Shown piece after piece: positions 1 through 64,000 of a stretch of DNA of 64,000 nt. The position numbers were made by a program, and so were the translations under genes. The DNA comes from Thermococcus stetteri (GTDB taxonomy: Archaea > Methanobacteriota_B > Thermococci > Thermococcales > Thermococcaceae): contig NZ_JAGGKB010000001.1 in the NCBI RefSeq assembly GCF_017873335.1, positions 434,001 to 498,000 of the forward strand. The letters run 5' to 3'. Position 1 is the first letter of the stretch. The number at the start of each line of letters is the position of its first letter. The notes under the pieces are model-generated. The model was not told the DNA's origin and made no database searches. It was given only the letters and a program-made list of their open reading frames with translations.

Positions 1-1
1 G

Positions 2-34
2 TGGGCCAAGAACTGCGAGAAGCTCAAGAAGTGA
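2..34 (+). CDS. C-terminal end of an upstream gene (partial)
   Basis: An open frame enters from the left edge and reads WAKNCEKLKK before a TGA at 32-34. The Lys-rich end is typical of archaeal proteins and a T-rich stretch follows at 38-60, suiting transcription termination. Ten residues cannot identify the protein, and a chance frame is possible. Confidence 0.45.
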   Translation, partial: WAKNCEKLKK

Positions 35-112
35 AGCTTCTCTTTTCTTTTAGCTTCTCTACTCTTTTCGCCCTGAAACCGCAAGGCTTTTAGTCAGAAT
101 GCCTAACTCTTT

Positions 113-176
113 CTGCCCGGGGAGTGCCGCCGAAGGCGGAGCCGATGAACTTGGGCGGGTTATTACCCCCTTTATT
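113..176. other. GC-rich, strongly self-complementary intergenic segment
   Basis: This stretch in the 248-base gap before the ATPase gene is far richer in GC than its flanks. GCCC at 115-118 can pair with GGGC at 153-156, enclosing a hairpin CCGCC-GAA-GGCGG at 127-139; a GATGA lies in the 3' half. That could be a small structured RNA or a leader element. I could not match it to a riboswitch or to a C/D or H/ACA guide RNA. Confidence 0.25.
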
Positions 177-203
177 CTACAGGTCAGCTTAACAACGGTA
201 CAG

Positions 204-273
204 AGGATATTTATAAACAATGAGAACTCACACTTCTCAACCTTTATAAACTCTTGAGAACTAAAACTTCTCA
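204..273 (+). promoter_or_regulatory. Tandemly duplicated promoter-operator before the ATPase gene
   Basis: Two near-identical units occur in a row. Each has a TATA box (TTATAAAC at 211-218 and 244-251) followed 10 or 11 bases later by a 19-base site of form TGAGAA-N7-TTCTCA (221-239 and 255-273). The dyads lie where transcription should start, so a dimeric repressor binding there would block initiation. The repressor is unknown. Confidence 0.6.
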
Positions 274-282
274 GGTGTTAGT

Positions 283-1461
283 ATGAGGCTTGGCAATATA
301 ACTTATATGAACCCCTGGTGGGAAGGGAGAGAAGACTACCATGTAAGGCGCTGGAAGGAGCAGAAAATCCGCTGGTTGCCCGAGTGGGTAGGAGAGATTT
401 CCCTAAGGCCATTCTCACTCAACTTCGTACTCGGCCCGAGGCAGGTCGGAAAGACTACGGGGATAAAACTCCTCATCAACGAAATCCTTAAGGAAAACCC
501 GCCGGAGTCAGTCATTTACCTCAACGTCGAAGTCCTGCCAAGCTATAATGAGCTCTCCGGGCTTATCCGCGAGTTCCAGGAGCTGAAGATGGAAGAGGGA
601 ATAGAGACCGGATACATCTTCCTGGACGAGGCTTCATCGCTTGAAGGCTGGTGGAGAGGAGTCAAACCACTCATCGATGCGGGCCTTCTAGAGAACGACG
701 TTGTAACCGTCACCGGCTCAAGCTCACTCCGGGTTAAGAGGGACATCGAGCTCTTTCCGGGAAGAAGGGGACATGGAAAGACCATAGAGGTCATGCCGCT
801 ATCTTTTCCGGAGTACGCAAAGATCATGGGACTTAAAAATCCCAGACTGGAGAGCGAGAGGGTTACCAAGCTCTTCGAGGAATATCTACAAACCGGTGGC
901 TTTCCAGGATCAATAAACGGCCTCCCTATGGAAGACCTTTTGGGAGCGTACATCGGAGAGTTCGTCCGCTTTGGAAAGAGCCTTGAGATAGCGAAGGAGA
1001 CTTTTGCAGCGCTGATAAGAAGCGCGCCCTCGGCAACGAGCTTCAGGGCGCTGGCAGAGATGACATCAGGGTACTCCTACAAGGTTATCCAGGACTACAT
1101 CGAGTTTTTTAGGGAGCTCTACGTACTCGGGATAGCCTACCTAAAGCAGGGCAACCAGGTGCTCTACAGGCGGGAGAAGAAGTTCTTCTTTAGAGATCCA
1201 CTGCTCGCCAGACTGTTTTCAACCTGGAGCGGGACAGAGCTTAGAGAGGATGCCCTCTATGAATGGGTCGTTCAGGAGCACGTTTTCAGAAAATTCGGTG
1301 AAATCTACTACTTCAGAAACGGCTACGAGGTGGACGTCGTTGCCGACAATATAAAAATTGAGGTAAAGGCCGGAAAAGCCCACAGGAAATACGCAAGGAA
1401 CGTAAAAGTTCTGGAAAAGGAGGAAGTGCCCTTCTTCCTTCTGGAGCTCACTCCCCCATAA
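283..1461 (+). CDS. AAA-type ATPase with C-terminal PD-(D/E)XK-like domain (DUF4143 type)
   Basis: The 392-residue protein has Walker A GPRQVGKTT at 51-59 and Walker B YIFLDEA at 111-117. A sensor-like TGSSS and the TGGFPG motif of DUF4143 ATPases follow. The C-terminus carries EVDVV...IEVKAGKA (about 352-370), the D/ExK pattern of restriction-like nuclease folds. Archaeal genomes hold many such ATPases and their role is mostly unknown; some are linked to mobile elements or DNA transactions. It starts at ATG 283, a few bases after the second dyad, so its expression is probably tightly controlled. Its last 14 bases overlap the convergent YjbQ gene. Confidence 0.8.
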   Translation: MRLGNITYMNPWWEGREDYHVRRWKEQKIRWLPEWVGEISLRPFSLNFVLGPRQVGKTTGIKLLINEILKENPPESVIYLNVEVLPSYNELSGLIREFQELKMEEGIETGYIFLDEASSLEGWWRGVKPLIDAGLLENDVVTVTGSSSLRVKRDIELFPGRRGHGKTIEVMPLSFPEYAKIMGLKNPRLESERVTKLFEEYLQTGGFPGSINGLPMEDLLGAYIGEFVRFGKSLEIAKETFAALIRSAPSATSFRALAEMTSGYSYKVIQDYIEFFRELYVLGIAYLKQGNQVLYRREKKFFFRDPLLARLFSTWSGTELREDALYEWVVQEHVFRKFGEIYYFRNGYEVDVVADNIKIEVKAGKAHRKYARNVKVLEKEEVPFFLLELTPP

Positions 1462-1861
1462 CCTGCACAATAACTCTCCTGTGCCTTGGCCTCACGTCGA
1501 GCTCAGCGAAGAATATCTGCTGCCAGGTTCCCCTCACCAGCCTCCCGTCCACCACGGGGAAGCATTCGCTCGCACCAAGCAGGCTCGCCCTCAGGTGGCT
1601 GTGGGCGTTGTCGTCTATCCTGTCGTGGAGGTAGCCGGCCCCTTTGGGTACGAGCTCCTTCAGGAGTCTCTTGAAGTCCTCCAACAGGCCGCTTTCGTGC
1701 TCTATCGTTATTATCGCCCCCGTGGCACCGGGCACGAAAACGAGAACCTGTCCGTTCTGAACCCCGCTCTCTTTCACAATTCTCTCAACCTCAGCGGTTA
1801 TGTCCACAAGGTCTATCTCGCCCCTCGTCGAGAAGCGCAGTTCCTTGGCAAAAACCCTCAT
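1448..1861 (-). CDS. YjbQ family protein (UPF0047)
   Basis: The 137-residue protein matches the YjbQ/UPF0047 family along its whole length, including VPGATGAIITIEHE, the NAHSHLRASLLG motif with its conserved histidines, and a GTWQQIFFAELD strand. Family members form trimers with a buried metal site, and some show weak thiamine-phosphate synthase activity when tested. Its ATG overlaps the stop of the upstream HTH-ThiN gene as ATGA, so the two are translationally coupled. That partner supports a thiamine link, but the true substrate is not settled for the family. Confidence 0.85.
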   Translation of the reverse strand: MRVFAKELRFSTRGEIDLVDITAEVERIVKESGVQNGQVLVFVPGATGAIITIEHESGLLEDFKRLLKELVPKGAGYLHDRIDDNAHSHLRASLLGASECFPVVDGRLVRGTWQQIFFAELDVRPRHRRVIVQVMGE

Positions 1862-2760
1862 GACTCATCACCCCTGAGAACCTCAATCAGTTTCTCAACC
1901 TTTCTCAGAACCTCAAAAGGAGTTCCTCCAAAGATGTAAACGAGCGGCTCGACACCCTCCCCGCCCTCATCTATGACCGCGTCATAAACCTCCTTTTCAA
2001 AGGGAGCGGCCAGGGCTTTCACCGCATCGGCTTCCTCCATACCACCAGTCCTCACCCTTACCACTTTGAATCCAGCTTTCTCCAGTGCTTTCTCCACGTC
2101 ATCACCATAGCGGATGTTCACAACACTCCTGATTGCTGGCCTGCGCTTCATAACCTCTAGGAGAAGCCCAGCGGTGAACTTGCTCGCTCCGAACTCCGGA
2201 GGAAGGGCGAAGGGCCTGCCCTTGACGAGGGTTATCCTGCCGGGAACTGAGGCAACATCTGAGGGGGTTTTTGCTTCAGGAAGGGCATAGGCAAAGTTGC
2301 TCCTGACCTCTGGGATGAGACCACCGAATCCCTCAAGCGCGAGAAGCTCCCTCAGTGCAATACCCAGCTCGGAGAGGACGTCCTTTTCCGGGGTGGTAGC
2401 GAAGAACTGGGAGCACAGCTCAGTGCTGACTCTAGCATAGCGGGAGTAATGCTCGCAGATGTCCCTTTCTCTAAAGAGGCTAATAAGGCGCCTAGTCGTG
2501 AAGAGGATGATCTCCTCCTTCCGCGCACCGTCCTCTACCAGTCTGGCGATCTCCTCTGCGAGTACGTCAAGAAGCCTCCCAACCTCGCGGGGCGGTGCTT
2601 TAACCCCGCCAGAAAGGTACTTGCTAACCATCGCCTGAGTCGTTCCGAGCCACGTGGCTATCTGGGCCTGAGTAAAACCCTTGGAGTACAAAATCTTTGA
2701 GACTCTCGCGCGAAGGTAAGGCATGAGCTCCTCCGCTATGTAAACACTGGGAACTTTCAT
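1858..2760 (-). CDS. HTH-ThiN protein, probable thiamine regulator (ThiR type)
   Basis: About 300 residues. The N-terminal third has an XRE-like helix-turn-helix (FTQAQIATWLGTTQAMVSKY, near 30-50). The C-terminal half is a ThiN (thiamine-phosphate synthase) domain with TPSDVASVPGR and the MKRRPAIRSVVNIRYGDD stretch. HTH-ThiN fusions in archaea are regarded as ThiR regulators that sense thiamine phosphates with a ThiN domain reused as sensor, whereas ThiDN fusions are the enzymes. ATG 2760 sits 5 bases after GGGTGA; a GTG at 2769 is the alternative. It is divergent from pyrB and coupled to the YjbQ gene. Whether the ThiN active site is intact cannot be judged here. Confidence 0.8.
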   Translation of the reverse strand: MKVPSVYIAEELMPYLRARVSKILYSKGFTQAQIATWLGTTQAMVSKYLSGGVKAPPREVGRLLDVLAEEIARLVEDGARKEEIILFTTRRLISLFRERDICEHYSRYARVSTELCSQFFATTPEKDVLSELGIALRELLALEGFGGLIPEVRSNFAYALPEAKTPSDVASVPGRITLVKGRPFALPPEFGASKFTAGLLLEVMKRRPAIRSVVNIRYGDDVEKALEKAGFKVVRVRTGGMEEADAVKALAAPFEKEVYDAVIDEGGEGVEPLVYIFGGTPFEVLRKVEKLIEVLRGDES

Positions 2761-2843
2761 CGCCCTCACCCTACAACCGGGTTATTCAACTGCATTAAGT
2801 TTAAATCGTTATTGTCGTCAAGTGTATGTAAAAAAAGCTTTAA

Positions 2844-3809
<966 letters not shown>

Positions 3810-3812
3810 AAA

Positions 3813-4271
3813 ATGCCCGAGAACCTCAAGATCGAGGTAATCCCAGAGGGAACCGTGATAGACCACATCCCAGCGGGCAAGTGGCTCAAGGTCATTGAGA
3901 TACTCGGCCTCACAAAACCCAACGGGGGAACGCTCCTCATAGCTTCGAACGTTCCCAGCAAGAAGCTCGGAAGGAAGGACATAGTGAAGGTGGAGGGGAG
4001 ATACCTTAGCGAGGAAGAGGTGAACAAGATAGCCCTCATAGCGCCAATGGCGACTGTAAACATCGTGAAGGACTACAAGATAATCGAGAAGTTCAACGTT
4101 GAGGTACCAGACGAGATAACGGGAATCCTCAAGTGCCCGAACCCGAACTGCGTCAGCAACCACGAGTACGTTACGCCGAGGTTCCACGTCGAGAGCAGAG
4201 ACCCGCTTAAGCTCCGCTGCCACTACTGCGAGAGGACGATTGAAGGAGAAGACATCATGGGGAGCCTCTGA
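3813..4271 (+). CDS. pyrI: Aspartate carbamoyltransferase regulatory subunit
   Basis: The 152-residue chain has the two PyrI parts: an N-terminal nucleotide-binding domain (VIDHIPAGKWLKV, TLLIASNVPS) and a C-terminal zinc domain with Cys108, Cys113, Cys136 and Cys139 in CPNPNC and CHYC. The zinc domain holds regulatory chains to catalytic trimers and lets CTP or ATP tune activity. It follows pyrB by 4 bases in the same operon. Confidence 0.97.
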   Translation: MPENLKIEVIPEGTVIDHIPAGKWLKVIEILGLTKPNGGTLLIASNVPSKKLGRKDIVKVEGRYLSEEEVNKIALIAPMATVNIVKDYKIIEKFNVEVPDEITGILKCPNPNCVSNHEYVTPRFHVESRDPLKLRCHYCERTIEGEDIMGSL

Positions 4272-4325
4272 CGACCATAGCGGAAAACTTAAAACCCTCT
4301 TTTCTAAATTTTGATCGTGAGTGGT

Positions 4326-5879
4326 ATGAAGAAAAACGCATTAGTGTTGGTAATTGCTTCCCTAATCATCATGTTGCTGGTCGGAGGAGTGTTGATTGTT
4401 CACACTCCTAACGGGAAAGACCCAAGCTCTGAGGATGTTAGGGTCTACGTAATGCTCCTTGAGGAGAATGCGGCCTTTGAGATGGCAGACTTCTCAATTA
4501 AGGTTGGTAACGCCCTCCTAACCGAAACCAACAGACCAGTTTTGGCATATCGGGGAAAGCCCGGGGAGATCAAACTGGATGCCCATGGCGCGACCAGAAA
4601 CTGGAATGGGATCAAGTTCAACGTAGAGGGAGGCATTATCATCAACGCTACAGAGGGAGGAAAAGACTACTTAGTGACCATTGAGGCCACTCACGAACCA
4701 GGGGTTTTCGTCTTAAAGCAAGTCCCAGAGCTGAGCGGAGTCATTGGAAAAGACGTGCCAGAAACGCTGTTCCTTGAGGATTATCCAGTAGTTGAAGAGG
4801 TAATGAGGGAAGCCGGCACCCTGGGAGAACTAGAGAGAAACCAGGAACTGCGAGATACATATTTGCGGCTATGGGGCGAGACCGGGAACTTGAACTATCT
4901 CCTCGCCTATCGGGATCTGAGCTACCATATGAAGACCCTCGCCCTCCTGAAGAAGCTCGGAAAACTGGACGCCGTTGGGGTAAAGACCTACGTAATGGAC
5001 ATGATCGCGACAGACTATTACTACAGCCGCTTTAACCGGCCAGGAAAAAAGGACATGACGCTAGTTTTTGGCAACAGCTCTCCATATTACGGAACTATCA
5101 AAGCCACTGATGGCCCAATCAAAAGCAACCTGCCCTTCGTGTATTATCCAGCACGCGGCTTCAACCTCTATCCTGTATCCGCGGTTCACTGGGCGCATAG
5201 CTACCTCCTCATGGGGAGGCGCGACCTTACTTTGGAGATACTCGATCAGCTCATGCCCTTCGTTGAGTATGGAGAATACAACGGGGAAACCTTCGCAATT
5301 CTTCCTGTGTACTTCCATTTTCAGAACGCAAGCGTCCCGTGGATTTCAGGCTACGCGCAGGGAGTGGCGGCAGGACTCTACGCCCTAGCATACAACATGA
5401 CTGGAAACGCGAGCTACCTCACCATCGCAAAGCTCTTTCTGAACTCCTTTGATCTTCCGCTCACTGAGAACGGGTTTGTAATCGAGACAAAGTACGGGAT
5501 ATGGTACCTCGAGTACAACTACTACCCAGACCAGCTCGTTCTGAACGGGGACATAATAACGCTCCAAGGCCTCTACTATTACTGGGAGGTAACGGGGGAC
5601 GAGAAAGCCCACGAGCTTTTCGTCAAAGGCGTCGAAAGCGTCAAAAAGGCGCTTCCCGACTTCGACACCGGGAACTGGAGCAGGTACGCGAGCATATACA
5701 ACTCATCGAGTGAGTTCTACCACAGGCTCCACATAAGGCTCCTCCTGTGGCTCTACGCAAAAACTGGTGACGAGACCTTCCTTGAGTATGCGGAGAAGTG
5801 GAACGGCTACCTTGCCGAGAGGGGACTAAAAAAAGAGGACATAGGAAAACTACTCCAGGAGATGAGGAATTCTCCTTAG
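4326..5879 (+). CDS. Membrane-anchored D-glucuronyl C5-epimerase-like protein
   Basis: About 517 residues. An N-terminal hydrophobic segment (residues 3-22) acts as an anchor, followed by a 120-residue beta-rich extracellular region. The C-terminal 300 residues resemble the alpha/alpha-barrel C-terminal domain of D-glucuronyl C5-epimerases, with WISGYAQGVAAGLYA, the GNWSRYA segment and FYHRLHIRLLLWLY. Such domains act on polysaccharide chains, so a role in surface glycans is plausible, but the substrate is unknown. I chose ATG 4326 after a GTGGT site; a TTG lies 15 bases upstream. Its last 30 bases overlap the convergent transporter gene. Confidence 0.65.
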   Translation: MKKNALVLVIASLIIMLLVGGVLIVHTPNGKDPSSEDVRVYVMLLEENAAFEMADFSIKVGNALLTETNRPVLAYRGKPGEIKLDAHGATRNWNGIKFNVEGGIIINATEGGKDYLVTIEATHEPGVFVLKQVPELSGVIGKDVPETLFLEDYPVVEEVMREAGTLGELERNQELRDTYLRLWGETGNLNYLLAYRDLSYHMKTLALLKKLGKLDAVGVKTYVMDMIATDYYYSRFNRPGKKDMTLVFGNSSPYYGTIKATDGPIKSNLPFVYYPARGFNLYPVSAVHWAHSYLLMGRRDLTLEILDQLMPFVEYGEYNGETFAILPVYFHFQNASVPWISGYAQGVAAGLYALAYNMTGNASYLTIAKLFLNSFDLPLTENGFVIETKYGIWYLEYNYYPDQLVLNGDIITLQGLYYYWEVTGDEKAHELFVKGVESVKKALPDFDTGNWSRYASIYNSSSEFYHRLHIRLLLWLYAKTGDETFLEYAEKWNGYLAERGLKKEDIGKLLQEMRNSP

Positions 5880-6434
5880 CACCGGTACGGTTACCAGAAG
5901 GCTGATGAAGACGTCTATAAAAGTCTGAATTGCGTTGGGGAGGGTTATTGCAAACCAGAAGGGGACACCCGTCCAGTTCTCCACGGCAGATATCACCTGC
6001 TCCCGCGGAAGACTCAACCAGATTGGGAGCGCCACGTAGTAGTTGAGGGCCACCATTAGGGGTGCTCTGACAAGAATTCCAATGACGTACGCCACCACTC
6101 CAAACAGTGCGAGCTTCTTCTTGCTAGAGTAGTCAACTCCAACTGTCCTCACTGCAACCTCCAGGCCCACGAGAACTCCAAACGTCGCCAGGGTCTTCAT
6201 CATGGCACCGAGCCAGCTCGCGGAGGACACAACGCTCAGACCGAGGAAGAGCATGGCAAGGGCCGTCAGTCCACCCCAGAAGCCGAGGATAAAGTACGCC
6301 ACGACGATCGGGACTGCTACCAGGTCTATCTTCATGCCCCAAACCGTCGGCATCTCAACCGGCATTACATCCAAAGCCAGCGCTAAGGCCAGCATGAGTC
6401 CGATGATGGCAATTTCCCTTGAACTGATTTTCAT
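5850..6434 (-). CDS. ECF transporter S component (vitamin uptake, substrate unknown)
   Basis: About 194 residues with five or six hydrophobic helices. The opening EIAIIGLMLALALALDVMP and the DLVAVPIVVAYFILGFWGG segment are typical of S components of energy-coupling factor transporters, which bind a vitamin in the membrane and dock with a shared energising module. The overall look is RibU/BioY-like, but residues cannot settle the ligand. ATG 6434 follows GGTGGTGG. A 6-bp dyad lies just upstream (6445-6460). No ATPase or T component is nearby, so it must borrow one. Confidence 0.7.
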   Translation of the reverse strand: MKISSREIAIIGLMLALALALDVMPVEMPTVWGMKIDLVAVPIVVAYFILGFWGGLTALAMLFLGLSVVSSASWLGAMMKTLATFGVLVGLEVAVRTVGVDYSSKKKLALFGVVAYVIGILVRAPLMVALNYYVALPIWLSLPREQVISAVENWTGVPFWFAITLPNAIQTFIDVFISLLVTVPVLRRIPHLLE

Positions 6435-6444
6435 CTCCACCACC

Positions 6445-6460
6445 GTTACAAGTTTGTAAC
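6445..6460 (-). promoter_or_regulatory. Inverted repeat before the S-component gene
   Basis: GTTACA-AGTT-TGTAAC is a perfect 6-bp dyad ending about 10 bases before ATG 6434, next to the ribosome site. Its position in a short divergent gap suits an operator, perhaps for a vitamin-sensing repressor. The regulator is unknown. Confidence 0.4.
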
Positions 6461-6529
6461 CAATTTTTTAAATTTTTGCTCCATATCTGGAACAATCTCC
6501 TTATAAGGCGCCCGGGCAACCTAGTGGGG

Positions 6530-7333
6530 ATGGACATCAGGGAGATAGCAGAACTGGTAAGGGAGATAAGGAGAAAACACGGCCTTCCTGAGAGCCCCTT
6601 CAGGATAGATGAAATTCGGTACGATGAAAAAAACGACAAGCTCTTCATAATTGCACACGACAGGACGGACAAGAGCGTCATTATCGGCAACAGTCTGGTA
6701 ATAGGAAAGCTCAGGGAGAGGCTAGGAGTCAGACAGGTGACTGTCTATTCAAACCTCGACCTTGAAATAAAGCGCAGAAAACTGGAATTGGCAGAAAAGT
6801 CCGTAGAGGGGACGGTACTTGACTTCCTCCTCCCCATAATCGAGGCCGAGAAAAGGTTCCCACCGAGGGAATGGCCAGAAGTCGTGGGGAACATTGAAAC
6901 ACTCGTATTCCTCAGCTTCAACGCGAGGGCCATGCTCGGCTTCGCCGAGAGGCTCGGGCTTCCATACAGAGCCGTTGGGTTGAAGTACACATTTCCCAGA
7001 GTCAAATATGAGGAAATCGAAGGAGAGCCGAAGGATCTGTTCTTTCCCGACGGGGAAGAACTACTCAAAATTGCCAAAGAGAATGGAGAAGGGTTAATTC
7101 TGGCCGATTTCCCATTCGGGTTAAAGTGGGAGAGCGGAATAGCACTCCTGAACCCTTTCAGGTTCCTCCACATTGGCTTCTTCGAACTGAAGTACCTGTT
7201 CGGATTCGAGTGGCCCACCATAGTGGATAAAAACGCCCTCGTTGACTTCGTCGTCGGGCTGACATACGAGGGCCTCATGGAGTCAACGGATGGTGCAAAC
7301 TTAATATGGCGTGCCTGGAGGCGGAGAAGATGA
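6530..7333 (+). CDS. Conserved hypothetical protein, coupled to a kinase-like gene
   Basis: About 267 residues, soluble, with no motif I recognise. The N-terminal 60 residues look like a small alpha/beta domain (DKLFIIAHDRTDKSVIIG). The middle has a hydrophobic strand then a helix (LVFLSFNARAMLGFAERLG), which could be a nucleotide-binding fold, but no P-loop is seen. I chose ATG 6530 because TATA-like TTATAAG at 6501 leaves only a short leader and the earlier residues look untranslated. Its stop overlaps the next gene's start as ATGA, so the two are likely to work together. Confidence 0.65.
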   Translation: MDIREIAELVREIRRKHGLPESPFRIDEIRYDEKNDKLFIIAHDRTDKSVIIGNSLVIGKLRERLGVRQVTVYSNLDLEIKRRKLELAEKSVEGTVLDFLLPIIEAEKRFPPREWPEVVGNIETLVFLSFNARAMLGFAERLGLPYRAVGLKYTFPRVKYEEIEGEPKDLFFPDGEELLKIAKENGEGLILADFPFGLKWESGIALLNPFRFLHIGFFELKYLFGFEWPTIVDKNALVDFVVGLTYEGLMESTDGANLIWRAWRRRR

Positions 7334-7891
7334 TAATAGGCGTCGTTGGGAAGATAGCCGCCGGAAAGACGACAGTTGCGAAGTTCTTCGAGGAGAAAGG
7401 CTTCTGCAGGGTCTCGTGCAGCGACCCTCTGATAGACCTGCTCACCCACAATGTTTCCGACTACTCCTGGATTCCCGAACTGCCCGAAAAGGCCGAGCCA
7501 ACACGCGATAAACTCATCGAGTTCGGAAAGTCCCTGAAGGACAAGTACGGCGGAGACATCCTCATCCGTCTGGCAGTTGACAAGAAGAGGCACTGCAAAA
7601 ACATCGTTATTGACGGAGTTCGCTCAAGGGAAGAGGTCGAGGCGATCAAGGGGCTCGGTGGAAAGGTCATCTACGTGGAGGCAAGGCCGGAGATAAGGTA
7701 CAAGAGGCTGATGAAAAGAAGGGCAGAGAAGGATAAGGTCATCCAGAGCTTTGAGGACTTCCTAAAAATGGACGGGGAGGAAGAGAAGCTGTACCACACG
7801 ACGAAGCTCAAGGAGATAGCCGACTACGTTATAGCCAACGAAGGCACACTGGAGGAGCTGAGAGAGAAGGTAGAAAAAATAGCGGAAGAGC

Positions 7892-7905
<14 letters not shown>
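7330..7905 (+). CDS. P-loop kinase-like protein (UPF0200 / AAA_18 type)
   Basis: The 191-residue protein begins MIIGVVGKIAAGKTT, a P-loop at the extreme N-terminus as in small-molecule kinases. IVIDGVRSREEVEAIKGLGG and IYVEARPEIRYKRL match the archaeal UPF0200 group, related to dephospho-CoA and adenylate kinases. Its substrate is unproven; the archaeal dephospho-CoA kinase role belongs to a different, GTP-using family, so that label would be unsafe. It starts inside the stop of the preceding gene (ATGA), after a purine-rich site. Confidence 0.75.
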
Positions 7906-9304
<1,399 letters not shown>

Positions 9305-9398
9305 TACCACCACCGATAGAACCTGGAAGTTATGGTTTAAGAGTATTTCGAAACGGCAAGGCTTTAAGGAGGGCAACCAACCCTTAGACGGTGAAAGC

Positions 9399-9968
9399 AT
9401 GAACCTCCTCATCATAGCCCCCTGCCTCATCAGCCCCTTCTACGTCTACCGCGGGCCGAAGGGAAAGGAGTACGAGACGGCCAGAAGGTTAAGGAAGCTT
9501 ATAGGGGAGCTCGGAGATGAGTGGCAGGTTTTGGCCTATCCCTGCCCGGAGTACGAGCTGATAGGCTGGCCGCGCGCTCCAGCCAGCAGGGAAGTTTACA
9601 AGAGGCTCGGGATGAGGGAGAGAGCGAGGATCATCGCCGACTTCATCGGGAGGGTTCTAACGGAGGAAAAGCCCGAAAAGGTAGTTTTCGTCGGCGTTAA
9701 GGGCTCGCCCACCTGCGGTGTCTTCCACACGAGCTCAAGCGACCCCGATAGGTACCCCTACACCGCGATGCAGGAGTTCTTCTACCTGAGCAAGGAGGAG
9801 CGGCTGGAGCGCTCAAGGGAGCTCGTAAAGGGGCAGAACTTCGAACTGAGGCCTCTCCCTGGAATACTCTTTGAGATACTGATGGCGAGGTTTCCAGAGG
9901 AGGTTTACGTTGAATTCGACAAGGAAGATGTCAAGGGGAGTATCAAACGGCTGGAGGAGGTTCTGTGA
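9399..9968 (+). CDS. TudS/DUF523-like cysteine-rich protein
   Basis: 189 residues. Three conserved-looking cysteines, Cys9 (APCLIS), Cys49 (YPCPEYELIGWPRAP) and Cys106 (KGSPTCGV), match the pattern of TudS/DUF523 proteins, which hold a 4Fe-4S cluster and remove sulfur from thio-bases such as 2-thiouracil. The CPE...PR and SPTCG motifs are the best evidence. ATG 9399 follows GGTGAAAGC and a TATA-like GGCTTTAAGG. A role in RNA-base salvage is inferred. Confidence 0.65.
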   Translation: MNLLIIAPCLISPFYVYRGPKGKEYETARRLRKLIGELGDEWQVLAYPCPEYELIGWPRAPASREVYKRLGMRERARIIADFIGRVLTEEKPEKVVFVGVKGSPTCGVFHTSSSDPDRYPYTAMQEFFYLSKEERLERSRELVKGQNFELRPLPGILFEILMARFPEEVYVEFDKEDVKGSIKRLEEVL

Positions 9969-10122
9969 GTCCTGCCGACGATATAACACTCAGGGGTAAT
10001 CGATGGAGCTGGAGAACAGAGAGGAAATGATGAATATCATGGGTCATAGAACTTACTTTAAAAAGATATACTGTTAAAAAGACACACAAACTTTATTAAA
10101 ACGTGTTTCAATAAATTATGAA

Positions 10123-11201
10123 ATGGGAGATCATTATGAACCATACTCTCCTCCTCACCGGACAGGCCCTAAGCCTTGGGCAAAGCTCTTCACGGCATCA
10201 TACTTGTGGTATTCCTACAGGAAGTCACTTAGAAAGTCAGCCCTGATTTTCTCACTGGCATTTATCGCCGCCTCCCTGCAAGTTTTTGGAGATCTTATCG
10301 GTAGCCAAAATGTTACAACTACCATGGAGGCCCTTTCGGCTTCGCTCCTCTTCTATGGAACCCTAAGGTTCCTCGATGAGGAGGGCTTTTCCTTCACCGT
10401 CAATAGGGGCAAGTACGTCTCCATAACTCCATTTATTCTTACACTCTACATGCTAACCATGGAGCGCTCAAGCTATCCAAACTGGCTCGCCACGGTTGGG
10501 GTCGCATACGCAATTTCCGGTCTGTTTATGCTCCTCTCGGGCATAATGCTGATGGACCTAAAAGACCTCTACAAGGACTACGCAAAATACCTCGGGATTA
10601 CGCTGATTATAAACGGGGCACACGAGATGGACTATCCACTGCTCCGCCCCGTTGAGTGGTTTGCACCCATCGGATTCTCGTTGAGTGCCGTGCTAACGGT
10701 TCTAATAGCGTATTTCTTCGTAAAGTTCGTGGGACATGAAGCGTTCTTGAAACCACCCTCTGAAAAGTTAAAGTCACTGAGGTCTGTGAAGGAAGTTAAA
10801 CCGGGACTCACTCTGTTGTCCCCCGAGGAGTACAGGAAACTCCTACCTGAGCTGAAGGAGGTCCCCCTAATGGCTTTCACCCGGAATCTCAGCAAAGTGC
10901 CGGAGAATTGGAGGGTCTATACCATAAGCCAAGTCGAGCACAAACGCACGGTACAGCCCACTAACTTGCCAAAAATCACGGAAATCGTGAACAGGTACCT
11001 CAAAGCCGTCGGAAACGAGGTATGGTCCTCATTGACAGCATTGAGTACCTCAGCATGTACAACGGGTTTGAAGCGATTGCCAAGTGGTTGAGCACGCTGA
11101 GGGACATCGCGTACGTCAACAACGGAAGCGTGATAGTGGTTACTGAGAGCAGAGTATGAGACAAGAGGGAGTGGAACCTTCTTAAAAGGCTTATAGAGTG
11201 A
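10123..11201 (+). pseudogene. Broken DUF835-family membrane protein gene
   Basis: The first 300 codons encode a six-helix membrane domain followed by the start of a cytoplasmic DUF835 domain (GLTLLSPEEYRKLL, WRVYTISQVEH). Near 11016 the frame is lost. One base added there restores GGMVLIDSIEYLSMYNGFEA and SVIVVTESRV, the usual DUF835 continuation. A TGA at 11157-11159 then stops that frame again, followed in frame by DKREWNLLKRLIE and the natural TGA at 11199. So the gene has a one-base deletion and a nonsense change. DUF835 proteins are common in Thermococcales and their role is unknown. Confidence 0.75.
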
Positions 11202-11214
11202 GCTTACCTGGCAA

Positions 11215-11643
11215 TCACAGAGAAACCAGGAGAACACCCAGGACTATAAGCACCGCCCCCACGGCCGTCTTAGCGTCCATCCTCTCCCCAAGGATGAGCC
11301 AGGCCAGGAAGATCGCGAGGGCAACGCTCGTCTTATCTATCGCTATCACTGCCGTCGTTCTCCCGTTCTTTATCGCCATGAAGTAGAAGAGCCAGGAGAG
11401 AGCGCCGGTAAGGCCTGATAGTGTGACGAAGAGAAGCGCGCGGTGGTCAAAGCCGGCCGTGTTCGTTTTTCCGGTGACAATGGCGACGAGAAGGAGAAAT
11501 GAGAACATGATAAACGCCCTGATCACAGTCGCCACGGTGGAATCCACGTCCCTAAGGCCGAGCTTTCCAAAGATTGGGACGAGGGCGGCGAAGAACGCCG
11601 CGAGGAGGGCATAGATAATATAGAGTGGAATCCTCAAGTTCAA
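11215..11643 (-). CDS. Single-domain EamA/DMT-type membrane protein
   Basis: 142 residues, four or five helices and one EamA repeat, ending with the typical [26 protein letters not shown]. Full DMT transporters have two such repeats, so this protein should act as a dimer. Its start, TTG at 11643 or in-frame TTG at 11637 with better spacing from GGAGG, overlaps the stop of the phosphohexomutase gene, so the two are co-translated. The substrate is unknown; a sugar or nucleotide-sugar link is only suggested by the neighbour. Confidence 0.75.
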
Positions 11644-12989
11644 GCCTCCGAGATGGCTTTCTTCACAAGCTTCTCCGCCTTCCCCATCAGCTCCTTAGCC
11701 TTCTCCTCCGTGTGGGCCTCGAGGGTTATCCTCATTATCGGCTCCGTCCCGCTCGGGCGGAAGAGAACCCACCAGTCGGAGTTCTCTATTCTAATTCCGT
11801 CGATGTCGATCAGCCTGTCGTAGTCGAACGTCTTTAGGGCCTCGCGGGCTATTATCTCCATCGCTTTGGCCTTCTTCTCGTTCGGGCAGGGTATTTTGGC
11901 GCGAAGCGTTACGTAGCGCGGAACTTCCTTGGCCAGCTCGCTTATCGGGCCGAGCCTGTCTATCATCTCAAGGACCAGGGCCCCGGCAAAGATTCCATCG
12001 GGAGTTAAGTTCCACTGGGGGATTATCCACGTCCCGCTGGGCTCGCCGCCGAAGACTCCGCCGTGTCTGGCGAGCTCCTCGGCAACGGCCACGTCGCCAA
12101 CGCGCGTCCTTACGACCTCCCCGCCGAGGGGCCTCACGTAATCATCCAAGGCAAAGCCGGCATCGACCGTCGTCACAATTTTGCCCTTCCCGAACTTCCT
12201 GAGCATGTAGCCGCTTATGAGGGAGAGCATGACCTCGTACTCCACGAAGTTGCCCTCGTCATCAACCACGCCTATCCTGTCGGCGTCCCCGTCGTGCGCT
12301 ATGCCGACATCGGCTTTCATGGCCCTAACCGTCTTCGCAAGGGCGGAAAGGCTCTTCGCGTTCGGTTCAAGCTCCCTGACGAAGAAGCCGCTCGGGTGTG
12401 AGTTGAGCGAGATGACCTTATTGCCCAGCTCCCGCTGGAGGTAGGGGGAAACTACCGAGCCCGCACCGTTTCCAGCATCGACGACGACCGTGTAGGAATT
12501 CCCAAGCTCGACGAATTTTAAAGCCTCTTTTATGTATTCACCACGCGGATCTCCAGTCCTAAGAGTGCCGATTTCATTCCAGGGGGCTTTTTTAAAGTTC
12601 CCGGAATCCATTATGGACTCGAGTTCACGCTCCATCTCCGGAGTGTAGGCCATGCCGTTGGCCTGCCACACCTTTATGCCGTTGTACTCGGGCGGGTTGT
12701 GAGAGGCCGTGATTGTAATTCCCGCGTCCGCTCCATAGAGCTTTATGGCAAAGCCTGTGAGAGGAGTCGGTGCCAAACCAATATCAATAACATCAACCCC
12801 AGTTGAGAGGAGCCCGCTTATGACTGCTGATTTGATTACGTCGCCGCTCGTCCTCGTGTCCTTTCCGATGACGATGGTTCCGCCGTTGAGGTACGTTCCA
12901 ACGGCCTTTCCGACCTTCAGAGCCAGTTCAGCCGTCAGCTTTTCGTTGAAGACCTCCCTGATGCCACTCGTCCCGAAGTACTTCCCCAT
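11640..12989 (-). CDS. glmM: Phosphoglucosamine mutase / phosphohexomutase
   Basis: 449 residues of the alpha-D-phosphohexomutase family, in four domains: the phosphoserine loop [11 protein letters not shown] (Ser96), the metal loop DGDADRIG, the sugar loop GGEPSGT and the phosphate-binding [11 protein letters not shown]. It moves phosphate between C6 and C1 of hexoses. Archaeal GlmM-type enzymes often accept glucosamine, glucose and mannose phosphates, so the exact preference is open. ATG 12989 lies 5 bases after GGTGG; a GTG at 12998 is less likely. Confidence 0.88.
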
Positions 12990-13096
12990 GATGACCACCC
13001 GTGAGAGTTATGGATGATGGTAGAGAACGGCAAATATAACCTTTCCGCTCGGGTTAAACTATTCCAGCGGAAGAAAAGGAAGGAAGAAAAAGGGCC

Positions 13097-13810
13097 TCAC
13101 GGGCCGAACGTTGTCAGCTCGTTCCCATTTGGATCGAGCACGTGGAGAACGACGTTTCCGTTCAGCCTCTCTTCGAGGCCAGAGACAAGTTCCGTGTAGG
13201 CATCTTTAGCTGAGTTTGCTTCGTCAGCGGTTGTGAAGGAGCTCATCGCCCTCACATGATAGGTGGAACCGCTCTTCTCAAGGATTACGTCCCAGGGACC
13301 CTGCCCGGCAAAATCAACGAGGTAGACCAGGACTTTCTGGGCCTCCTCCTGGCTTACACCGGAGTACCACACGTATATCTTGCTGTTCTCAACGTAGCGG
13401 TACTTGCCATCGGCAGAGATGAGAACGTCCTTGTCGGGCGAAAGGTACTGGAGCGTTACCGGTTCACCGCTGAAGACCTCCTGGGAAAGGCGAGAGGCTG
13501 CAAGCGTTATCGCGAACTTCACCTGCCCGCTTATCTCGTCAGGACTATTGTAGGGTGTCACTATCCCAACTTTGTAGCGGCCGCTCGCCTTCTCCAAGTA
13601 GATGTCTGTCTTTCCGGTGATGTCGAAGTAGTTGTAGACGAAGTTTATGAGCGCCTTCGCCTGATCCATGGAGACGTCGCCGGAGTAGTGGACCGTAACG
13701 TCGTTTACCGTGAGGGTCTTCTCCGTCTTCACGTTCGTGTCCGGGTTTTCACAGCCAGCGGCGATGACCAGAAGGGCCACCGCGACCAGGGCAAAGACAA
13801 ACCTTCCCAT
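13097..13810 (-). CDS. Lipoprotein of an envelope gene cluster
   Basis: About 238 residues. The N-terminus is a lipoprotein signal ending in VIAAGCEN, with Cys20 as the lipid-modified residue. The mature part seems to hold two copies of a 90-residue domain (TLTVNDVTVHYSGDVSMDQA and YVENSKIYVWYSGVSQEEA share the YSG...A pattern). The function is unknown. It is the last of six minus-strand genes reading away from a promoter near 18.3 kb. ATG 13810 is preferred over ATG 13816 because it is better spaced from GGAGG. Confidence 0.7.
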   Translation of the reverse strand: MGRFVFALVAVALLVIAAGCENPDTNVKTEKTLTVNDVTVHYSGDVSMDQAKALINFVYNYFDITGKTDIYLEKASGRYKVGIVTPYNSPDEISGQVKFAITLAASRLSQEVFSGEPVTLQYLSPDKDVLISADGKYRYVENSKIYVWYSGVSQEEAQKVLVYLVDFAGQGPWDVILEKSGSTYHVRAMSSFTTADEANSAKDAYTELVSGLEERLNGNVVLHVLDPNGNELTTFGP

Positions 13811-13849
13811 TCCCATTCCTCCAGCTTTTGCGTGAAAAAAAGAAATGGC

Positions 13850-14233
13850 TCACTTCTTTTCCAGCACGTAAATTCCAACGCTGACTTTATAGGAATCCAC
13901 GTTCAGGGGGCTCTTGTAGTCCACCCTGACCTGGAAGGGCTTGTTCGAGCCGTAAATCATGCTGTTCGTTTCCGACTCGGTCAGGACGTTGCCCTCCTGG
14001 TCCAGGATGGTTATCTTCTCAACGGTTCCCTCGCTGCTCGCGTTGATGTAGTACTTCCCAGGATCGAGGACGTGCGAGAGGTAAAAGACATCGCCGCTCA
14101 CAGTTTCCGTTTTGACCTCGACCGGAACCTTGTCGTAGGCGTTGAGGTAGTAGTACTGCATGCCGAAGACCGCGACTATGCCTATGACTATGAGCAGGAA
14201 GAAGCCAACGATCAGCTTTTTGATCAGTCCCAT
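13850..14233 (-). CDS. Small membrane-anchored extracellular protein
   Basis: 127 residues: an N-terminal helix (KKLIVGFFLLIVIGIVAVFG) anchors a beta-rich domain of about 100 residues outside the cell, with DPGKYYINASSEGTVEKI resembling a lipid- or sugar-binding beta sandwich. No enzyme motif is seen. ATG 14233 follows GGAGGTGATGAA, 4 bases after the stop of the CGP-CTERM gene, so it is in the same operon. Confidence 0.65.
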   Translation of the reverse strand: MGLIKKLIVGFFLLIVIGIVAVFGMQYYYLNAYDKVPVEVKTETVSGDVFYLSHVLDPGKYYINASSEGTVEKITILDQEGNVLTESETNSMIYGSNKPFQVRVDYKSPLNVDSYKVSVGIYVLEKK

Positions 14234-14237
14234 TTCA

Positions 14238-15938
14238 TCACCTCCTCCGGGTTATTGCAATCACCAGCAGTGCGAGCAGGGCCATTATCCCGGGCCCGCA
14301 GGTCACGTCTACCGAAACTCCCCCGTCCGTGCCTGTTCCCTCGCTGCTGGAGTCGCTGGATGGGCTTGTGAAGCCTGAACCTTCGGATGTGGCCGTTGGC
14401 GAGTGGGACGATGTAGCGGGGCTGGTCGAGGTCTCTATCCCTCCCTCAGATGAACCCGTCTGGTTGCAGGCTTCTTTAAGGTGGAAGTACTCGCTCGGGT
14501 GATCGTGAACCCATACCTCCACCGGGGCAATCTTATACCACTCCCATGTCGGGAGGTCGTCGAACTCAAAGGCCCCCTCAAAGCTGGCCTCGGCATAGAG
14601 GGGCACCTTCACGAACTCCACGTCGCCCTTTCCCAGATCCACGAAGTTCGGAACCCACGCGGTCAGTTCCCCGCCCTTCTCGACGTGGTGGACGTCACAG
14701 CCCGCAAAGCCCATGTCGGAGTCCAGTTTCAGGAGCCGGTCAGGGGGGAGGAAGATAGTGAAGCCGTTTCCGGCGCGGGACATATACCAGCTGTGAGGCT
14801 GAACGTCGTAGTAAACCTCGAGAACGTCTCCGGAAGGCGACATCTTAACGAGCGGGTCGAAGAAAACGTAGTTCCCGTCATCGGCAAGAGCAAAGCCGGC
14901 GGGAGATTCTCCCTGGTAGAGGGTTGTGTTCCAGAAGCCGCTCCAAAGGATGTTGCCCTGCTTATCGAGCTTCACCCAGATCGAAGCACCGCCGTCGTAT
15001 TTTCCCGGCAGGCCGTTGGTGTAGAGCCATCCGTCGGGAACGCTGTAAAGCATCGGCCTTCCTCCGGAGAGGCTGTTGAAACCGCCCATCTTCCAGAGCT
15101 CACCGCCGTCTATAGCCTGCCTGTACTCCCTGACCCATTCAAGTTCTCCAGTTTCAGGGTCTATGCCCAAGATGCCGAAGTCCGGACCGCCGAGGGAGGA
15201 AGAGAATGCTATGGCAACTTCACTCCCGTCGAAGCCCACTGCGTTCACGTACTCGTGGATGCTCTCCCTGCCGTAGATGTGGATCCACTCCAGGTTTCCG
15301 GAGGAGTCGAACTTTATCGCCCCCACGTCGAGGGCAGGAGCTATGTAATCCGAGTCATAGGGGTCGTCCGGGTTTTTATGGTGCATGTGCGCGTAGATTG
15401 GGGCCACGACGATGGCCCCGTCGCCGGTGGGCTGAACCCTGATGCCCCCATAGCCATTGTTGGAGTTCTTGAAGGCCTTGGCCCAGACGGGGTTCCCCGA
15501 GAAGTCGAACTTGACCAGCGTGAAAAGCGGGTCTCCCTTAATCCAGTCATCCGGTGCTGAGACGCTGACGACGCCGTTTGTCATTAGGGCCACGTAGATA
15601 CCGTCCTTTCCAACGGCGATGTCGGATACGATCTGATACTGCCCATAGGGGAGGTTGAGGGGAAGCTCCTGAGTAAGGCTGAAGTTCTTAGCCCAGAGGA
15701 CCTCTCCCATCGGCGAGAGGTGTATCAGGACAGCCAGTCCCGCCCCGTGGCCTCCGAGGAGGTAGTAGTCACCCGCGTTTCCAGGGACGAACGAGACTGG
15801 GTTGTATGTCCCCCCCTCGAACATCGTTTTATCGCGCTGGACCTCGTAGATGACCTCCCATGCGCTGGAGGGGCTTGCAAGGGGCAGGAAAAGTCCCAGA
15901 ACAACAAAAAATGCAATAAAGATGCCGGATTTTTTCAT
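14238..15938 (-). CDS. Secreted beta-propeller-like protein with CGP-CTERM tail
   Basis: About 566 residues. A signal peptide ends in PLASPSSA, followed by several repeats such as ALIHLSPMGEVLWAKNFSL, IKFDSSGNLEWIHIYG and VKLDKQGNILWSGFW, each a propeller-blade-like strand set. A Ser/Thr-rich linker leads to the C-terminal VTCGPGIMALLALLVIAITRRR. The CGP motif, hydrophobic helix and arginine end form the CGP-CTERM signal of Thermococcales, taken to be cut and anchored at the surface. ATG 15938 follows GGGAGTG. It is the intact paralogue of the broken gene at 7.9-9.3 kb. Its ligand is unknown. Confidence 0.75.
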   Translation of the reverse strand: MKKSGIFIAFFVVLGLFLPLASPSSAWEVIYEVQRDKTMFEGGTYNPVSFVPGNAGDYYLLGGHGAGLAVLIHLSPMGEVLWAKNFSLTQELPLNLPYGQYQIVSDIAVGKDGIYVALMTNGVVSVSAPDDWIKGDPLFTLVKFDFSGNPVWAKAFKNSNNGYGGIRVQPTGDGAIVVAPIYAHMHHKNPDDPYDSDYIAPALDVGAIKFDSSGNLEWIHIYGRESIHEYVNAVGFDGSEVAIAFSSSLGGPDFGILGIDPETGELEWVREYRQAIDGGELWKMGGFNSLSGGRPMLYSVPDGWLYTNGLPGKYDGGASIWVKLDKQGNILWSGFWNTTLYQGESPAGFALADDGNYVFFDPLVKMSPSGDVLEVYYDVQPHSWYMSRAGNGFTIFLPPDRLLKLDSDMGFAGCDVHHVEKGGELTAWVPNFVDLGKGDVEFVKVPLYAEASFEGAFEFDDLPTWEWYKIAPVEVWVHDHPSEYFHLKEACNQTGSSEGGIETSTSPATSSHSPTATSEGSGFTSPSSDSSSEGTGTDGGVSVDVTCGPGIMALLALLVIAITRRR

Positions 15939-15951
15939 TTTCCACACTCCC

Positions 15952-16698
15952 TTATGGTTTTCCGATTTCAACAACGCTTATCGAGTTCGCGAACTCCTCG
16001 GGTGAGAGTTCCCCGGAGAGGGCCTTCAGCAGGTCATCGCTGGAAACAGAAACGCTGACGTTCCTTTCCCCGAAGTAGATTATCTCCACCCTACTTACCC
16101 AGGGGGCATCCTCCAGAATGGCAAGGCTCATCTTGGCGTAGTCCCTCCAGAAGGAGTCCTCCCCAGCTAAATACTCGAGGGAAACGCTCGCGGTATCGTT
16201 CGTAACCCTCACGTCGTGCACGATGACGTCGAAGAGGCCTAAATCGGTCTCAATCCTGAACTCCGGACGGCGGATGTCCTCGAAGGTCGCGTTGTCGAAA
16301 TCTCCGTTTTTGACCGTCAGAGCTAACACCGGTTCGTTCCCGAAGTAGGCCTCGACCCGAACCTCCTTGGAGCCGTTGGCCTCGTAGGCCTTCCTCGCGA
16401 GGGTGTAGGCCACATCAATCAGGCTCTCGTCAATGGCGGGTGCGTTGAACCTAACTATCGTCCAGTTGTTGGAATTCACAATAGTGACGTTCTCGGTTAT
16501 ATCCCTGCCCGGCGTTTCCGTTCCACCGGAGGACTGGGTTTCGGTCGTGTCCGAGGTCTCCCCGAGGTTGCCCGTCACGTTCTTGGCCGTGTCTATGACC
16601 TGCTCGGGGCTCAGGTCGTCTGGAATCTGATAGTTCCCGTTGAAGTAGATGTAGCCGCCGATAATGAGGAGAAGGAGGAGCAGCAGCTTTCTCTTCAT
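15952..16698 (-). CDS. Membrane-anchored protein of the envelope cluster
   Basis: 248 residues. An N-terminal helix (residues 2-15) anchors it; a Ser/Thr-rich spacer (DTTETQSSGGTETPG) looks glycosylated. Two related alpha/beta halves follow (VAYTLARKAYEANGSKEVRV...FGNEPVLALTV and MSLAILEDAPWVSRVEIIYF), which resemble each other. No catalytic motif is seen. Its start overlaps the stop of the upstream gene as ATGA and its stop lies 13 bases before the CGP-CTERM gene. Confidence 0.65.
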   Translation of the reverse strand: MKRKLLLLLLLIIGGYIYFNGNYQIPDDLSPEQVIDTAKNVTGNLGETSDTTETQSSGGTETPGRDITENVTIVNSNNWTIVRFNAPAIDESLIDVAYTLARKAYEANGSKEVRVEAYFGNEPVLALTVKNGDFDNATFEDIRRPEFRIETDLGLFDVIVHDVRVTNDTASVSLEYLAGEDSFWRDYAKMSLAILEDAPWVSRVEIIYFGERNVSVSVSSDDLLKALSGELSPEEFANSISVVEIGKP

Positions 16699-18098
16699 AT
16701 TACCCCCTCCTCGTAGAGCTTGTTGAGGTAGAACCTCACCCTCGCCTCCTGGTCTCTAAAGTCGCCCTTGGAGTTCCTGTCCATCATGTTGACTCGGTGC
16801 ATCCCGGTCGTGGTGTCCCTCATCTCATCGATGGTGTTCCTGATTATGTCGCCGTACTTCAGCCCTGCCTTCTTGTAGCGGACGGCAATCTTCGCGGTGG
16901 TTTCAAACTCCCACCTGTAGTCCTGGGCGAGTGTCTTCTTTATGGCAACTCCCATCGAGTTGAGAACAACCTCTATCGGCTTCGTCTCGATGTTTGACGG
17001 GACGGCGTTCTTGTATGGTGAGAGGGCCTTCTCGCGGTTCTCTATGTCAGACATGTCGTTGTAGAGCGAAGCACTCCTCTCGTCCACGTGCAGGTCTTTG
17101 GCGGTCTTCTTCACCGCCTCGCTGTCGGAGAAGACGTTGATGTCCTTGTCGGCCTTGAAGTAGTCCTTGAAGAGGCCCAGAGGTTTGGGGAGGTAGTTGG
17201 CGACCTGGTCTATGAAGGCATCGAGCGCCTTGTTGCCATAGTACTTGGTCTTCCAGCCGAGGGCGGAGCTATCGCCGGTGTAATCGGTGTTGGAGCTGAC
17301 GACCTTGACGACGTCTCCCCTCGGCGTTTTGACGACCACGAAGCTCCCCCAGGTTCCACCGAGGTTCTTGAGCCCCTCAATGTTTTCATCCATCCGTTTG
17401 GCAGCTTCGGGACTCAGGCCCCTGGAGGAATCTTCCGAGCTCCCCGGGACGGTGACCGAGGAGTTCACCGGAACCCTCACCGTGCTGTTGGGGATTCTCT
17501 CCAAGTACATGTTGAGCAGAACCGGGGCGAGTCCCTCAAGGTTGCATGCGGTGGTTCCCTTAACGTAGACGGCCTTCGACGTCACCCAGTAGTGGTCGTT
17601 GACCAGGGCCTCGTAGGTGTGGTCGACCGATATGAAGCTGTACCCGTCGAAGTACTCCCTGCCATGCACGACTTTCAAATCGGCATAGTTCGCCCCGCCG
17701 CTGAACTCGTAGTGGGTGTACTCCTTTCCTATGTTGCCCATGCCGGGATCCCATATATCGTACTCGCTGTCAGTGTAGTTCATTCCCATCTTGACGAACC
17801 AGTTGAACTGCTCCACCGCTCCGTTGTCAGTGTAGTAAACTATCGTGACCTCTATGTAGTTGCCGCTGTCAGGGTCGTGGTTGGCGCACATGAAGTCCTG
17901 GTAAAATAGAACATAGTTTGAATGCGTTGCCCCGTTGCTGAACGTGAGCATTAAGCCGAGGGATTTAGCCTCTTCTTTCGTTATTGAGGGCATCTTATCG
18001 GGGAACTTTCCCGCCGAGACGGGGAGGGCGAACAAGAGGATAACCACTATAAGAAGGACCAGTTTTTTTACATCATACCAACCTCCGAAGGAGCCCAA
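16695..18098 (-). CDS. Large secreted protein of the envelope cluster
   Basis: 467 residues with a signal peptide (KKLVLLIVVILLFALPVSAG). The mature protein has no family I know. The first 200 residues are rich in Tyr, Asp and Asn and probably beta-sandwich. The last 150 are helical and charged (SDSEAVKKTAKDLHVDERSA, DEMRDTTTGMHRVNMMDR). No ATG is near the signal; TTG 18098 is supported by GAGGT 6 bases upstream. It overlaps the end of the small membrane gene by 26 bases, so coupling is likely. Confidence 0.65.
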   Translation of the reverse strand: MGSFGGWYDVKKLVLLIVVILLFALPVSAGKFPDKMPSITKEEAKSLGLMLTFSNGATHSNYVLFYQDFMCANHDPDSGNYIEVTIVYYTDNGAVEQFNWFVKMGMNYTDSEYDIWDPGMGNIGKEYTHYEFSGGANYADLKVVHGREYFDGYSFISVDHTYEALVNDHYWVTSKAVYVKGTTACNLEGLAPVLLNMYLERIPNSTVRVPVNSSVTVPGSSEDSSRGLSPEAAKRMDENIEGLKNLGGTWGSFVVVKTPRGDVVKVVSSNTDYTGDSSALGWKTKYYGNKALDAFIDQVANYLPKPLGLFKDYFKADKDINVFSDSEAVKKTAKDLHVDERSASLYNDMSDIENREKALSPYKNAVPSNIETKPIEVVLNSMGVAIKKTLAQDYRWEFETTAKIAVRYKKAGLKYGDIIRNTIDEMRDTTTGMHRVNMMDRNSKGDFRDQEARVRFYLNKLYEEGVI

Positions 18099-18204
18099 GG
18101 AACAACCTCGCGAGCAGGAGGAAAACCACGACTGCCCCGATGATCAGGAGAAGTCCGAGGAGCGGGCCAAGAACGTTGAAGCCCGTGAGGTGTTCCGGGG
18201 GCAT
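18073..18204 (-). CDS. 43-residue single-helix membrane protein, first gene of the envelope operon
   Basis: MPPEHLTGF leads into a long hydrophobic helix (VLGPLLGLLLIIGAVVVFLL) and a basic end, LARLFLGLLRRLV. ATG 18204 has AGGAAGTG upstream, and a TATA-like AGGTTTATTAC at about 18285 fits a promoter. The reading frame ends inside the start region of the secreted-protein gene, typical of coupled genes. Its role is unknown. Confidence 0.55.
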   Translation of the reverse strand: MPPEHLTGFNVLGPLLGLLLIIGAVVVFLLLARLFLGLLRRLV

Positions 18205-18325
18205 TCCATCACTTCCTGAGAAACCATCTCGCAGAAAAGAAAAGCGGGATAGGTTTCCATTTGTACAAGTTACACGGCCATATGTAATAAACCTTTCGCA
18301 AAAAGAAATTCGATAAAGAGCAACC

Positions 18326-19111
18326 TTAGATAGAACTTTGACGAAGTTCTTTCGCAAGCTCAACCAGTTTCCTCGCCCTCTCCAGGGAGACTTCGTTCTC
18401 GACCTTACCTTCCCGCTTGATCCACGTCCCCACTATGAAGCCGTCCGCGTACTTCCACAGCTCCGGGAGGTTGTCGTAGCTCGTCCCGGAACCCACTATA
18501 ACGGGAACGGGCGATATTTTCTTCGCAAGAGCGAGCTTCTCAACGTCAACTGGCTTTCCAGTAGCTTTCCCGCTGACGACTACTGCATCGGCTAAGCCTC
18601 TCTCAACCGTGTCCATCAAAGCGTCCTTGAAGTCGGAAAAGTGGACGGCGTGCTTGACGTGCACATCGGCGAAGACCTTTATTTTCGATGGCAACCTTTT
18701 CCTCAGCATCGCCAGTTCGTGGGCGATGCCCTCTATTATTCCCTGGTCGGTGTATGCAACCCCGCTCAGCACGTTCACCCTTATGAAGTCGGCCTTCACG
18801 GCGTAGGCAATGGAGTAGGCGGCTATTCCATCGTTGCGGAGGACGTTAACTCCAAGAGGAAGGGAAACCTCATCTCGTATCGCTTTTGCGACAACCGCGA
18901 GGGAAGCGACCGTGGTTTTGTCGGCGTACTTGGGGAAGGGAACGTCGCCGAAGTTCTCCACCATGAGGGCGTCGAAGCCGGCCTCTTCCAGCGTTCTTGC
19001 ATCTCTCAGGGCACGCTTAACGACTGAATCAAAGTCCCCGTCGTATAGGTAGGAACCTGGGAGGGGCTTGAGATGGACCATCCCAATTATGGGTTTTCTC
19101 CCGAAGTCCAT
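18326..19111 (-). CDS. BtpA/SgcQ family TIM-barrel protein
   Basis: 261 residues matching BtpA/SgcQ from the opening KPIIGMVHLKPLPGSY through GFDALMVENFGDVPFPK to the phosphate-binding end VPVIVGSGTSYDN and GFIVGTWIKREG. The fold is an eight-stranded barrel with a phosphate site. BtpA is needed for photosystem I stability in cyanobacteria, but in archaea the reaction is unknown; a nucleoside or sugar-phosphate role is often proposed. ATG 19111 follows AAGGTGG. Confidence 0.85.
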   Translation of the reverse strand: MDFGRKPIIGMVHLKPLPGSYLYDGDFDSVVKRALRDARTLEEAGFDALMVENFGDVPFPKYADKTTVASLAVVAKAIRDEVSLPLGVNVLRNDGIAAYSIAYAVKADFIRVNVLSGVAYTDQGIIEGIAHELAMLRKRLPSKIKVFADVHVKHAVHFSDFKDALMDTVERGLADAVVVSGKATGKPVDVEKLALAKKISPVPVIVGSGTSYDNLPELWKYADGFIVGTWIKREGKVENEVSLERARKLVELAKELRQSSI

Positions 19112-19205
19112 GGTACCACCTTGTCAGAGAATATCCACAGAGATAGTTAAATCTGCCGGAAGGTAGATATACGATGACCGCAAAACTATCGGTAGGTGGA
19201 AAGAG

Positions 19206-19793
19206 ATGGGAGTCGAAGAAAACCCCAAACTGCCGAAGTCGGTTCTCAGGCATCTTGAGCCAGGGGAGAACGTTCTATTCGCGATTAAGAAGAAGATAAG
19301 CCTCGAAAAGCCGAAGTGGCTCCTCGTCACCGACAGGAGAATAATATATCTCGACGAGAAGGTTCTCGGAAGGTACGACCTCAGGGCCATTCCCTATCAG
19401 AAGCTCGAGCAGGTTCTCGTCAAGCTGGGCATAATGAGCTCCGAGTTCATCATACAGGGCGAGGAGAACATAACGCTCAAGCTGGGCTGGATGAACAAGG
19501 AGGAAGCTAGGAAGGCGATAAACACCATAAAAGATGCACTTAACGCCATAGCGATTGAGCCGGTTTCGATAGACGTCAACAAGGGGCTAACCAGCGAGAC
19601 GTGGGTTCTGAAGAAGCCGAGGGAATTCGTGACGAGGACGATGCCAACCTACCAGCCAGCTCAGGCCCAGGTTCAAGAGGAGAAGGAAGACCCGCTCGAA
19701 AAGCTGAAGAAGCTCAAGGAGCTCTACGACACGGGAGTGATAAGCCAGGAGGAGTACGAAGAAAAGAGGAAGAAACTGCTGGAGGAGATTTGA
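19206..19793 (+). CDS. PH-like domain protein with C-terminal SHOCT
   Basis: 195 residues. The N-terminal 120 residues resemble bacterial-type PH domains (LEPGENVLFAIKK, KWLLVTDRRIIYLDEK, YDLRAIPYQKLEQV). After a Gln/Pro-rich linker the last 35 residues form SHOCT (DPLEKLKKLKELYDTGVISQ then EEYEEKRKKLLEEI), a short helical oligomerisation motif. Such proteins are thought to be scaffold or stress proteins. The stop lies one base from the convergent amylase gene. Confidence 0.8.
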   Translation: MGVEENPKLPKSVLRHLEPGENVLFAIKKKISLEKPKWLLVTDRRIIYLDEKVLGRYDLRAIPYQKLEQVLVKLGIMSSEFIIQGEENITLKLGWMNKEEARKAINTIKDALNAIAIEPVSIDVNKGLTSETWVLKKPREFVTRTMPTYQPAQAQVQEEKEDPLEKLKKLKELYDTGVISQEEYEEKRKKLLEEI

Positions 19794-19794
19794 C

Positions 19795-21933
19795 TCACCT
19801 TTTCCGCTTCCACATTACCACCAAGGCCGCTACCAGAACCCCCGTCAGGGTGTAGAGGGCAACGTTTTTCCGGCCAGCTTTCTGCCCTTCCTGCATTTCC
19901 GGGGGCTTCGCAGTAAGGATAACAGTTCTATTTCCAACGCCGTAGAGGGTCATGTTCAGCGGCCTCAGAGCACCCCAAGCTTTCCCCTCATAGAACCTAA
20001 CGGAGAAGGGCAGTCCTTCTGGGAGCGGGGCAACCGTGAAGTAATAGCCCGTCGAGGATTTCAGGAGTGGCCTCGGTTCCGCAAGCTCTGGGATGCTACC
20101 GCTGAGCCACAGCGTCCCAGAAACATCACCAACAAGGCTGGCGTTGACCGCTATGAGAGCCGGAACGTCGTTCCCGGAGTAGTAGCGGAGGGGCCTTGGA
20201 GGACTTCTCCTTCCGCCGGAAACGACCGTAACGTTTACCCACGCCGCCGATCTCTCCAGCTTGGGAACCTCGACGACTATCTTTCCGTCTTCCCACGAAA
20301 GGACTTTCGCTTCCTTGCCGCCGATTATAACCTCGCCTCTTTCCCCAAATCCCGCACCACCGATGATTATCTCCTGACCCGGTTGAGCAGTGTAAGGAGT
20401 TATCGAGCCGATAAGCGGCGTTTTCTGCTCCTCCTCGATGTGAAAGACGTAGACGCTGTTCCTTGGGAGGTAGACTGAGGCTTTCCCACCCGACACAGCC
20501 ATTTCCCCACCGTAGAGGGCGTCGCGGTAGTTACCATCGGGCCAGTCTATGGAGAAGGTCAAGTTGACCGCAGGCCCCTTGTTCATGACCACTAAGAGGC
20601 TGTGGTTTCCGAAACTCCTCTCGAAGGCCCAGGTCTCGTATGATGCCGTTAGGGTCTTGAAGTCGCCGAAGGCGAGGGCATCGTTGGTCTTCCTCAGCCG
20701 AGCAAGGGTGCGGATTATTCTGGCCGCCTCGGTGGTGTTGTCGAAGACCATCATCGGCCTGTTGTAGGGGTCGCCCTTTCCGTCCTTGCTAACGAGGTAG
20801 CTCTCGTCGCCGTAATAAACTACCGGAATCCCAGGCAGAGTTAGGGTTAAAGCTAGAGCCATGTGGAAGCGCTGGATTTCGTCCTTCCTATCGCCGGCGT
20901 TTAGGAAGCGGACGAGGTCGTGGCTGTCTAGGAAGTTCACAGCCTTCGTCGGGTAGACGAAGTGGGAGTAGTAATCCTCAAGCTCCTCCGAGAGCTTGTC
21001 AAGGCCGCCGAAGAAGGCGAAGGTCCTCACTATGTCCTCTCTGATTGGAATGCTAAGAACCGGGGAGACGTTCGAGTAACGGTAGAACTCGTAGAGGTCA
21101 TCTCCCATCTGGAAGGAGGGCGTGAAGTACTCGCCGTAGATGAAGAGCGGCCCCTTGGAGTAGAGGCGGAGGTAAAAGGTCTCGAGCCAGCCGAGCCCCA
21201 TGTGCTTGACCGCATCAACCCTGAAGCCGCAGGCGCCGGAGTCAGCGAAGAGCATGGCGCCCTCAGTGAGGTATGAGTCAACCCACGGATTGAGCTGGTT
21301 GAAGTCAGCGAGGCCGTAGAGGTTAGCGTACTTAAGCGGTATCCCGCTCCACGTGAAGATGTTGCCGTTGTGGTGATAGATGTCCTCGCGGATTCCAGTA
21401 ATCGGGTTCATCTTAGCCTTCCCCGCGTCCTTGAAGTAGTCCGTCACGAAGGTGCCATTGTCGTAGAGAGCACCATATTCGCCGTCGTTCACCGGGTTCG
21501 AGTGGTTTGGCACGTAGTCAACGATTACGCAGATTCCCCGCTTTTTAGCTTCCTTAACGAGCCGCCTGAAGTCATCCCAGTTCCCAAAGTGCTCTTCTAT
21601 CCTCTTGTAGTCCCTCGTCCAGTAGCCGTGATAGGGGGCACCCCCGTAGGCGAGGGCATTGATGTTGTCGTTGAGAGGGGATACCCATATCATCGAAACT
21701 CCGAGGCTCTTGATGTAGTCGAGCTTCTCGATGAGGCCTTCTAAATCTCCACCCCAGTAGAGACGGTAGTTGGAATGAGCCAGATCATAGAGAGGTTCGT
21801 TGTTGGAAGGGTTGCCGTCGTAAAAGCGGTCCACCATGACCTGATAAATTACCCCTCTCTCCGGGACTTCCCAGGCAGAAACGAGAGGAGTGAGAATTAG
21901 AACGAGCAACGCTACAAAGACCACTCGCCTCAT
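19795..21933 (-). CDS. Membrane-anchored extracellular GH13 amylase, CGTase-like
   Basis: 712 residues. Signal peptide (1-20), then a GH13 barrel with VDYVPNHS, GFRVDAVKH (nucleophile Asp240), FIYGEYF (Glu268) and FLDSHD (Asp339). Domain C follows, then an IPT/TIG domain (PLIGSITPYTAQPGQEIIIG), a beta-sandwich region and a C-terminal helix ending MWKRKR. The A-B-C-TIG layout is that of cyclodextrin glucanotransferases, and a CGTase is known in related Thermococcus; neopullulanase-like specificity cannot be excluded. It would turn starch into cyclodextrins or maltodextrins for uptake. A perfect glycolytic motif (21936-21952) lies 2 bases before ATG 21933, so repression without sugar is expected. 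Confidence 0.85.
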   Translation of the reverse strand: MRRVVFVALLVLILTPLVSAWEVPERGVIYQVMVDRFYDGNPSNNEPLYDLAHSNYRLYWGGDLEGLIEKLDYIKSLGVSMIWVSPLNDNINALAYGGAPYHGYWTRDYKRIEEHFGNWDDFRRLVKEAKKRGICVIVDYVPNHSNPVNDGEYGALYDNGTFVTDYFKDAGKAKMNPITGIREDIYHHNGNIFTWSGIPLKYANLYGLADFNQLNPWVDSYLTEGAMLFADSGACGFRVDAVKHMGLGWLETFYLRLYSKGPLFIYGEYFTPSFQMGDDLYEFYRYSNVSPVLSIPIREDIVRTFAFFGGLDKLSEELEDYYSHFVYPTKAVNFLDSHDLVRFLNAGDRKDEIQRFHMALALTLTLPGIPVVYYGDESYLVSKDGKGDPYNRPMMVFDNTTEAARIIRTLARLRKTNDALAFGDFKTLTASYETWAFERSFGNHSLLVVMNKGPAVNLTFSIDWPDGNYRDALYGGEMAVSGGKASVYLPRNSVYVFHIEEEQKTPLIGSITPYTAQPGQEIIIGGAGFGERGEVIIGGKEAKVLSWEDGKIVVEVPKLERSAAWVNVTVVSGGRRSPPRPLRYYSGNDVPALIAVNASLVGDVSGTLWLSGSIPELAEPRPLLKSSTGYYFTVAPLPEGLPFSVRFYEGKAWGALRPLNMTLYGVGNRTVILTAKPPEMQEGQKAGRKNVALYTLTGVLVAALVVMWKRKR

Positions 21934-21935
21934 TA

Positions 21936-21952
21936 TATCACCAGAAGTGATA
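21936..21952 (-). promoter_or_regulatory. Thermococcales glycolytic motif at the CGTase-like gene
   Basis: TATCAC-CAGAA-GTGATA on the plus strand is a perfect palindrome of the Tgr/TrmBL1 operator. It lies downstream of the minus-strand TATA GCTTTTAAC (21963-21971), over the expected start site and ribosome site, the position known to give repression under gluconeogenic conditions. Confidence 0.85.
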
Positions 21953-21963
21953 AGAGAGGGCCG

Positions 21964-22635
21964 TTAAAAGCTTTGGGCTAGAGAAGAGATTTCATCGAGT
22001 GTAAACGAGAGTTCTTTCCCCATGATGCCCAAGTTTGCAGACTTTGAAACATAAAGCACAAACTTCTCACCGTCTGAGATCCAGTTAAGTACTGTGCTCG
22101 CGGTCTCTTCCAATAGGAGCAGAAGCTCGGGATATGAGGTTTCAACTACATCCCTGTTGATGAAGTAAAAGGCTATTCTCCTCCTGTCGCCTTCAAACAT
22201 CGCTATGTTTTTGACAAGCCTGATGGCACCCCTCCGTTCGAGGGACAGAAAGAGCTTATGAATCCCAAGAACATGGTTTAGAACGACACCATTGAGCGAT
22301 GCCTTCTCAAATATCCTGCTGTAGTAGCCTATGTCCAGGGAGTACCTGTCCACGTCCACCTCGCCGAAGACGTTACCACATTTTCTTGAGCCCCCGCCTA
22401 TTTTTATAACGGGCACCTCTTTGAAACCAGAGATGTCAAATCCAATGAACTCCAGTTTAGTCAGAGTCTCACAGAGAGTGTCGGCGACGTCGTCAATCAG
22501 CATGGGTCTGTTTTCTCTGTTTATGAATATGAGGTAAAACAACACCTCGGGCATTGACACCGTGTCGTACTCAATCAACACTGTCTCACCCGGGTAAAAT
22601 GCGGATAAAAACTCAGGAAGATCAACAATGGACAC
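21964..22635 (-). CDS. DUF257-like protein of Thermococcales
   Basis: About 223 residues, soluble alpha/beta. The layout (FYPGETVLIEYDTVSMPEVL, a mid strand VLNHVLGIHKLF, late GEKFVLYVSKSANLG) recalls RecA/KaiC-like proteins without a P-loop and fits the Thermococcales family DUF257, whose role is unknown. I prefer GTG 22635, 4 bases after GGTGAG, over the GTG at 22644. It stands just upstream of the CGTase-like gene but has its own promoter region. Confidence 0.6.
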   Translation of the reverse strand: MSIVDLPEFLSAFYPGETVLIEYDTVSMPEVLFYLIFINRENRPMLIDDVADTLCETLTKLEFIGFDISGFKEVPVIKIGGGSRKCGNVFGEVDVDRYSLDIGYYSRIFEKASLNGVVLNHVLGIHKLFLSLERRGAIRLVKNIAMFEGDRRRIAFYFINRDVVETSYPELLLLLEETASTVLNWISDGEKFVLYVSKSANLGIMGKELSFTLDEISSLAQSF

Positions 22636-22705
22636 ACTACTCACCGGTAATTATTCAACAATAGAGTATAAAAAAGTATCGAAACTCAGGGGATTATCTA
22701 AACAA

Positions 22706-23986
22706 TTAAACAATCTTCGCGTGAACTTTGACCCTTGGGGCAATGAACGAGGATATCCTTCTCAGGTCCTTCCCAGGCTCCACTGTTTTCAGTAGATCAA
22801 AGATGTTGCCAACGAGCATGTTGTCCTTGAACGGAGTAACCTCCCCGTTCTTGACCACGTAGCCAAGACCAACTGGAAGCGAGAAGTCACCGCTGACAGG
22901 ATTGGCCGTGTGTTCACCGAAGACTTCCTTGACTACGATCCCCTCAAAATCCCCAAGGCTCTCATCTCCTGGCTCCACTACGAGGTTGCTCGGCCCAATT
23001 GATGGAGTTGTCCTGAAGCTCCGGACGGCGTTTCCGGTGCTCTTCAGTCCAAGGAGGGAGGCATAGGTGTGGTCGAGGAGGAAGCCCTTGAGCGTCCCAT
23101 TTTCTACGAGCGGTGTTCTCTGTCCGGGAGTGCCCTCACCGTCGAACGGATAGCTCCCCGGAAGGCCTTCGAGTGTTGAATCGTCCAGGAGGGTAAAACC
23201 TTCCGAAGCTACCCGATCCCCGAGGCTGGAAAACCTGCTCCTGCCGTAGTAAACTTCATCGCCGTAGAAGTTCTCCAAGAGGATCTCCACAATGGACATT
23301 ACGGCCTCAGGCTCCAGCACGAGTTCCCCATTGTAGGGTTCAAACTTCTTCGCCCTGGCGCTGAGCTCTGCATCTTTTTTTGCCTTCATTATGGCCTTCT
23401 CAAGGGCTTCGATACCCTGAAGGGAGCGGTAGCCCTGGTAGAACGAACCGTTTCCAGGTCCCTCCTCTATGACCGCGTAGGCTGAGACCCCCATGTACGT
23501 GGAAGAGGCCTCAAGCTCAACTCCGTTGGAGTTCACAACACCATACCTTTCAAAGGCCAGGGAGATTGAACCTGAGAGGGTCTCTTTTTCCTTAAGCTCC
23601 TTCATTTTCTCAGTGTACTGGAGCGCAAGGGCGTGGGCATCTTCGAAGGGAATTTCCTCGATCCTCCTGTCGTATATTCCTTTAACCTTGGGAACTTTAG
23701 AGGGAACCGGGAAACCTCTAAAGGGAACTTCGCTAACCCTCGCGAGCTTTATCGTCCGCTCTACGAACTTTTCAAGCTCAGAGGTCGAGTGATTGAGGCC
23801 AGTTACGTATGAGAAACCGAGCTTTCCCTTCAGCCCCACCCTGAGGCCGATGCCCGAGTAGAACTTCCTCTGGGAGCGCTCGAGAGCTTCCCGCTCTATT
23901 TTGAAAGAACCGCTCCTCCCGCTCTCCCAGTAGATCTCCCATTCAACGTCTTCTCTCTCGAGGATTCTGACGAGTTCTTCTATCAT
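22706..23986 (-). CDS. TldE/PmbA-type metalloprotease subunit
   Basis: About 426 residues of the TldD/PmbA family. It lacks HExxxH, as expected of the TldE/PmbA partner; the C-terminal half has GLPGSYPFDGEGTPGQ, the SIGPSNLVVEPGD segment and HTANPVSGDFSLPVG. TldD and TldE form a complex that degrades or trims unfolded peptides inside the cell. ATG 23986 follows GGTGGG; the longer open frame upstream is not coding. A ferritin-like gene lies between it and the TldD gene. Confidence 0.88.
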   Translation of the reverse strand: MIEELVRILEREDVEWEIYWESGRSGSFKIEREALERSQRKFYSGIGLRVGLKGKLGFSYVTGLNHSTSELEKFVERTIKLARVSEVPFRGFPVPSKVPKVKGIYDRRIEEIPFEDAHALALQYTEKMKELKEKETLSGSISLAFERYGVVNSNGVELEASSTYMGVSAYAVIEEGPGNGSFYQGYRSLQGIEALEKAIMKAKKDAELSARAKKFEPYNGELVLEPEAVMSIVEILLENFYGDEVYYGRSRFSSLGDRVASEGFTLLDDSTLEGLPGSYPFDGEGTPGQRTPLVENGTLKGFLLDHTYASLLGLKSTGNAVRSFRTTPSIGPSNLVVEPGDESLGDFEGIVVKEVFGEHTANPVSGDFSLPVGLGYVVKNGEVTPFKDNMLVGNIFDLLKTVEPGKDLRRISSFIAPRVKVHAKIV

Positions 23987-24029
23987 CCCACCACCGGAGA
24001 AGCTTTGGGATGGAAAGGGTATAAAAGTG

Positions 24030-24479
24030 CTACGAACCTGAGGAAAGGAACTCATAGACCTCCAGAAGGTGTTTGTAAGTCTCCTCCTTGATCCCTGCCA
24101 GCTCCTCAAAGAGGAGGCGGATTTTTTCGTCACCGACCATCCGGGCCAGCTTCATGTAGAGGGTCTTTCCAAGGGCTTCTGAGAGGAGGGCAAGACTCAG
24201 GGCTTCTTCCTCGCTCTTAGCCTTCATCATCTCACTGCAGACGGGAAGGACGTCGAGAGGAGGAGCATTGAACTTTATAGGCTCCCTGTTGGGATAGAGC
24301 TTCGAGAAGAGCTCCCTCATCCTCAGGGCGTGCTTCTTCTTTTCGGCCGCGAGCCTGCGGAACTCCTCGGAGGCCTCACCCTCAAGCCTTTCAGAGAGCC
24401 ACTCGTAAATCTCAGCGGCGCACTCCTCATTGCATATGGCGTAGCTCAGAAGCTCGTAGCCGTTTAGGTTCTTCAGCAT
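24030..24479 (-). CDS. Ferritin/rubrerythrin-like four-helix protein
   Basis: 149 residues, nearly all helix. Glutamates and histidines occur at ferritin-like spacings: NEECAAEIYEWLSE, AAEKKKHALRMREL, SEALGKTLYMKLAR and LFEELAGIKEETYKHLLEVY. These fit a di-iron site as in rubrerythrin, though no rubredoxin domain is present. It may handle peroxide or iron. A 14-codon open frame with a strong GGTGGT site ends over this start codon, so the N-terminus is uncertain (see findings). Confidence 0.65.
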   Translation of the reverse strand: MLKNLNGYELLSYAICNEECAAEIYEWLSERLEGEASEEFRRLAAEKKKHALRMRELFSKLYPNREPIKFNAPPLDVLPVCSEMMKAKSEEEALSLALLSEALGKTLYMKLARMVGDEKIRLLFEELAGIKEETYKHLLEVYEFLSSGS

Positions 24480-24517
24480 AATCCGACGTCCCTGATTATG
24501 TCGACGTCTATGGGCAT
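24473..24517 (-). other. 14-codon upstream open frame overlapping the ferritin-like start
   Basis: ATG 24517 lies 4 bases after GGTGGT and reads MPIDVDIIRDVGLC then TGA at 24473-24475; the ATG of the ferritin-like gene (24477-24479) is inside it in another frame. Either it is a short leader frame, or the original N-terminus before a one-base shift. Confidence 0.35.
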
Positions 24518-24568
24518 GACAACCACCAATAAAAAATTAGAACACCGGCATATATATGCCTTGGCCTT

Positions 24569-25936
24569 CTATCTTAGGCCTCCCACAAGGGCCCTCGTGA
24601 GTATGTGGGGACCGCCATCGTCAACAGGAACGGACTGCCCCTTGCCGCAGTACCCGGGGAACTCGATTCTGACGTCCTTTCCAATGGCGCGGATATTTTT
24701 GAGGACGTCTAGGATTTTCCCAGAGAGGGCAACGTCGCGCACCATCTCTTTAGGCTCGCCGTTCTCGATTATGTAGCCCTCCCTCGCCCCAAACGTGAAG
24801 GTTCCGTTGGCGGTATCCACCTGTCCACCCTTGTCGCCTATCATGTAGAGGCCGTACTTGACCTCCTCGAGCATCTCATCGAAAGACCAGTCGCCGGCCT
24901 CGACGTAGGTGTTGCCCATCCTCACAAGCGGCTGGTGGGCGTAGCTCTGCGCCCTGCCATGGCCGTTCGGCTCAAGGCCAAAGTACTCAGCGGTCTCGCG
25001 GTCGTTGAGGTAGTTCACTAGAACGCCGTCGCGAATAACCTCCACTCTCCTCCCTTTTATACCCTCGTCATCGTAGATGTAGGAACCGAACTTGCCCGGA
25101 AGGGTAGGGTCATCCACAACAGTAAGGCCATCAACCGCTATCTTCTCCCCAAGCCTTCCGGCTAAGATGCTGTCTCCGTTCTTTACCAGGTCTGCCTCGA
25201 CCGCATGTCCAAGGGCCTCGTGGATGAAGAGGCCCGTAAGTTCGGGGTCGGCTATCACCGGAAGCTCACCGGAAGGTGGAGAACCTGCCCTCAGAAGGGC
25301 ATTAGCCTTCTCAACTACGAGAGAAGTCCAGTGGGACAGGTCAATACCCTCAACCATCTCCCAGCCGAGAGTTCCTCCGAAGCTCTTCCAGTACTGCTGC
25401 ATTTCCCCGTTCCCCTTCGCCGTTACGGAGAACCCAAAGCGTATCCTCGGAACAACGGTTCTTATTTCACTCCCGAGGGAGTTGAAATAGACAGTCTCGA
25501 CAAGGATATCGTGGTAAGAGACGTTCCTGTTCACGATCTTTTCACCGGTGAGCATGGAATCGGTCTCTTTCACAAGGGCAACCTTGTCCTCGATGTTTAC
25601 CTCGGAGAAGGGCTTTTTCACGGGCATTTCGGCTTCATCCACAACGGGATCGCCAGTGTATATCTTTGAGTCTCCCCGAGAGAGCTTGGCTATCTTCATG
25701 GCGGTCTCGATAGCCTTCTCAAACCTTCCCCGGTCGTTTGCACTTGAAAAGCCCCACGCACCGTTGAAGGCCCTCGCACCTATCCCGGTCTCGGAGTTAC
25801 TGGAGAGCCCTCTAAGCTGGCCGTTGCTCATGGATACTTCTGTCATGATAACCCGTGAGATCCTGATTTCATAATAACCGACACCGTGCTTTCTCGCCAG
25901 CTCTTCGGCAGTCCTCATGAGGCTCTCAACTTCCAT
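24569..25936 (-). CDS. tldD: TldD-type zinc metalloprotease
   Basis: 455 residues. FIHEALGHAVEADLV holds the zinc motif HExxxH, and GNTYVEAGDWSFDEML, GKFGSYIYDDEGIKGR and FTFGAREGYIIENGEP are the usual TldD blocks. With TldE it makes a compartment that opens only to unfolded chains. A one-subunit gap (the ferritin-like gene) separates the pair, which should be one transcript starting near 25.95 kb. Confidence 0.92.
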   Translation of the reverse strand: MEVESLMRTAEELARKHGVGYYEIRISRVIMTEVSMSNGQLRGLSSNSETGIGARAFNGAWGFSSANDRGRFEKAIETAMKIAKLSRGDSKIYTGDPVVDEAEMPVKKPFSEVNIEDKVALVKETDSMLTGEKIVNRNVSYHDILVETVYFNSLGSEIRTVVPRIRFGFSVTAKGNGEMQQYWKSFGGTLGWEMVEGIDLSHWTSLVVEKANALLRAGSPPSGELPVIADPELTGLFIHEALGHAVEADLVKNGDSILAGRLGEKIAVDGLTVVDDPTLPGKFGSYIYDDEGIKGRRVEVIRDGVLVNYLNDRETAEYFGLEPNGHGRAQSYAHQPLVRMGNTYVEAGDWSFDEMLEEVKYGLYMIGDKGGQVDTANGTFTFGAREGYIIENGEPKEMVRDVALSGKILDVLKNIRAIGKDVRIEFPGYCGKGQSVPVDDGGPHILTRALVGGLR

Positions 25937-26043
25937 CTCATCCCACCCAGAGGCAGTCTGGGGCTGGGTTTATATCATTTTGCCAGCCTAAAAACCGAAG
26001 AGTTTATAGTGGGAAAGACGGGCAAACATTCCAGGTGGTGGCT

Positions 26044-27975
26044 ATGAAACGAGCATTATCGATCTTGCTGGCACTGTTCCTCCTGGCATCGTTCTTAAAT
26101 CCAGTGAAGGCTCAGTGCCCCTCAGAGGGGAACACCGTCGTTCTAAAGGCGCCAGCCGTCTCAAAAACCCCCGATGGACGGCTCGTTGGTGTCGCCACGG
26201 ACTTCGTGATAACAGTCGCCCCTGGTAGCGGGCACGTTTACGTTGAGACCTGGCCCCTCTCCGAGGTGGACATGCAAGCAAGTGCGAGATTGGCAGCACA
26301 GATAGCTGGAAAGGTGACCGGCAAGGACATGAGCAAGTACGACGTCTTCATACAGGTCAAAACGGACACGCCGATCATAGGCGGTCCATCGGCAGGAGGA
26401 ACAATGACAGTGGGTATAATCGCCGCCCTCATGGGTTGGAAAGTAAACCCAAAGGTGATGATGACTGGAATGATCAACCCCGACGGGACGATAGGCCCCG
26501 TCGGAGGAATCCTTGAGAAGGCTTCAGCGGCCGCTTCGGTCGGAGCGAAGCTTTTCCTCATCCCCCAGGGCCAGCGGATCCAGGTCATCCAAGAGACCCA
26601 GCAGAAGACCATAGGTGGAATAGTGCAGATTGTACAGACAAAGAGCGAGAAGGTTGATGTCGTCGAATACGCAAAGGAGCGCTGGGGCCTTGAGGTTAAG
26701 GAGGTAAGCGACATATATGAGGCCGTCTACTACTTCACCGGGCACATGCTCCCCAAGCCGAAGGCACCCGCCAACGTCATCATAGACACCTCCTTCCTCA
26801 AGGACGACGCCGTCAAGGACTACCAGAACACCACGGCATACTACGAGAGCGTTAAGGAGAAGCTCAAAAAGAGCAACGTTGACTACTCAACCTACACAGT
26901 CCTCAAAGAGGCCCTGGACCAGGCCAAAGCTATACTGGACGACTCAAAGGAGGCCCTAGATTCAGGGATGTACTACACCGCCCTCAGCAAGGACTTCCAG
27001 GCGAGGATCGTCCTGAGGCACATTGACTGGTACATAAGCGTTGAGAGCCCAGAAGACGTTTCAAACCTTCTGACGGAGGTGAACTCCTACATAAACCAGA
27101 CAGAAAGCCTCGTATCGTCCATGGAGATAAAGGGCATGACGATGCTCCAAGCGGTTGCCGCCGCCGAAGAGAGGGTAGAGGACGCCAAGGAGAGCCTTCA
27201 GGAGGGCTGGAAGTACTACTACAGCGCCGACTACTGGAACGCCATCGACAGGGCAGCCTACGCATATGAGAGGGCACAGACCGCACGCTTCTGGGCCAAA
27301 CTTGGTGAGAGGTTCGCAAAGGGTGAGACCATAGACAGGGAGGAGCTCAAAGAAACGGCGAGAAACTACATAGACGAGTCGAGCCTCATAGTGACCTACA
27401 TCGAGTCCATGTACGGAAACGTCATAGGGAACGATCTCATGGACACAATCCAGAAGGCTGAGCAGTACTACGGAGATGGGAAGTACTCAGCGGCGATCTT
27501 CACTGCCATGGAAGCCAGGGTTCGCGGTGAGGTGTTCCTGGACACCATGGGCATAGACAACGAGACCATTCTGAGGGAGAAGCTCCAGGAGATGAAGGAG
27601 GCCGCGAAGACCGCCATAGGGATAGCGCAGACGAACGGACTCCACCCGCTACTCTCAATAGCTTACTACGAGTTCGCAGAGAGCTACGAGAAGGGCAACA
27701 CAACGGACGATCTTGTGAACGCTATGATCTTCTACCAGTACGCGAGGGAGAGCGCCGGCGTGTTCCTGATAAAGGTGAACGAAAGCACGCCAAGCGTTCC
27801 GAGCAACGAAACGGCTATACCAACGCTGCCAGTGGATACGAACACAAACGGCGGAAGCACATCCACTCCGAGCACAACATCCACGACAGTTCCAAGCTCG
27901 GGAATAAAGTCGGTGTGTGGCCCGGCTTTCATCCTAGCCCTTGCTCTTGTCCCGCTCCTGAGGAGGCGTAGGTGA
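26044..27975 (+). CDS. Secreted Lon-like (S16) protease with CGP-CTERM tail
   Basis: 643 residues. A signal peptide ends near PVKAQ. An S16 domain follows: Ser116 in IIGGPSAGGT and Lys159 in VGGILEKASAA, 43 residues apart, the same spacing as the Ser-Lys pair of E. coli Lon. No ATPase domain is present. The next 350 residues are helical and Tyr-rich with tetratricopeptide-like periodicity (YYSADYWNAIDRAAYAYERA). A Thr/Ser linker leads to CGPAFILALALVPLLRRRR, a CGP-CTERM. It is therefore a surface protease, ATP-independent. ATG 26044 follows GGTGGT. Its end overlaps the next minus-strand gene by 47 bases. Confidence 0.85.
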   Translation: MKRALSILLALFLLASFLNPVKAQCPSEGNTVVLKAPAVSKTPDGRLVGVATDFVITVAPGSGHVYVETWPLSEVDMQASARLAAQIAGKVTGKDMSKYDVFIQVKTDTPIIGGPSAGGTMTVGIIAALMGWKVNPKVMMTGMINPDGTIGPVGGILEKASAAASVGAKLFLIPQGQRIQVIQETQQKTIGGIVQIVQTKSEKVDVVEYAKERWGLEVKEVSDIYEAVYYFTGHMLPKPKAPANVIIDTSFLKDDAVKDYQNTTAYYESVKEKLKKSNVDYSTYTVLKEALDQAKAILDDSKEALDSGMYYTALSKDFQARIVLRHIDWYISVESPEDVSNLLTEVNSYINQTESLVSSMEIKGMTMLQAVAAAEERVEDAKESLQEGWKYYYSADYWNAIDRAAYAYERAQTARFWAKLGERFAKGETIDREELKETARNYIDESSLIVTYIESMYGNVIGNDLMDTIQKAEQYYGDGKYSAAIFTAMEARVRGEVFLDTMGIDNETILREKLQEMKEAAKTAIGIAQTNGLHPLLSIAYYEFAESYEKGNTTDDLVNAMIFYQYARESAGVFLIKVNESTPSVPSNETAIPTLPVDTNTNGGSTSTPSTTSTTVPSSGIKSVCGPAFILALALVPLLRRRR

Positions 27976-29236
27976 GCGGGAGGTCTTTGACCCCTCTTCT
28001 TTTTAGCAGTTCAACCTCCCATTCTGCGAGGCTTGGACAGATGGTACACCCAAGCCTGTAGAAACCCTCGTAGTAGAGCGGATGGAGGTCAAAGCCCCTC
28101 ATAAGGATGAAGAGCTGAACCATCATCCCGCTCCAGAACTTTATGGGCATGACCTCCAGGATTGGGCCGAAGTCCGTTTTTCTCTCGATTACGGGCGGTT
28201 TTAAGCGCCTTCTGGCACTCTCCCCATCGCGGTCGCCAACAACTAAAAGGGGGTTCTCAAACTCGCCGACTGCATTGTAAAGGGCCTCGACTTTCATTTT
28301 GGTGCACCAGCGGTTTCTATGTGTCGGCATACCGAACTTATCTATCGGCATCGGGACGTCTACCCTGATCAGGTCGATCCCCAGCTTTTTGGCGAGTCTC
28401 TCAACGTATTCCTCCGTCTCCGGCATGTCGTACTCCATCCTGACGTAGACCGCACTGACCTTTCCAAAGGCCTCTCTAGCAAGTATAAGGGCCGCCGTAG
28501 AGTCCTTCCCACCGCTCCACGGCACAGCTATGTCGTATCCTTCAAACTTTCTCAGGAACTCCTTGCTGGCGTTTGCAAAGGCCCCGATGTAGTCTCTGTT
28601 GGCGGCTATCAATTCATCAAGGGAAACATCCTCCGTGCAGGGACACCTCCAGAGAACCTCGGTCGGAAATCCGAGCTTTTTACTCACTTCTGCAACTTTG
28701 TTGGGACCAGAGAAGTAGACCTCCTGGTTCATCAGCTTCCTGAGAACAAGGGAGTTCTCGCCAAGGTCAACATCAAGAAGGGACTTCATCGCCCTTCTAA
28801 AACCATCGCCAATAGCCAGATAGATGTCGTAGTCCGGGTGTATTTCAATCCCAAAAGGGTTCTCCGGGTTGAGGAAGTAGGCATTTTTCCACTCGATTCC
28901 AAGCCTGAAGCGGGCCTTTATGTCCTCGAGGTGAGCGTACAGCTCATCAACGCGCATGTTGCGGACCTTCTTTGTCCTCAGAAGCCTCGCGTAGAAGGGC
29001 CTTCCGCTCTCCCTCACGACCTCTAGGATGTCCTCCATCAGGGCCTTTTCCTTCTCCCCGAAGAGGAATATCGGGATGTAAGGTTCTCCAAGGACCTTGC
29101 TAAGGCCCTCTTCTACTTCCTCAAAGCTCCTCCCTCCGCCGAGGCTTTTAACCTCGAGGAAGCCACCGTAGTTGCGTTCGTTTATGTACTGGAGGGCCTT
29201 TGCGTCCTTTCTGGCTCTTGCGACGACCGTGAACAT
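27929..29236 (-). CDS. PAPS-reductase-family protein with cysteine clusters
   Basis: About 435 residues. The centre has a PP-loop ATP pyrophosphatase site, VPWSGGKDSTAAL, and the following YVRMEYDMPETEEYVERL as in PAPS reductase/sulfotransferase proteins. Cysteines occur in CPCTED, NRWCTKMK and GCTICPS, enough for an iron-sulfur cluster. Archaeal members are often tied to sulfur transfer or RNA thiolation; the substrate is unknown. The ATG at 29236 has no ribosome site and a TATA about 30 bases upstream, so the mRNA may be leaderless. Confidence 0.78.
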   Translation of the reverse strand: MFTVVARARKDAKALQYINERNYGGFLEVKSLGGGRSFEEVEEGLSKVLGEPYIPIFLFGEKEKALMEDILEVVRESGRPFYARLLRTKKVRNMRVDELYAHLEDIKARFRLGIEWKNAYFLNPENPFGIEIHPDYDIYLAIGDGFRRAMKSLLDVDLGENSLVLRKLMNQEVYFSGPNKVAEVSKKLGFPTEVLWRCPCTEDVSLDELIAANRDYIGAFANASKEFLRKFEGYDIAVPWSGGKDSTAALILAREAFGKVSAVYVRMEYDMPETEEYVERLAKKLGIDLIRVDVPMPIDKFGMPTHRNRWCTKMKVEALYNAVGEFENPLLVVGDRDGESARRRLKPPVIERKTDFGPILEVMPIKFWSGMMVQLFILMRGFDLHPLYYEGFYRLGCTICPSLAEWEVELLKRRGVKDLPLTYASSGAGQEQGLG

Positions 29237-29316
29237 GGTCGGGTTTAAAAGTGGAGAACTTAAAAGAGTTTGGCCGATGAGGAGAACTCCCTGCCCCGAG
29301 CGGTGAGGAGACCGGC

Positions 29317-30435
29317 TTACCTGAGGCCCACCAACGCTCTTAGGAAGCTCAGGTATATTTCCTTGACCCTCCTGAGGGAAGAGATACTGACCCACTCGTC
29401 GGCGGAGTGCCAGTTGCCCCCAATTGGTCCAAAGACGAGCGTCGGTTTGTCCAGGTAGGTTCCGAAGTAGTTGAAGTCCCCAACGCTCGCTCCGTAGGTA
29501 ATCTCAACCTCCCTGCCTCCAACTTCTCTGTACGTCTCCTTAAACCGCCTGACGAACCTGTTGTTTTCCTTCACAACGTATGGGAGCATCTCAGGGGTTG
29601 GGCGCTTGTATTTTTCTACATCAAGCTCTGCCCTTACTTCTACCCTTTCCGCAAGCCTGTAAAGTTCTCCTTTAACCTTCTCCCAGTCCTCGCCAACAAC
29701 GATGTGCCTGTCAATTATTGCAACCGCTTCGTCTGGCACGCTCAGTCCGTCAGCGGATCCAGAGAGGTGCAACGTACAGTAGGAACCTACCCCAAGCTTC
29801 GGGTGCTTCTTCATCCGTATCCTGCGGAGGTTTGAGACGAGTTTGGCAAGCTCTTCGACGGCATTGATTCCGAGGTAAGGTCTAGCCGCGTGGGCCTTCC
29901 TTCCCTTCGCTCTCACCTCGATTACGAACCTCCCCCTGGCACCGAGCATTAGCTTCTCGTTGGTGGGCTCTCCAACGAGAACGAGATCAGCTTTTTTGAG
30001 CTTGCCGCTCTTTATAAGCTCCCATGCCCCCCTCGAGAACCCCTCTTCATCACTGACGGCCGTAAAAATGAGGTTGGGTCTTTCCTTCCTAGGAAACTCC
30101 GAAAGCTCAAGGAAGGCGCTTAGGAGCGCTGCCAGCCCACCTTTCATGTCGGCACTCCCGAGTCCGTAGAACTTATCACCCTCAAGCTCGCCCCACGGGT
30201 TCCGTGTCCACCCCTGAGATAGATGCACCGTGTCCATGTGCCCGTTTAAAACAACTGTCGGGCCCTTACCGTCAAAATAGGCAACCACATCATCGCCAAA
30301 GCCTTCAACGGGAATTGTCTCTGTTTTTATTCCGCCCTCCTCAAGGAGTGAAGCCACAAACTTCGAAATCTCATGCTCCCCCCCAAAGGGGGACTTTATT
30401 GAGACCAGCCGTTTTAGGAGTTCAAACTCGTCCAT
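29317..30435 (-). CDS. M20 family metallopeptidase / deacylase (ArgE/DapE type)
   Basis: 372 residues. Metal ligands are visible in NGHMDTVH, GSADMKGGLAAL, VSDEEGFSRG (general base Glu) and VLVGEPTN, with late His in GGNWHSADEW. The dimerisation domain between carries AHAARPYLG. The family hydrolyses amide bonds of acylated amino acids or small peptides; ArgE/DapE/LysK-like enzymes look alike, and no lys or arg genes flank it, so the substrate stays open. Confidence 0.85.
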   Translation of the reverse strand: MDEFELLKRLVSIKSPFGGEHEISKFVASLLEEGGIKTETIPVEGFGDDVVAYFDGKGPTVVLNGHMDTVHLSQGWTRNPWGELEGDKFYGLGSADMKGGLAALLSAFLELSEFPRKERPNLIFTAVSDEEGFSRGAWELIKSGKLKKADLVLVGEPTNEKLMLGARGRFVIEVRAKGRKAHAARPYLGINAVEELAKLVSNLRRIRMKKHPKLGVGSYCTLHLSGSADGLSVPDEAVAIIDRHIVVGEDWEKVKGELYRLAERVEVRAELDVEKYKRPTPEMLPYVVKENNRFVRRFKETYREVGGREVEITYGASVGDFNYFGTYLDKPTLVFGPIGGNWHSADEWVSISSLRRVKEIYLSFLRALVGLR

Positions 30436-30477
30436 ACAACCACCAAAGGAAATTTGGGCTAAAGCTTAAGTACTTTT

Positions 30478-31276
30478 CAGGGAGCTTTTGGAAAAAGCTT
30501 GACCAAAGAAACTTTGCTGGGCAAAGTTTCATCAAAGTTTGTGGTTCCTTCTAAAATTGCTTTTCTACGAGGATTTTCATGATACACAACTTAAAACTGA
30601 ATTTTTTTAAATTTTAGCCAACTGAAAAGGGGTTTTCAACGTCTTGATACCCTTCGGGCATCTATAGAAAAGTAAACTCACACAAAACAAAACCACTAAA
30701 TCTCAGAATTCACACTTGTACGGTGGGCTCCCTTAATGAAAATCCTTACAAAACTGCTTTTAAACAAGAACCACACACAAGCCTTTAGAAAAAGCTTCAC
30801 CAAAAGTTTGAATGTCTTCGTAAAATTGGCTGAGAAGGTAGATTCTCCTAGTGCACGAGCAGAGCAATGTGGGTTTCTCTTCTTTTAACGCCCTTCGGGC
30901 GTTATACTACGAGTAAACCCCTCTAAAACTGCTAATTGGAGCGAGAGAATCACTAAAGCCCAGCAATTTAACAAGGACATTCCACCTTTGATGAAACTTT
31001 TCTAGCAAGCTTTTGGAAAAAGCTTGACCTAAAGTATGCCTTTCTTGTTGAGCTTGCTCTTTGGTAAGTGTATGTTCTCCTAGAAGCAAGTTCACAGGGG
31101 TTTAGTTCTAAATCTCCCCGCTAATTATGATTTTGACTTTCTTTTTAGTGCTCTCCGAGCACTATACGGTGAGAAAAATCCTTTGAATTGGCCAATTGAA
31201 AGTAAACCCTCATAAAATGAGCGTGCTTAACAACGCATACCAACTTTCCGCCAGCGCTTTCGTAAGAAAGGGCTGA
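30478..31276. repeat. Three tandem palindromic elements downstream of tRNA-Trp
   Basis: This gene-free stretch holds three units: about 30478-30780, 30781-31007 and 31008-31276. Each has an imperfect left arm, a central 7-bp hairpin with a three-base loop (30646-30662, 30887-30903, 31147-31163) and a right arm that is the inverted form of the left. Two of the three left arms begin with AGCTTTTGGAAAAAGCTTGACC-like sequence and the other (30782) with a related form, and a box AGTAAAC(T/C)C follows the hairpin. In unit 1 the arm has its own hairpin, GAAACTTTGC-TGG-GCAAAGTTTC at 30508-30530. A fourth copy lies beside tRNA-Gln. Confidence 0.75.
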
Positions 31277-31278
31277 TG

Positions 31279-31418
31279 TGGTGGGGGCGCGGGGATTTGA
31301 ACCCCGGTCCGCGGGTTTCTCCGGGTCAGAGCTCCAAAGGCTCATCCCCTATCAGCAAACCCGCAAGTCCTCATACCTCTGGAGCCCGCGATGATGGACC
31401 AGGCTACACCACGCCCCC
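31279..31418 (-). tRNA. tRNA-Trp (CCA) with intron
   Basis: Minus strand. Acceptor GGGGGCG (31412-31418) pairs with CGCCCCC before the A discriminator (31282) and an encoded CCA (31279-31281). The anticodon stem GCGGG/CCCGC encloses C32-U33-CCA, reading UGG for tryptophan. An intron of about 61 bases splits the loop after position 37 or 38. Archaeal tRNA-Trp genes usually carry such an intron, cut by the splicing endonuclease. Confidence 0.95.
31317..31378 (-). ncRNA. C/D box guide RNA within the tRNA-Trp intron
   Basis: On the minus strand the intron has box C ATGAGGA (31368-31374), D' CTGA (31352-31355), C'-like GGATGAG and D CTGA (31326-31329). The guide before D (TTTGGAGCT) pairs with GCUCCA of the anticodon loop, placing C34 opposite the fifth base from D. 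The guide before D' (GCGGGTTTG) pairs with AAACCCGC, placing C39 at the fifth base. This is the known archaeal scheme in which the intron directs 2'-O-methylation of positions 34 and 39. Exact splice sites are approximate. Confidence 0.85.
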
Positions 31419-31510
31419 GTTCGATGGTAGCTTACCCGTTTGGGGTTTATAAATTTTGTCCCGACAGTTTTATTAACATTGAATAACAAAAATATGATGA
31501 GGTGATACCT

Positions 31511-31747
31511 ATGGAAGAGCCGATAGTTATAGGCCACGATAAGTTCAAGATTGGGGAAGACGAGACCGCAAGAAGAGAGCTGAGGGTACTCAAAGTCCAT
31601 GACGACGTCATCCAAGTTCAGGAAGAATTCCACGGGATAATAGCCCTCGTTGGTGCAAGTTCCAGCGTCAACATCAAGAAGGACGAGCTCAAGCAACTCA
31701 TAAAAATAGCGAGGGAGAAGTTCGGCTGGAGCGACATCTGCGAATGA
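31511..31747 (+). CDS. Small conserved hypothetical protein
   Basis: 78 residues, acidic, mixed alpha/beta, no cysteine motif other than one Cys near the end (SDICE). The strand HDDVIQVQEEFHGIIALVG followed by a helix KKDELKQLIKIAREKFGW looks like a compact domain. ATG 31511 lies 5 bases after GGTGAT. It stands between tRNA-Trp and the fructose-1,6-bisphosphatase gene with its own promoter (TTTATAAATTTTG region near 31448). Confidence 0.7.
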   Translation: MEEPIVIGHDKFKIGEDETARRELRVLKVHDDVIQVQEEFHGIIALVGASSSVNIKKDELKQLIKIAREKFGWSDICE

Positions 31748-31818
31748 ATTTTCCCTTTATGGACATTTTGATGCTCAATATTCCGCTTCTACCATCTCCG
31801 AATTTAGGATTTTCTGCG

Positions 31819-31835
31819 TATCATCTACGGTGATA
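31819..31835 (+). promoter_or_regulatory. Thermococcales glycolytic motif upstream of TATA at fbp
   Basis: TATCAT-CTACG-GTGATA differs from the Tgr consensus by one base. It lies just upstream of TATA GTTTTATAAG (31841-31850), so bound Tgr should aid the transcription factors rather than block them, the arrangement known for gluconeogenic genes. Confidence 0.8.
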
Positions 31836-31883
31836 TTAACGTTTTATAAGCATAAAAGTCGTTGTGATGTATAGGTGGTTAAG

Positions 31884-33011
31884 ATGGCGGTTGGGGAGAA
31901 GATTACCATTAGCGTTATCAAAGCAGATATAGGGGGCTGGCCAGGTCACTCGAGGGTCCACCCCCAGCTCGTGGAGACCGCAGAGGAGATACTCTCAAAG
32001 GCCGTTGAGGAAGGAACAATAATAGACTTCTACGTGGCAACGTGCGGAGACGACCTCCAGCTCATCATGACCCACAAGAAGGGCGTTGACAGCCCAGATA
32101 TACACGGCCTCGCCTGGAAGGCCTTTGAGGAGGCCACGAAAGTGGCAAAGGAGCTCGGCCTCTACGGAGCCGGCCAGGACCTCCTCAAGGATGCCTTCAG
32201 CGGCAACGTCCGCGGAATGGGGCCCGGTGTTGCAGAGATGGAGATAACCCTCAGGAAGAGCGAGCCCGTGATTACCTTCCACATGGACAAGACCGAGCCA
32301 GGAGCCTTTAACCTCCCGATATTCAGGATGTTCGCCGACCCGTTCAACACCGCCGGCCTCGTCATCGACCCGAAGATGCACATGGGCTTCCGCTTTGAGG
32401 TCTGGGACATCCTCGAGCACAAGAGGGTCATCCTCAACACACCCGAAGAGCTCTACGACCTCCTGGCCCTAATAGGTGCAAAGAGCCGCTACGTCATCAA
32501 GAGGGTCTATCCGAAGCCAGGGCACCCAATCCCGGAGAACGAGCCGGTCGCTGTTGTCAGCACCGAGAAGCTCTACGAGGTCGCCGGAGAGTACGTCGGA
32601 AAAGACGACCCCGTTGCCATTGTCAGGGCCCAGAGCGGACTTCCGGCCCTCGGTGAAGTCCTCGAGCCCTTCGCCTTCCCGCACCTCGTCAGCGGCTGGA
32701 TGCGTGGAAGCCACAACGGTCCGATAATGCCGGTTCCGATGCACCAGGCTAACCCAACCAGGTTCGACGGCCCGCCGAGGGTTGTTGCGCTCGGCTGGCA
32801 GATAAGCCCAGAAGGAAAGCTCGTCGGCCCTGTTGACCTCTTCGATGACCCGGCCTTCGACTACGCCCGCCAGAAGGCCCTTGAGATCACCGATTACATG
32901 CGCAGGCACGGACCCTTCGAGCCGCACAGGCTCCCGCTTGAGGAGATGGAGTACACCACACTTCCGGGAGTACTCAAGAGGCTCACCGACAGGTTCGAGC
33001 CCATCGAGTGA
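31884..33011 (+). CDS. fbp: Class V fructose-1,6-bisphosphatase
   Basis: 375 residues beginning VGEKITISVIKADIGGWPGH, the start of the archaeal class V (FBPase IV/V) enzyme known from T. kodakarensis. Metal and phosphate ligands are in ADIGGWPGHSRVHP, ATCGDDLQL and HGLAWKAFE; SGWMRGSHNGPIMPV is diagnostic. It carries out the irreversible step of gluconeogenesis; in related archaea this family also has aldolase activity. ATG 31884 follows AGGTGGTTAAG. The upstream glycolytic motif predicts activation when sugars are absent, opposite to GAPOR just downstream. Confidence 0.95.
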   Translation: MAVGEKITISVIKADIGGWPGHSRVHPQLVETAEEILSKAVEEGTIIDFYVATCGDDLQLIMTHKKGVDSPDIHGLAWKAFEEATKVAKELGLYGAGQDLLKDAFSGNVRGMGPGVAEMEITLRKSEPVITFHMDKTEPGAFNLPIFRMFADPFNTAGLVIDPKMHMGFRFEVWDILEHKRVILNTPEELYDLLALIGAKSRYVIKRVYPKPGHPIPENEPVAVVSTEKLYEVAGEYVGKDDPVAIVRAQSGLPALGEVLEPFAFPHLVSGWMRGSHNGPIMPVPMHQANPTRFDGPPRVVALGWQISPEGKLVGPVDLFDDPAFDYARQKALEITDYMRRHGPFEPHRLPLEEMEYTTLPGVLKRLTDRFEPIE

Positions 33012-33130
33012 TTTCCAGCCCTTTTCTGTTCATTTTGTTTCTGCACGGGTTTATTCACCAAAGTTTTTATATTCTAACGCCGTAGCTTTCAAACTGGAGC
33101 GGAAACCTTAAATATTCTTCAAGTTGAGTT

Positions 33131-33147
33131 CAACACTCGGAGTGATA
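33131..33147 (+). promoter_or_regulatory. Degenerate glycolytic motif at the GAPOR gene
   Basis: CAACAC-TCGGA-GTGATA has a perfect right half and four of six bases in the left half. It follows TATA CCTTAAATATTC (33106-33117) and covers the expected start site, the repressing position. The half site is not part of the ribosome site GGTGGT, which adds weight. Confidence 0.55.
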
Positions 33148-33163
33148 CAAAGGTGGTGAGAGC

Positions 33164-35122
33164 ATGAAGTTCACGGTGCTTCATCTAAAGCTCGATGAGA
33201 GAAAAGTGGAAAGTGAAGAGTTCGAGAAGGAAGGGGTCTACGGCATCATAGACTACGGTCTCGAACTCCATGAGAAGCTCGAAACGCACTCAATAGACCC
33301 GTATGATCCAAAGAACGTCATGGTAATGGGGATGGGACCGTTCTCAGGCTCCATCCTTCCAGGAGCACACAGGCTGATGTTCTTCTTCCGCTCACCGCTC
33401 TACGGAACGCTCTTCCCGTCTGCGATGGGCGGTGCCGCCTACTCCTTCAAGAACGTCGGCGTTGACTTCGTCACCTTTGAGGACAAGGCGGAGAAGCCAG
33501 TTGTGGTCATCCTCTACAACGACGGTTCCAACATCAACGTCGAGCTCCACGAGATAGAGCTTGAGAAGCTAATTGAGATATGGAGAGATTACAAGGGCGA
33601 GGAGGGCGTCTATGCACTCACTCAGTACCTTATAGACACCTTCGGCGAGAGGTTTGACTTCGAATACCGCATTGCCGTCGTGGGCCCAGCGGCTCTCAAC
33701 ACCAACTACGGGGCGATATTCTCCCAGACCCTGAGGAAGGGCAAGCGCGTCGTCGGAAGCGAGGACTGGGCGGCAAGGGGCGGCTCAGGCTCGGTTCTCC
33801 TTAGAGCGCACAACGTCGTTGGCATAATATTCGGCGGAAAGCCGAGGAAGAGAGAATTCCCGGGCGAGGACATCTCATCGTTCAGGACTGCAAAGGAGAT
33901 AGTTGAGGGCGTCCACAAGAAGCCCTACAACGACATCATAGCCGAGAAAACCGTCAAGTACAAGTACAACCCCAAGCTCAAAACGGGTGGAACCTTCGGA
34001 GGAAACTACCCGGCCGAGGGCGACTTCGTCCCGATCCTCAACTGGCAGATGCCCTACATCCCGAAAGAAGAGAGAATCAAGATCCACGAGGCCATAATGA
34101 AGCACTACTGGGAGCCCTTCAACAAGGAAGCGATAGAGACCAAGAACTGGACGAACTGCGGTGAACCGTGCCCGGTCGTGTGCAAGAAGTACGCCAACGG
34201 CCACCACATCGAGTACGAGCCGAGGGAAGCCAACGGCCCGCTCAGCGGCGTTATAACCCTCAGAGCAAGCGACATAAGCGTTCCGACCGTTGATGCAATG
34301 GGCTTCGACGCCATAGAGTTCGGCGGAACCGCGGCATGGGTTCTCGAGCTCGTCCACCGCGGGATACTCAAGCCCGAGGAAGTCGGACTCAGCGACAAGC
34401 CAGACTTCACGAAAGAGGTCCTCCTTGAGAGGCCCGTCGAGACCAGCGAGAAGAACGCGAAGCTCGTCGCCGAGCTGGCCCACAGGGTAGCCTTTGGAGA
34501 GAACGAGATAGCGAAGATCATCGGCCTCGGAAAGAGAAAAGCCAGCGTAATCCTCGACGAGAAGTTCAAGGACAGGCTCAAGTACGGCGAGAGCTTCAAG
34601 GACTATGCGGTATTTACTCCGCTCGGCGAGAACGGGGAGATGACGCCGACGATGTATTGGGCAATCGGGAACTACATCCCGCTCCCAATACAGGGAAGAT
34701 ACTGGACGTTCTACCAGTTCGGGGTCTTCCTCGAGCCTGAGGAACTGGCCCAGAAGATAATTGCCTCTGCGCTCTGGGAGTTCTGGTACGACAACGTCGG
34801 CTGGTGCCGCTTCCACCGCGGCTGGATGAAGCCGGTCCTCAAGGCCCTCTTCATGGAGGCCTACGGCGAGAACGTTGACATGGAGGAGCACGCTAAGAAG
34901 CAGATAAAGAGGCTCATTGAGTTTGCGAGAAAGGCCGGCTATGCTCCGGTGTTCTGGGACAGCATGCGCGTCATTGACCTCGTTGCCAAGGGAAGCGAGG
35001 AGTTCGGCAACGAGAAGTGGGCAGAGAAGTTCAGAATTGACAAAGTCGGAACTGCCAGGGAGTATCTTGAGAAGGTTCTCGATGCCTACAGCGAGATTCT
35101 TGGGGTCGAGTGGAGGCTTTAA
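33164..35122 (+). CDS. gor: Glyceraldehyde-3-phosphate:ferredoxin oxidoreductase (GAPOR)
   Basis: 652 residues of the tungsten aldehyde oxidoreductase family. The 4Fe-4S cysteines are in NCGEPCPVVCKK with the fourth in GWCRFHRGW, and the pterin loops (GGSGSVLLRAHN, DISVPTVDAMGFDAIEFGG) are present. Sequence start and length fit GAPOR rather than AOR or FOR. It oxidises glyceraldehyde-3-phosphate to 3-phosphoglycerate with ferredoxin in the archaeal Embden-Meyerhof route, bypassing GAPDH and phosphoglycerate kinase. Its location after fbp and its glycolytic motif suit opposite regulation of the two. Confidence 0.93.
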   Translation: MKFTVLHLKLDERKVESEEFEKEGVYGIIDYGLELHEKLETHSIDPYDPKNVMVMGMGPFSGSILPGAHRLMFFFRSPLYGTLFPSAMGGAAYSFKNVGVDFVTFEDKAEKPVVVILYNDGSNINVELHEIELEKLIEIWRDYKGEEGVYALTQYLIDTFGERFDFEYRIAVVGPAALNTNYGAIFSQTLRKGKRVVGSEDWAARGGSGSVLLRAHNVVGIIFGGKPRKREFPGEDISSFRTAKEIVEGVHKKPYNDIIAEKTVKYKYNPKLKTGGTFGGNYPAEGDFVPILNWQMPYIPKEERIKIHEAIMKHYWEPFNKEAIETKNWTNCGEPCPVVCKKYANGHHIEYEPREANGPLSGVITLRASDISVPTVDAMGFDAIEFGGTAAWVLELVHRGILKPEEVGLSDKPDFTKEVLLERPVETSEKNAKLVAELAHRVAFGENEIAKIIGLGKRKASVILDEKFKDRLKYGESFKDYAVFTPLGENGEMTPTMYWAIGNYIPLPIQGRYWTFYQFGVFLEPEELAQKIIASALWEFWYDNVGWCRFHRGWMKPVLKALFMEAYGENVDMEEHAKKQIKRLIEFARKAGYAPVFWDSMRVIDLVAKGSEEFGNEKWAEKFRIDKVGTAREYLEKVLDAYSEILGVEWRL

Positions 35123-35688
35123 CCTCCATTCTCCAATTTTTCCAATAATATTTTGCATCTATTCTGCAACTCCCAGTTTTTTCTAAGGGCATCTTCAGAG
35201 ACCAATTCGCTGGGGGGATAGTGTTTTAGTAGCTGATCGGAGAAATTCCATATTTCGGCAAGTCCTTCTTTGACTATTTGGATATCATCTTGATCTCCGT
35301 GGACAACTTTCCCTTGTGCAACATCGAGGAACATCAAGCAGAAATCTGTCCGTGTAATTTCAAGCTGGCTCTCATTGAATCCATCTCCTACGTAAAGGGC
35401 AGTCTCGTATAGGGGATCCCTCAGAGAGATCATTACAATCTCTGTATGCCTAATGCTAACGGCGGCCTCAGTGTAGTTGGAGGAGTTTATTAACATCAAC
35501 GCATCCTCAGAGAAGGTCCTGAGGAGAGTTGCATCTTCGGATATCTGAGTTGCAATGTAGACCCTTTTACTCGCAGAATATCACGATGAGTTTGTTTTCC
35601 AAGTGTCTACTTGATACCACCAAAAGGCAGAGAGTACTAAAACCACGACAAAACACACGGCTAAGAGCTGTTTCTCACTTGTTCCCAT
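35119..35688 (-). pseudogene. Small membrane-anchored protein gene with an in-frame TGA
   Basis: From ATG 35688 the frame reads MGTSEKQLLAVCFVVVLVL, a single anchoring helix, then WYQVDTWKTNSS and a TGA at 35581-35583. The same frame continues YSASKRVYIATQISED through a helical domain of about 150 residues to the natural stop at 35119. A TATA (ACTTATATCC) and a short leader precede the ATG. Continuity of frame and sense on both sides shows one gene with one nonsense change, or a sequencing error. The extracellular part (SSNYTEAAVSIRHTEIVMIS) has no known family. It overlaps the GAPOR end by 4 bases. Confidence 0.65.
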
Positions 35689-35843
35689 CCTTGATCCCAG
35701 CTAGATTTTAATGGAAAGGATATAAGTTTTTATGGTGTGTTAAAGTTGAATTTACTCTAATTAATCAAACATAGGCACTCATTACTTAAACAAGAGGCCA
35801 AACCCTTATATTTTCCCAACCCTTTGCCTTTTCAGGTGGTAGA

Positions 35844-37106
35844 ATGAGGGCAGTCGTAATAGGCTCTGGAATCGGTGGGCTGTTAACGGCCGGCTTTCTG
35901 GCTAAGAACGGCTACAATGTCACGGTTCTGGAAAAGGCTCCTTACACCGGCGGCCGCTTCACGAATCTGAGCTACAAGGGGTTTGGCCTCTCAACGGGAG
36001 CTTTTCACATGGTTCCCCACGGCGAGGACGGCCCTTTGGCGCATCTCCTCAAACTCCTCGGTGCGGACGTCACGATAGTGAACTCCAGACCAAAGGGCAT
36101 GATATTCTACGAGGGCAGGACCTTCCACTACCGCGAAGGCTGGAGGTACCTGAGCTGGAGGGAGAGGGCAAGGGCGATGAAGCTGATGGCGGACGTAAAG
36201 AGGAACAAGCTTCCGACCGGAGAAGAGGCCGAGATGAGCGGGAGAGAGTGGATCAGGGAGAAGATAGGCGACAACGAGTTCGCTGACCTATTCATCAAGA
36301 GCTTCCTCGGCTGGGCCGACAGCGTGCTGGATGTCCCCGCCGGAGAGCTGGCGCGGGAGATAAAGGCGGCCCTGAAGTGGGGCGGGCCAGGACTCGTCAA
36401 GGGAGGCTGTAAGGCCCTCACAGACGAGCTTGCGAGAGTTGTGGTGGAAAACGGCGGGAAGATTCTGACGAGGAAGAAGGCCGTTGAAGTCGATGCCGAG
36501 GCAAAGAAGGCAGTAACCGCGGACAACGAGGAGTTTCCTTATGACATTCTCGTCTCGAACATCGGCATCAAAGAGACCGTCGAGCTGATTGGGAGAGAGA
36601 ACTTCGATAGGGACTACCTCAGGCACATTGAATCTCTGAAGCCGAGCGAGGGGATAAAGTACAACGTTGCCCTGAAAGGAGAACCGAGGATTGGAAACAC
36701 CGTTGTCTTCACACTCGACACGGAGAGAATAAACGGCTACAACGAGCCGACCGCGATAAGCCCTGAGCTCGCTCCGGAAGGCTACACCCTCATAATGCTC
36801 CACCATGCCCTTCAGAGCAGGAACGTTAAGGCCGAGCAGAGAAAGGGAATTGAAGACATCCACCGGATCTTCCCGAACCTCGATGAAGAGGGCGAAATTC
36901 TGCTCATTCAGACATATCTCGACGGAAATCCCGTAAACAGGGTCGCGAGCGGGCAGGCCGTTGAAGAGTTCCCGATTCAAGATATCTACATCGTCGGCGA
37001 TGCCTACAAACTACCCGGCGGGATAGAGGTCGAGGGTATAGCCCTGGGCGTTATGAAGACCCTTGAGCGGCTCGGGCTTGGGAACTTTTCTGAATGGTAT
37101 CTCTGA
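35844..37106 (+). CDS. FAD/NAD(P)-binding oxidoreductase, phytoene-desaturase-like
   Basis: 420 residues. A dinucleotide-binding fold opens the protein (VVIGSGIGGLLTAGFLAKNG) followed by VTVLEKAPYTGGRFTN, the second FAD motif. A C-terminal IVGDAYKLPGGIEVEGIALG completes the FAD site. This layout is that of phytoene-desaturase and protoporphyrinogen-oxidase relatives; Thermococcales make no carotenoids, so a lipid or isoprenoid-saturating role (as in geranylgeranyl reductases) is possible but unproven. It has its own promoter (CCCTTATATTTTCC near 35805). Confidence 0.78.
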   Translation: MRAVVIGSGIGGLLTAGFLAKNGYNVTVLEKAPYTGGRFTNLSYKGFGLSTGAFHMVPHGEDGPLAHLLKLLGADVTIVNSRPKGMIFYEGRTFHYREGWRYLSWRERARAMKLMADVKRNKLPTGEEAEMSGREWIREKIGDNEFADLFIKSFLGWADSVLDVPAGELAREIKAALKWGGPGLVKGGCKALTDELARVVVENGGKILTRKKAVEVDAEAKKAVTADNEEFPYDILVSNIGIKETVELIGRENFDRDYLRHIESLKPSEGIKYNVALKGEPRIGNTVVFTLDTERINGYNEPTAISPELAPEGYTLIMLHHALQSRNVKAEQRKGIEDIHRIFPNLDEEGEILLIQTYLDGNPVNRVASGQAVEEFPIQDIYIVGDAYKLPGGIEVEGIALGVMKTLERLGLGNFSEWYL

Positions 37107-37235
37107 GCGTCACTTTTCTTTACATTTGTAGAGTGGCGGGTCTCTTCTCCGAACCTTATTCAAGTGAACAGGGGTGAAGCCTAACGAACGTTTTTATGCC
37201 CGTGAGCGTAATTATTTATCCCTGGAGGTGAGAGG

Positions 37236-38186
37236 ATGAGGAAGAGAGTTGTCATAGCTTTGGGCGGGAACGCCATACTACAGCGAGGCCAGAAGGGGAC
37301 TTACGAGGAGCAGATGGAGAACGTGAGGAGGACTGCCAAGCAGATCGCCGACATAATCCTCGATAACGATTACGAGGTTGTGATAACCCACGGGAACGGG
37401 CCTCAGGTGGGTGCGCTCCTTCTCCACATGGATGCCGGCCAGCAGGTCTACGGCATCCCAGCCCAGCCGATGGACGTTGCCGGGGCGATGACTCAGGGGC
37501 AGATAGGCTACATGATTGGTCAGGCCCTGATAAACGAGCTGAGGAAGAGGGGAGTTGAGAAGCCCGTCGCAACGATAGTGACTCAGACCATCGTAGACAA
37601 GAACGACCCAGCCTTCCAGAACCCGAGCAAGCCGGTGGGGCCTTTCTACGATGAGGAAACGGCCAAGAGGCTCGCCAAGGAAAAGGGCTGGACTGTGATA
37701 GAGGACGCCGGGAGAGGATGGAGGAGGGTCGTCCCAAGCCCAGACCCGAAGGGACACGTTGAGGCTCCAGTTATAGTAGACCTCGTCGAGAAGGGCTTCA
37801 TCGTCATAGCGAGCGGCGGCGGGGGAGTCCCTGTAATTGAGGAAAACGGGGAGCTTAAGGGCGTTGAGGCGGTCATAGACAAAGATTTGGCTGGAGAGAA
37901 GCTTGCTGAGGAAGTTAATGCTGACATCTTCATGATACTGACCGACGTGAACGGAGCGGCAATAAACTACGGGAAGCCCAACGAGAAGTGGCTCGAGAAG
38001 GTAACGGTAGACGAACTGAAGCGCTATTATGAAGAAGGACACTTCAAGAAGGGCAGCATGGGGCCGAAGGTCTTAGCGGCGATAAGGTTCATCGAGTGGG
38101 GCGGCGAGAGGGCCGTGATAGCTTCCCTCGACAGGGCCGTCGAGGCCCTTGAGGGGAAGACAGGGACGCAGGTCGTAAGAGAATGA
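37236..38186 (+). CDS. Carbamate kinase
   Basis: 316 residues. [20 protein letters not shown], the [12 protein letters not shown] loop, [10 protein letters not shown] and [10 protein letters not shown] are the standard amino-acid-kinase motifs of carbamate kinase. In Pyrococcus this protein makes carbamoyl phosphate from ammonia, bicarbonate and ATP and was described as a carbamoyl-phosphate-synthetase-like kinase. It could supply PyrB in this window. ATG 37236 follows GGAGGTGAGAGG. Confidence 0.93.
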
Positions 38187-38424
38187 ACTGAAGGCAGAGT
38201 TTTCCTGTTTAATCTCAATTTGTTCTAATTTTGGGAGTTTTAGCTGGTTTTTGTTAGCGTTGCCCTTGTAATGAGAGTCAATACTCGACAAGACAAAAAC
38301 AGGCCTTGCTCTCTCGGGACAACCCTGCCGAGTCATCCAAAAAGTTTTTATTTACTCTCTCAATTTCCAGTCCAGATGTTTGGAGTAAGCAGAGCTGTTC
38401 TAAAAAGGGAGAGGGGTAAGAGAG

Positions 38425-39330
38425 ATGACAACGGTTAAAGTAGACCCAGAGGAAATTAAGAGGATCAAGAGGGAGATTGAGGCCCTGGAAAAGGAGAGAA
38501 ACGAGATCAGGGCCAAACTGGATGAGCTCGAAAAGGAGCTCCAGATTTGGATTCAAAAGAGGGATGAAAAGAACAAAGAGGTACAGCAGCTCCGCCAGAA
38601 GGGGCGCGAGTACAAGGCGAAGAGGGACGAGATAAACCAGAAGATACAGGAGCTCAAGAAGAACCGCGAGGAGATCAACGCCAAGCTCGACCTCCTCTAC
38701 CAGGAGATACTCGAGTACAAGACCAAGAGAAACGAGTACAACCAGCTCAGGAGGCTCAAGATGTCTCCTGAGAGGATACAGGAGAGGATCGAGAAGCTTG
38801 AGTGGGAGCTCCAGACCAACCCAAACATAACTCCAGAAAGGGAGAAGCAGATCGTTGACCAGATACAGGTTCTCGCGACCGAGCTTGAGATCATCCAGCA
38901 GGCCGAGAGGTTCCACAAGAAGCTCGTTGAGACGAGGAAGAAGGTAGACCAGCTCAAGAAGGCCAGGAAGGCCATCAGCCTTGAGATACAGAAGCTCGCC
39001 AACCAGAGCCAGCAGTTCCACGAGCAGATGATCCAGGCCTTCAACAAGGCTGACGAGGTCAAGAAAGAGGCCGACGAGTACCACCAGAAGGTCGTCGAGC
39101 TCCGCGAGAAGGTCAGGGAAGCCAGGAAGCAGCTCAGGGAGATAGAGAGGAAGATTAGGGAGTACGACGAGAAGCACAAGGAGCTCATCGCCTACCGCTT
39201 AGTCGCCAAGATGCGCGCCAAGAAGGACGCCAACTTCGAGAAGGCAGTTGAAGCCCTCGAGAAGTTCAAGCGCGGCGAGAAGCTCACGCTCGACGAGCTC
39301 CTGCTCCTGCAGAGGTACAACCTCGTCTGA
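38425..39330 (+). CDS. Long coiled-coil protein
   Basis: 301 residues, of which about 10-270 form uninterrupted charged helices with heptad spacing (EIEALEKERNEIRAKLDELE, EEINAKLDLLYQEILEYKTK). Only the last 30 residues (FKRGEKLTLDELLLLQRYN) look folded. Archaeal relatives of this kind are sometimes labelled phosphoserine-phosphatase-like on weak grounds; nothing enzymatic is seen. Ten bases separate it from the archaeosine synthase gene, so they are likely one transcript from TATA AAGTTTTTATTT near 38345. Confidence 0.85.
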   Translation: MTTVKVDPEEIKRIKREIEALEKERNEIRAKLDELEKELQIWIQKRDEKNKEVQQLRQKGREYKAKRDEINQKIQELKKNREEINAKLDLLYQEILEYKTKRNEYNQLRRLKMSPERIQERIEKLEWELQTNPNITPEREKQIVDQIQVLATELEIIQQAERFHKKLVETRKKVDQLKKARKAISLEIQKLANQSQQFHEQMIQAFNKADEVKKEADEYHQKVVELREKVREARKQLREIERKIREYDEKHKELIAYRLVAKMRAKKDANFEKAVEALEKFKRGEKLTLDELLLLQRYNLV

Positions 39331-39339
39331 GGAATCGCT

Positions 39340-41046
39340 ATGGAAATCATCAAGCACGAAGGACCCGGAAGGCTTGGGGTAGTCAGGCTAGGGGACTATT
39401 CCTTCAGGACTCCCGCCTTAGTCGGGATAGACTTTACCCTGTCTCCCTTCAACTCCTTCTTCCATCCCAAAGAACCGGGCGAGTACGACTTCAACCTCGC
39501 TCCCTCGATACCTCTCGGGTTCTACACGCCCGATGAGGTAATCCAAAAGGCCCTTGGGAGGCTTTGGAGTGTAAACTACGAGGGCTTCAACGCCTTCTAC
39601 CTCCCGGCCCTGAGGAGAACGGAGTACCTTGAGGAGTTCTTCAAGATCATCGAGAGGCACAACTTTGAGGCGGTCTACCTTGGCAACTCGAAGATTCTGA
39701 TCAAGGAGCACCGCTACTTCGTGAAGATAATCAGGGAGCTGCGCGAGAGGTTCCCCAACGTCATGATTATAGCCGACCTTGAGCCGTTCTTCTATCCGCT
39801 CGCCGTTTATCTCGGCGTTGATGCTTTCGACACCCGCTCGCTCAAGCTCTACGACTTCGAGGGGAAGGGATTCACCCAGTTCTCTCCCTTCCTGTGGAGC
39901 AGCGAGCCCAACTCCCTCGACTTCGCCCGCGAAGTCATACTCCTCGTGAGAAGGGCCCTCGAGGAGGGCAAGCTCCGCTATCTGGTGGAGAACTTCTTCC
40001 CGACCCAGTACAACGCTGGAATCCTCAGGATAGCTGACCTCGAGCACCCAGATTATCTTGAGAAGTACACACCGATCCAGAGGGAGACGGTATACTTCAT
40101 CAGCGACGCATCCATAAGGAGACCTGAGGTAAGGAGGTGGCACGAGCGCGTTGCTGAAAGATTCGTGCCGCCGAAGAACGTTGAACTTCTCCTGATCTTC
40201 CCGTGCTCCGCCAAGAAGCCCTACTCTTTCTCAAGGAGCCACACCCTCTACAGAAAGGCCGTTAAGGAGGCCTTGGGTTCAGGAATATTCAAAGTCCACG
40301 AGCTCATCCTTACTTCACCCTTCGGCGTCGTCCCGAGGGAGTGGGAGTGGTTGGCCAAGTACGACATAGTCGTTACCGGCCACTGGAACGAGGAGGAGAT
40401 AAAGCCGGCGGCGGAACTCCTCGCCAAAACTCTCGAAAAGTACCCGGAGAATGTCCCGATAATAGCCCACCTCGACGAAGCCTACGTTGAGATAGCGAAG
40501 CTTGCTTCCGAGCTCTCCGGAAGGGAGGTAATCTTTACCGACGTCAAAAACGGGACGACGAGCCACGAGAGCTTATCCTCACTCACCGAGACTCTGAGGG
40601 AGTTCCAGCTCGAGGGAACGAAGGAGGACAGGACTTACCGCTACTTCGAGAACATAAGGAAGGTCTTCGACTTCTACTTCGGCATCGGTGCTGGAGAGGC
40701 CATCCTCCCTGAGAACGGCCAGGTGAAAGGCTCGAAGATGCTCCGTATATTCGTTGACGGCAGGCAGACAGGAACCTTTAAGGACGGCGTGATAAGCGTC
40801 ACACCCTTCGGGATGCAGAGAATATATGATGCCGTTAAGAGCTACTGGGTCAAGATAGACTTCGAGCTCCGCGGCGATGTCTTTGCGGTCGGTGTCAACG
40901 AAGCAGACCCGAGGATAAGGCCCGACGACATAGTGGGTGTCGTCAGGGATGAGGAGGTTGTCGGCGTCGGGAAGGCCGTCCTGAGCGGGGAAGAGATGGC
41001 CAGGGCGAAGAAGGGAGTTGCCGTCAAGGTAAGGAAGAGGGCGTAA
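39340..41046 (+). CDS. arcS: Archaeosine synthase (ArcS type)
   Basis: 568 residues. The N-terminal part is a TGT-like barrel that lacks the normal nucleophile pattern. The middle domain has the IFPCSAKKPYSFSRSHTLYR motif of ArcS (DUF5591). The end is a PUA RNA-binding domain (DVFAVGVNEADPRIRPDD, VVGVGKAVLSGEEM). ArcS acts on preQ0 at tRNA position 15 on the way to archaeosine; in Thermococcus it joins lysine to preQ0 and a radical-SAM partner completes the job. The partner is not in this window. Confidence 0.87.
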   Translation: MEIIKHEGPGRLGVVRLGDYSFRTPALVGIDFTLSPFNSFFHPKEPGEYDFNLAPSIPLGFYTPDEVIQKALGRLWSVNYEGFNAFYLPALRRTEYLEEFFKIIERHNFEAVYLGNSKILIKEHRYFVKIIRELRERFPNVMIIADLEPFFYPLAVYLGVDAFDTRSLKLYDFEGKGFTQFSPFLWSSEPNSLDFAREVILLVRRALEEGKLRYLVENFFPTQYNAGILRIADLEHPDYLEKYTPIQRETVYFISDASIRRPEVRRWHERVAERFVPPKNVELLLIFPCSAKKPYSFSRSHTLYRKAVKEALGSGIFKVHELILTSPFGVVPREWEWLAKYDIVVTGHWNEEEIKPAAELLAKTLEKYPENVPIIAHLDEAYVEIAKLASELSGREVIFTDVKNGTTSHESLSSLTETLREFQLEGTKEDRTYRYFENIRKVFDFYFGIGAGEAILPENGQVKGSKMLRIFVDGRQTGTFKDGVISVTPFGMQRIYDAVKSYWVKIDFELRGDVFAVGVNEADPRIRPDDIVGVVRDEEVVGVGKAVLSGEEMARAKKGVAVKVRKRA

Positions 41047-41079
41047 CGTCTAAAAATCCTCTTTTTCTTAGTCGTTATC

Positions 41080-41379
41080 ATGCCCAAGCACTTCAAGCGC
41101 GGGGTGAAGAGGGAGCACCACTTTCTCAAGGGCCTTGAAAAGCCGCTGGAAGAGATAGCTAGTATCCCGGGAGTGAAAAAGGTAATCCCAGGCAGGATAT
41201 ACGCCAGCGACTCCAGAGGCTTCGAGATAAAGGTAACGAGAGAAACCCAGACGGGGTTAAAGCTCGTTGCCAAGAGCGATGGAAGCGTTCAGGAGGTCTT
41301 TCTGGTCGTTGATAAAGCTGATAGGGAGAGGGTTTGGAGGGAGATAGAGATGCTGGCCGAGGAATGGGAAAAGAGTTAA
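41080..41379 (+). CDS. Small basic conserved protein (DUF2103-like)
   Basis: 99 residues with a basic start (MPKHFKRGVKREHHFLKGLE) and a KH-like alternation of strand and helix (KKVIPGRIYASDSRGFEIKV, KLVAKSDGSVQEVFLVVD). The basic surface suggests RNA binding. The DUF2103 label is from general resemblance only. It follows the ArcS gene by 33 bases. Confidence 0.6.
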   Translation: MPKHFKRGVKREHHFLKGLEKPLEEIASIPGVKKVIPGRIYASDSRGFEIKVTRETQTGLKLVAKSDGSVQEVFLVVDKADRERVWREIEMLAEEWEKS

Positions 41380-41410
41380 ATCATGCCTGTTATTATTTCA
41401 ATCTGGGGAT

Positions 41411-41812
41411 ATGAGAGAAGAGGCAAGATTATTGTGGGAACAGGCGCTGGAGGATTTGAAAACTGCCGAGGCCCTTATTACTGTTAAAAGATATTACGCG
41501 AGCGTGTTCTTCTCTCAGCAGGGAGAAGAGAATACCTTAAAGGCTCTTTACATAGAACTCAAGCGCGAGTTTCCTCCAAAAACTCATAGTCTCCTGCGCT
41601 TATCCAACGAACTGGGCATAGAGGACGAAGAAGTTATAGATGCAGTGCTCGACCTGAACCCAGAGTACATAGTGACGAGATACCCAGATGCTGCCAACGA
41701 AGTCCCCGCGAGGATATACAATGAGAGGATGGCTATTTCTCACCTCAAAAAGTCTAAGAAGGTGATAGAGTTTTGCAGGAAAAGGATTGGGGAAGAAAGC
41801 TCAGAGAAGTAA
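41411..41812 (+). CDS. HEPN domain protein of a HEPN-MNT pair
   Basis: 133 residues, all helical. Arg52 and His59 in KREFPPKTHSL form the R-x6-H motif of HEPN domains, and VKRYYASVFFSQQGEENTLK is the typical helix 1-2. HEPN proteins paired with a minimal nucleotidyltransferase act as a toxin RNase whose activity the partner blocks, often by AMPylation. The downstream nucleotidyltransferase gene overlaps it by 40 bases. Confidence 0.85.
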   Translation: MREEARLLWEQALEDLKTAEALITVKRYYASVFFSQQGEENTLKALYIELKREFPPKTHSLLRLSNELGIEDEEVIDAVLDLNPEYIVTRYPDAANEVPARIYNERMAISHLKKSKKVIEFCRKRIGEESSEK

Positions 41813-42087
41813 TAAAAAGGCGCTATCCGGATGCAAGGATAATACTTTTTGGCTCCAGGGTTAGGGGCGACTGCCTCAAGGACAGCGATTACGACATAAT
41901 AGTAGTCTCAAGCTCCTTTAAGGGAAAGAACTTCACGGAGAGGTCGAGCGAGGTTTTGAAATTGCTCTGGAAGGCGGGCCTCAGGCATGATTTCGAAATA
42001 CTATGTTACACGCCAGAAGAATTTGAAATGAAGAGTAAAAGCCTCGGAATCGTAAGAGAGGCTTTGAAAGAGGGAATAGTACTCTGA
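41773..42087 (+). CDS. Minimal nucleotidyltransferase (MNT), antitoxin-like
   Basis: 104 residues. IILFGSRVRGDCLKDSDYDI holds the GS motif (Gly27-Ser28) and the catalytic pair Asp39 and Asp41. No ATG is available early; TTG 41773 is well placed after GGTGAT, inside the HEPN gene. In such pairs this enzyme modifies the HEPN partner to silence it. The third acidic residue is likely in HDFEILCY. Confidence 0.85.
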   Translation: MQEKDWGRKLREVIKRRYPDARIILFGSRVRGDCLKDSDYDIIVVSSSFKGKNFTERSSEVLKLLWKAGLRHDFEILCYTPEEFEMKSKSLGIVREALKEGIVL

Positions 42088-42190
42088 GCCTTTACTCTTC
42101 AAACTTAAGGACAAGCTAATGCCCACCAATCGGATGGGGGCTTTGTTTTTTCATCGGAACTTCAAGATAACAAATCTCTCTTCGCTCTTT

Positions 42191-42826
42191 TCATAATTCC
42201 CTCTTCCCCTCAAAGAACTCGATCAGCTCCTCGTCGCTTATTTCCTCGTCGGCTTCGGTGTATCCAAGCTCCCTTCTCTGGAGGTCTATGAGGCCCGGCG
42301 TCAGGAGTAGCTTCCCTTCCAGCTTCGGCACCGCGTAGTGGAGCGTTATCTCGCTGAACTCGTCGAGCCTTATAGTCGGGTTCTCCTCATACTCGATTTC
42401 CTCCAGCCGTTTTCCGTCCGCTATGAGCTTAGCAACTATCGATGCTCCATCTATTGAATACTGCGGTTTTCCGATGTGCCTGACCCTTACACCTTCCATC
42501 TTCGATGTTATGAACTCCTTCGTCCTTCCGCGAGGTACTGCATCTCCGAGGATCCCGCCGACCACTATCATTGTATCCTCCTCGATGTCCTCAGGCTTCA
42601 GCTCCTCCTCGGCCTGGAGATCGAGAACTATCAGCTTTGAACGGTCGAAGGGGAACTTCGTGACGCTCTCTGTGATAACGCTCCCAAGTTTTGCCAGCCT
42701 CTCCCTCTCGTCCTCGCGGACGTTGGTAAAGATGAGCTTGTCTTCCCACCACTGGGCGACGTGAGAATACTCAAGCCACAGCCAATCGCTGATGTCCTCA
42801 AGGTGCTCGATTATCAGGTACGGCAT
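42191..42826 (-). CDS. SPOUT-type methyltransferase (Sfm1/DUF431-like)
   Basis: 211 residues. IVVGGILGDAVPRGRTKEF and TLHYAVPKLEGKLLLTPG resemble the knotted SAM site of SPOUT enzymes; the N-terminal MPYLIIEHLEDISDWLWLEY fits the Sfm1/DUF431 group, whose yeast member methylates an arginine of ribosomal protein Rps3. The archaeal substrate is unknown and could be RNA or protein. ATG 42826 follows GGTGGT; the end carries an acidic tail. Confidence 0.7.
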   Translation of the reverse strand: MPYLIIEHLEDISDWLWLEYSHVAQWWEDKLIFTNVREDERERLAKLGSVITESVTKFPFDRSKLIVLDLQAEEELKPEDIEEDTMIVVGGILGDAVPRGRTKEFITSKMEGVRVRHIGKPQYSIDGASIVAKLIADGKRLEEIEYEENPTIRLDEFSEITLHYAVPKLEGKLLLTPGLIDLQRRELGYTEADEEISDEELIEFFEGKREL

Positions 42827-42997
42827 GAACACCACCGGTGGGGCCTTTCACTAGGGCTCTTAAAAACCCTACCGTCTGGGAGATCTGAAAACTTTGTTGA
42901 GGGAAAAGGGGCAGAAGCCCGTCCCATGGCCGAGTAAGGACTTAAGCAGGGGGTAAAGCTTTTAAAGTCACGATCCCTCTATACTACGGGCTTGACT

Positions 42998-43075
42998 GCG
43001 GTGGTAGTCTAGCCTGGTCTAGGACACCGGCCTCCCAAGCCGGTAACCCGGGTTCAAATCCCGGCCACCGCACCA
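42998..43075 (+). tRNA. tRNA-Gly (CCC)
   Basis: Acceptor GCGGTGG pairs with CCACCGC; the discriminator A (43072) is followed by an encoded CCA (43073-43075). The anticodon stem ACCGGC/GCCGGT encloses CTCCCAA, so the anticodon is CCC, reading GGG. The T loop is GGTTCAAATCC. A TATA-like GCTTTTAAAG lies about 40 bases upstream. No intron. Confidence 0.95.
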
Positions 43076-43128
43076 TCTTCTCAAAAACCTTTTAACTTCC
43101 AGCGTTCTGTTAACTAATGGTGTTTATC

Positions 43129-43584
43129 ATGAAGAGCTTTTTAACCGAGCAGCAGATTAGGGTTCTCCAGCTGAGGGCCAGAGGCCTGAAGCAGAGCGAG
43201 ATAGCTGAAATTCTTGGAACGAGCAGAGCCAATGTTAGTATTCTTGAGAGGAGGGCCCTTGAAAAGGTGGAAAAAGCCAGGAATACACTTCTCCTGTGGG
43301 AGCAGATAAACTCGAAGATAAGCGTTGATGTTAAAAAAGGTGAGGACATCTTCCAAGTTCCGGAGAAGCTCTTCAGGAAGGCCGACGAGCTTGGAGTGAA
43401 GGTTCCCTACAGCACGGCGGAGATAATAGCGTTTCTGGTGGAGCACGCGCCGATAGAGGACAGGTTGGCCAAGAGGGACTTCACGCTCTTCCTTGACAGA
43501 GAGGACAGACTCCGCGTTAGCGAGTGCATCCTAGAGGACTTTGACGAGATACGGAAGCACGATGGCGGTAAAAACGCCGTTTAG
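43129..43584 (+). CDS. Tfx family DNA-binding protein
   Basis: 151 residues. The N-terminal helix-turn-helix (RVLQLRARGLKQSEIAEILG then TSRANVSILERRA) is that of Tfx, the regulator first seen beside the formylmethanofuran dehydrogenase genes of methanogens. The C-terminal part (KVPYSTAEIIAFLVEHAP) would sense a ligand. The target here is unknown; its neighbours are tRNA-Gly and, convergent with a 54-base overlap, LrgB. ATG 43129 is preferred over 43117 because of GGTG placement. Confidence 0.85.
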   Translation: MKSFLTEQQIRVLQLRARGLKQSEIAEILGTSRANVSILERRALEKVEKARNTLLLWEQINSKISVDVKKGEDIFQVPEKLFRKADELGVKVPYSTAEIIAFLVEHAPIEDRLAKRDFTLFLDREDRLRVSECILEDFDEIRKHDGGKNAV

Positions 43585-44202
43585 AGCCATTGCAAGCCCG
43601 CTGACTCCCCCAGCGAGTTCATCTTCTAGCAGTATCCTCGCCGTCCCGAGACCGTGGGAAGTAACTCCCATTGCCAGTCCCTTCGCTACCCTGTCCCTGA
43701 CCCGGAATACGTTTAAGAGCTCCGATCCGACCGCGTTGCCGAGTATCCCGGTGAGAATAACAAGGACTGCCGTAAGGGCTGGGATTCCGCCGATCTTTTC
43801 GCTGATACCTATTGCTATCGCAGTTGTAACGCTCTTGGGGGCTATGCTCATGAGCACGTCGTGGCTCCCGCCGAGAACCTCTGCCGTGTAAAAAGCGCTG
43901 AGTATCGCAACGGTTCCGCCGACTGTTATTCCCACGGTTGTCTCTTTCCAGTAGACTCTGATGGTATCAAGTTCCTTATAAACGGGAACGGCAAGGCTTA
44001 CCACAGCCGGCCCGAGGAGGAACTTGAGTATTACGGCACTCTCCATGTAGGACTCGTAGGAAAAGCCACCTAACCAGAGAAATGCCGCTATCGTGGCTAT
44101 TGATAGGAGAACTGGGTTTGTGTAAAACGCCCTCTTTCTCGAGTGAAGCTCCGAAAAAAGGTAGAAGACTATAAGCGTTAGGGTTATGCCGTATGGGTTC
44201 AC
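43531..44202 (-). CDS. LrgB/CidB family membrane protein
   Basis: 223 residues with about seven helices. GPAVVSLAVPVYKELD, SIAPKSVTTAIAIGIS and LTGILGNAVGSELL are the standard LrgB blocks. In bacteria LrgA/LrgB act in lysis control and in pyruvate or metabolite export; archaeal roles are unknown, but a by-product exporter would suit a fermenter. Its start overlaps the LrgA stop as ATGA. Confidence 0.88.
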   Translation of the reverse strand: MNPYGITLTLIVFYLFSELHSRKRAFYTNPVLLSIATIAAFLWLGGFSYESYMESAVILKFLLGPAVVSLAVPVYKELDTIRVYWKETTVGITVGGTVAILSAFYTAEVLGGSHDVLMSIAPKSVTTAIAIGISEKIGGIPALTAVLVILTGILGNAVGSELLNVFRVRDRVAKGLAMGVTSHGLGTARILLEDELAGGVSGLAMALNGVFTAIVLPYLVKVL

Positions 44203-44546
44203 TTTCTCCCCCTCCTAAGGACTTCCACGACTTTAGCAGTTGTAACAAGGGTTACCAGAAAGCTCACCAGGAGGGCTAAGGAAACCGGAACAACCTGACT
44301 CTTTAGGAGACCTACATACAAAACTATCCCAACCCCCGGAGGAACAAACATCACGCTCATGTTCCTGACGAAGAGCTCCGCCTCGTTCTCAACCCACTCA
44401 AGCCGGATAAGTCCCATCACCAAGGCCCCAAGCAGAAACAGCATGCCGAGGACGCTTCCAGGGATCGAGAGGGCAAAGGCCGAACTCACTAGCTCACCTA
44501 GGGCGTAGAAGCCGAATATTATGGCGAGACCCCGATAGGCATTCAT
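44199..44546 (-). CDS. LrgA/CidA family membrane protein
   Basis: 115 residues, four helices, with FALSIPGSVLGMLFLLGAL and FVRNMSVMFVPPGVGIVLY as in CidA/LrgA proteins, which form holin-like complexes with LrgB. It is the first gene of a two-gene operon with the LrgB gene and is divergent from the DUF2139 gene. Confidence 0.88.
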   Translation of the reverse strand: MNAYRGLAIIFGFYALGELVSSAFALSIPGSVLGMLFLLGALVMGLIRLEWVENEAELFVRNMSVMFVPPGVGIVLYVGLLKSQVVPVSLALLVSFLVTLVTTAKVVEVLRRGRK

Positions 44547-44606
44547 GTCCAGATTTTCACCATTTCCCTATAAAAGACCTCCAAAAAATCAATAAGCAAT
44601 CGATCC

Positions 44607-44623
44607 TATCACCAGCGGTGATA
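44607..44623 (+). promoter_or_regulatory. Perfect glycolytic motif at the DUF2139 gene
   Basis: TATCAC-CAGCG-GTGATA is a perfect Tgr/TrmBL1 site 2 bases before ATG 44626. The TATA (CCCTATAAAAG) is near 44567-44576, so the site covers the start of transcription and the ribosome site, the repressing layout seen at the CGTase-like gene. Confidence 0.85.
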
Positions 44624-44625
44624 CC

Positions 44626-46080
44626 ATGTTCCTCCGGAACTACCGCTTCCCGGGAAGGTACGGCCCCGAGTGGGGCAGCGGTGGGATATTCGGGCTCAGG
44701 TACCACAACGGGACCCTTTACTTCACGCTGGCCTTTGAGGCCGAGGCACACTTCATAGATATTAAGAGCCATGAGGAGGAGACCTACGACTTCACCCTCG
44801 TCGGAAACGCCCCAACTAGCGGAGGCGACACCTACAACGCGGTCGAGACGGTCGATGAGTTCATATACTTCGGCGGCTGGGTGCACGCGCCAGCTGTTTA
44901 CCGCGAGGACAGGAGGATACTCTTCAACAACAAGTACTCCCACGTCCATGCCTACGACACGGAGGAAAGAGCGGTCAAGCTCCTTTGGAAGGAGTCGATC
45001 CACCACGAAACCGACTGGGCGGGGGAGATAAGCGACATAATCTACGACCCTTACAACGACAGGCTTCTGCTCGCGAGAGAGGACGGCCACAGGAACCTTG
45101 GAGTCTATTCCCTCGATAGGGAAACCGGAAACGCGGAACCCCTCATAGGGGACCCCTCCCCCAAGGGAACGCGCGTCCACGATGTTGCGTTCTTTGGTGT
45201 GGGAAACAACTTCACTGGAGGACTCAGGGAGTTCAAAGCACTCGACCTGATAAGCGGAAGGTGGGAGGCCTTTAAACCCGGGGAGAGCGTAGATGGAAAG
45301 CCCTATGAGAGGCCGGAGCTTGGCTCTATGAGCTCAGCCTACAACCGGGCCTTCGCCTTCGTGCGCGGTGGAATCTTCGCTGGCAACCCGTACATGGGTG
45401 AGGGGTTTACCTTCTACCGCCTCTTTGACTTCCCGACGTTCTATGCTCCCTTCCGCGTGAACGCGGTAAACGTTGGCGGAGGGATCCTAACGGCATTCAA
45501 CGCCCACCACGATGCATCGTACAGGGGGGACTCCCAGGATAGTGGGCTCTTCTGGGACTTCACGAACACCATAGCGGGACCGAGCGTTCTCGTTTACCTC
45601 GCCCCACCGGTGGTGAAAATAGTCGGAGCATTCGGGGCGAGGATAACGAGTATAGAGAAGATGGACGGAAAGATTCTGGTGGCTACCAACAGCGCACCCA
45701 ACACGGGTTCAACGGAGGCAACTCCCTTCGACACCGGGAACAGGGACATAGTCATCCTCGACGAGAGGATAATCCAGGAGAGACCGCCTTCAGTTAGCTT
45801 CACCGTTCCCCTGGAGCTCTTGAGAAAGGCAAACAAGCGGACCTTCGGCGGGATTCCCCTCGACGGCTACCTCGAGGCAAGGGCTGTTTTCCACTTAAAA
45901 GGCGACACGAAGCTGAAAATCCACGAGTACGAACTCTCCCTGCCGGGGGCTGAAGCGGAAGAGGAAACCTTCGACTTGAAGAGAGGGAAAAACGTGATAG
46001 ACCTCAGGACCTTTTCCGGAATCGTAAGCTTAGAGCTGAAAAAAGTTGTGGGGGGAAAGGCAAGGATAGAGCTCCTTTAG
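44626..46080 (+). CDS. DUF2139 protein under the sugar regulon operator
   Basis: 484 residues, no signal peptide. Repeated strands (GGIFGLRYHNGTLYFTLAFE, VETVDEFIYFGGWVHAP, YDPYNDRLLLAREDGHRNLG) form a beta-propeller-like fold; HAPAVYRED and HETDWAGEISD supply conserved-looking acids and histidines. It matches the archaeal DUF2139 family, of unknown role. The perfect Tgr operator links it to glycolysis or sugar-polymer use. ATG 44626 follows GGTGATACC. It could be a cytoplasmic sugar-processing enzyme or a lectin-like protein; the sequence does not decide. Confidence 0.8.
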   Translation: MFLRNYRFPGRYGPEWGSGGIFGLRYHNGTLYFTLAFEAEAHFIDIKSHEEETYDFTLVGNAPTSGGDTYNAVETVDEFIYFGGWVHAPAVYREDRRILFNNKYSHVHAYDTEERAVKLLWKESIHHETDWAGEISDIIYDPYNDRLLLAREDGHRNLGVYSLDRETGNAEPLIGDPSPKGTRVHDVAFFGVGNNFTGGLREFKALDLISGRWEAFKPGESVDGKPYERPELGSMSSAYNRAFAFVRGGIFAGNPYMGEGFTFYRLFDFPTFYAPFRVNAVNVGGGILTAFNAHHDASYRGDSQDSGLFWDFTNTIAGPSVLVYLAPPVVKIVGAFGARITSIEKMDGKILVATNSAPNTGSTEATPFDTGNRDIVILDERIIQERPPSVSFTVPLELLRKANKRTFGGIPLDGYLEARAVFHLKGDTKLKIHEYELSLPGAEAEEETFDLKRGKNVIDLRTFSGIVSLELKKVVGGKARIELL

Positions 46081-46388
46081 CCTTCCATTTTTCCATAGAT
46101 GTTCTTCCAGCTGAGACTCTCCTCTATGAGCTCTTGGACTGTTAGGGCCCGTTCGCCGGTCACTTCGGGCTGGAGTTCCTCAAGGGCTTTCAATAACTCC
46201 TCCCTCGGAAGGAGTTCTTCATCAAAGATTACGAAACCGTTCCTGGCGTAGCCGTTGAGGAATATCCTCCACACCCTCTCGTCCTTCTCGAGTTCGTACT
46301 GCTTTATCGTTCCCTTCTCCCAGTTTATATCGCCGAACTTGAGGTCGAGCCTCGTGAGCCTCTTGTTAAAGACCCTCTCGGTCGTCAT
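46077..46388 (-). CDS. Small protein co-transcribed with the tetraether synthase
   Basis: 103 residues with a charged N-terminus and a possible RNA- or protein-binding fold (KFGDINWEKGTIKQYELEKD, FVIFDEELLPREELLKALEE). No family is recognised. ATG 46388 (GGTGGTTGAT upstream) lies 10 bases after the stop of the tetraether synthase, so both come from one message, and it overlaps the DUF2139 gene end by 4 bases. Confidence 0.65.
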   Translation of the reverse strand: MTTERVFNKRLTRLDLKFGDINWEKGTIKQYELEKDERVWRIFLNGYARNGFVIFDEELLPREELLKALEELQPEVTGERALTVQELIEESLSWKNIYGKMEG

Positions 46389-46398
46389 ATCAACCACC

Positions 46399-48171
46399 TC
46401 ACTTCTCCCTCAGGCCGAAGTAGTCCTCAATGTCGATGTAGGTCTTCCGGTAGAGTTCGCTGTTCCTCATCTTCTCGACGAACTCCTTTGAGCGGAAGTA
46501 CTTGTCCTTCTTGTAATCCCAGTCCGGGTGAAGGGCCTTCCACTCCTCCCAGGTGTAGCTGAACTGAGCCTGAACCTTGTCCCTGTAGAGCTCCGGAATG
46601 ACGTTGAATGTACAGAACGGAACGATCCTTCCGTCGGGCATCGCGTAGTGGATGACGCAGCGCTCGACTCTCTCGACGTCGTAGTTGTACTCGTCCATGA
46701 AGTGCATCATGCCGACGAAGAGGGCATTTTCGTGGAACTTTCCGAGGGCGTAGTAGTTGCCGTGCATGAAGGCGTTCTTTATTAGGTCGAGGACTTTGAG
46801 TCCCTTCGGAGCGTACTTGTCGTCGTAGAAGCTCCTGAACTTCATGAATATCTCCGCTCCAAGCTTGAGCTTCTGGAGCTTTCCGAGCTTCTTCCACTGC
46901 TCTATCTCCTCGGCCTTGCTCTCGAGGTACTCAACGAAGCCCTCAACATCGAGGAACCTCGGGATCGGGACGACGCGCTTGTTTTCCTTGTCGAGGAAGA
47001 CGTAGGTAGCGGCACCGCAGGCGAAGTGGCTGGTCATGTAGTAGCGTGAGCCGGTGAAGGCCTCAAAAAAGCGAGCTATGTGGCCCGCTATCGGTATCGG
47101 GTACCAATCGTACCTGCTTATGGCACCGTTGGTCTGCTCCTCTATCCTCTTGATAGCGCCTGGTATCGTTATCCTGAACCTCTGGCGCTCCTTCTTTGGC
47201 ACCCTTCCTACCTGGGAGATCGGCTGGAAGTTGACTCCCCTGACGATGTCAAGGTGGTTGAGGCCGAAGTTGATTATCGCGCCGAGCTCGTGGTCGTTGA
47301 CGTTCCTTATCGTGGTCGGCACGAGGACTATTCCAGGCCCGCCGGCCTTCCTCACGTTCTCAAATATCAGCGGGATCTCCCAGTGGTTCTTCCAGTTGGT
47401 CTGTGGGGTCATTCCGTCGTAGCTAAGGTAGAGGGTGTTCGTTCCGGCCTCCCTGATCTTCTTGACGAGCTCGGGGTCAAAGGCCAGCTTTATTCCATCG
47501 GTGTTGAGCTGGACGTGGTCGTAGCCCTCCTCCTTCGCCATCTTGAGAATCTCTATGAGGTCTTCCCTGAGGGTTGGCTCTCCACCGGTGAACTGCACTG
47601 CGTTGGCACCAATCGGGTGCTCCTTCTTGGCGTTCCTGAGCATCATCCTTATCTGTTCAAGGGTCGGCTCGTATATGGGCTGGCCTTCGCGGGCGTAGAA
47701 GAAGCAGTACCAGCAGCTCAGGTTGCAGCGGTTGGTAAGCACTATGTTAAGCAGGCTTGTATGGGAGCGGTGCCTTGGACAGAGGCCGCAGTCAAGCGGA
47801 CAGTTCACTCCGCTGTTCTGGACGTTTGCGCTGAAGAGCTCCTTTTCGTCCCACTTCCACCTCTTAGAACGGTAGTACAGCTCCACATCTTCATAGTAGA
47901 GATCGGTTATCATGCCCTCGGGACACTTCTTGGTTATCCAGACCTTGCCGTCCTTCTCCCATACAAGGGCGGGAACAACCCTTCTCGTCTCAGGACAGAG
48001 GGAATAGGTCCTGTGAGGTAAATCAGCGCCATAAGCACGGCTCGCCTTCTTTAGGAGCTCATAAAATTCCTCCTCAGTGATCTCCGGGAACTCAACGATG
48101 TCCCTGATGTGTTTGGTAGATTCAGCAAACTCCTTTTCGCCGCTTGGAATTTCACCGATGCTCTCGGCCAT
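46399..48171 (-). CDS. tes: Tetraether lipid synthase (radical SAM, Tes)
   Basis: 590 residues. The radical-SAM motif CNLSCWYC (Cys149, 153, 156) sits in TNRCNLSCWYCFFYA; before it NCPLDCGLCPRH (Cys124, 128, 131) supplies an auxiliary cluster, with further Cys59 and Cys83. These blocks and the length are those of the MJ0619/Tes family, which couples two phytanyl chains to make tetraether membrane lipids (GDGTs). A C-terminal HYAMPDGRIVPFCTFNVIPE follows. Membrane-spanning lipids are central to heat tolerance. Confidence 0.88.
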   Translation of the reverse strand: MAESIGEIPSGEKEFAESTKHIRDIVEFPEITEEEFYELLKKASRAYGADLPHRTYSLCPETRRVVPALVWEKDGKVWITKKCPEGMITDLYYEDVELYYRSKRWKWDEKELFSANVQNSGVNCPLDCGLCPRHRSHTSLLNIVLTNRCNLSCWYCFFYAREGQPIYEPTLEQIRMMLRNAKKEHPIGANAVQFTGGEPTLREDLIEILKMAKEEGYDHVQLNTDGIKLAFDPELVKKIREAGTNTLYLSYDGMTPQTNWKNHWEIPLIFENVRKAGGPGIVLVPTTIRNVNDHELGAIINFGLNHLDIVRGVNFQPISQVGRVPKKERQRFRITIPGAIKRIEEQTNGAISRYDWYPIPIAGHIARFFEAFTGSRYYMTSHFACGAATYVFLDKENKRVVPIPRFLDVEGFVEYLESKAEEIEQWKKLGKLQKLKLGAEIFMKFRSFYDDKYAPKGLKVLDLIKNAFMHGNYYALGKFHENALFVGMMHFMDEYNYDVERVERCVIHYAMPDGRIVPFCTFNVIPELYRDKVQAQFSYTWEEWKALHPDWDYKKDKYFRSKEFVEKMRNSELYRKTYIDIEDYFGLREK

Positions 48172-48331
48172 AAGGCCTCACCTCCAACTTCACCAGCTGG
48201 GGGTAGTTCAATCGTGGAGTATAAAAACTTTTGCGTAAATATGAAGATTTTACTTCATAGGTATGGGACAGAATTGGGAACCGGTCGGTTAACGTTAAAA
48301 GCATGTGGAAAAAGTTTAGGGCGGTGGTGAA

Positions 48332-48682
48332 ATGCCGGCGCGCGACATGAGGATGGAGATGTTCGTCAGGGCGATAATGAGGAGGGATATGAACAAGGCA
48401 AAGGGCCACATGGAGAAGCTTACCAAGATAGCGGGAAGCGATGAGTGGGGCAGGGGCTACTCAAGGGCCGTGGAGGGAATAATGAACGCGATAAAGGACA
48501 ACGACACAGATGCCCTCATCGTCCAGCTCCTAACGAGCAACGACAGGGAGAGGGCAAAGGAACTCTTAGAGCTCTATTCGGAGATGGCATCCCAGGAGTT
48601 CAGGGACGAATACGAAAAAGGTTACTACACCGCCTGGGCGGAGTTCCTGAAGGCGTACCTCAACCAGAAGACCCTCGCGTGA
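48332..48682 (+). CDS. Small helical protein upstream of family-4 UDG
   Basis: 116 residues, all helical (MEMFVRAIMRRDMNKAKGHM, NDTDALIVQLLTSNDRERAK). It lacks Cys or any enzyme motif. ATG 48332 follows GGTGGTGAA. Its TGA shares a base with the UDG gene's ATG, so the two are coupled, and it may help UDG or be a general DNA-repair accessory. Confidence 0.7.
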   Translation: MPARDMRMEMFVRAIMRRDMNKAKGHMEKLTKIAGSDEWGRGYSRAVEGIMNAIKDNDTDALIVQLLTSNDRERAKELLELYSEMASQEFRDEYEKGYYTAWAEFLKAYLNQKTLA

Positions 48683-49272
48683 TGGAGATGGGAAAGGAAG
48701 AGCTGATGAAAAAACTTGAGGAGAAGATCAGGAACTGTCAGAAGTGCCCGCTCGGCCGGCTGAGGACGAACGCCGTTCCCGGTGCGGGGAGCTACGATGC
48801 AAAGGTTATGTTCGTCGGGGAGGCACCGGGCTACTGGGAAGACCAGAAGGGCCTGCCCTTCGTCGGCAGGGCCGGAAAGCTTCTCGATGAGCTTCTCGAA
48901 GGGATCGGCCTCACCAGAGACGATGTTTACATAACCAACATAGTCAAGTGCCGCCCTCCGGAAAACCGCGATCCTACTGAGGAAGAGATAAGAGCCTGCT
49001 CGCCTTACCTTGACAGGCAGATAGACATAATCAGGCCAAAGATAATCGTTCCGCTCGGGAGGCACTCGATGGGCTACCTCCTCAGAAAGTTCGGCTTTGA
49101 ACCCGAGCCGATAAGCAGGATCCACGGAAAGACCTTCGAGGCCCACACCCTCTTCGGAAAAATCGTCATAATACCAATGTACCATCCTGCCGCCGCCCTC
49201 TACAAGCCACCGCTGAGGGAGGAGCTGAGAAGGGACTTTCAGAGATTAAGGGAGTTCCTCGACAGCATTTGA
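48682..49272 (+). CDS. udg: Family-4 uracil-DNA glycosylase
   Basis: 196 residues. Four cysteines for the 4Fe-4S cluster are Cys19, Cys22, Cys90 and Cys106 in CQKC, KCRPP and ACSPYL. Motif 1 is VGEAPGYWEDQKGLPFVG and motif 2 is MYHPAAALY. It removes uracil that arises from cytosine deamination, a heavy burden at high temperature. ATG 48682 overlaps the upstream stop; ATG 48688 is a weaker option. Confidence 0.93.
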   Translation: MEMGKEELMKKLEEKIRNCQKCPLGRLRTNAVPGAGSYDAKVMFVGEAPGYWEDQKGLPFVGRAGKLLDELLEGIGLTRDDVYITNIVKCRPPENRDPTEEEIRACSPYLDRQIDIIRPKIIVPLGRHSMGYLLRKFGFEPEPISRIHGKTFEAHTLFGKIVIIPMYHPAAALYKPPLREELRRDFQRLREFLDSI

Positions 49273-49579
49273 ACTTTTTGCTGGAGGCTCTAACTGGAAG
49301 AAGGCCGTCCGCTCAATTTTACCTATGTCTCTCCCTTATGTTATTTTCCTGAAATTTTTGGAATGCCTACGGGTATGAACCGAAACGCAACCGAGAAGAC
49401 TTTTTATACCATTATTGCATTAATATAGACTTGAATGCATTCCATAGGGCAAGTCAATCAGCGTTCGCGGGACACACAACGTAAAATCCCGGAAAAATTG
49501 CCAGAATACCAAAAAACAATCTGAAAAGTTTATAAGAAATATGGATTTCCACCGGTTTAAAACCTCTGGAGGTGAATAT
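49273..49579 (+). promoter_or_regulatory. Promoter region of the NhaC gene with two TATA boxes
   Basis: No gene fits in these 307 bases. Two TATA-like sites read toward NhaC: ACTTTTTATACC at 49400-49411 and AGTTTATAAG at 49526-49535; the second gives a short leader and the first a leader of more than 140 bases. A 10-base palindrome GAATGCATTC lies at 49433-49442, after the first site. Regulation by ions is possible but nothing further is seen. Confidence 0.4.
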
Positions 49580-51238
49580 ATGTCGGACTTCGGCGTATTG
49601 TCCCTGTTGCCGCCGCTGGTGGCCATCGGCCTTGCCATATGGACGAAGAGGGTGGTTTTGGCACTGTTCGCAGGTGCCTGGATTGGCGGTCTGATGGTGG
49701 AAGGGTGGAACCCGATAACAGGAACGACACAGACACTTGAATGGGTCGTGGGAAGTGTAACCGACGACTGGAACGCCAGGATACTCGTATTTGACTTTCT
49801 GATAGGGGCTGGCGTTGGTCTCATCTACAAGTCGGGGGGAGTACACGCCCTTGCAAAAGTCCTGGGTAGCAGGGTCAAAACAAGCCGCGGTGCATCGATT
49901 CTCGGGTGGCTCATGGGCGTTCTCGTCTTCTTCGACGACTACACCAACACGATCATAGTCGGAAACACAATGAGGCCAATAACCGACAGGACGCGCGTTT
50001 CCAGGGAGATGCTGGCTTACATAGACGACTCGACCGCCGCCCCGGTTGCGGGTCTCGCGCTAATATCCACCTGGATCGGCTACGAGCTTGCCATGATAGG
50101 GAAGGGCTTTGACGGGGCGAAGGTCGCGTATAACTCCTATGACGCATGGCTCTCAAGCCTGCCCTTCAGGTTCTACTCAATACTGGCGATAATCCTCGTC
50201 TTCATAGTGGCCTACACCCACAGGCACTATGGAAAGATGCTCCACGCGGAGTACCGCGCGAGGACGACCGGAAAAGTTCTCCGCGACGGAGCGAAGCCCC
50301 TAATGACAACTGAGACCGATCTTGGGGCGCCACAGCCAAACGGAAGTCCCTGGGACTTCATAATACCCATCATCACCCTCGTCGTGGTCTCACTCCTCGG
50401 CCTCTGGTACACCGGGGCGGCGAACCTCTATGCATACGACCAGGGGCTTGACTGGTGGACCGAGCTTGACAACCCATTCGGTGTGAACTTCACCCAGTAC
50501 AGCTTCGTTGACGCCTTCAGGGAAGCCGACGCCGCAACAGCGCTCCTCTGGGGCTCGTTCGTCATGGTACTCGTCGCCAGCATAATGCTCGTCGGAAGGA
50601 AGAGGATGACAGTAGAGCAGTGGGAGGACACTGTCGTCCGCGGAATGAAGCAGATGCTCTTCGCAAACACCATTCTCGTTCTCGCATGGACCCTCGGAAC
50701 CGCGGCAGACGCCGTTGGAACCGGGAGCTACGTGATAAACCTCGCCACCAGCCCCGAAAAGAACCTCGGCCCGTGGATGCCCCTGATAATGTTCCTGGCA
50801 GCGATGTTCGTCGCGTTCACCACAGGAACAAGCTGGGGAACCTTCTCCGTCATGGTGCCCCTTGGCGTTCAGCTCGGCCTCGCCTTCACTGGCGGCCAGG
50901 TAAACGAGATAGTCTTTGCAACGATTGGAGCAACGTTCACGGGGGCAATATTCGGCGACCACTGCTCCCCGATAAGCGATACAACGATTATGAGCTCGAT
51001 GTTTAGCGGTTCTGACCACATTGACCACGTAACAACGCAGATACCCTATGCCCTAACTGTTGCAACCATAGGGGCCATCCTCTACATCCTCTTCGGCCTC
51101 GGAGTCAGGAACTGGGTCATACTCTTACCGCTGGGCATAGTGCTCCTCGTGGTTGCCTGGTACGTCCTCAGCGAGTGGTACGGCAAGAAGTACGGCATCC
51201 CACACGGAAAGGTGCCCATCTACGTCGTTGAGGAGTGA
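49580..51238 (+). CDS. Na+/H+ antiporter, NhaC family
   Basis: 552 residues with eleven to thirteen helices. VLVFFDDYTNTIIVGNTMRP, YIDDSTAAPVAGLALIST and FGDHCSPISDTTIMSS are standard NhaC blocks with the acidic ion-binding residues. It exchanges sodium for protons, important for a marine fermenter that builds sodium gradients. ATG 49580 follows GGAGGTGAATAT. Confidence 0.9.
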   Translation: MSDFGVLSLLPPLVAIGLAIWTKRVVLALFAGAWIGGLMVEGWNPITGTTQTLEWVVGSVTDDWNARILVFDFLIGAGVGLIYKSGGVHALAKVLGSRVKTSRGASILGWLMGVLVFFDDYTNTIIVGNTMRPITDRTRVSREMLAYIDDSTAAPVAGLALISTWIGYELAMIGKGFDGAKVAYNSYDAWLSSLPFRFYSILAIILVFIVAYTHRHYGKMLHAEYRARTTGKVLRDGAKPLMTTETDLGAPQPNGSPWDFIIPIITLVVVSLLGLWYTGAANLYAYDQGLDWWTELDNPFGVNFTQYSFVDAFREADAATALLWGSFVMVLVASIMLVGRKRMTVEQWEDTVVRGMKQMLFANTILVLAWTLGTAADAVGTGSYVINLATSPEKNLGPWMPLIMFLAAMFVAFTTGTSWGTFSVMVPLGVQLGLAFTGGQVNEIVFATIGATFTGAIFGDHCSPISDTTIMSSMFSGSDHIDHVTTQIPYALTVATIGAILYILFGLGVRNWVILLPLGIVLLVVAWYVLSEWYGKKYGIPHGKVPIYVVEE

Positions 51239-51312
51239 ATTTTAGACACTTCTTTCTTTTTTATCCTGAAAGGCTTTTAAGAGTCTCTTCTGAACCACGC
51301 AGGGGTGAGGGC

Positions 51313-52215
51313 ATGCTCATCAGGTCGTTTATTCCGGCTCACATAACAGCATTCTTCGTGCCGGTGTTCCACGAAGAACCGTTAAAAGCAGGCTCGCTCG
51401 GGGCAGGCGTAAATCTCTCGAAGGGCACGAACGTGTTTGCCAGCGTCGAGACCGGAACGCTTGAGAGGCACATCCACGTCGCCTTCAACGGGGAACCCGT
51501 GAAGAGGGAAGAGGCAGAGATAACATATTACGTAGCGGAGAAGCTCGTCCCGGGGGACTTTCTCGGAGAGGTTGAGATATGGCAGTACTTTGACTTCCCG
51601 AACGGCTACGGGTTCGGAAACAGCGCCGGCGGTGCCCTCGGGACGGCTTTGGCCCTGAGCTATGCCTTCGGCGGAACCTGGCTTAAGGCTGCTCAGCTGG
51701 CCCACGAGGCCGAGGTAAGGCACAAGGGTGGCCTTGGTGATGTAATCGGTCAGCTTGCTGGAGGAATTGAAGTCAGGGTAAAGCCAGGCGGCCCTGGAGT
51801 CGGAGTTACTGACAACCTCTTCTTCGAGGACTACAAGGTTCTTGTTGTACCTCTGGGAAGGCTATCCACAAAGGAAGTGCTTGACGGGGACGTTGTGAGG
51901 GCCATCGAAGTAGAAGGAAGAAAGGCGCTTGAGGAGCTTCTGAAGGATCCAAGGCCGGAGAGGATGATGAGCCTGGCAAGAGACTTCGCGGAAAGGACGG
52001 GCCTTCTCTCGGGAGAGCTACTCGAGATAGCGAGAGAGCTGGATAAAGTCTTGAAGAACCCGAGCTCTATGATAATGCTCGGGAAGGGGCTTTTCGCACT
52101 CGTCAGGGAAGAGGAAGTTGAGAAGACCAAGAAACTGCTTGCCGACATGAGCCTGCCCTACGACATAGCCGAGATATACACCGAGAGGCCGAAGGTCGGG
52201 CGCTGGGTTGGGTAG
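51313..52215 (+). CDS. Pantoate kinase
   Basis: 300 residues of the GHMP kinase fold. The ATP loop is [29 protein letters not shown] and [11 protein letters not shown] are found in archaeal pantoate kinases such as that of T. kodakarensis. It makes 4-phosphopantoate, which phosphopantothenate synthetase then uses, the archaeal route to coenzyme A; CoaD of this pathway is at 63.3 kb. ATG 51313 follows GGTGAGG; the longer open frame is not coding. Confidence 0.88.
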
Positions 52216-52262
52216 CCCGCTACCCTTTTATCCTCATTGCCGTATTCTTTTCGGTGGTGAGA

Positions 52263-53951
52263 ATGGGCGATATGCGCTACTCCGAACTGGCCGACCTTTA
52301 CAGGAGGCTGGAAAAGACCACGCTCAAAACGCTGAAGACGAAGTTCGTGGCCGACTTTCTGAAAAAGACTCCAGATGAGCTCCTTGAGATAGTCCCATAC
52401 CTTATCCTCGGAAAGGTCTTTCCAGATTGGGACGAGAGGGAGCTCGGCGTAGGGGAAAAACTCCTCATAAAGGCAGTTTCCATGGCAACGGGCGTCCCGG
52501 AAAAGGATATAGAGGACTCCGTTAGGGACACGGGCGACCTCGGCGAGAGCATTGCCCTTGCCATCAAGAAAAAGAAGCAGAAGAGCTTCTTCTCACAGCC
52601 ACTAACTATAAAGAGGGTCTACGACACCTTCGTAAAGATAGCCGAGGCCCAGGGCGAGGGAAGCCAGGACAGGAAGATGAAGTACCTCGCAAACCTCTTC
52701 ATGGATGCCGAACCGGAGGAGGGGAAGTACATAGCGAGAACCGTTCTCGGAACGATGCGTACTGGAGTCGCTGAGGGAATCCTTAGGGACGCGATAGCCG
52801 AGGCGTTCAAGGTGAAGCCGGAGCTCGTTGAGAGGGCCTACATGCTGACGAGCGACTTCGGCTACGTGGCAAAGATAGCCAAGCTCGAGGGCAACGAGGG
52901 GCTCTCGGAGGTCAAGATACAGATAGGGAAGCCGATAAGGCCGATGCTCGCCCAGAACGCGGCGAGCGTTAAAGATGCCCTCATGGAGATGGGTGGGGAA
53001 GCTGCCTTCGAGATAAAGTACGATGGCGCGAGGGTTCAGGTTCATAAAGATGGGGACAAGGTGATAGTTTACTCAAGAAGGCTGGAGAACGTCACGAGAT
53101 CCATTCCCGAGGTTGTAGAGGCAATAAGGGCTTCCATAAAGCCGGAGAAGGCAATAGTAGAGGGGGAACTCGTTGCAGTGGGCGAAGGTGGAAGGCCGAG
53201 GCCCTTCCAGTATGTCCTGAGGCGCTTTAGGAGGAAGTACAACATCGACGAGATGATAGAGAAGATACCGCTCGAGCTCAACCTCTTCGACGTCATGTTC
53301 GTTGACGGCGAGAGCCTCATAGAAACTAAGTTCATTGACAGAAGGAAGAAGCTTGAGGAGATCGTTGAGGAGAGCGAGAAGATAAAGCTCGCCGAGCAGT
53401 TAATAACGAGGAGCGCAGAGGAAGCGGAAGCTTTCTACAAGAGAGCCCTTGAACTCGGCCACGAGGGGGTCATGGCGAAGAGGCTTGACGCCGTCTACGA
53501 GCCCGGAAACCGCGGAAAGAAGTGGCTCAAGGTCAAGCCCACTATGGAAGACCTCGACCTAGTCATCATCGGAGCTGAGTGGGGTGAGGGCAGAAGGGCA
53601 CACCTGCTCGGCTCGTTCTTAGTTGCCGCTTACGACCCGCACAGTGGAGAGTTCGTTCCGGTTGGAAAGGTCGGGAGCGGCTTCACCGACGAAGATCTGG
53701 CGGAGTTCACGAAGATGCTCAAGCCCCACATCGTGAGGCAGGAAGGAAAGTTCGTCGAGATAGAGCCCAAGTTCGTAATCGAGGTTACTTACCAGGAGAT
53801 ACAGAGAAGCCCGAAGTACAAGAGCGGCTTCGCCCTGAGGTTCCCGCGCTACGTCGCGCTTAGGGAGGATAAAAGTCCAGAAGAGGCCGACACGATAGAG
53901 AGAGTTGCCGAGCTCTACAAGCTCCAAGAAAAATTCAAGGCAAAGAAGTGA
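52263..53951 (+). CDS. lig: ATP-dependent DNA ligase
   Basis: 562 residues. The N-terminal DNA-binding domain (1-220) precedes the adenylation site [16 protein letters not shown] with catalytic Lys near 250. Motifs [28 protein letters not shown] and KWLKVKP follow, then the OB domain. It seals nicks in replication and repair; the T. kodakarensis enzyme uses ATP and also NAD. ATG 52263 follows GGTGGTGAGA; ATG 52272 is a possible alternative. The end overlaps the PrsW-like gene by 17 bases. Confidence 0.95.
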
Positions 53952-54687
53952 TGTCAGCTGAACCTTCCTCGGTGAGCGACATTCCTTTTTCCTCCCAGAA
54001 CTCCTCCGCTTTCCTTTTTCTCTCCTCGAGCGCTTCTTTGGCCCTTCTGTAGGCCAGCCCAAAGGCTTCGTCCACGCTGTAGTAGGTGTACACAATCGCG
54101 GCTATTCCCAGGATTGAGGCCAGTGGGGAAAGGGATGGAACGGCAAGCGTCACAAGAACGGGGGCATCGTAGAGGGCATGGAGTAGAGCCGCCTTCAGGT
54201 AGCCCGAAAAGAGGGAGCCTTTTAAGGCACCCTCAAGGGCAATCGCCGTGAAGGAGACGTGGTACATGACAACGATGACCCTAAGGAGAGCGCCTATGAC
54301 GTTGCTGGAAAAGAAAAGGGTTATTCCATAGAGCCCGGCCTCTATGACCGCGAATATTAAGGCGACCTTGATAGTTAGCCTCCAGCGGTAGAGTTCATCC
54401 CCACTACGCAAATAAGGTGAGAGCTTCGCTCCCTCCTCAACAAAACCGGCGACAAGGGGGAGAACCAGAAAAGCCATCTTATTAGAAGAAATTAGGTACA
54501 GCACAACTAGCTCAAAGAAGGCCGCCCCAGCAAATGCCAGAAGACTATACTTCAGGGCCTTTCCAGTGCCCACTTCAGGGGTTATCCTGTCCAATGAGGA
54601 GAGCCAGCCTTCAGTCTTCATGTACAGAGTTATACCAACACCCACGGCAAATATCAGATACAGCACCAGCAGGATTTCACTTACCAC
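53935..54687 (-). CDS. PrsW-like intramembrane protease
   Basis: 250 residues, about eight helices. The three motifs of PrsW/CAAX-related proteases are present: FVEEGAK (Glu84-Glu85...Lys88), FAVIEAG (Glu116) and LLHALYD (His170, Asp174). The charged tail ([18 protein letters not shown]-like, residues 210-235) is cytoplasmic. In bacteria PrsW cuts an anti-sigma factor; archaea lack it, so the substrate differs. GTG 54687 is supported by GGTGAT. Confidence 0.75.
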
Positions 54688-54780
54688 GATATCACCGTTA
54701 ACACTTCGAATGGTTATATTAAAAGTTTTACCCGGCAGATTTTTATACCCCTGCCCAAAGCTGGAGCGTGAGGGATCGGC

Positions 54781-55347
54781 ATGAAGAGCTCAAAAGATGA
54801 GATTATACAACTCTTTTTTGATGAAGAAGCGATACTCTTCGGGCACTTCATACTAACATCTGGAAAGGAGAGCGACTACTACATAAACGTCAAGAAGCTC
54901 ATCACAAACCCTCACGCACTTAAGCTCATAGCAAGGCTCATGGCAGAGGAGGTGCAGAAAAGGGGGATAGCCTTTGACAGGGTCGCCGGACCCGAACTCG
55001 GAGCGGTTCCGATAGCAACTGCCCTCGCCCTAGAGACTGAAAAGCCGCTCGTCATCGTCAGGAAGAAGCCAAAGGGACACGGGACGGGGAGTCAGCTTGA
55101 AGGTGAAGTAAAGCCCGGGGATAGAGTTCTCCTAGTGGAGGACGTTACAACGACGGGGGGAAGTGTCCTCAGGGCCGCAGAAGTCCTCGAAAGGAATGGG
55201 GCGAGAATAGCATCTGTACTTGTTGTCGTTGACAGGGAAGAAGGCGCGGAAGATGCAGTAGGAACAAAATACCCATTCATACCTTTGGTCAGGGTGTCAG
55301 AGCTTTTTGCCAGACGGGAGAAGCTTCAGGAAGAGCAAGCGAAGTGA
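54781..55347 (+). CDS. pyrE: Orotate phosphoribosyltransferase
   Basis: 188 residues. The PRPP loop is [13 protein letters not shown], with [18 protein letters not shown] near the start and [17 protein letters not shown] mid-protein. It adds ribose phosphate to orotate, the fifth step of pyrimidine synthesis. The TATA (AGATTTTTATACC) is near 54740; PyrBI at 3 kb is the other part of this pathway here. Confidence 0.94.
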
Positions 55348-55379
55348 ATCAATGAGCTCCGCCAAAATACCTCTTCTCT

Positions 55380-56144
55380 TTATCTCAACACCGAAGATCC
55401 AATCTCTGAGCACATCTCCAGTAATTCCCATTTCCTTAGTAGCATGGGAATGGGGGCATTTACAACGACTGGAACACCTCTGTTTTGACTAACTGGAACG
55501 GCCGGATCAAAAGGAATTACGCCCACAACGGGAACACCAACGCTCTCCTCAAGGTACTCTACGATGTCATCTACCACAGGCTTCTCTTCACGAACCTTGT
55601 TCAGTATAACGCCAACTTTGAGACCGTACGCCTCTCCTAGGGCTTTAAGCTTGTCAACTTCGTTCTCTACCATCTTCCTGAAAGAGTGAACCGGGCACCT
55701 ACCGAGCTCTACGATAATGAGCTGATACTGGGCGAGCCTGAACGTTGAGATAGTGTCAAAGGAGATCCCAACGGGCGAATCTATGAAGGTTACATCGTAG
55801 TTGTCCCCCGCCTCGCGTACGATGCTCCTGAGCTTTTTCTCGTCCATGTGGAGAACATCGAACAGTCTTGAGCTACCTGGGAGAACGTCAACACCAGTCT
55901 TCACATCGTGGTAGATTGAGTCCTTAAGCTGGGCATCGGGGCAGGAGAGGAGGGTATGGAGGTTTGTAATAGGGTTGTAAATCCCAAAGTGAAAAGCAAG
56001 CTTTGGTAGATACAGGTCACCATCGATTGCGAGTGTCTTATACCCGTTCAAAGAAAAATAAGTTGAAAGGTTTGCACTCATAGTCGTCTTTCCTGCTCCA
56101 CCTCTTCCTGTAACGACAATAGCGACCACATTGTTCAACTCCAA
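55380..56144 (-). CDS. MinD/ParA-type ATPase
   Basis: 254 residues. The P-loop reads VTGRGGAGKTT with arginine where the deviant Walker A usually has lysine. The rest (TLAIDGDLYLPKLAFHFG, VTFIDSPVGISFDT, VGVILNKVREEKP) is normal for the family. Such ATPases position or partition cargo, for example archaella or chemosensory arrays. No ATG suits; TTG 56144, TTG 56138 and GTG 56129 are candidates. An IS element lies just upstream. Confidence 0.82.
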   Translation of the reverse strand: MELNNVVAIVVTGRGGAGKTTMSANLSTYFSLNGYKTLAIDGDLYLPKLAFHFGIYNPITNLHTLLSCPDAQLKDSIYHDVKTGVDVLPGSSRLFDVLHMDEKKLRSIVREAGDNYDVTFIDSPVGISFDTISTFRLAQYQLIIVELGRCPVHSFRKMVENEVDKLKALGEAYGLKVGVILNKVREEKPVVDDIVEYLEESVGVPVVGVIPFDPAVPVSQNRGVPVVVNAPIPMLLRKWELLEMCSEIGSSVLR

Positions 56145-56301
56145 CCTCAGCGTTCATTTTATCAATACTCAATGCAAACCTGTGATTTTTTCTTTTTTAA
56201 CAAGCCTCGCCCTTCAGTGCGAGGTACGGTGCTTGGTAGATTGACGCCCGATGAGGAAAGCAATCTTTTTTTAAAGCCCAAAAACCATACCATACTTTAG
56301 A

Positions 56302-57613
56302 ATGAAGCGAGCAGTAACAGTCAAACTACAACCATCAAGAGAACAAGAGAAAACACTCTTCGAGTTAGCTCACGCTACAGCAATAATCTGGAACAAACTC
56401 AACTACCAGAGGCTCAAACAATTCAAAGAATTCGGCAAAATAGATTTCTCAACAACTGAAAAAAGAAGCTTATCACGAGTTCAAGAACTGGATTGGAGGT
56501 TCGACAGTCCAACAATTAGCCAGAAAGAACGCCGAAAGCTGGCGTTCATTCTTCTCCCTCATCAAAAAGAAAAAGTCTGGAGAACTGCCCGAATGGTTCA
56601 AACCAAAACCACCCCAATTCGTTAGAGAGGAGAACAGCAGAAAACTCTTCGTAATCCCCCTCAGGAACGACCAGTACCGGATTGAGGAAAATATTATTGA
56701 GTTGAGGAGACTCGGAAAATTCGGCAGGCTTAGAATTCAATTCAAAGGCAGAATACACTTAAAATGCAAACAGGGAAGGTTGGAAATAACTTACGACCCT
56801 GTTAAGCGGAAATGGTATGCTCACATAAGCTACACTGTAGAGGAGAAACTTTACGGTGGAGAGTGGGTTAAACTCCCAAGAGAACCGTTAGGAAACCTTT
56901 CAGCAGGCATAGACTTGGGAGTGAACAATTTAATGGCTGTTTACGTTGAGGATGGTGAGAGTTTTCTTGTGAATGGGAGACCACTCAAAAGCATTGACTT
57001 TTACTGGAAGAGGAAGATTGCAGAGTATCAGTCTATACTCAACAAGAGTGGGGCTAAAACGAGCAGAAAACTCAGGAGAATGCACAAGAAGGCCAAACTT
57101 CAGGCTAAGCACTACATTAACACGGCGGTAAGACAAACCGTTGAGAAGCTCTATTGTCTCGGTGTTTCAAGGATTGTTGTTGGCTATCCTAAAGGAATTG
57201 CGAGGAACTCTGACAAGGGGAGAAAGCAGAATTTCATCCTCTCTCACGTCTGGCGGTTTAATTACGTTATTAAACGTTTAACAGAGGTTGCTGAAGAGTA
57301 TGGTATTTCCGTTGTTGTAGTTGGTGAGGCTTTCACTTCTCAGACTTGCCCTCTCTGTGGCCAACGCCATCCTAATGGAAGAATTTTTAGAGGTTTGTTT
57401 AAGTGCCACAGGGAGGGCGTTGTCACGAATGCGGATTTAGTTGGAGCTTTTAACATTTTGAGAAAGGTTGTCAAAACCATAACCCCAAGCCTCCCCGCTC
57501 TTGCGGGAGGTAGGGGTAATTGGCCGGAGACCCGGCCAGAGGGGTCGAAGACCCGTTTTAACTTGGGTCTGAATGGAACCCCTCAAACCTTCCCGTCATT
57601 GGCGAGGGGTTAA
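56302..57613 (+). pseudogene. tnpB: TnpB-type RNA-guided nuclease gene, frameshifted
   Basis: About 437 codons. The first piece (56302-56625) is lost at six A (56459-56464); five A would join ...DFSTTEKEAYHEFKNWIGG to the second piece, which is then open to 57613. RuvC-like residues are visible: Asp in AGIDLGVNN, Glu in VVVGEAFTSQ, Asp in NADLVGAFNI. The zinc-ribbon is CPLCGQRH followed by FKCHREG; the second pair has Cys then Glu instead of Cys. The C-terminal tail PSLPALAGGRGNWPETRPEG is typical of Thermococcales TnpB. TnpB proteins cut DNA with an RNA guide from the right end. The one-base change may be decay or a sequencing error. Confidence 0.85.
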
Positions 57614-57654
57614 AACGTTGGAACCCTCGCCCTTCAGGGCGGGGAGGAGGTCAG
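57480..57654 (+). ncRNA. Probable omega/re-RNA region at the right end of tnpB
   Basis: In IS605-type elements the guide RNA for TnpB is made from the 3' end of tnpB and the right end. Here the GC-rich stretch from about 57480, with GGAGACCCGGCCAGAGGGG (57535-57554) and the terminal hairpin 57624-57644, fits. The guide part would lie beyond 57654, in the wHTH gene. Inferred from family knowledge. Confidence 0.4.
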
Positions 57655-57655
57655 T

Positions 57656-57883
57656 CTATACCTCCGAACTAAAGTAGTCCTCAAGGGTCTTAGCACGGAC
57701 CATGATGGAGGCCTTATCAACGCCGTAGAAGACTTCAACGAGACCCTCCGACTCAAGTTCCCTAACGGTCTTAAGCAGGGCCGGAGCGGGTGTCTCAAGC
57801 TCTGCACTCAGCTTGTGGAGGGCCACCGCCCTCTTCTTGGTACTCAACACCTTGTAAACTACATCCTTACGGCGGCCGAACAT
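57656..57883 (-). CDS. Small winged-helix-like protein
   Basis: 75 residues. Helices KDVVYKVLSTKKRAVALHKL and LSAELETPAPALLKTVRELE followed by a wing LVEVFYGVD look like a winged helix of an archaeal regulator, without a ligand domain. A tnpB element ends 2 bases past its stop. Confidence 0.6.
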   Translation of the reverse strand: MFGRRKDVVYKVLSTKKRAVALHKLSAELETPAPALLKTVRELESEGLVEVFYGVDKASIMVRAKTLEDYFSSEV

Positions 57884-57994
57884 GTACCCGGCACCAATAG
57901 TAATGATGTGCTCAACCTAAATAAACCTTCCGTGGATACTTTTGTCAAATCGTCGACCAGGTAGATTTATAAAAAGGTGCTCAAAGCTGATGCC

Positions 57995-59254
57995 ATGAGC
58001 GTGATAAGGGGAACCATCGAAAGGCTCAGCGACGAAGGACTTGGGATAGTTAAGGCCAACAAAAGGGAGGTTCTCGTCCCGTATACTGCTCCAGGTGACA
58101 TCGTGGAAGTGCTCCGCTGGAGGCGGAAGAAGAGGAAGCTCATAGCGACGGATTTCAAGGTTTTAGAAGAGTCCTCGACAAGAACGGAACCCAAATGCCC
58201 GTACTTTGGCGTATGCGGAGGCTGTCTTCTGCAACACCTTCCCTACGAGAAGCAGCTGGAGTTCAAGAAAGAGAAGCTATCAACGTATATTGACATGGAC
58301 GTTGACGTCATGCCCTCTCCAGTAATCTACGGCCACAGGAACAGGATAGATGTTGTAGTAAGCACGAAGGGAATAGGGTTCCGGAGATACGGAACGTGGT
58401 GGGATGTAGTTGACATTGAAGAGTGTCCCGTTTTTGGACCGGCAAGCAGGAAGGTCCTAAAGTCCTTGAGGAACTTTATAGAAGAGGAGAACCCGACACT
58501 GTATGAAATAGGTAAGAATAAGGGCTTTCTCAGATACATCGTTATGAGGGAAGGTAAGTTCACCGGAGAGCTCATGGTGAACCTCGTAACTTCGGAGGGC
58601 ACGCTTCCCGAAAGTTTTCCTGAATACTTCCCGTATGCAACGTCCATCTACTGGAGCGTGAACCGGACTGAAAGCGACGTCTCCTACGGCGATGTCGAGA
58701 GGTACTGGGGCGAGCCCTTCATAAGGGAGAGGCTCGACGACGTAACGTACCTCATCCACCCGAACAGCTTCTTCCAGACGAACAGCTACCAGGCCGTCAG
58801 CCTCGTCCGGAAAGTGGCCGAATTCGTTGATGGTGAGAAGGTTCTAGACTTGTACTCAGGTGTTGGGACGTTTGGAGTTTACCTAGCTAAGCGAGGCTTC
58901 AAGGTAGAGGGTATCGAGATAAACCCGTTCGCAGTTGAGATGGCAAAGAAAAACGCCCAGATCAACGAGATCGACGCTGAATTCCGCGTTGGTGAGGACA
59001 AAGACGTTAACAGCCTCTCCGAATACGACACGGTAATAGTTGACCCCCCTAGAGCCGGCCTTCATCCCAAGCTCGTGAGGAAAATCTTAAAAGACAGACC
59101 TGAAACCCTCGTGTACGTGTCCTGCAATCCAAAGACGCTCTCTCAAAACCTCAAGGAGCTCTCGGAAAGCTACAAAATTGAAGAGGTCATCGGCCTCGAC
59201 ATGTTCCCCCACACACCCCACGTTGAGGCGGTTGTTCAACTCAAAAGGGTTTGA
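57995..59254 (+). CDS. RNA m5U methyltransferase (TrmA/RlmD family)
   Basis: 419 residues. An N-terminal TRAM domain (residues 1-60), then the 4Fe-4S cysteines CPYFGVCGGCLLQH, a central RNA-binding region and a SAM fold with LDLYSGVGTFGVYLAKRG. The catalytic loop DPPRAGLHP and nucleophile SCNPKT are intact. Pyrococcus has two such proteins, one making m5U54 in tRNA and one modifying 23S rRNA; sequence alone does not tell me which. ATG 57995 is chosen over GTG 57977. Confidence 0.88.
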   Translation: MSVIRGTIERLSDEGLGIVKANKREVLVPYTAPGDIVEVLRWRRKKRKLIATDFKVLEESSTRTEPKCPYFGVCGGCLLQHLPYEKQLEFKKEKLSTYIDMDVDVMPSPVIYGHRNRIDVVVSTKGIGFRRYGTWWDVVDIEECPVFGPASRKVLKSLRNFIEEENPTLYEIGKNKGFLRYIVMREGKFTGELMVNLVTSEGTLPESFPEYFPYATSIYWSVNRTESDVSYGDVERYWGEPFIRERLDDVTYLIHPNSFFQTNSYQAVSLVRKVAEFVDGEKVLDLYSGVGTFGVYLAKRGFKVEGIEINPFAVEMAKKNAQINEIDAEFRVGEDKDVNSLSEYDTVIVDPPRAGLHPKLVRKILKDRPETLVYVSCNPKTLSQNLKELSESYKIEEVIGLDMFPHTPHVEAVVQLKRV

Positions 59255-59323
59255 ATAATAAACCAGAAAATCCGATACCTTAATAAAAGATTAGTGCGTA
59301 TTTAAAACTTAGGTGGTGAGATT

Positions 59324-59749
59324 ATGTTAGACGAGAGGGATAAGATCATACTCGAGATGCTCACCAAGGACGCCCGGACGCCCTTCACCGAGATAGCCAA
59401 AGTGCTTGGGATAAGCGAAACTGCTGTGAGAAAGAGGGTGAAGGCCCTTGAGGAGGCTGGGGTGATAAAGCAGTACACGATCGTCGTTGACCCGGCAAAG
59501 CTCGGCTACAACCTGGTCAGCATTACAGGCGTCGATACGAAGCCTGAGAAGATATTTGAGGTTGCCAACAAGCTCAAGGAGTTCGACTTCGTCAAGCACG
59601 TCTACCTGACCAGCGGCGACCACATGATAATGGCAGAGGTATGGGCCAGGGACGGAGAGCACCTTTCCGAGATAATCTCAGAGAAGATAGGAAGAATCGA
59701 CGGCGTTACCAAGGTCTGCCCTGCGATCATCCTCGAGAAGATGAAGTGA
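59324..59749 (+). CDS. Lrp/AsnC family regulator
   Basis: 141 residues. An N-terminal helix-turn-helix ([20 protein letters not shown]) precedes a ligand-binding RAM domain ([38 protein letters not shown]). Such regulators form octamers that respond to amino acids. It has its own promoter and GGTGGTGAG 5 bases before ATG 59324. Confidence 0.92.
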
Positions 59750-59904
59750 GTTTTTCTTTTTGTTCCATTTTCTGAGACCTATTCTATCCCCATAAATGGC
59801 AGGCATACTGTGTGCCGATCCAATGACCTAGAACAAACTAGCTAAAGGCCTCAGAGGCTATTGAAAAACAGACTTGCAATGTCAAGAGCCGTAGAAGATT
59901 CTGG

Positions 59905-59982
59905 TGGTCCCGCGGCCCGGATTTGAACCGGGGACCTGCGGATCTACAGTCCGCCGCCACTCCCAGGCTAGGCTACCGCGGG
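59905..59982 (-). tRNA. tRNA-Tyr (GTA)
   Basis: Acceptor CCCGCGG pairs with CCGCGGG, with C1-G72 as in archaeal tRNA-Tyr; discriminator A at 59908 and encoded CCA at 59905-59907. The anticodon stem GCGGA/TCCGC encloses CTGTAGA, so the anticodon is GTA. No intron. The 155 bases between its 3' end and the lrp-like gene show no palindromic element, unlike tRNA-Trp and tRNA-Gln. Confidence 0.95.
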
Positions 59983-60059
59983 ACCCTACTGGGCAACCCG
60001 TTCCATAATCGCTAGAGTAGGTTTATAAATTTTTCTCTCCTTCACAGCTCGGTGAGAAC

Positions 60060-60638
60060 ATGAGGGCCTACGACCCGGTAACGGTTGCCATTCCGCTCGC
60101 TTACAGGCTCGAAAAGGTAATACTAGAGAGAAAATCCCTGCCAAGCGGCGATGAGGTGAAAGAGATCCTGAAAGAGCTTGGTCTTGAGGAGCTCTACTCT
60201 GGGAAGGGTCTTTCACTCCTGAGAAACAGGGATGTTGTCGTGCTCGTCTTTCCGCGTGAGAACCTTGTAATCGACGTAATACCCGCGACCGGAGAAGTCA
60301 GCGATGCTCTCGAAGTTATTGCATACCACGATAGAAAGCTCAACGCCCTCATCCTCGAAGTTCTTCCGGCGAACGACATAGAGTACGAGGGGAACATTGG
60401 AGTCGAACCTGCGATAATCAGCCTCGACAGCGGGGAGCTTGAGAGCGCTCCAGTCTTCGGGGAGTTCAAGGAGGAGGGGGGCGAAATTTATCTCGTAGTG
60501 GACAGAGACACGTTTCAGAGATGGAAGGAAAGCGGAAAACTGGACGTTTGCCCCGTCTGCGGTGGCGAACTATCCTGGAGGGGGAAGAAGGCCGTGTGCC
60601 TGGACTGCGGCTATAGAGTGAAGGTGGTGGAAGAATGA
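60060..60638 (+). CDS. Zinc-ribbon protein upstream of a class II aldolase
   Basis: 192 residues. The first 160 are an alpha/beta domain without a known motif (VVVLVFPRENLVIDVIPATG, NIGVEPAIISLDSGELESAP). The last 30 form a zinc ribbon with CPVCGGEL and CLDCGYR. The ATG of the aldolase gene overlaps this stop. A regulatory or RNA-binding role is inferred only from the ribbon. Confidence 0.72.
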   Translation: MRAYDPVTVAIPLAYRLEKVILERKSLPSGDEVKEILKELGLEELYSGKGLSLLRNRDVVVLVFPRENLVIDVIPATGEVSDALEVIAYHDRKLNALILEVLPANDIEYEGNIGVEPAIISLDSGELESAPVFGEFKEEGGEIYLVVDRDTFQRWKESGKLDVCPVCGGELSWRGKKAVCLDCGYRVKVVEE

Positions 60639-61189
60639 GAACCGCAAAAGCTCAGCTTGTAAAGTACTCCAGGAAAGCCCATGAGAGAGGCCTGACTGCG
60701 GCATTCGGAGGGAACTTGAGCATAAGGGTGGGTGATCTCGTCTTCATCAAGGCCACCGGCTCCGTGATGGACGAAATGACTCCTGAGCAGGTTGCTGTCG
60801 TTACCCTCAATGGAAGGCAGGTGAGCGGCGTTAGACCCTCATCAGAATACCGCCTGCACCTTGCAGTCTATCGGGAAAGATCCGACGTTAAGGCCATCGC
60901 CCACTTGCACCCGCCGTACTCGATAGTTGCTTCCACCCTGCTCACTGGAGAACTCCCAATTCTCACTCCAGAGGCCGAGCTATATCTTGGCAGGATTCCA
61001 ATAGCACCCTTTAAACCTGCTGGAACGGAAGAACTGGCAGAGGTAGTTGCCGAAAAAATCAGGGAAGCGAACGCGGTCCTCATGGAGAGGCACGGAATTG
61101 TGGCCGTCGGAAAAAGCCTTAGGGAAGCGTTCTACAAGGCCGAACTCGTAGAAGAGAGTGCAAAGCTCTGGTATCTGAGCAGGAAATGA
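60635..61189 (+). CDS. Class II aldolase (fuculose-phosphate aldolase type)
   Basis: 184 residues of the class II aldolase/adducin family. Zinc ligands are in IAHLHPPYS and MERHGIVAVG, with TPEAELYLG giving the catalytic acid; GGNLSIRVGD and SEYRLHLAVYRE are standard. It splits a ketose 1-phosphate to dihydroxyacetone phosphate and an aldehyde. Related archaeal enzymes serve in L-fuculose or 5'-deoxynucleoside salvage; the local genes do not decide. Confidence 0.85.
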   Translation: MRTAKAQLVKYSRKAHERGLTAAFGGNLSIRVGDLVFIKATGSVMDEMTPEQVAVVTLNGRQVSGVRPSSEYRLHLAVYRERSDVKAIAHLHPPYSIVASTLLTGELPILTPEAELYLGRIPIAPFKPAGTEELAEVVAEKIREANAVLMERHGIVAVGKSLREAFYKAELVEESAKLWYLSRK

Positions 61190-61207
61190 GCGGAAAAAAC
61201 CAAAGGC

Positions 61208-61459
61208 TCACTTGACCTGCTCAAGGGCACCGAGAACCTCCCATATTATGGTCCTCGTGTGCATCGGCATGTTCGGGTCTTCGCTGATCTCCTCGAGGAT
61301 GGCTATAGCATCGGCAGCCCTGACGGCTGGATCGCGGCTCTCATCGAGGAGAACTTCGATAGCCTGCTCGGCGGCCCTCCTGATGTTCCTAGGAACGACG
61401 GTGTCCTGAACGACCTGCTCCTTGAGAACCTGCACAATCTGCTGGATGAGCTCGCTCAT
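61208..61459 (-). CDS. UPF0147 family protein
   Basis: 83 residues, all helical ([40 protein letters not shown]). The length and the [21 protein letters not shown]-type core match the archaeal UPF0147 family, of unknown role. ATG 61459 follows GGTGAGGAGAG. Confidence 0.85.
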
Positions 61460-61563
61460 CTCTCCTCACCTCCTTCGCTTCTTTAATAAAAAATTGTAAC
61501 TAAAACTTCCTCGGCTTATCTTAAGCTTTACTAACTAAAAAGCTTTTCGGTCAATTGTCGAAA

Positions 61564-62091
61564 TCAGTACTCAACACCGCGCCTCGCCAGGATACCTCTC
61601 TGGTACGGGTGCTTAACTTCCCTCATCTCCGTCACGTAGTCGACCAGTTCGAAAAGCTCCTCGGGGCAGTACCTTCCTGTGAGAACCAGTTCGGTGTTTT
61701 CAGCTTTTTCCTTTATCAATTCCTTAACTTCCTCAACATCAAGCATTCCAAAGCCGAGAGCAACGCATATCTCATCGAGGATAACGAGGTCCCACTCACC
61801 GCTTGAAGCCAGCTCTTTTGCCCTTTCCAGTGCCCTTTTTGCCGCTTTTATGTCCTCCTCACTCGGTTTTCCGTGGACAAAGCCGGGCAAACCAAAGGAC
61901 TCGATGAGGGCGCCGCACTCCTCTATCTTCTTCTGCTCTCCGTAAACTTTTGGAGCCTTCATGAACTGCACTATCGCCACCTCTCCACCTGAACCCAGCA
62001 TCCGCACTGCAAGGCCAAACGCAGCCGTGGTCTTCCCTTTCCCGTTGCCGGTGTAGATGTGGACCAAACCAAGTCTGTCCCTCCAGCTCAT
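61564..62091 (-). CDS. Corrinoid adenosyltransferase (CobO/CobA type)
   Basis: 175 residues. The P-loop VHIYTGNGKGKTTAAFG, the ILDEICVALGFGML strand and VLTGRYCPEELFELVDYVTE are those of CobO/BtuR-type ATP:corrinoid adenosyltransferases. They put the adenosyl group on cobalamin for B12-dependent ribonucleotide reductase and mutases. ATG 62091 follows GGTGGA; the upstream part of the open frame is a palindromic element, not coding. TATA ACATATAAAAG lies near 62124-62134. Confidence 0.87.
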   Translation of the reverse strand: MSWRDRLGLVHIYTGNGKGKTTAAFGLAVRMLGSGGEVAIVQFMKAPKVYGEQKKIEECGALIESFGLPGFVHGKPSEEDIKAAKRALERAKELASSGEWDLVILDEICVALGFGMLDVEEVKELIKEKAENTELVLTGRYCPEELFELVDYVTEMREVKHPYQRGILARRGVEY

Positions 62092-62143
62092 TGCTTCCAC
62101 CATTGGACATAATCTCCAACACCCTTTTATATGTTTGCCAGCA

Positions 62144-62470
62144 AGCTTTTGGAAAAAGCTTGACCAAGGAAACTTTGCAGAGCAAAGTTTCATCAAAGTT
62201 GATGGTTCTTTCTGAAATTACCTGTTCTACAAGGATTTTTCAAAGCACACAAGCAAGTATTAGTGAATTCCCTAAGTTTCGGCTTATCAAGAGGGAGTTT
62301 ATTTCACCTTGACGCCCGTAGGGCGTCGATTAAAAAGCAAACTCACAAAGAGCGAGCAAATAAAAATGGAATTCGCAATCTACGACAGCATTCAAAAGGA
62401 AAATCCTATCAGAACAGCATTTTAGTCAAGAACCACGAGCCTTGATCAAACTTCGCGCGGGCGAAGTTTG
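62144..62470. repeat. Fourth palindromic element, abutting tRNA-Gln
   Basis: The left arm (62144-62243) matches unit 1 of the array beside tRNA-Trp closely. It holds the hairpin GAAACTTTGC-AGA-GCAAAGTTTC (62169-62191). The centre has GACGCCC-GTA-GGGCGTC (62311-62327), a 7-bp stem. The right arm (62399-62470) inverts the left and ends in CAAACTTCGC-GCGG-GCGAAGTTTG (62447-62470), 3 bases from the tRNA. No gene lies in this gap. Confidence 0.75.
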
Positions 62471-62473
62471 TAT

Positions 62474-62549
62474 TGGTAGCCCCGCCGGGATTCGAACCCG
62501 GGTCGCGGGATCCAAAGTCCCGCATGCTTGGCCGCTACACCACGGGGCT
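62474..62549 (-). tRNA. tRNA-Gln (TTG)
   Basis: Acceptor AGCCCCG pairs with CGGGGCT, then discriminator A at 62477 and encoded CCA at 62474-62476. The stem CGGGA/TCCCG encloses CTTTGGA, giving anticodon TTG. The T arm CCGGGTTCGAATCCCGG is intact. No intron. Its 3' end touches a palindromic element. Confidence 0.95.
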
Positions 62550-62625
62550 GCCCGATAGAGAGAGACAAGTCTTGGCTTATAAAGTTTAAGACCAAAAGCC
62601 AGCTCAAAAGTTTGAAAAGAAGGCA

Positions 62626-63836
<1,211 letters not shown>

Positions 63837-63903
63837 GGCTCTATTTACTCATGCAGACCAATAAGCTTTTTTGTCCCGCTGAAAAGGAGTGGCGGTGATG
63901 GTA

Positions 63904-64000
63904 ATGAACCTGGACTTCTTCTTTTACCCGGAGAGCGTCGCGGTCTTCGGATCGTTCAAGAGGGGAGCAATAGCCTACGAAATCCTAAGGAACATCATTG
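63904..64000 (+). CDS. ADP-forming acyl-CoA synthetase, N-terminal part (partial)
   Basis: The frame reads MNLDFFFYPESVAVFGSFKR then GAIAYEILRNII and leaves the window. FFYPESVAVFG is the opening of the CoA-binding domain of ADP-forming acetyl- or acyl-CoA synthetases, which save ATP during peptide and sugar fermentation. ATG 63904 follows GGTGATG; ATG 63898 is an alternative. Confidence 0.75.
   Translation, partial: MNLDFFFYPESVAVFGSFKRGAIAYEILRNII

Follow-up and report, generated by a model that had tools for sequence, protein, structure and literature searches.

A predicted membrane-tethered S16 (Lon-type) protease without an ATPase domain in Thermococcus stetteri and other archaea

The gene and its surroundings

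The window analysed here, a stretch of 64,000 nucleotides from Thermococcus stetteri (contig NZ_JAGGKB010000001.1, positions 434,001 to 498,000 of the forward strand), contains an open reading frame for a protein of 643 amino acids that extends on the plus strand from the ATG at 26044 to 27975, stop codon included, exactly as delimited in the initial annotation. Read from the N-terminus, a signal peptide is followed by an S16 proteolytic domain, a domain of twelve helices, a linker rich in Ser and Thr, and a CGP-CTERM tail (Table 1). The full-length AlphaFold2 model has a mean pLDDT of 82 and a pTM of 0.76. When the gene was compared with its nearest relative, dN/dS was lowest in the S16 part (0.014), higher in the helical part (0.037) and highest in the linker (0.157). 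The gene is under strong purifying selection, and the linker evolves faster than the S16 and helical domains. The protein possesses only two cysteines, Cys25 (26116-26118), just past the signal peptide, and Cys625 (27916-27918) in the CGP tail.

Table 1 Features of the protease gene in the window
Feature	Position	Strand	Basis or remark
Putative ribosome-binding site AGGTGG	26033..26038	+	By eye; 5 bases 5' of ATG 26044
Signal peptide, about aa 1-24	26044..26115	+	Hydropathy; low pLDDT around aa 19-26; no cleavage-site tool used
S16 proteolytic domain, aa 30-236	26131..26751	+	Pfam match, alignment to Lon motifs, model, fold match
Ser116 codon, motif IIGGPSAGG	26389..26391	+	Kept in 121/121 relatives
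Lys159 codon, motif INPDGTIGPVGGILEK	26518..26520	+	Kept in 121/121 relatives
Beta-hairpin insertion, aa 179-205	26578..26658	+	Model and alignment
12-helix domain, aa 243-575	26770..27768	+	Conservation in 52 sequences and domain model
Disordered Ser/Thr/Pro-rich linker, aa 576-622	27769..27909	+	pLDDT about 30; composition
CGP-CTERM tail, aa 624-643: CGP 625-627, hydrophobic stretch, Arg-rich end	27913..27972	+	TIGR04288

TldD- and TldE-like genes lie upstream on the opposite strand (22706-25936), with a rubrerythrin-like gene among them (24030-24479), and an M20-type peptidase gene is also found nearby. Downstream, a PAPS-reductase-like gene on the minus strand (27929-29395) converges with the protease gene such that their 3' ends overlap by 47 bases.

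The S16 domain and its catalytic dyad

The Pfam model Lon_C (PF05362) matches residues 77-181 with 48 bits (E 1.5e-12, cut-off 21.1 bits) and recognizes all 23 aligned relatives at E <= 0.01. The predicted domain superimposes on E. coli Lon (1rr9) with a Z-score of 22.9 and an rmsd of 2.4 over 176 residues. Ser116 and Lys159 align with the Lon motifs and are separated by 42 residues, the spacing ascribed to Lon subfamilies A and B in the relevant passage of PMC9569914. By its PF05362 score and its Ser-Lys spacing the protein is classified among the S16 (Lon) proteases. Ser116 is preceded by Pro115, as in LonA-type centres.

For comparison, 143 open reading frames of the family were reduced to 121 distinct sequences by removal of duplicates, a split gene (L062), a fragment (L102) and a second copy of the window protein (L001), which was replaced by the window protein itself (P0001). 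Ser and Lys are invariant in all 121, as are Asp76, Asn145, Asp147, Pro174 and Gln177, and the IGGPSAG and GPVGGIxEK surroundings of the dyad are largely conserved. A Walker A motif occurs in none of the 121, and a Pfam search of the window protein revealed no match to an ATPase domain. The initial annotation had proposed a Ser116/Lys159 dyad at Lon spacing and the lack of an ATPase, both of which are borne out by these results. The hairpin of residues 179-205 is common to many long and short archaeal relatives, is shortened in some (e.g. L050 and L100), and is absent from the LonA, LonB, LonBA and SepM sequences in the alignment.

The helical domain

The long helical region noted in the initial annotation resolves into twelve helices that span residues 250-572. 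Modelled alone (residues 243-575, 52 sequences), the domain attains a pLDDT of 93.6 and a pTM of 0.90. Y311, R377, R410, W417, Y452 and P535 (numbering of the window protein) are invariant in the 52 sequences. Profile search, Foldseek and VIA did not identify a credible match in the PDB: the profile retrieved nothing below E 0.27 from the PDB sequences, the best Foldseek hit had an E of 0.22, and the best VIA hit, EzrA (Z 9.7, 88 residues), is below the telling level of that tool for helical bundles. DUF357 was dismissed for the window protein, where it scores below the Pfam cut-off, and DUF357, HEPN and others were dismissed as the helical fold since their matches are weak and occur in a minority of relatives.

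Membrane tethering

The CGP-CTERM model TIGR04288 matches residues 624-643 with 28.8 bits (E 1e-6, cut-off 21), which together with the hydropathy of the N-terminus upholds the previously proposed signal peptide and CGP-CTERM tail. However, CGP cannot be the key feature of the family, since only 20 of the 121 relatives carry it; in most of the others the chain ends with a plain transmembrane helix. In Thermococci devoid of CGP the C-terminus consists of a plain membrane helix and a short basic tail, and many members from Thermoplasmata have longer C-terminal tails. Hydrophobic segments at both the N- and the C-terminus with none between them were found in 116 of the 121 relatives, as opposed to 9 of 596 neighbouring open reading frames of 200 amino acids or more that served as background. 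Both terminal segments, regardless of what lies between, are present in 119 relatives (117 under an earlier, different threshold). The predicted tether is thus constant across the relatives and its type is not. Variation of the anchor with conservation of the remainder is to be expected if tethering is what counts. As judged from this two-ended topology, the protein would be exported and tethered, in agreement with the initial description of a surface-anchored Lon-type protease that lacks an ATPase.

In 13 of the 121 relatives (Thermoplasmata, L122-L142; 14 with a looser pattern) the last 20 residues of the predicted cytosolic tail contain an end resembling PRSIxDYYKKxK. No such motif was seen in 1019 neighbouring open reading frames. 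It is possibly a docking or retention signal.

Distribution among archaea

At E 0.001 some match is found in all 61 genomes of the host's taxonomic family, a count that includes LonB and CGP tails; the protease itself is present in 56 of the 61. In one of the 56, a near-complete genome of the same genus (G034), the gene falls into two overlapping frames (L062, G034:C1:2146000-2158000, 5408-7359) owing to a frameshift or sequencing error in that genome. With the threshold at E 1e-14, the gene is found in 106 of the 115 genomes from the host phylum and in 83 of the 84 that are of good quality. The sole good-quality exception, G030, belongs to the same genus, is near complete and is negative with the profile as well. 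Lack of the gene in G030 and its splitting in G034 imply that the protease is not essential everywhere.

A scan of genome contigs yielded 224 confirmed loci, of which the best 80 are in Thermococci, Methanofastidiosia, Theionarchaea, Methanocaldococcus, Thermoplasmatota, Aenigmatarchaeota, Methanoperedens and a few others. Further phyla were searched with a profile of 23 sequences at E 1e-30. The methanococcal phylum gave matches in 31 of 36 genomes, the Methanoperedens phylum (which we take to be Halobacteriota) in 85 of 196, the phylum to which a Thermoplasmatales bin belongs in 44 of 145, and that of the 'Deltaproteobacteria' bin L132 in 1 of 99. Presence in bacteria was discounted, since the one match in this last phylum lies on a 5-kb contig and is probably misbinned. 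The architecture is widespread in several archaeal phyla and is not a local oddity.

Clustering of the genes adjacent to the 143 loci, for many of which the flanking sequence extends for only about 1.5 kb, did not reveal a conserved partner across lineages. The commonest neighbour clusters hardly occur outside Thermococci, or outside one deeper lineage each. The idea that an operon partner might indicate the substrate was therefore given up, the commonest neighbours not being kept in deeper lineages, although with short flanks this is a weak test.

Short forms and phylogeny

Among the 85 matching genomes of the Methanoperedens phylum, the match extends beyond profile position 500 in 35 and is confined to the S16 part in 50. 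The 18 short-form loci that were inspected all lack the helical domain, and in each of the 18 a hydrophobic segment precedes the S16 domain. One of them, L195, carries a lipobox-like sequence, and L199 (2767-3501), a haloarchaeal plasmid protein annotated as 'S16 family serine protease', has a twin-arginine-like start. The occurrence of such varied predicted export signals before one type of protease points to work outside the membrane. L199 keeps the Lys region and deviates in the Ser region; it may be inactive or rely on a different motif. Encoding of the helical domain by a separate gene was considered and rejected: in 20 genomes searched with a profile of the domain, it was present in the three long-form genomes, inside the protease gene, and a single weak, partial match (E 1.1e-4) came from the 17 short-form genomes.

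In a tree built on 99 columns from 61 S16 core sequences, the long forms, the short forms and the SepM-type proteins are separated from LonA, LonB and LonBA with a bootstrap of 100. An earlier tree of 57 domains showed the same split. L199, RadA, LonC and BrxL were not included in the trees, and the SepM-type protein L208 was dropped because it lacks the Ser motif. Neither the long nor the short forms are monophyletic, and the order within their side of the tree is not resolved. One SepM sequence with a very long branch fell among the long forms in the 57-domain tree, and five SepM-type sequences fell among the short forms in the 61-sequence tree, with a support of 45. Given the long branches, the low support and a position that differs between the trees, the exact placement of SepM was disregarded and only the split with a bootstrap of 100 was used.

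Comparison with known S16 proteases

SepM and YlbL (NF041438) share with the window protein the S16 domain, an IGGPSAG-like motif, the lack of an ATPase, a membrane segment, a location outside the cytoplasm (predicted for the window protein) and the side of the tree. They differ in having an N-terminal anchor and a PDZ domain in place of a signal peptide, a 12-helix domain and a C-terminal anchor. The NF041438 model gives 34 bits with the window protein, far from its cut-off of 200, and a PDZ domain, which was found in SepM L202 as a control, has no match in the window protein.

Archaeal LonB has the same S16 fold and the same Ser-Lys spacing. LonB of T. onnurineus (3k1j) superimposes on the S16 model with a Z-score of 21.4 over 179 residues, and the best matches among PDB sequences are to LonB of A. 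fulgidus (1z0e). However, LonB contains an AAA+ module with a membrane anchor and has Asp before the Ser, as stated in the passages of PMC9569914 on this subfamily, whereas the window protein has no AAA+ match and has Pro115 in that position; TIGR00764 scores 56.9 bits against a cut-off of 516.6. The source genome also encodes a LonB of its own, so that the cytosolic role is filled. Neither an AAA+ nor an N-terminal LON domain as in LonA was detected, and the LonA models match the S16 part only, far below cut-off.

LonC of Meiothermus taiwanensis has no ATPase activity and degrades unfolded protein, according to the parts of PMC3391209 that deal with it, and resembles the window protein in having no working ATPase. 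Unlike the window protein, LonC is soluble and cytoplasmic (as described in PMC9569914) and has a non-functional AAA-like region before S16; in the window protein only the signal peptide precedes S16, and the additional domain follows it and is purely helical. The short archaeal forms (e.g. L180, L184 and L187) have the same type of S16 domain, most of them with the hairpin, and by hydropathy are exported or membrane-bound, but they lack the helical domain and have an N-terminal anchor or signal only.

An S16 protease without an ATPase outside the membrane, which the initial annotation took to be exceptional, has precedents. Passages of PMC6051672 describe YlbL of Bacillus as an S16 and PDZ protein devoid of an ATPase that is likely extracellular, and LonC-type proteases need no ATP to degrade unfolded protein (PMC3391209, in part). 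Extracytoplasmic S16 proteases without an ATPase are already known in bacteria, and the archaeal architecture is a further variant. It is possible, though we advance it tentatively, that the long forms, the short forms and SepM/YlbL constitute one ancient extracytoplasmic lineage apart from the AAA+ Lons, to which the motor was never joined or from which it was lost early, and that in many archaea a previously undescribed helical domain stands in for the motor and feeds substrate without ATP to the Lon-type active site, resulting in a general envelope protease.

Proposed function

In the model that we consider fairly probable, the protein is a tethered S16 protease that works without ATP on the external side of the cytoplasmic membrane and cuts polypeptides that are already unfolded or flexible. 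It would be exported by the Sec system and held by the CGP-CTERM segment, or by the plain transmembrane helix in most relatives, with the disordered linker as a stalk. Candidate substrates are misfolded exported proteins, left-over pieces, and the disordered regions of surface proteins. The 12-helix domain would be the companion of the S16 domain and assume the role of the AAA+ motor in LonA and LonB, though placed after S16 and not before it; it probably recruits or gates the substrate, or holds an oligomer together. YlbL from which the membrane segment had been removed was inactive in vitro after purification (PMC6051672, in the passage on the assay), so that activity of the archaeal protease is not to be assumed.

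The protein could instead be a dedicated processing enzyme in the manner of SepM and YlbL, with defined cleavage sites in a few exported precursors or membrane regulators, or in just one. These closest extracytoplasmic relatives have set targets, YlbL interacting in the membrane with full-length YneA (PMC6051672, same source passages), and the conserved helical domain, with its low dN/dS and its invariant Tyr, Arg and Trp residues, is what a specific docking surface would require. Arguing against such an enzyme is the lack of a conserved neighbour or fixed substrate gene over the lineages, along with a spread so wide that the substrate would have to be common to all; we regard it as somewhat doubtful. 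Retention of the S16 fold for binding only, in a proteolytically silent scaffold, is far less probable still. RadA and BrxL, S16-fold proteins with other roles, are among the fold matches, and non-peptidase homologues are mentioned in PMC9569914 (in the portion consulted), but Ser and Lys are kept in every relative over several phyla, and the surrounding motifs largely so.

The initial annotation had connected the enzyme with feeding, in which case it would break down environmental protein or peptides for uptake. Thermococcales use peptides, and the TldD/TldE-like and M20-type peptidase genes nearby would fit such a function. However, the protease is also present in most genomes of the methanococcal phylum, in Methanofastidiosia and in Methanoperedens, methanogens and methane oxidisers that do not live on peptides, and by hydropathy it is tethered rather than shed. 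These observations weaken the proposal and make a feeding enzyme unlikely. The tethered protease for unfolded or flexible polypeptides remains our preferred model.

Relation to the literature

To our knowledge, the removal of misfolded protein on the far side of the archaeal membrane, where ATP is lacking, is poorly understood. This widespread and strongly conserved family is a concrete candidate for that task. It also offers a natural test of Lon-type proteolysis without a motor, and its helical domain, which lacks a credible match in the PDB, is modelled with confidence.

No bench study of the archaeal family was found in the open-access literature, most subscription papers being outside the search, nor was any paper on COG1750, which we take to be the name of the family. 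The T. onnurineus proteome paper PMC4463584 did not yield a passage on the family in the portions available, and those of the T. kodakarensis paper PMC4870337 contain passages on CGP-CTERM and none on the protease. The passages of PMC2605481 on PF05362, which do not comment on the location of the protein, report two PF05362 proteins each in Thermococcus kodakarensis and Pyrococcus furiosus, one of which is presumably the orthologue of the window protease.

What the first reader, a model, noticed from the sequence alone, without database searches (positions are those of the whole stretch)
30478..31276. Tandem array of three long palindromic elements downstream of tRNA-Trp
The 800 gene-free bases hold three head-to-tail units of about 300, 230 and 265 bases. 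In each the right arm is an imperfect inverted copy of the left. Unit 1: 30543-30578 against 30738-30772; unit 2: GAATGTCTTCGTAAAATTGG against its inverse at 30955-30990; unit 3: GTATGC...TTGTT.AGC against its inverse near 31215-31250. Arm sequences differ between units 1, 2 and 3 while the inverted design stays, so the structure, not the sequence, is kept. This could be a non-autonomous transposon or a family of long-hairpin RNAs. I do not know a named family.
Basis: seen in the sequence. Interest (0 to 1): 0.75.

Follow-up and report, generated by a model that had tools for sequence, protein, structure and literature searches.

The report
Palindromic DNA arrays at tRNA ends
The 800 gene-free bases are three members of a large family of non-coding palindromic DNA elements, apparently undescribed, that sit at a fixed distance and with a nearly fixed end behind tRNA (and sometimes other small-RNA) genes throughout Thermococcus-like archaea, at the same places where these chromosomes are known to rearrange.

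Summary
Window 30483-31275 contains three tandem palindromic units; two are far above chance on their own, the third only by homology. They belong to a dispersed family in 59 of 75 near-complete Thermococcales genomes. Other copies follow 3'-half tRNA fragments or C/D-box sRNA genes. U2 and U3 always present the same end to the tRNA (22/22, 31/31). Unit number and family change at collinear loci. Each unit has short terminal palindromes that keep pairing while their sequence changes, and a dyad body with 6-9 bp inverted boxes about 30.5 bp apart. Mismatches show no G·U bias and body boxes barely covary within families, so selection looks DNA-level, not RNA-level. Best reading: a non-autonomous DNA element placed site-specifically at small-RNA 3' ends by an unidentified protein. 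No transposase, target duplication or clean empty site was found, so a host architectural role stays open. tRNA 3' sides are synteny breakpoints, but arrays were not shown to cause the breaks.

The parts
30483..30780 (+). Unit 1 (family U1): distal double terminal palindrome (AGCTTTTGGAAAAAGCT 30483-30499, GAAACTTTGCTGGGCAAAGTTTC 30508-30530), boxes GTGGTTC / GATTTTC / GAATTc / GAGTTT and their inverses, dyad near 30652
   Evidence: palindrome score 22 against shuffled maximum 15.4; 26 distinct family members aligned
30779..31006 (+). Unit 2 (family U2): terminal palindrome AAGCCTTTAGAAAAAGCTT (30779-30797), boxes GAATGTC / GATTCTC / GGGTTT and inverses, central hairpin AACGCCCTTCGGGCGTT (dyad near 30895), truncated tRNA-proximal palindrome GATGAAACTTTTCTAGC
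   Evidence: score 29; 22 distinct members
31007..31275 (+). Unit 3 (family U3): distal palindrome AAGCTTTTGGAAAAAGCTT (31007-31025), body with dyad near 31157, tRNA-proximal terminal palindrome CAGCGCTTTCGTAAGAAAGGGCTG (31252-31275)
   Evidence: family palindrome (weak in this copy, 14.5); proximal end type E3 found in 65 of 94 Thermococcales genomes
31276..31278 (.). 3-nt spacer between the tRNA CCA end and the unit
   Evidence: 3-4 nt spacing recurs at tRNA-Trp of many species; constant first-unit distance
31279..31418 (-). tRNA-Trp gene with intron; its 3' end is the anchor of the array
62139..62473 (+). Second element in the window, U1 family, between tRNA-Gln (62474-62549, minus) and its distal flank

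Best explanation
The array is three stacked copies of a non-coding, non-autonomous DNA element that is inserted (or exchanged) site-specifically at the 3' end of tRNA genes, and less often of C/D-box sRNA genes. Shown: fixed distance (units start 3-4 nt after CCA), fixed end toward the tRNA for two families, tandem stacking, turnover of unit number and family at collinear loci, terminal palindromes that keep pairing while their sequence changes, and a dyad-symmetric body with boxes about 30.5 bp (three DNA turns) apart. Inferred: a DNA-binding recombinase or transposase recognises the terminal palindromes and the phased boxes as a dimeric or multimeric complex and directs insertion to the small-RNA 3' end; newer units enter next to the tRNA and push older ones outward; selection acts on DNA, not on an RNA product.
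For: Dispersed copies in the own genome and in 59 of 75 near-complete Thermococcales genomes. 16 of 19 own clusters at a facing tRNA 3' end, although such 400-nt flanks are about 0.9% of the genome. First U3 units 22-23 nt from the tRNA in 20/20 and first U2 units 14-16 nt in 11/12, at many different tRNAs; polarity U2 22/22, U3 31/31, U1 20/23. Proximal end types E3 and R are preceded within 7 nt by CCA in 49/59 and 60/101 cases, the distal type SP in 6/78. At tRNA-Trp, different species carry different families at the same point, and a few carry none. Unit turnover between intact flanks: Met 1 v 4 units, Leu-Pro 4 v 2. Copies at 3'-half tRNA fragments and C/D-box sRNA genes. Terminal palindrome covariation. 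Phased boxes. No G-T over A-C asymmetry.
Against: No encoded or linked transposase or recombinase was found. No target-site duplication could be shown and no clean empty/filled pair between close strains was available (one genome per species). Copies are 65-87% alike, so none is evidently recent. Spread by recombination between tRNA loci could mimic insertion. Only one locus (Arg-gcg) directly supports proximal addition; at Met the distal junctions differ.
Confidence: 0.5

Rival explanations
1. The arrays are host DNA elements with an architectural role: phased boxes about 30.5 bp apart organise histones or another chromatin protein and insulate or terminate behind highly transcribed small-RNA genes.
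For: Box spacing matches the 30 bp wrapped per archaeal histone dimer (stated in the abstract of PMC10516927); wide conservation of position and polarity; presence also behind sRNA genes.
Against: More than half of the own tRNA genes have no element and one whole genus (g12) shows none. Unit number and family vary freely. Histones are not known to need 6-9 bp sequence boxes, and box sequence differs between families.
Confidence: 0.22
2. Palindromic repeats spread passively: integrase- or recombination-driven rearrangements with crossover at tRNA 3' parts shuffle whatever lies downstream, so arrays travel between tRNA genes without transposing.
For: tRNA genes are known inversion endpoints in Thermococcus (PMC5495485). 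Between the own genome and G021, 19 of 33 mapped tRNA 3' flanks are broken. The own Trp array is nearest to the G021 Leu-caa array, and the argE flank lies at tRNA-Pro in G021 but at tRNA-Trp here.
Against: Does not explain origin, constant spacing on tRNAs and sRNAs without shared sequence, terminal palindromes, phased boxes, or changes of unit number between intact flanks. Breakage is not clearly more frequent where the own genome has an element (10 of 17) than where it has none (9 of 16).
Confidence: 0.17
3. The units encode a family of long-hairpin RNAs, or structured tRNA trailers, transcribed with the tRNA.
For: Folds better than shuffles on both strands; covarying terminal palindromes lie directly behind the tRNA.
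Against: Body boxes show almost no compensatory change within families and no G-T excess over A-C: 20 v 30, 33 v 19, 35 v 41; terminal palindromes also lack a clear bias, E3 2 v 1 and R 6 v 6. Boxes are separated by more than 20 mostly unpaired bases. No Rfam match.
Confidence: 0.08

Closest known systems
MITEs (miniature inverted-repeat transposable elements)
   Same: Short, non-coding, dispersed, inverted repeats, no ORF, many copies
   Different: Whole unit is a dyad with phased boxes; fixed site behind small-RNA genes; no parent element or target duplication found
REP/REPIN and BIME palindromic repeats (RAYT / IS200-IS605 related)
   Same: Extragenic hairpin-ended repeats, clustered, structure kept while sequence varies
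   Different: Much longer units (230-300 bp), tRNA-anchored, no associated TnpA/RAYT gene seen next to the arrays
Integron cassette arrays and CRISPR arrays (as analogy only)
   Same: Tandem units with fixed polarity at a fixed end; integron attC sites are folded hairpins conserved in structure rather than sequence
   Different: No cassettes, spacers, integrase or cas genes in the arrays; proximal addition supported at one locus only
tRNA-targeting retroelements of Dictyostelium (TRE) and yeast (Ty1/Ty3)
   Same: Position-specific residence near tRNA genes
   Different: Those are autonomous retroelements with looser spacing; these are archaeal DNA palindromes without genes
Thermococcales tRNA-targeted integrative plasmids (pT26-2, pTN3/TKV)
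   Same: Use tRNA genes in the same organisms; tRNA genes are inversion endpoints (PMC5495485)
   Different: Attachment sites lie inside the tRNA gene and copy part of it; these elements begin 3-4 nt after it

Membership tests
MITE | terminal inverted repeats and no coding capacity | tested here: met
   Terminal palindromes and dyad body, no convincing ORF
MITE | target-site duplication | tested here: inconclusive
   Junctions read; no duplication visible, no clean empty site
MITE | shares ends with an autonomous transposon | tested here: inconclusive
   No match in plasmids or phages, no exact match of the conserved distal end in viral contigs, none noticed in the fetched loci; the search was limited and no transposase families were scanned
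REP/REPIN (IS200/IS605-derived) | short imperfect hairpin repeats in inverted pairs | tested here: met
   Terminal palindromes E3, R and SP
REP/REPIN (IS200/IS605-derived) | cognate RAYT/TnpA transposase in the genome | not tested
   No search for TnpA genes was made
Long-hairpin RNA family | compensatory base changes with one strand favouring G-U pairs | tested here: not met
   Body 3 of 121 strong pairs, no wobble bias; terminal palindromes covary but without wobble bias
Long-hairpin RNA family | stable transcript | not testable with these tools
   No RNA-seq data
Integrase att site of tRNA-integrating plasmids | overlaps and duplicates the tRNA 3' part | tested here: not met
   Element starts after CCA plus 3-4 nt with no tRNA copy at the distal junctions read
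Known Rfam RNA family | match at gathering threshold | tested here: not met
   Only tRNAs in the window; none in 13 element loci
Archaeal histone positioning element | phased occupancy by histones | not testable with these tools
   30.5 bp box spacing is suggestive only

The most novel reading that the evidence does not exclude
A new class of archaeal DNA element: a palindromic cassette with covarying terminal palindromes and 30.5-bp phased recognition boxes, loaded one after another onto the 3' ends of tRNA and sRNA genes by a dedicated protein, and acting as hot spots for the large inversions that scramble Thermococcus chromosomes.
Probability: 0.25. Interest if true: 0.88.

Novelty: new variant of a known kind. 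Interest (0 to 1): 0.72.

Why it matters
A repeat family present in most genomes of a model archaeal group, anchored within a few bases of tRNA genes, appears to have gone unnamed: the tool's open-licence library returned no description of it, although that library lacks most subscription papers. It offers a concrete handle on two questions: how a DNA element can recognise the 3' end of small-RNA genes irrespective of their sequence, and why Thermococcus chromosomes break at tRNA genes. The phased dyad also predicts a specific large DNA-protein complex that can be purified.

Tried and rejected
Long-hairpin RNA: rejected on the lack of covariation and wobble bias in the body. Known RNA family: no Rfam match. 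Plasmid or viral origin: no matches in plasmids or phages; two exact 17-mer hits in viral contigs were unrelated sequence; seven viral-contig hits to the E3 pattern were not examined; the conserved distal end had none. A genome-collection scan with a 17-mer returned Thermococcus and Thermococcaceae records but also many chance hits. A tRNA-fragment reading for all tRNA-less copies: true for L282 and L287, but L292 follows C/D-box sRNA genes and L284, L290, L291 and L293 remain unassigned. Elements as the cause of synteny breaks: presence in the own genome does not clearly raise the break rate. Literature searches found no description.

Full report
What was checked. A scan comparing left and right arms around every centre gives 22.0 for unit 1, 29.3 for unit 2 and 14.5 for unit 3; 40 shuffles of the same bases reached at most 15.4. 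Unit 3 is therefore weak in this copy, but its family is palindromic.

Family and range. The 807 bases match 61 places in the own genome at E<=10, about 31 of them at E<1e-3. In the order, 59 of 75 genomes at least 90% complete have matches at E<=0.001, including genera g1, g11, g13 and g14; eight g12 genomes have none. A pattern for one end type, CAGCCCTTN{2,14}GCGCTGGCGGAA, occurs in 65 of 94 genomes, with zero matches to the reversed-pattern control and zero in nine g12 genomes. Nothing matched in plasmid or phage records. Three body families (U1, U2, U3, with 26, 22 and 33 distinct members) were aligned; other species carry further families with the same ends and design.

The tRNA anchor. 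In the own genome about 20 of 46 tRNA genes have an element directly behind CCA (counted by eye from the printed flanks), and 16 of 19 element clusters face a tRNA 3' end within 400 nt. Two of the three exceptions are contig ends. Among loci chosen by similarity alone, the first U3 unit lies 22-23 nt from the tRNA in 20 of 20 cases, and the first U2 unit 14-16 nt in 11 of 12, at tRNAs for Ala, Arg, Gln, Ile, Leu, Lys, Met, Pro, Ser, Trp and Val (a few tRNA names there are the program's guesses for split or intron-bearing genes). U2 and U3 always turn the same end to the tRNA (22/22, 31/31); U1 does so in 20 of 23. The unit 1 copy in the window is one of the exceptions with respect to tRNA-Trp. 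The proximal end types E3 and R follow CCA within 7 nt in 49/59 and 60/101 cases, the distal type SP in 6/78. At tRNA-Trp of 23 species most carry an end 3-4 nt after CCA, but the family differs from species to species and a few have none. Of the copies away from full tRNAs, two follow 3'-half tRNA fragments (L282, L287) and one locus has units directly behind C/D-box sRNA genes, sR36 and an sR44-like match below its gathering score (L292); some remain unassigned. In a g14 genome 5 of 30 tRNA 3' flanks but 0 of 30 5' flanks hold strong palindromes; in a g12 genome none do.

Anatomy. Each unit has terminal palindromes of about 19-25 bp and a body that is symmetric about a central hairpin. In the family alignments the paired positions are not spread evenly but form boxes of 6-9 bp: U1 at columns 33, 64, 95 and 124; U2 at 15, 47 and 77; U3 at 45, 74 and 104. 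Pooled over 46 non-redundant palindromes, arm matches peak about 21.5, 51, 82 and 113 bp from the dyad. Power near 30.5 bp exceeded all 5000 circular-shift controls, narrowly (0.0930 against 0.0911); the 15-bp harmonic is stronger still. Caveats: the elements are related, so they are not independent, and a handful of the 46 are tRNA pairs or coding palindromes that only dilute the signal. The spacing is three turns of B-DNA and is also the 30 bp wrapped by an archaeal histone dimer (PMC10516927); this is a lead, not a test.

RNA or DNA. Body boxes show compensatory change in 3 of 121 strong pairs, and mismatches that would be wobble pairs on one strand or the other show no consistent bias: 20 v 30, 33 v 19, 35 v 41. 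The terminal palindromes do keep pairing while changing: in E3 the first inner pair is T-A in 14 and G-C in 8 distinct sequences, the second C-G in 14 and G-C in 4; R behaves alike; wobble counts are again balanced or too few (2 v 1, 6 v 6). This fits protein recognition of palindromes or extruded DNA hairpins better than an RNA product, though correction of one arm from the other during replication could also maintain them.

Turnover and rearrangement. With both flanks conserved, the Met locus has one unit here and four in G021, and Leu-tag/Pro-tgg has four against two. At Arg-gcg the distal junction is shared while the tRNA-proximal part differs, as expected if units are added next to the tRNA; at Met it is not shared. 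Between the two genomes 19 of 33 mapped tRNA 3' flanks are broken; for instance the argE flank of this array belongs to tRNA-Pro(cgg) in G021. Inversions at tRNA genes are known in Thermococcus and have been ascribed to the pTN3 integrase (PMC5495485); that paper's main text has no occurrence of 'palindrom'. Element presence in the own genome does not clearly raise the break rate (10 of 17 against 9 of 16; one of the 17 is a false positive of the label), although several of the broken loci without an element here carry one in G021. Cause and effect are open.

Verdict. A real, abundant and apparently unnamed family of palindromic DNA elements anchored to small-RNA 3' ends. I favour a non-autonomous, site-specific mobile element acted on by an unidentified DNA-binding protein (0.5), over a host architectural element (0.22), passive spread through tRNA-centred recombination (0.17) and RNA genes (0.08). 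Steps shown: family, anchor, spacing, polarity, turnover, anatomy. Steps inferred: insertion as such, the protein, proximal addition as the rule. Comparisons with MITEs, REPINs, integrons and tRNA-targeting retroelements rest on general knowledge except where a call or paper is cited.

Noticed in passing
G000:C4:19124-19197 and 21938-22011 (L279): Two copies of tRNA-Val(tac) 2.8 kb apart, both followed by elements, enclosing a 614-codon open frame; looks like a duplication or integration between them.
   Followed up: partly
own-genome contig ends: C1 end, C2 both ends, C3 start (L016, L018, L020, L021): Several contigs of the assembly end inside elements, so the draft assembly breaks at this repeat family.
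   Followed up: partly
L282 about 1659-1717 (minus strand), L287 about 708-774: 3'-half tRNA fragments with intact CCA followed by full element arrays, as expected if a plasmid integrated in the tRNA and split it from its array.
   Followed up: partly
L292:498-557 and 1352-1411: Elements directly behind C/D-box sRNA genes (sR36 and an sR44-like sRNA), facing each other across one region.
   Followed up: partly
L281:1522-1626, L286:594-698: tRNA gene with an intron of about 30 nt, called Ser(aga) by ARAGORN but with CAT in the loop, so probably elongator Met; it too carries a U1-type element.
   Followed up: no
L406-L412: Seven viral contigs match the E3 end pattern; not examined for real elements.
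   Followed up: no

Follow-up and report, generated by a model that had tools for sequence, protein, structure and literature searches.

Our analysis indicates that the DUF2139 gene of Thermococcus stetteri is a new member of the already known TrmBL1/Tgr regulon, as judged from its operator, its promoter and its genome context. Within the window (the whole stretch of 64,000 nucleotides that was analyzed), the gene (PF09910; 44626–46080, forward strand, ATG start) encodes a protein of 484 amino acids, and TATCACCAGCGGTGATA at 44607–44623 on the same strand matches TATCAC-N5-GTGATA, the Thermococcales glycolytic motif (TGM), with 0 mismatches. This element, TATCAC-CAGCG-GTGATA, ends 2 nt 5′ of the ATG (44626), agrees with the 17-base core of the TrmBL1 ChIP-seq consensus as well (consensus from PMC4706686), and lies over the expected transcription start, a repressor-type position. 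A probable BRE (CCAAAAAA) and TATA box (TCAATAAG) were read from the sequence at 44581–44596 (forward strand), giving the putative promoter order CCAAAAAA-TCAATAAG, 10 nt, operator, CC, ATG, and DUF2139 orthologues of the genus have a conserved promoter of the form CGAAAG-GCAATAAG at an equal distance. The Shine-Dalgarno sequence, GGTGAT (44617–44622, forward strand), is contained in the right half of the operator, GGTGATA. We regard the site as a genuine glycolytic-type operator in a predicted repressor position.

The same geometry was seen at two other genes in the window, both on the reverse strand. At the CGTase-like gene (19795–21933), a perfect TGM (21936–21952, reverse strand) stands 2 nt before the ATG, and the promoter reads CAAAG-CTTTTAAC, 10 nt, operator, TA, ATG. 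The triosephosphate isomerase (TPI) gene (62626–63306), a known TrmBL1 target (PMC4706686) that served for comparison, has TAACAC-N5-GTGATA (63310–63326, reverse strand) in the order CGAAAG-ACGTTTAAG, 11 nt, operator, CCC, ATG. A further element of the window (31819–31835, forward strand) was listed among the comparison operators. Unlike DUF2139, the window's FBPase gene has its operator immediately 5′ of the TATA box, at a distance of ∼6 nt, which is the activator-type order. TrmBL1 represses from sites downstream of the BRE/TATA and activates from upstream sites, and its binding in vivo is confined to gluconeogenic conditions (PMC4706686, PMC4158304). A TrmBL1/Tgr-type regulator gene (341 aa; Regulator_TrmB, 197.6 bits) is present in the genome, divergent from mdxE. 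An earlier note on this DNA had claimed a perfect TATCAC-CAGCG-GTGATA at the DUF2139 start, a glycolytic-type operator at the right place and a layout like that of the CGTase-like gene, all of which were borne out by the sequence and the spacing given above; its choice of the Tgr/TrmBL1 regulon as the framework is backed by the regulator gene adjoining mdxE. Compared with the regulon of TrmBL1 (PF0124) and Tgr (TK1769), DUF2139 is the same in operator sequence, spacing and position over the start, and the genome is alike in having the regulator gene beside the maltodextrin operon and sites at other members; it is unlike in that DUF2139 is a target of uncharacterised function whose membership is lineage-specific. 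We found no mention of DUF2139 in the literature searched.

Because the right half of the operator contains the Shine-Dalgarno sequence, the 12 matches of the whole operator cannot be counted as independent of translation signals. Indeed, GTGATA-NN-ATG occurs 44 times genome-wide as compared to 4 times for the reversed control pattern, which makes the right half a cheap match. At a start of this kind, the probability of a perfect TATCAC left half is 2.1×10−4 per gene, which amounts to 0.009 expected over the 44 genes, and two were observed, at DUF2139 and at the CGTase-like gene; a third start, that of a GH57-like gene, has the left half with one mismatch. In the whole genome there were 5 perfect TGM sites (0.09 expected) and 16 with no more than one mismatch (0 for the reversed control). 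The DUF2139 site thus exceeds chance, but by a smaller margin than the earlier note implied in calling a 12 of 12 match unlikely by chance, a statement that was right in substance and overstated in size. Almost all sites with no more than one mismatch lie at genes for starch breakdown, maltodextrin uptake, glycolysis or gluconeogenesis (some of the genes at operator sites were named by reading their proteins; the CGTase-like gene and FBPase were checked against Pfam). One-mismatch operators were also seen upstream of a ferritin-like gene (L098:2498–3123) and in or near an ORF of 520 aa (L094:2510–2526), both of which are possible unlisted members of the regulon.

DUF2139 (PF09910) was present in 79 of 94 genomes of Thermococcales, and conservation was assessed in 48 single-copy orthologues from the genus of the window. 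Both operator halves were kept at exactly −19 in 23 of these: in 19 the left half had at most one mismatch and the right half was perfect in all 19, and in four more the left half had two mismatches with CAC intact, again beside a perfect right half. In many relatives the left half is fixed at −19 while the spacer varies. The left half was absent at DUF2139 in all other genera compared, so that the motif, whose retention upstream of DUF2139 orthologues had been proposed as a check, is kept in about half of one genus and not beyond it. Among the 45 orthologues placed on the tree, the GTGATA right half accompanied the left half in 22/22 cases and was found in 6/23 lacking it (Fisher 1.2×10−7, a value that counts orthologues that are related to each other). 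At least 10 state changes are needed to explain gain and loss of the operator on the tree, and four independent pairs on well-supported branches pointed in the same direction in nearly all pairings, a number too small for significance. As a negative control, the upstream regions of six neighboring gene families contained no site within two mismatches (0/223) as compared to 25/52 for DUF2139; as a positive control, 28/30 TPI upstream regions did, 26 of them reading TAACAC-N5-GTGATA. This TAACAC variant is also found in most operator-bearing DUF2139 orthologues, and in the G026/G039 clade, where the TPI operator has drifted to ATTCAC, the DUF2139 site is ATTCAA-N5-GTGATA. Since about half of the genus has the operator and no other genus does, DUF2139 is a labile member of the regulon, and we consider this membership, as predicted from the motif, to be real.

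Several observations were made alongside. The TPI operator (L103–L132) reads TAACAC-N5-GTGATA rather than TATCAC across nearly the whole genus, besides the clade-specific ATTCAC form, which means that regular sites escape the published consensus. In G001:C12, G029:C1, G083:C16 and G088:C235 the DUF2139 gene is broken into two frames or interrupted by stop codons, and several complete genomes of the window's genus do not have the gene at all. Beside DUF2139 and DUF3213 lies the gene for the tetraether lipid synthase Tes (46399–48171; NF045702, 701 bits), an arrangement that is conserved over most of the genus. In three other genera (L007, L012, L029) DUF2139 follows the 23S rRNA gene and has DUF366 downstream, with a HAD phosphatase between in two of them.

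A second line of evidence comes from relatives in which DUF2139 belongs to sugar operons. In G058 and G067 (L040, L054), L082 and L083, the gene order ends in permease, permease, hydrolase, PfkB, DUF2139; G087 and G092 have SBP, permeases, hydrolase, DUF2139, PfkB; and in G086 a DUF2139-PfkB pair is divergent from SBP, permeases, TreT, TrmB and a fucose-isomerase-like gene. Operons of this kind were seen repeatedly, in two genera and with two different gene orders, and Pfam matches in these loci were SBP_bac_1, BPD_transp_1, ABC_tran with OB_MalK, Regulator_TrmB, Fucose_iso_C, PfkB and TreT_GT1. The operon hydrolase resembles GH5_18 and beta-mannosidase structures, and the PfkB kinase resembles PH1459 and fructokinases. 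Each of the sugar-operon promoter regions examined (7/7) has two perfect TACT-N3-AGTA sites, this being the TrmB operator at the TM operon (PMC4158304, PMC10667668). One of the two sites in G086 overlaps the TATA box of DUF2139-PfkB; we give it weight only in combination with its paired site and the operon, because a scan for TrmB sites at single DUF2139 genes gave 1/82 (0.3 expected). The DUF2139 genes of G086, G087, G092, G058 and G067 thus resemble the TM-operon regulon in lying in or beside TrmB-operator-controlled operons with TreT and TrmB, whereas the DUF2139 operons add the GH5_18-like hydrolase, PfkB and the fucose-isomerase-like gene, and the window's gene has no TACT-N3-AGTA within 150 bp. 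Neither the operon hydrolase nor an orthologue of the operon PfkB was found in the window's genome, and 9 of 17 copies of the hydrolase locus had no adjacent DUF2139. At L040:1063–13042 and L054:2600–14700, the sugar locus (fucose-isomerase-like gene, MalK, TrmB, SBP, permeases, hydrolase, PfkB) occupies the usual DUF2139 site and is flanked on both sides by a DUF2139 copy, as though that gene had been its route of entry. The two regulators, together with operon membership, link DUF2139 to sugars, and the family appears to have been connected, depending on the lineage, to two TrmB-family regulators that sense sugars. The suggestion that the protein helps in sugar or polysaccharide use is supported by these operons as to sugars and was left unsupported as to polysaccharides, the protein looking cytosolic.

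That impression comes from the protein sequence, in which no signal-peptide-like N-terminus, strongly hydrophobic segment or cysteine was found. The protein is a full match to PF09910 (504.7 bits as compared to a curated cut-off of 25.9), a family that is itself uncharacterised and whose Pfam model stops short of a conserved C-terminal beta region (∼390–484) following the predicted beta-propeller (∼1–385). There was no Pfam match except DUF2139 and none to NCBIfam or to PDB sequences, a PDB profile search returned nothing up to E = 10, profile self-comparison gave no significant blade repeats, and the viral contigs searched held no relative. AlphaFold2 models were of low confidence because only five sequences were in the alignment; that of the full protein (pLDDT 51, pTM 0.49) was set aside as a guide to function, and the propeller part alone (pTM 0.59, pLDDT 51) matched seven-bladed propellers such as YncE (Z ∼20 over 286 residues). 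The likeness to E. coli YncE is one of fold only, with 8% identity to a DUF2139 model of low confidence (pLDDT 51). Because the matches are generic propellers, a beta-propeller fold is likely and its chemistry is not indicated. Nearly invariant residues (E15, E38, H42, D68, H87, K103, H106, H108, E134, R151, D153, H185, D186, and R247), many of them charged or histidine, suggest that the protein has an active site instead of being a mere scaffold. TK2147, guessed from its neighbors to be the T. kodakarensis orthologue, was dropped, as it is annotated as a chemotaxis protein (PMC8155482).

The motif could be nothing but a Shine-Dalgarno sequence (GGTGATA) that happens to be preceded by a matching left half, since the right half is a Shine-Dalgarno sequence, GTGATA-NN-ATG is found at 44 starts, and only about half of the orthologues have the left half. 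We find this highly improbable when only 0.009 perfect left halves are expected over these 44 genes, when the left half recurs at exactly −19 in many relatives with a varying spacer and a co-occurring GTGATA, and when none of the 223 neighbor upstream regions has such a site. It is also very unlikely that a true operator here mainly serves, as an upstream activator site, the divergent genes lrgA (44199–44546, reverse strand; PF03788) and lrgB, the second of the pair (43531–44202, reverse strand; TIGR00659, PF04172), whose products we take from their family to be possible pyruvate, glycolate or glycerate carriers. The 79-bp intergenic region (44547–44625) is common to lrgA and DUF2139, and the operator was found in 20/35 genomes with an adjacent lrgA as compared to 3/13 without (Fisher 0.05); however, it lies ∼30 nt from the lrgA TATA box as compared to ∼6 nt at FBPase, and it keeps a constant distance from the DUF2139 ATG. 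Moreover, the operator persists in L063, L072 and L065 without an adjacent lrgA, which ties it to DUF2139 and led us to reject the motif as mainly that of lrgAB. As a separate matter, an operator in this divergent region could touch lrgA control as well.

An operator alone is not proof of a sugar gene, because TrmBL1 of P. furiosus also binds at the genes for pyrolysin, membrane dipeptidase and MTA phosphorylase (PMC4706686). DUF2139 might accordingly be controlled by TrmBL1 and yet be no sugar enzyme, but a regulatory or scaffold propeller or part of some other process switched by carbon source; the fold matches are without exception to generic propellers, of which many act as scaffolds, and in other genera the gene follows a 23S rRNA gene or precedes a HAD phosphatase and DUF366. 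This reading, too, we consider unlikely, as it leaves aside the operons with sugar import, a glycosidase and a sugar kinase in two genera, two orders and under another sugar regulator, as well as the many nearly invariant charged and histidine residues suggestive of an active site.

We prefer the reading in which DUF2139 is repressed by TrmBL1/Tgr as long as sugar is absent and derepressed when sugar is present, and we consider this reading quite probable. From the operator, promoter geometry, regulator gene, conservation and genome context observed here, we infer that the regulator binds and represses, that sugar induces the gene and that the protein acts as an enzyme. In cells growing on peptides or pyruvate, TrmBL1/Tgr would sit over the transcription start and Shine-Dalgarno sequence of DUF2139 and deny access to RNA polymerase; an inducer such as maltotriose, maltose or a similar compound would release it from the operator, and DUF2139 would then be made alongside the regulon's other enzymes, those for starch degradation, maltodextrin uptake and glycolysis. 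The product, probably a cytosolic beta-propeller with a part in sugar use, would handle sugars brought into the cell, most likely as an enzyme whose substrate is a hexose, a hexose phosphate or a small glucoside. The interpretation of the earlier note was right in direction, its statistic aside, and its expectation that the protein would be made with sugars agrees with the repressor-type placement of the operator. More tentatively, at somewhat less than even chances, DUF2139 may be the founding family of cytosolic beta-propeller sugar-catabolism enzymes in Thermococcales, placed under TrmBL1 (TGM) or TrmB (TACT-N3-AGTA) according to lineage.

These findings would provide a first functional lead for DUF2139, a family found in 79 of 94 Thermococcales genomes and on at least one Thermoproteota contig, and the lead can be put to a direct test, since the regulator and the sugars are known and the operators are defined. 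They also point to regulon membership being repeatedly gained or lost inside one archaeal genus, and to a single gene family that appears tied to two sister sugar regulators.
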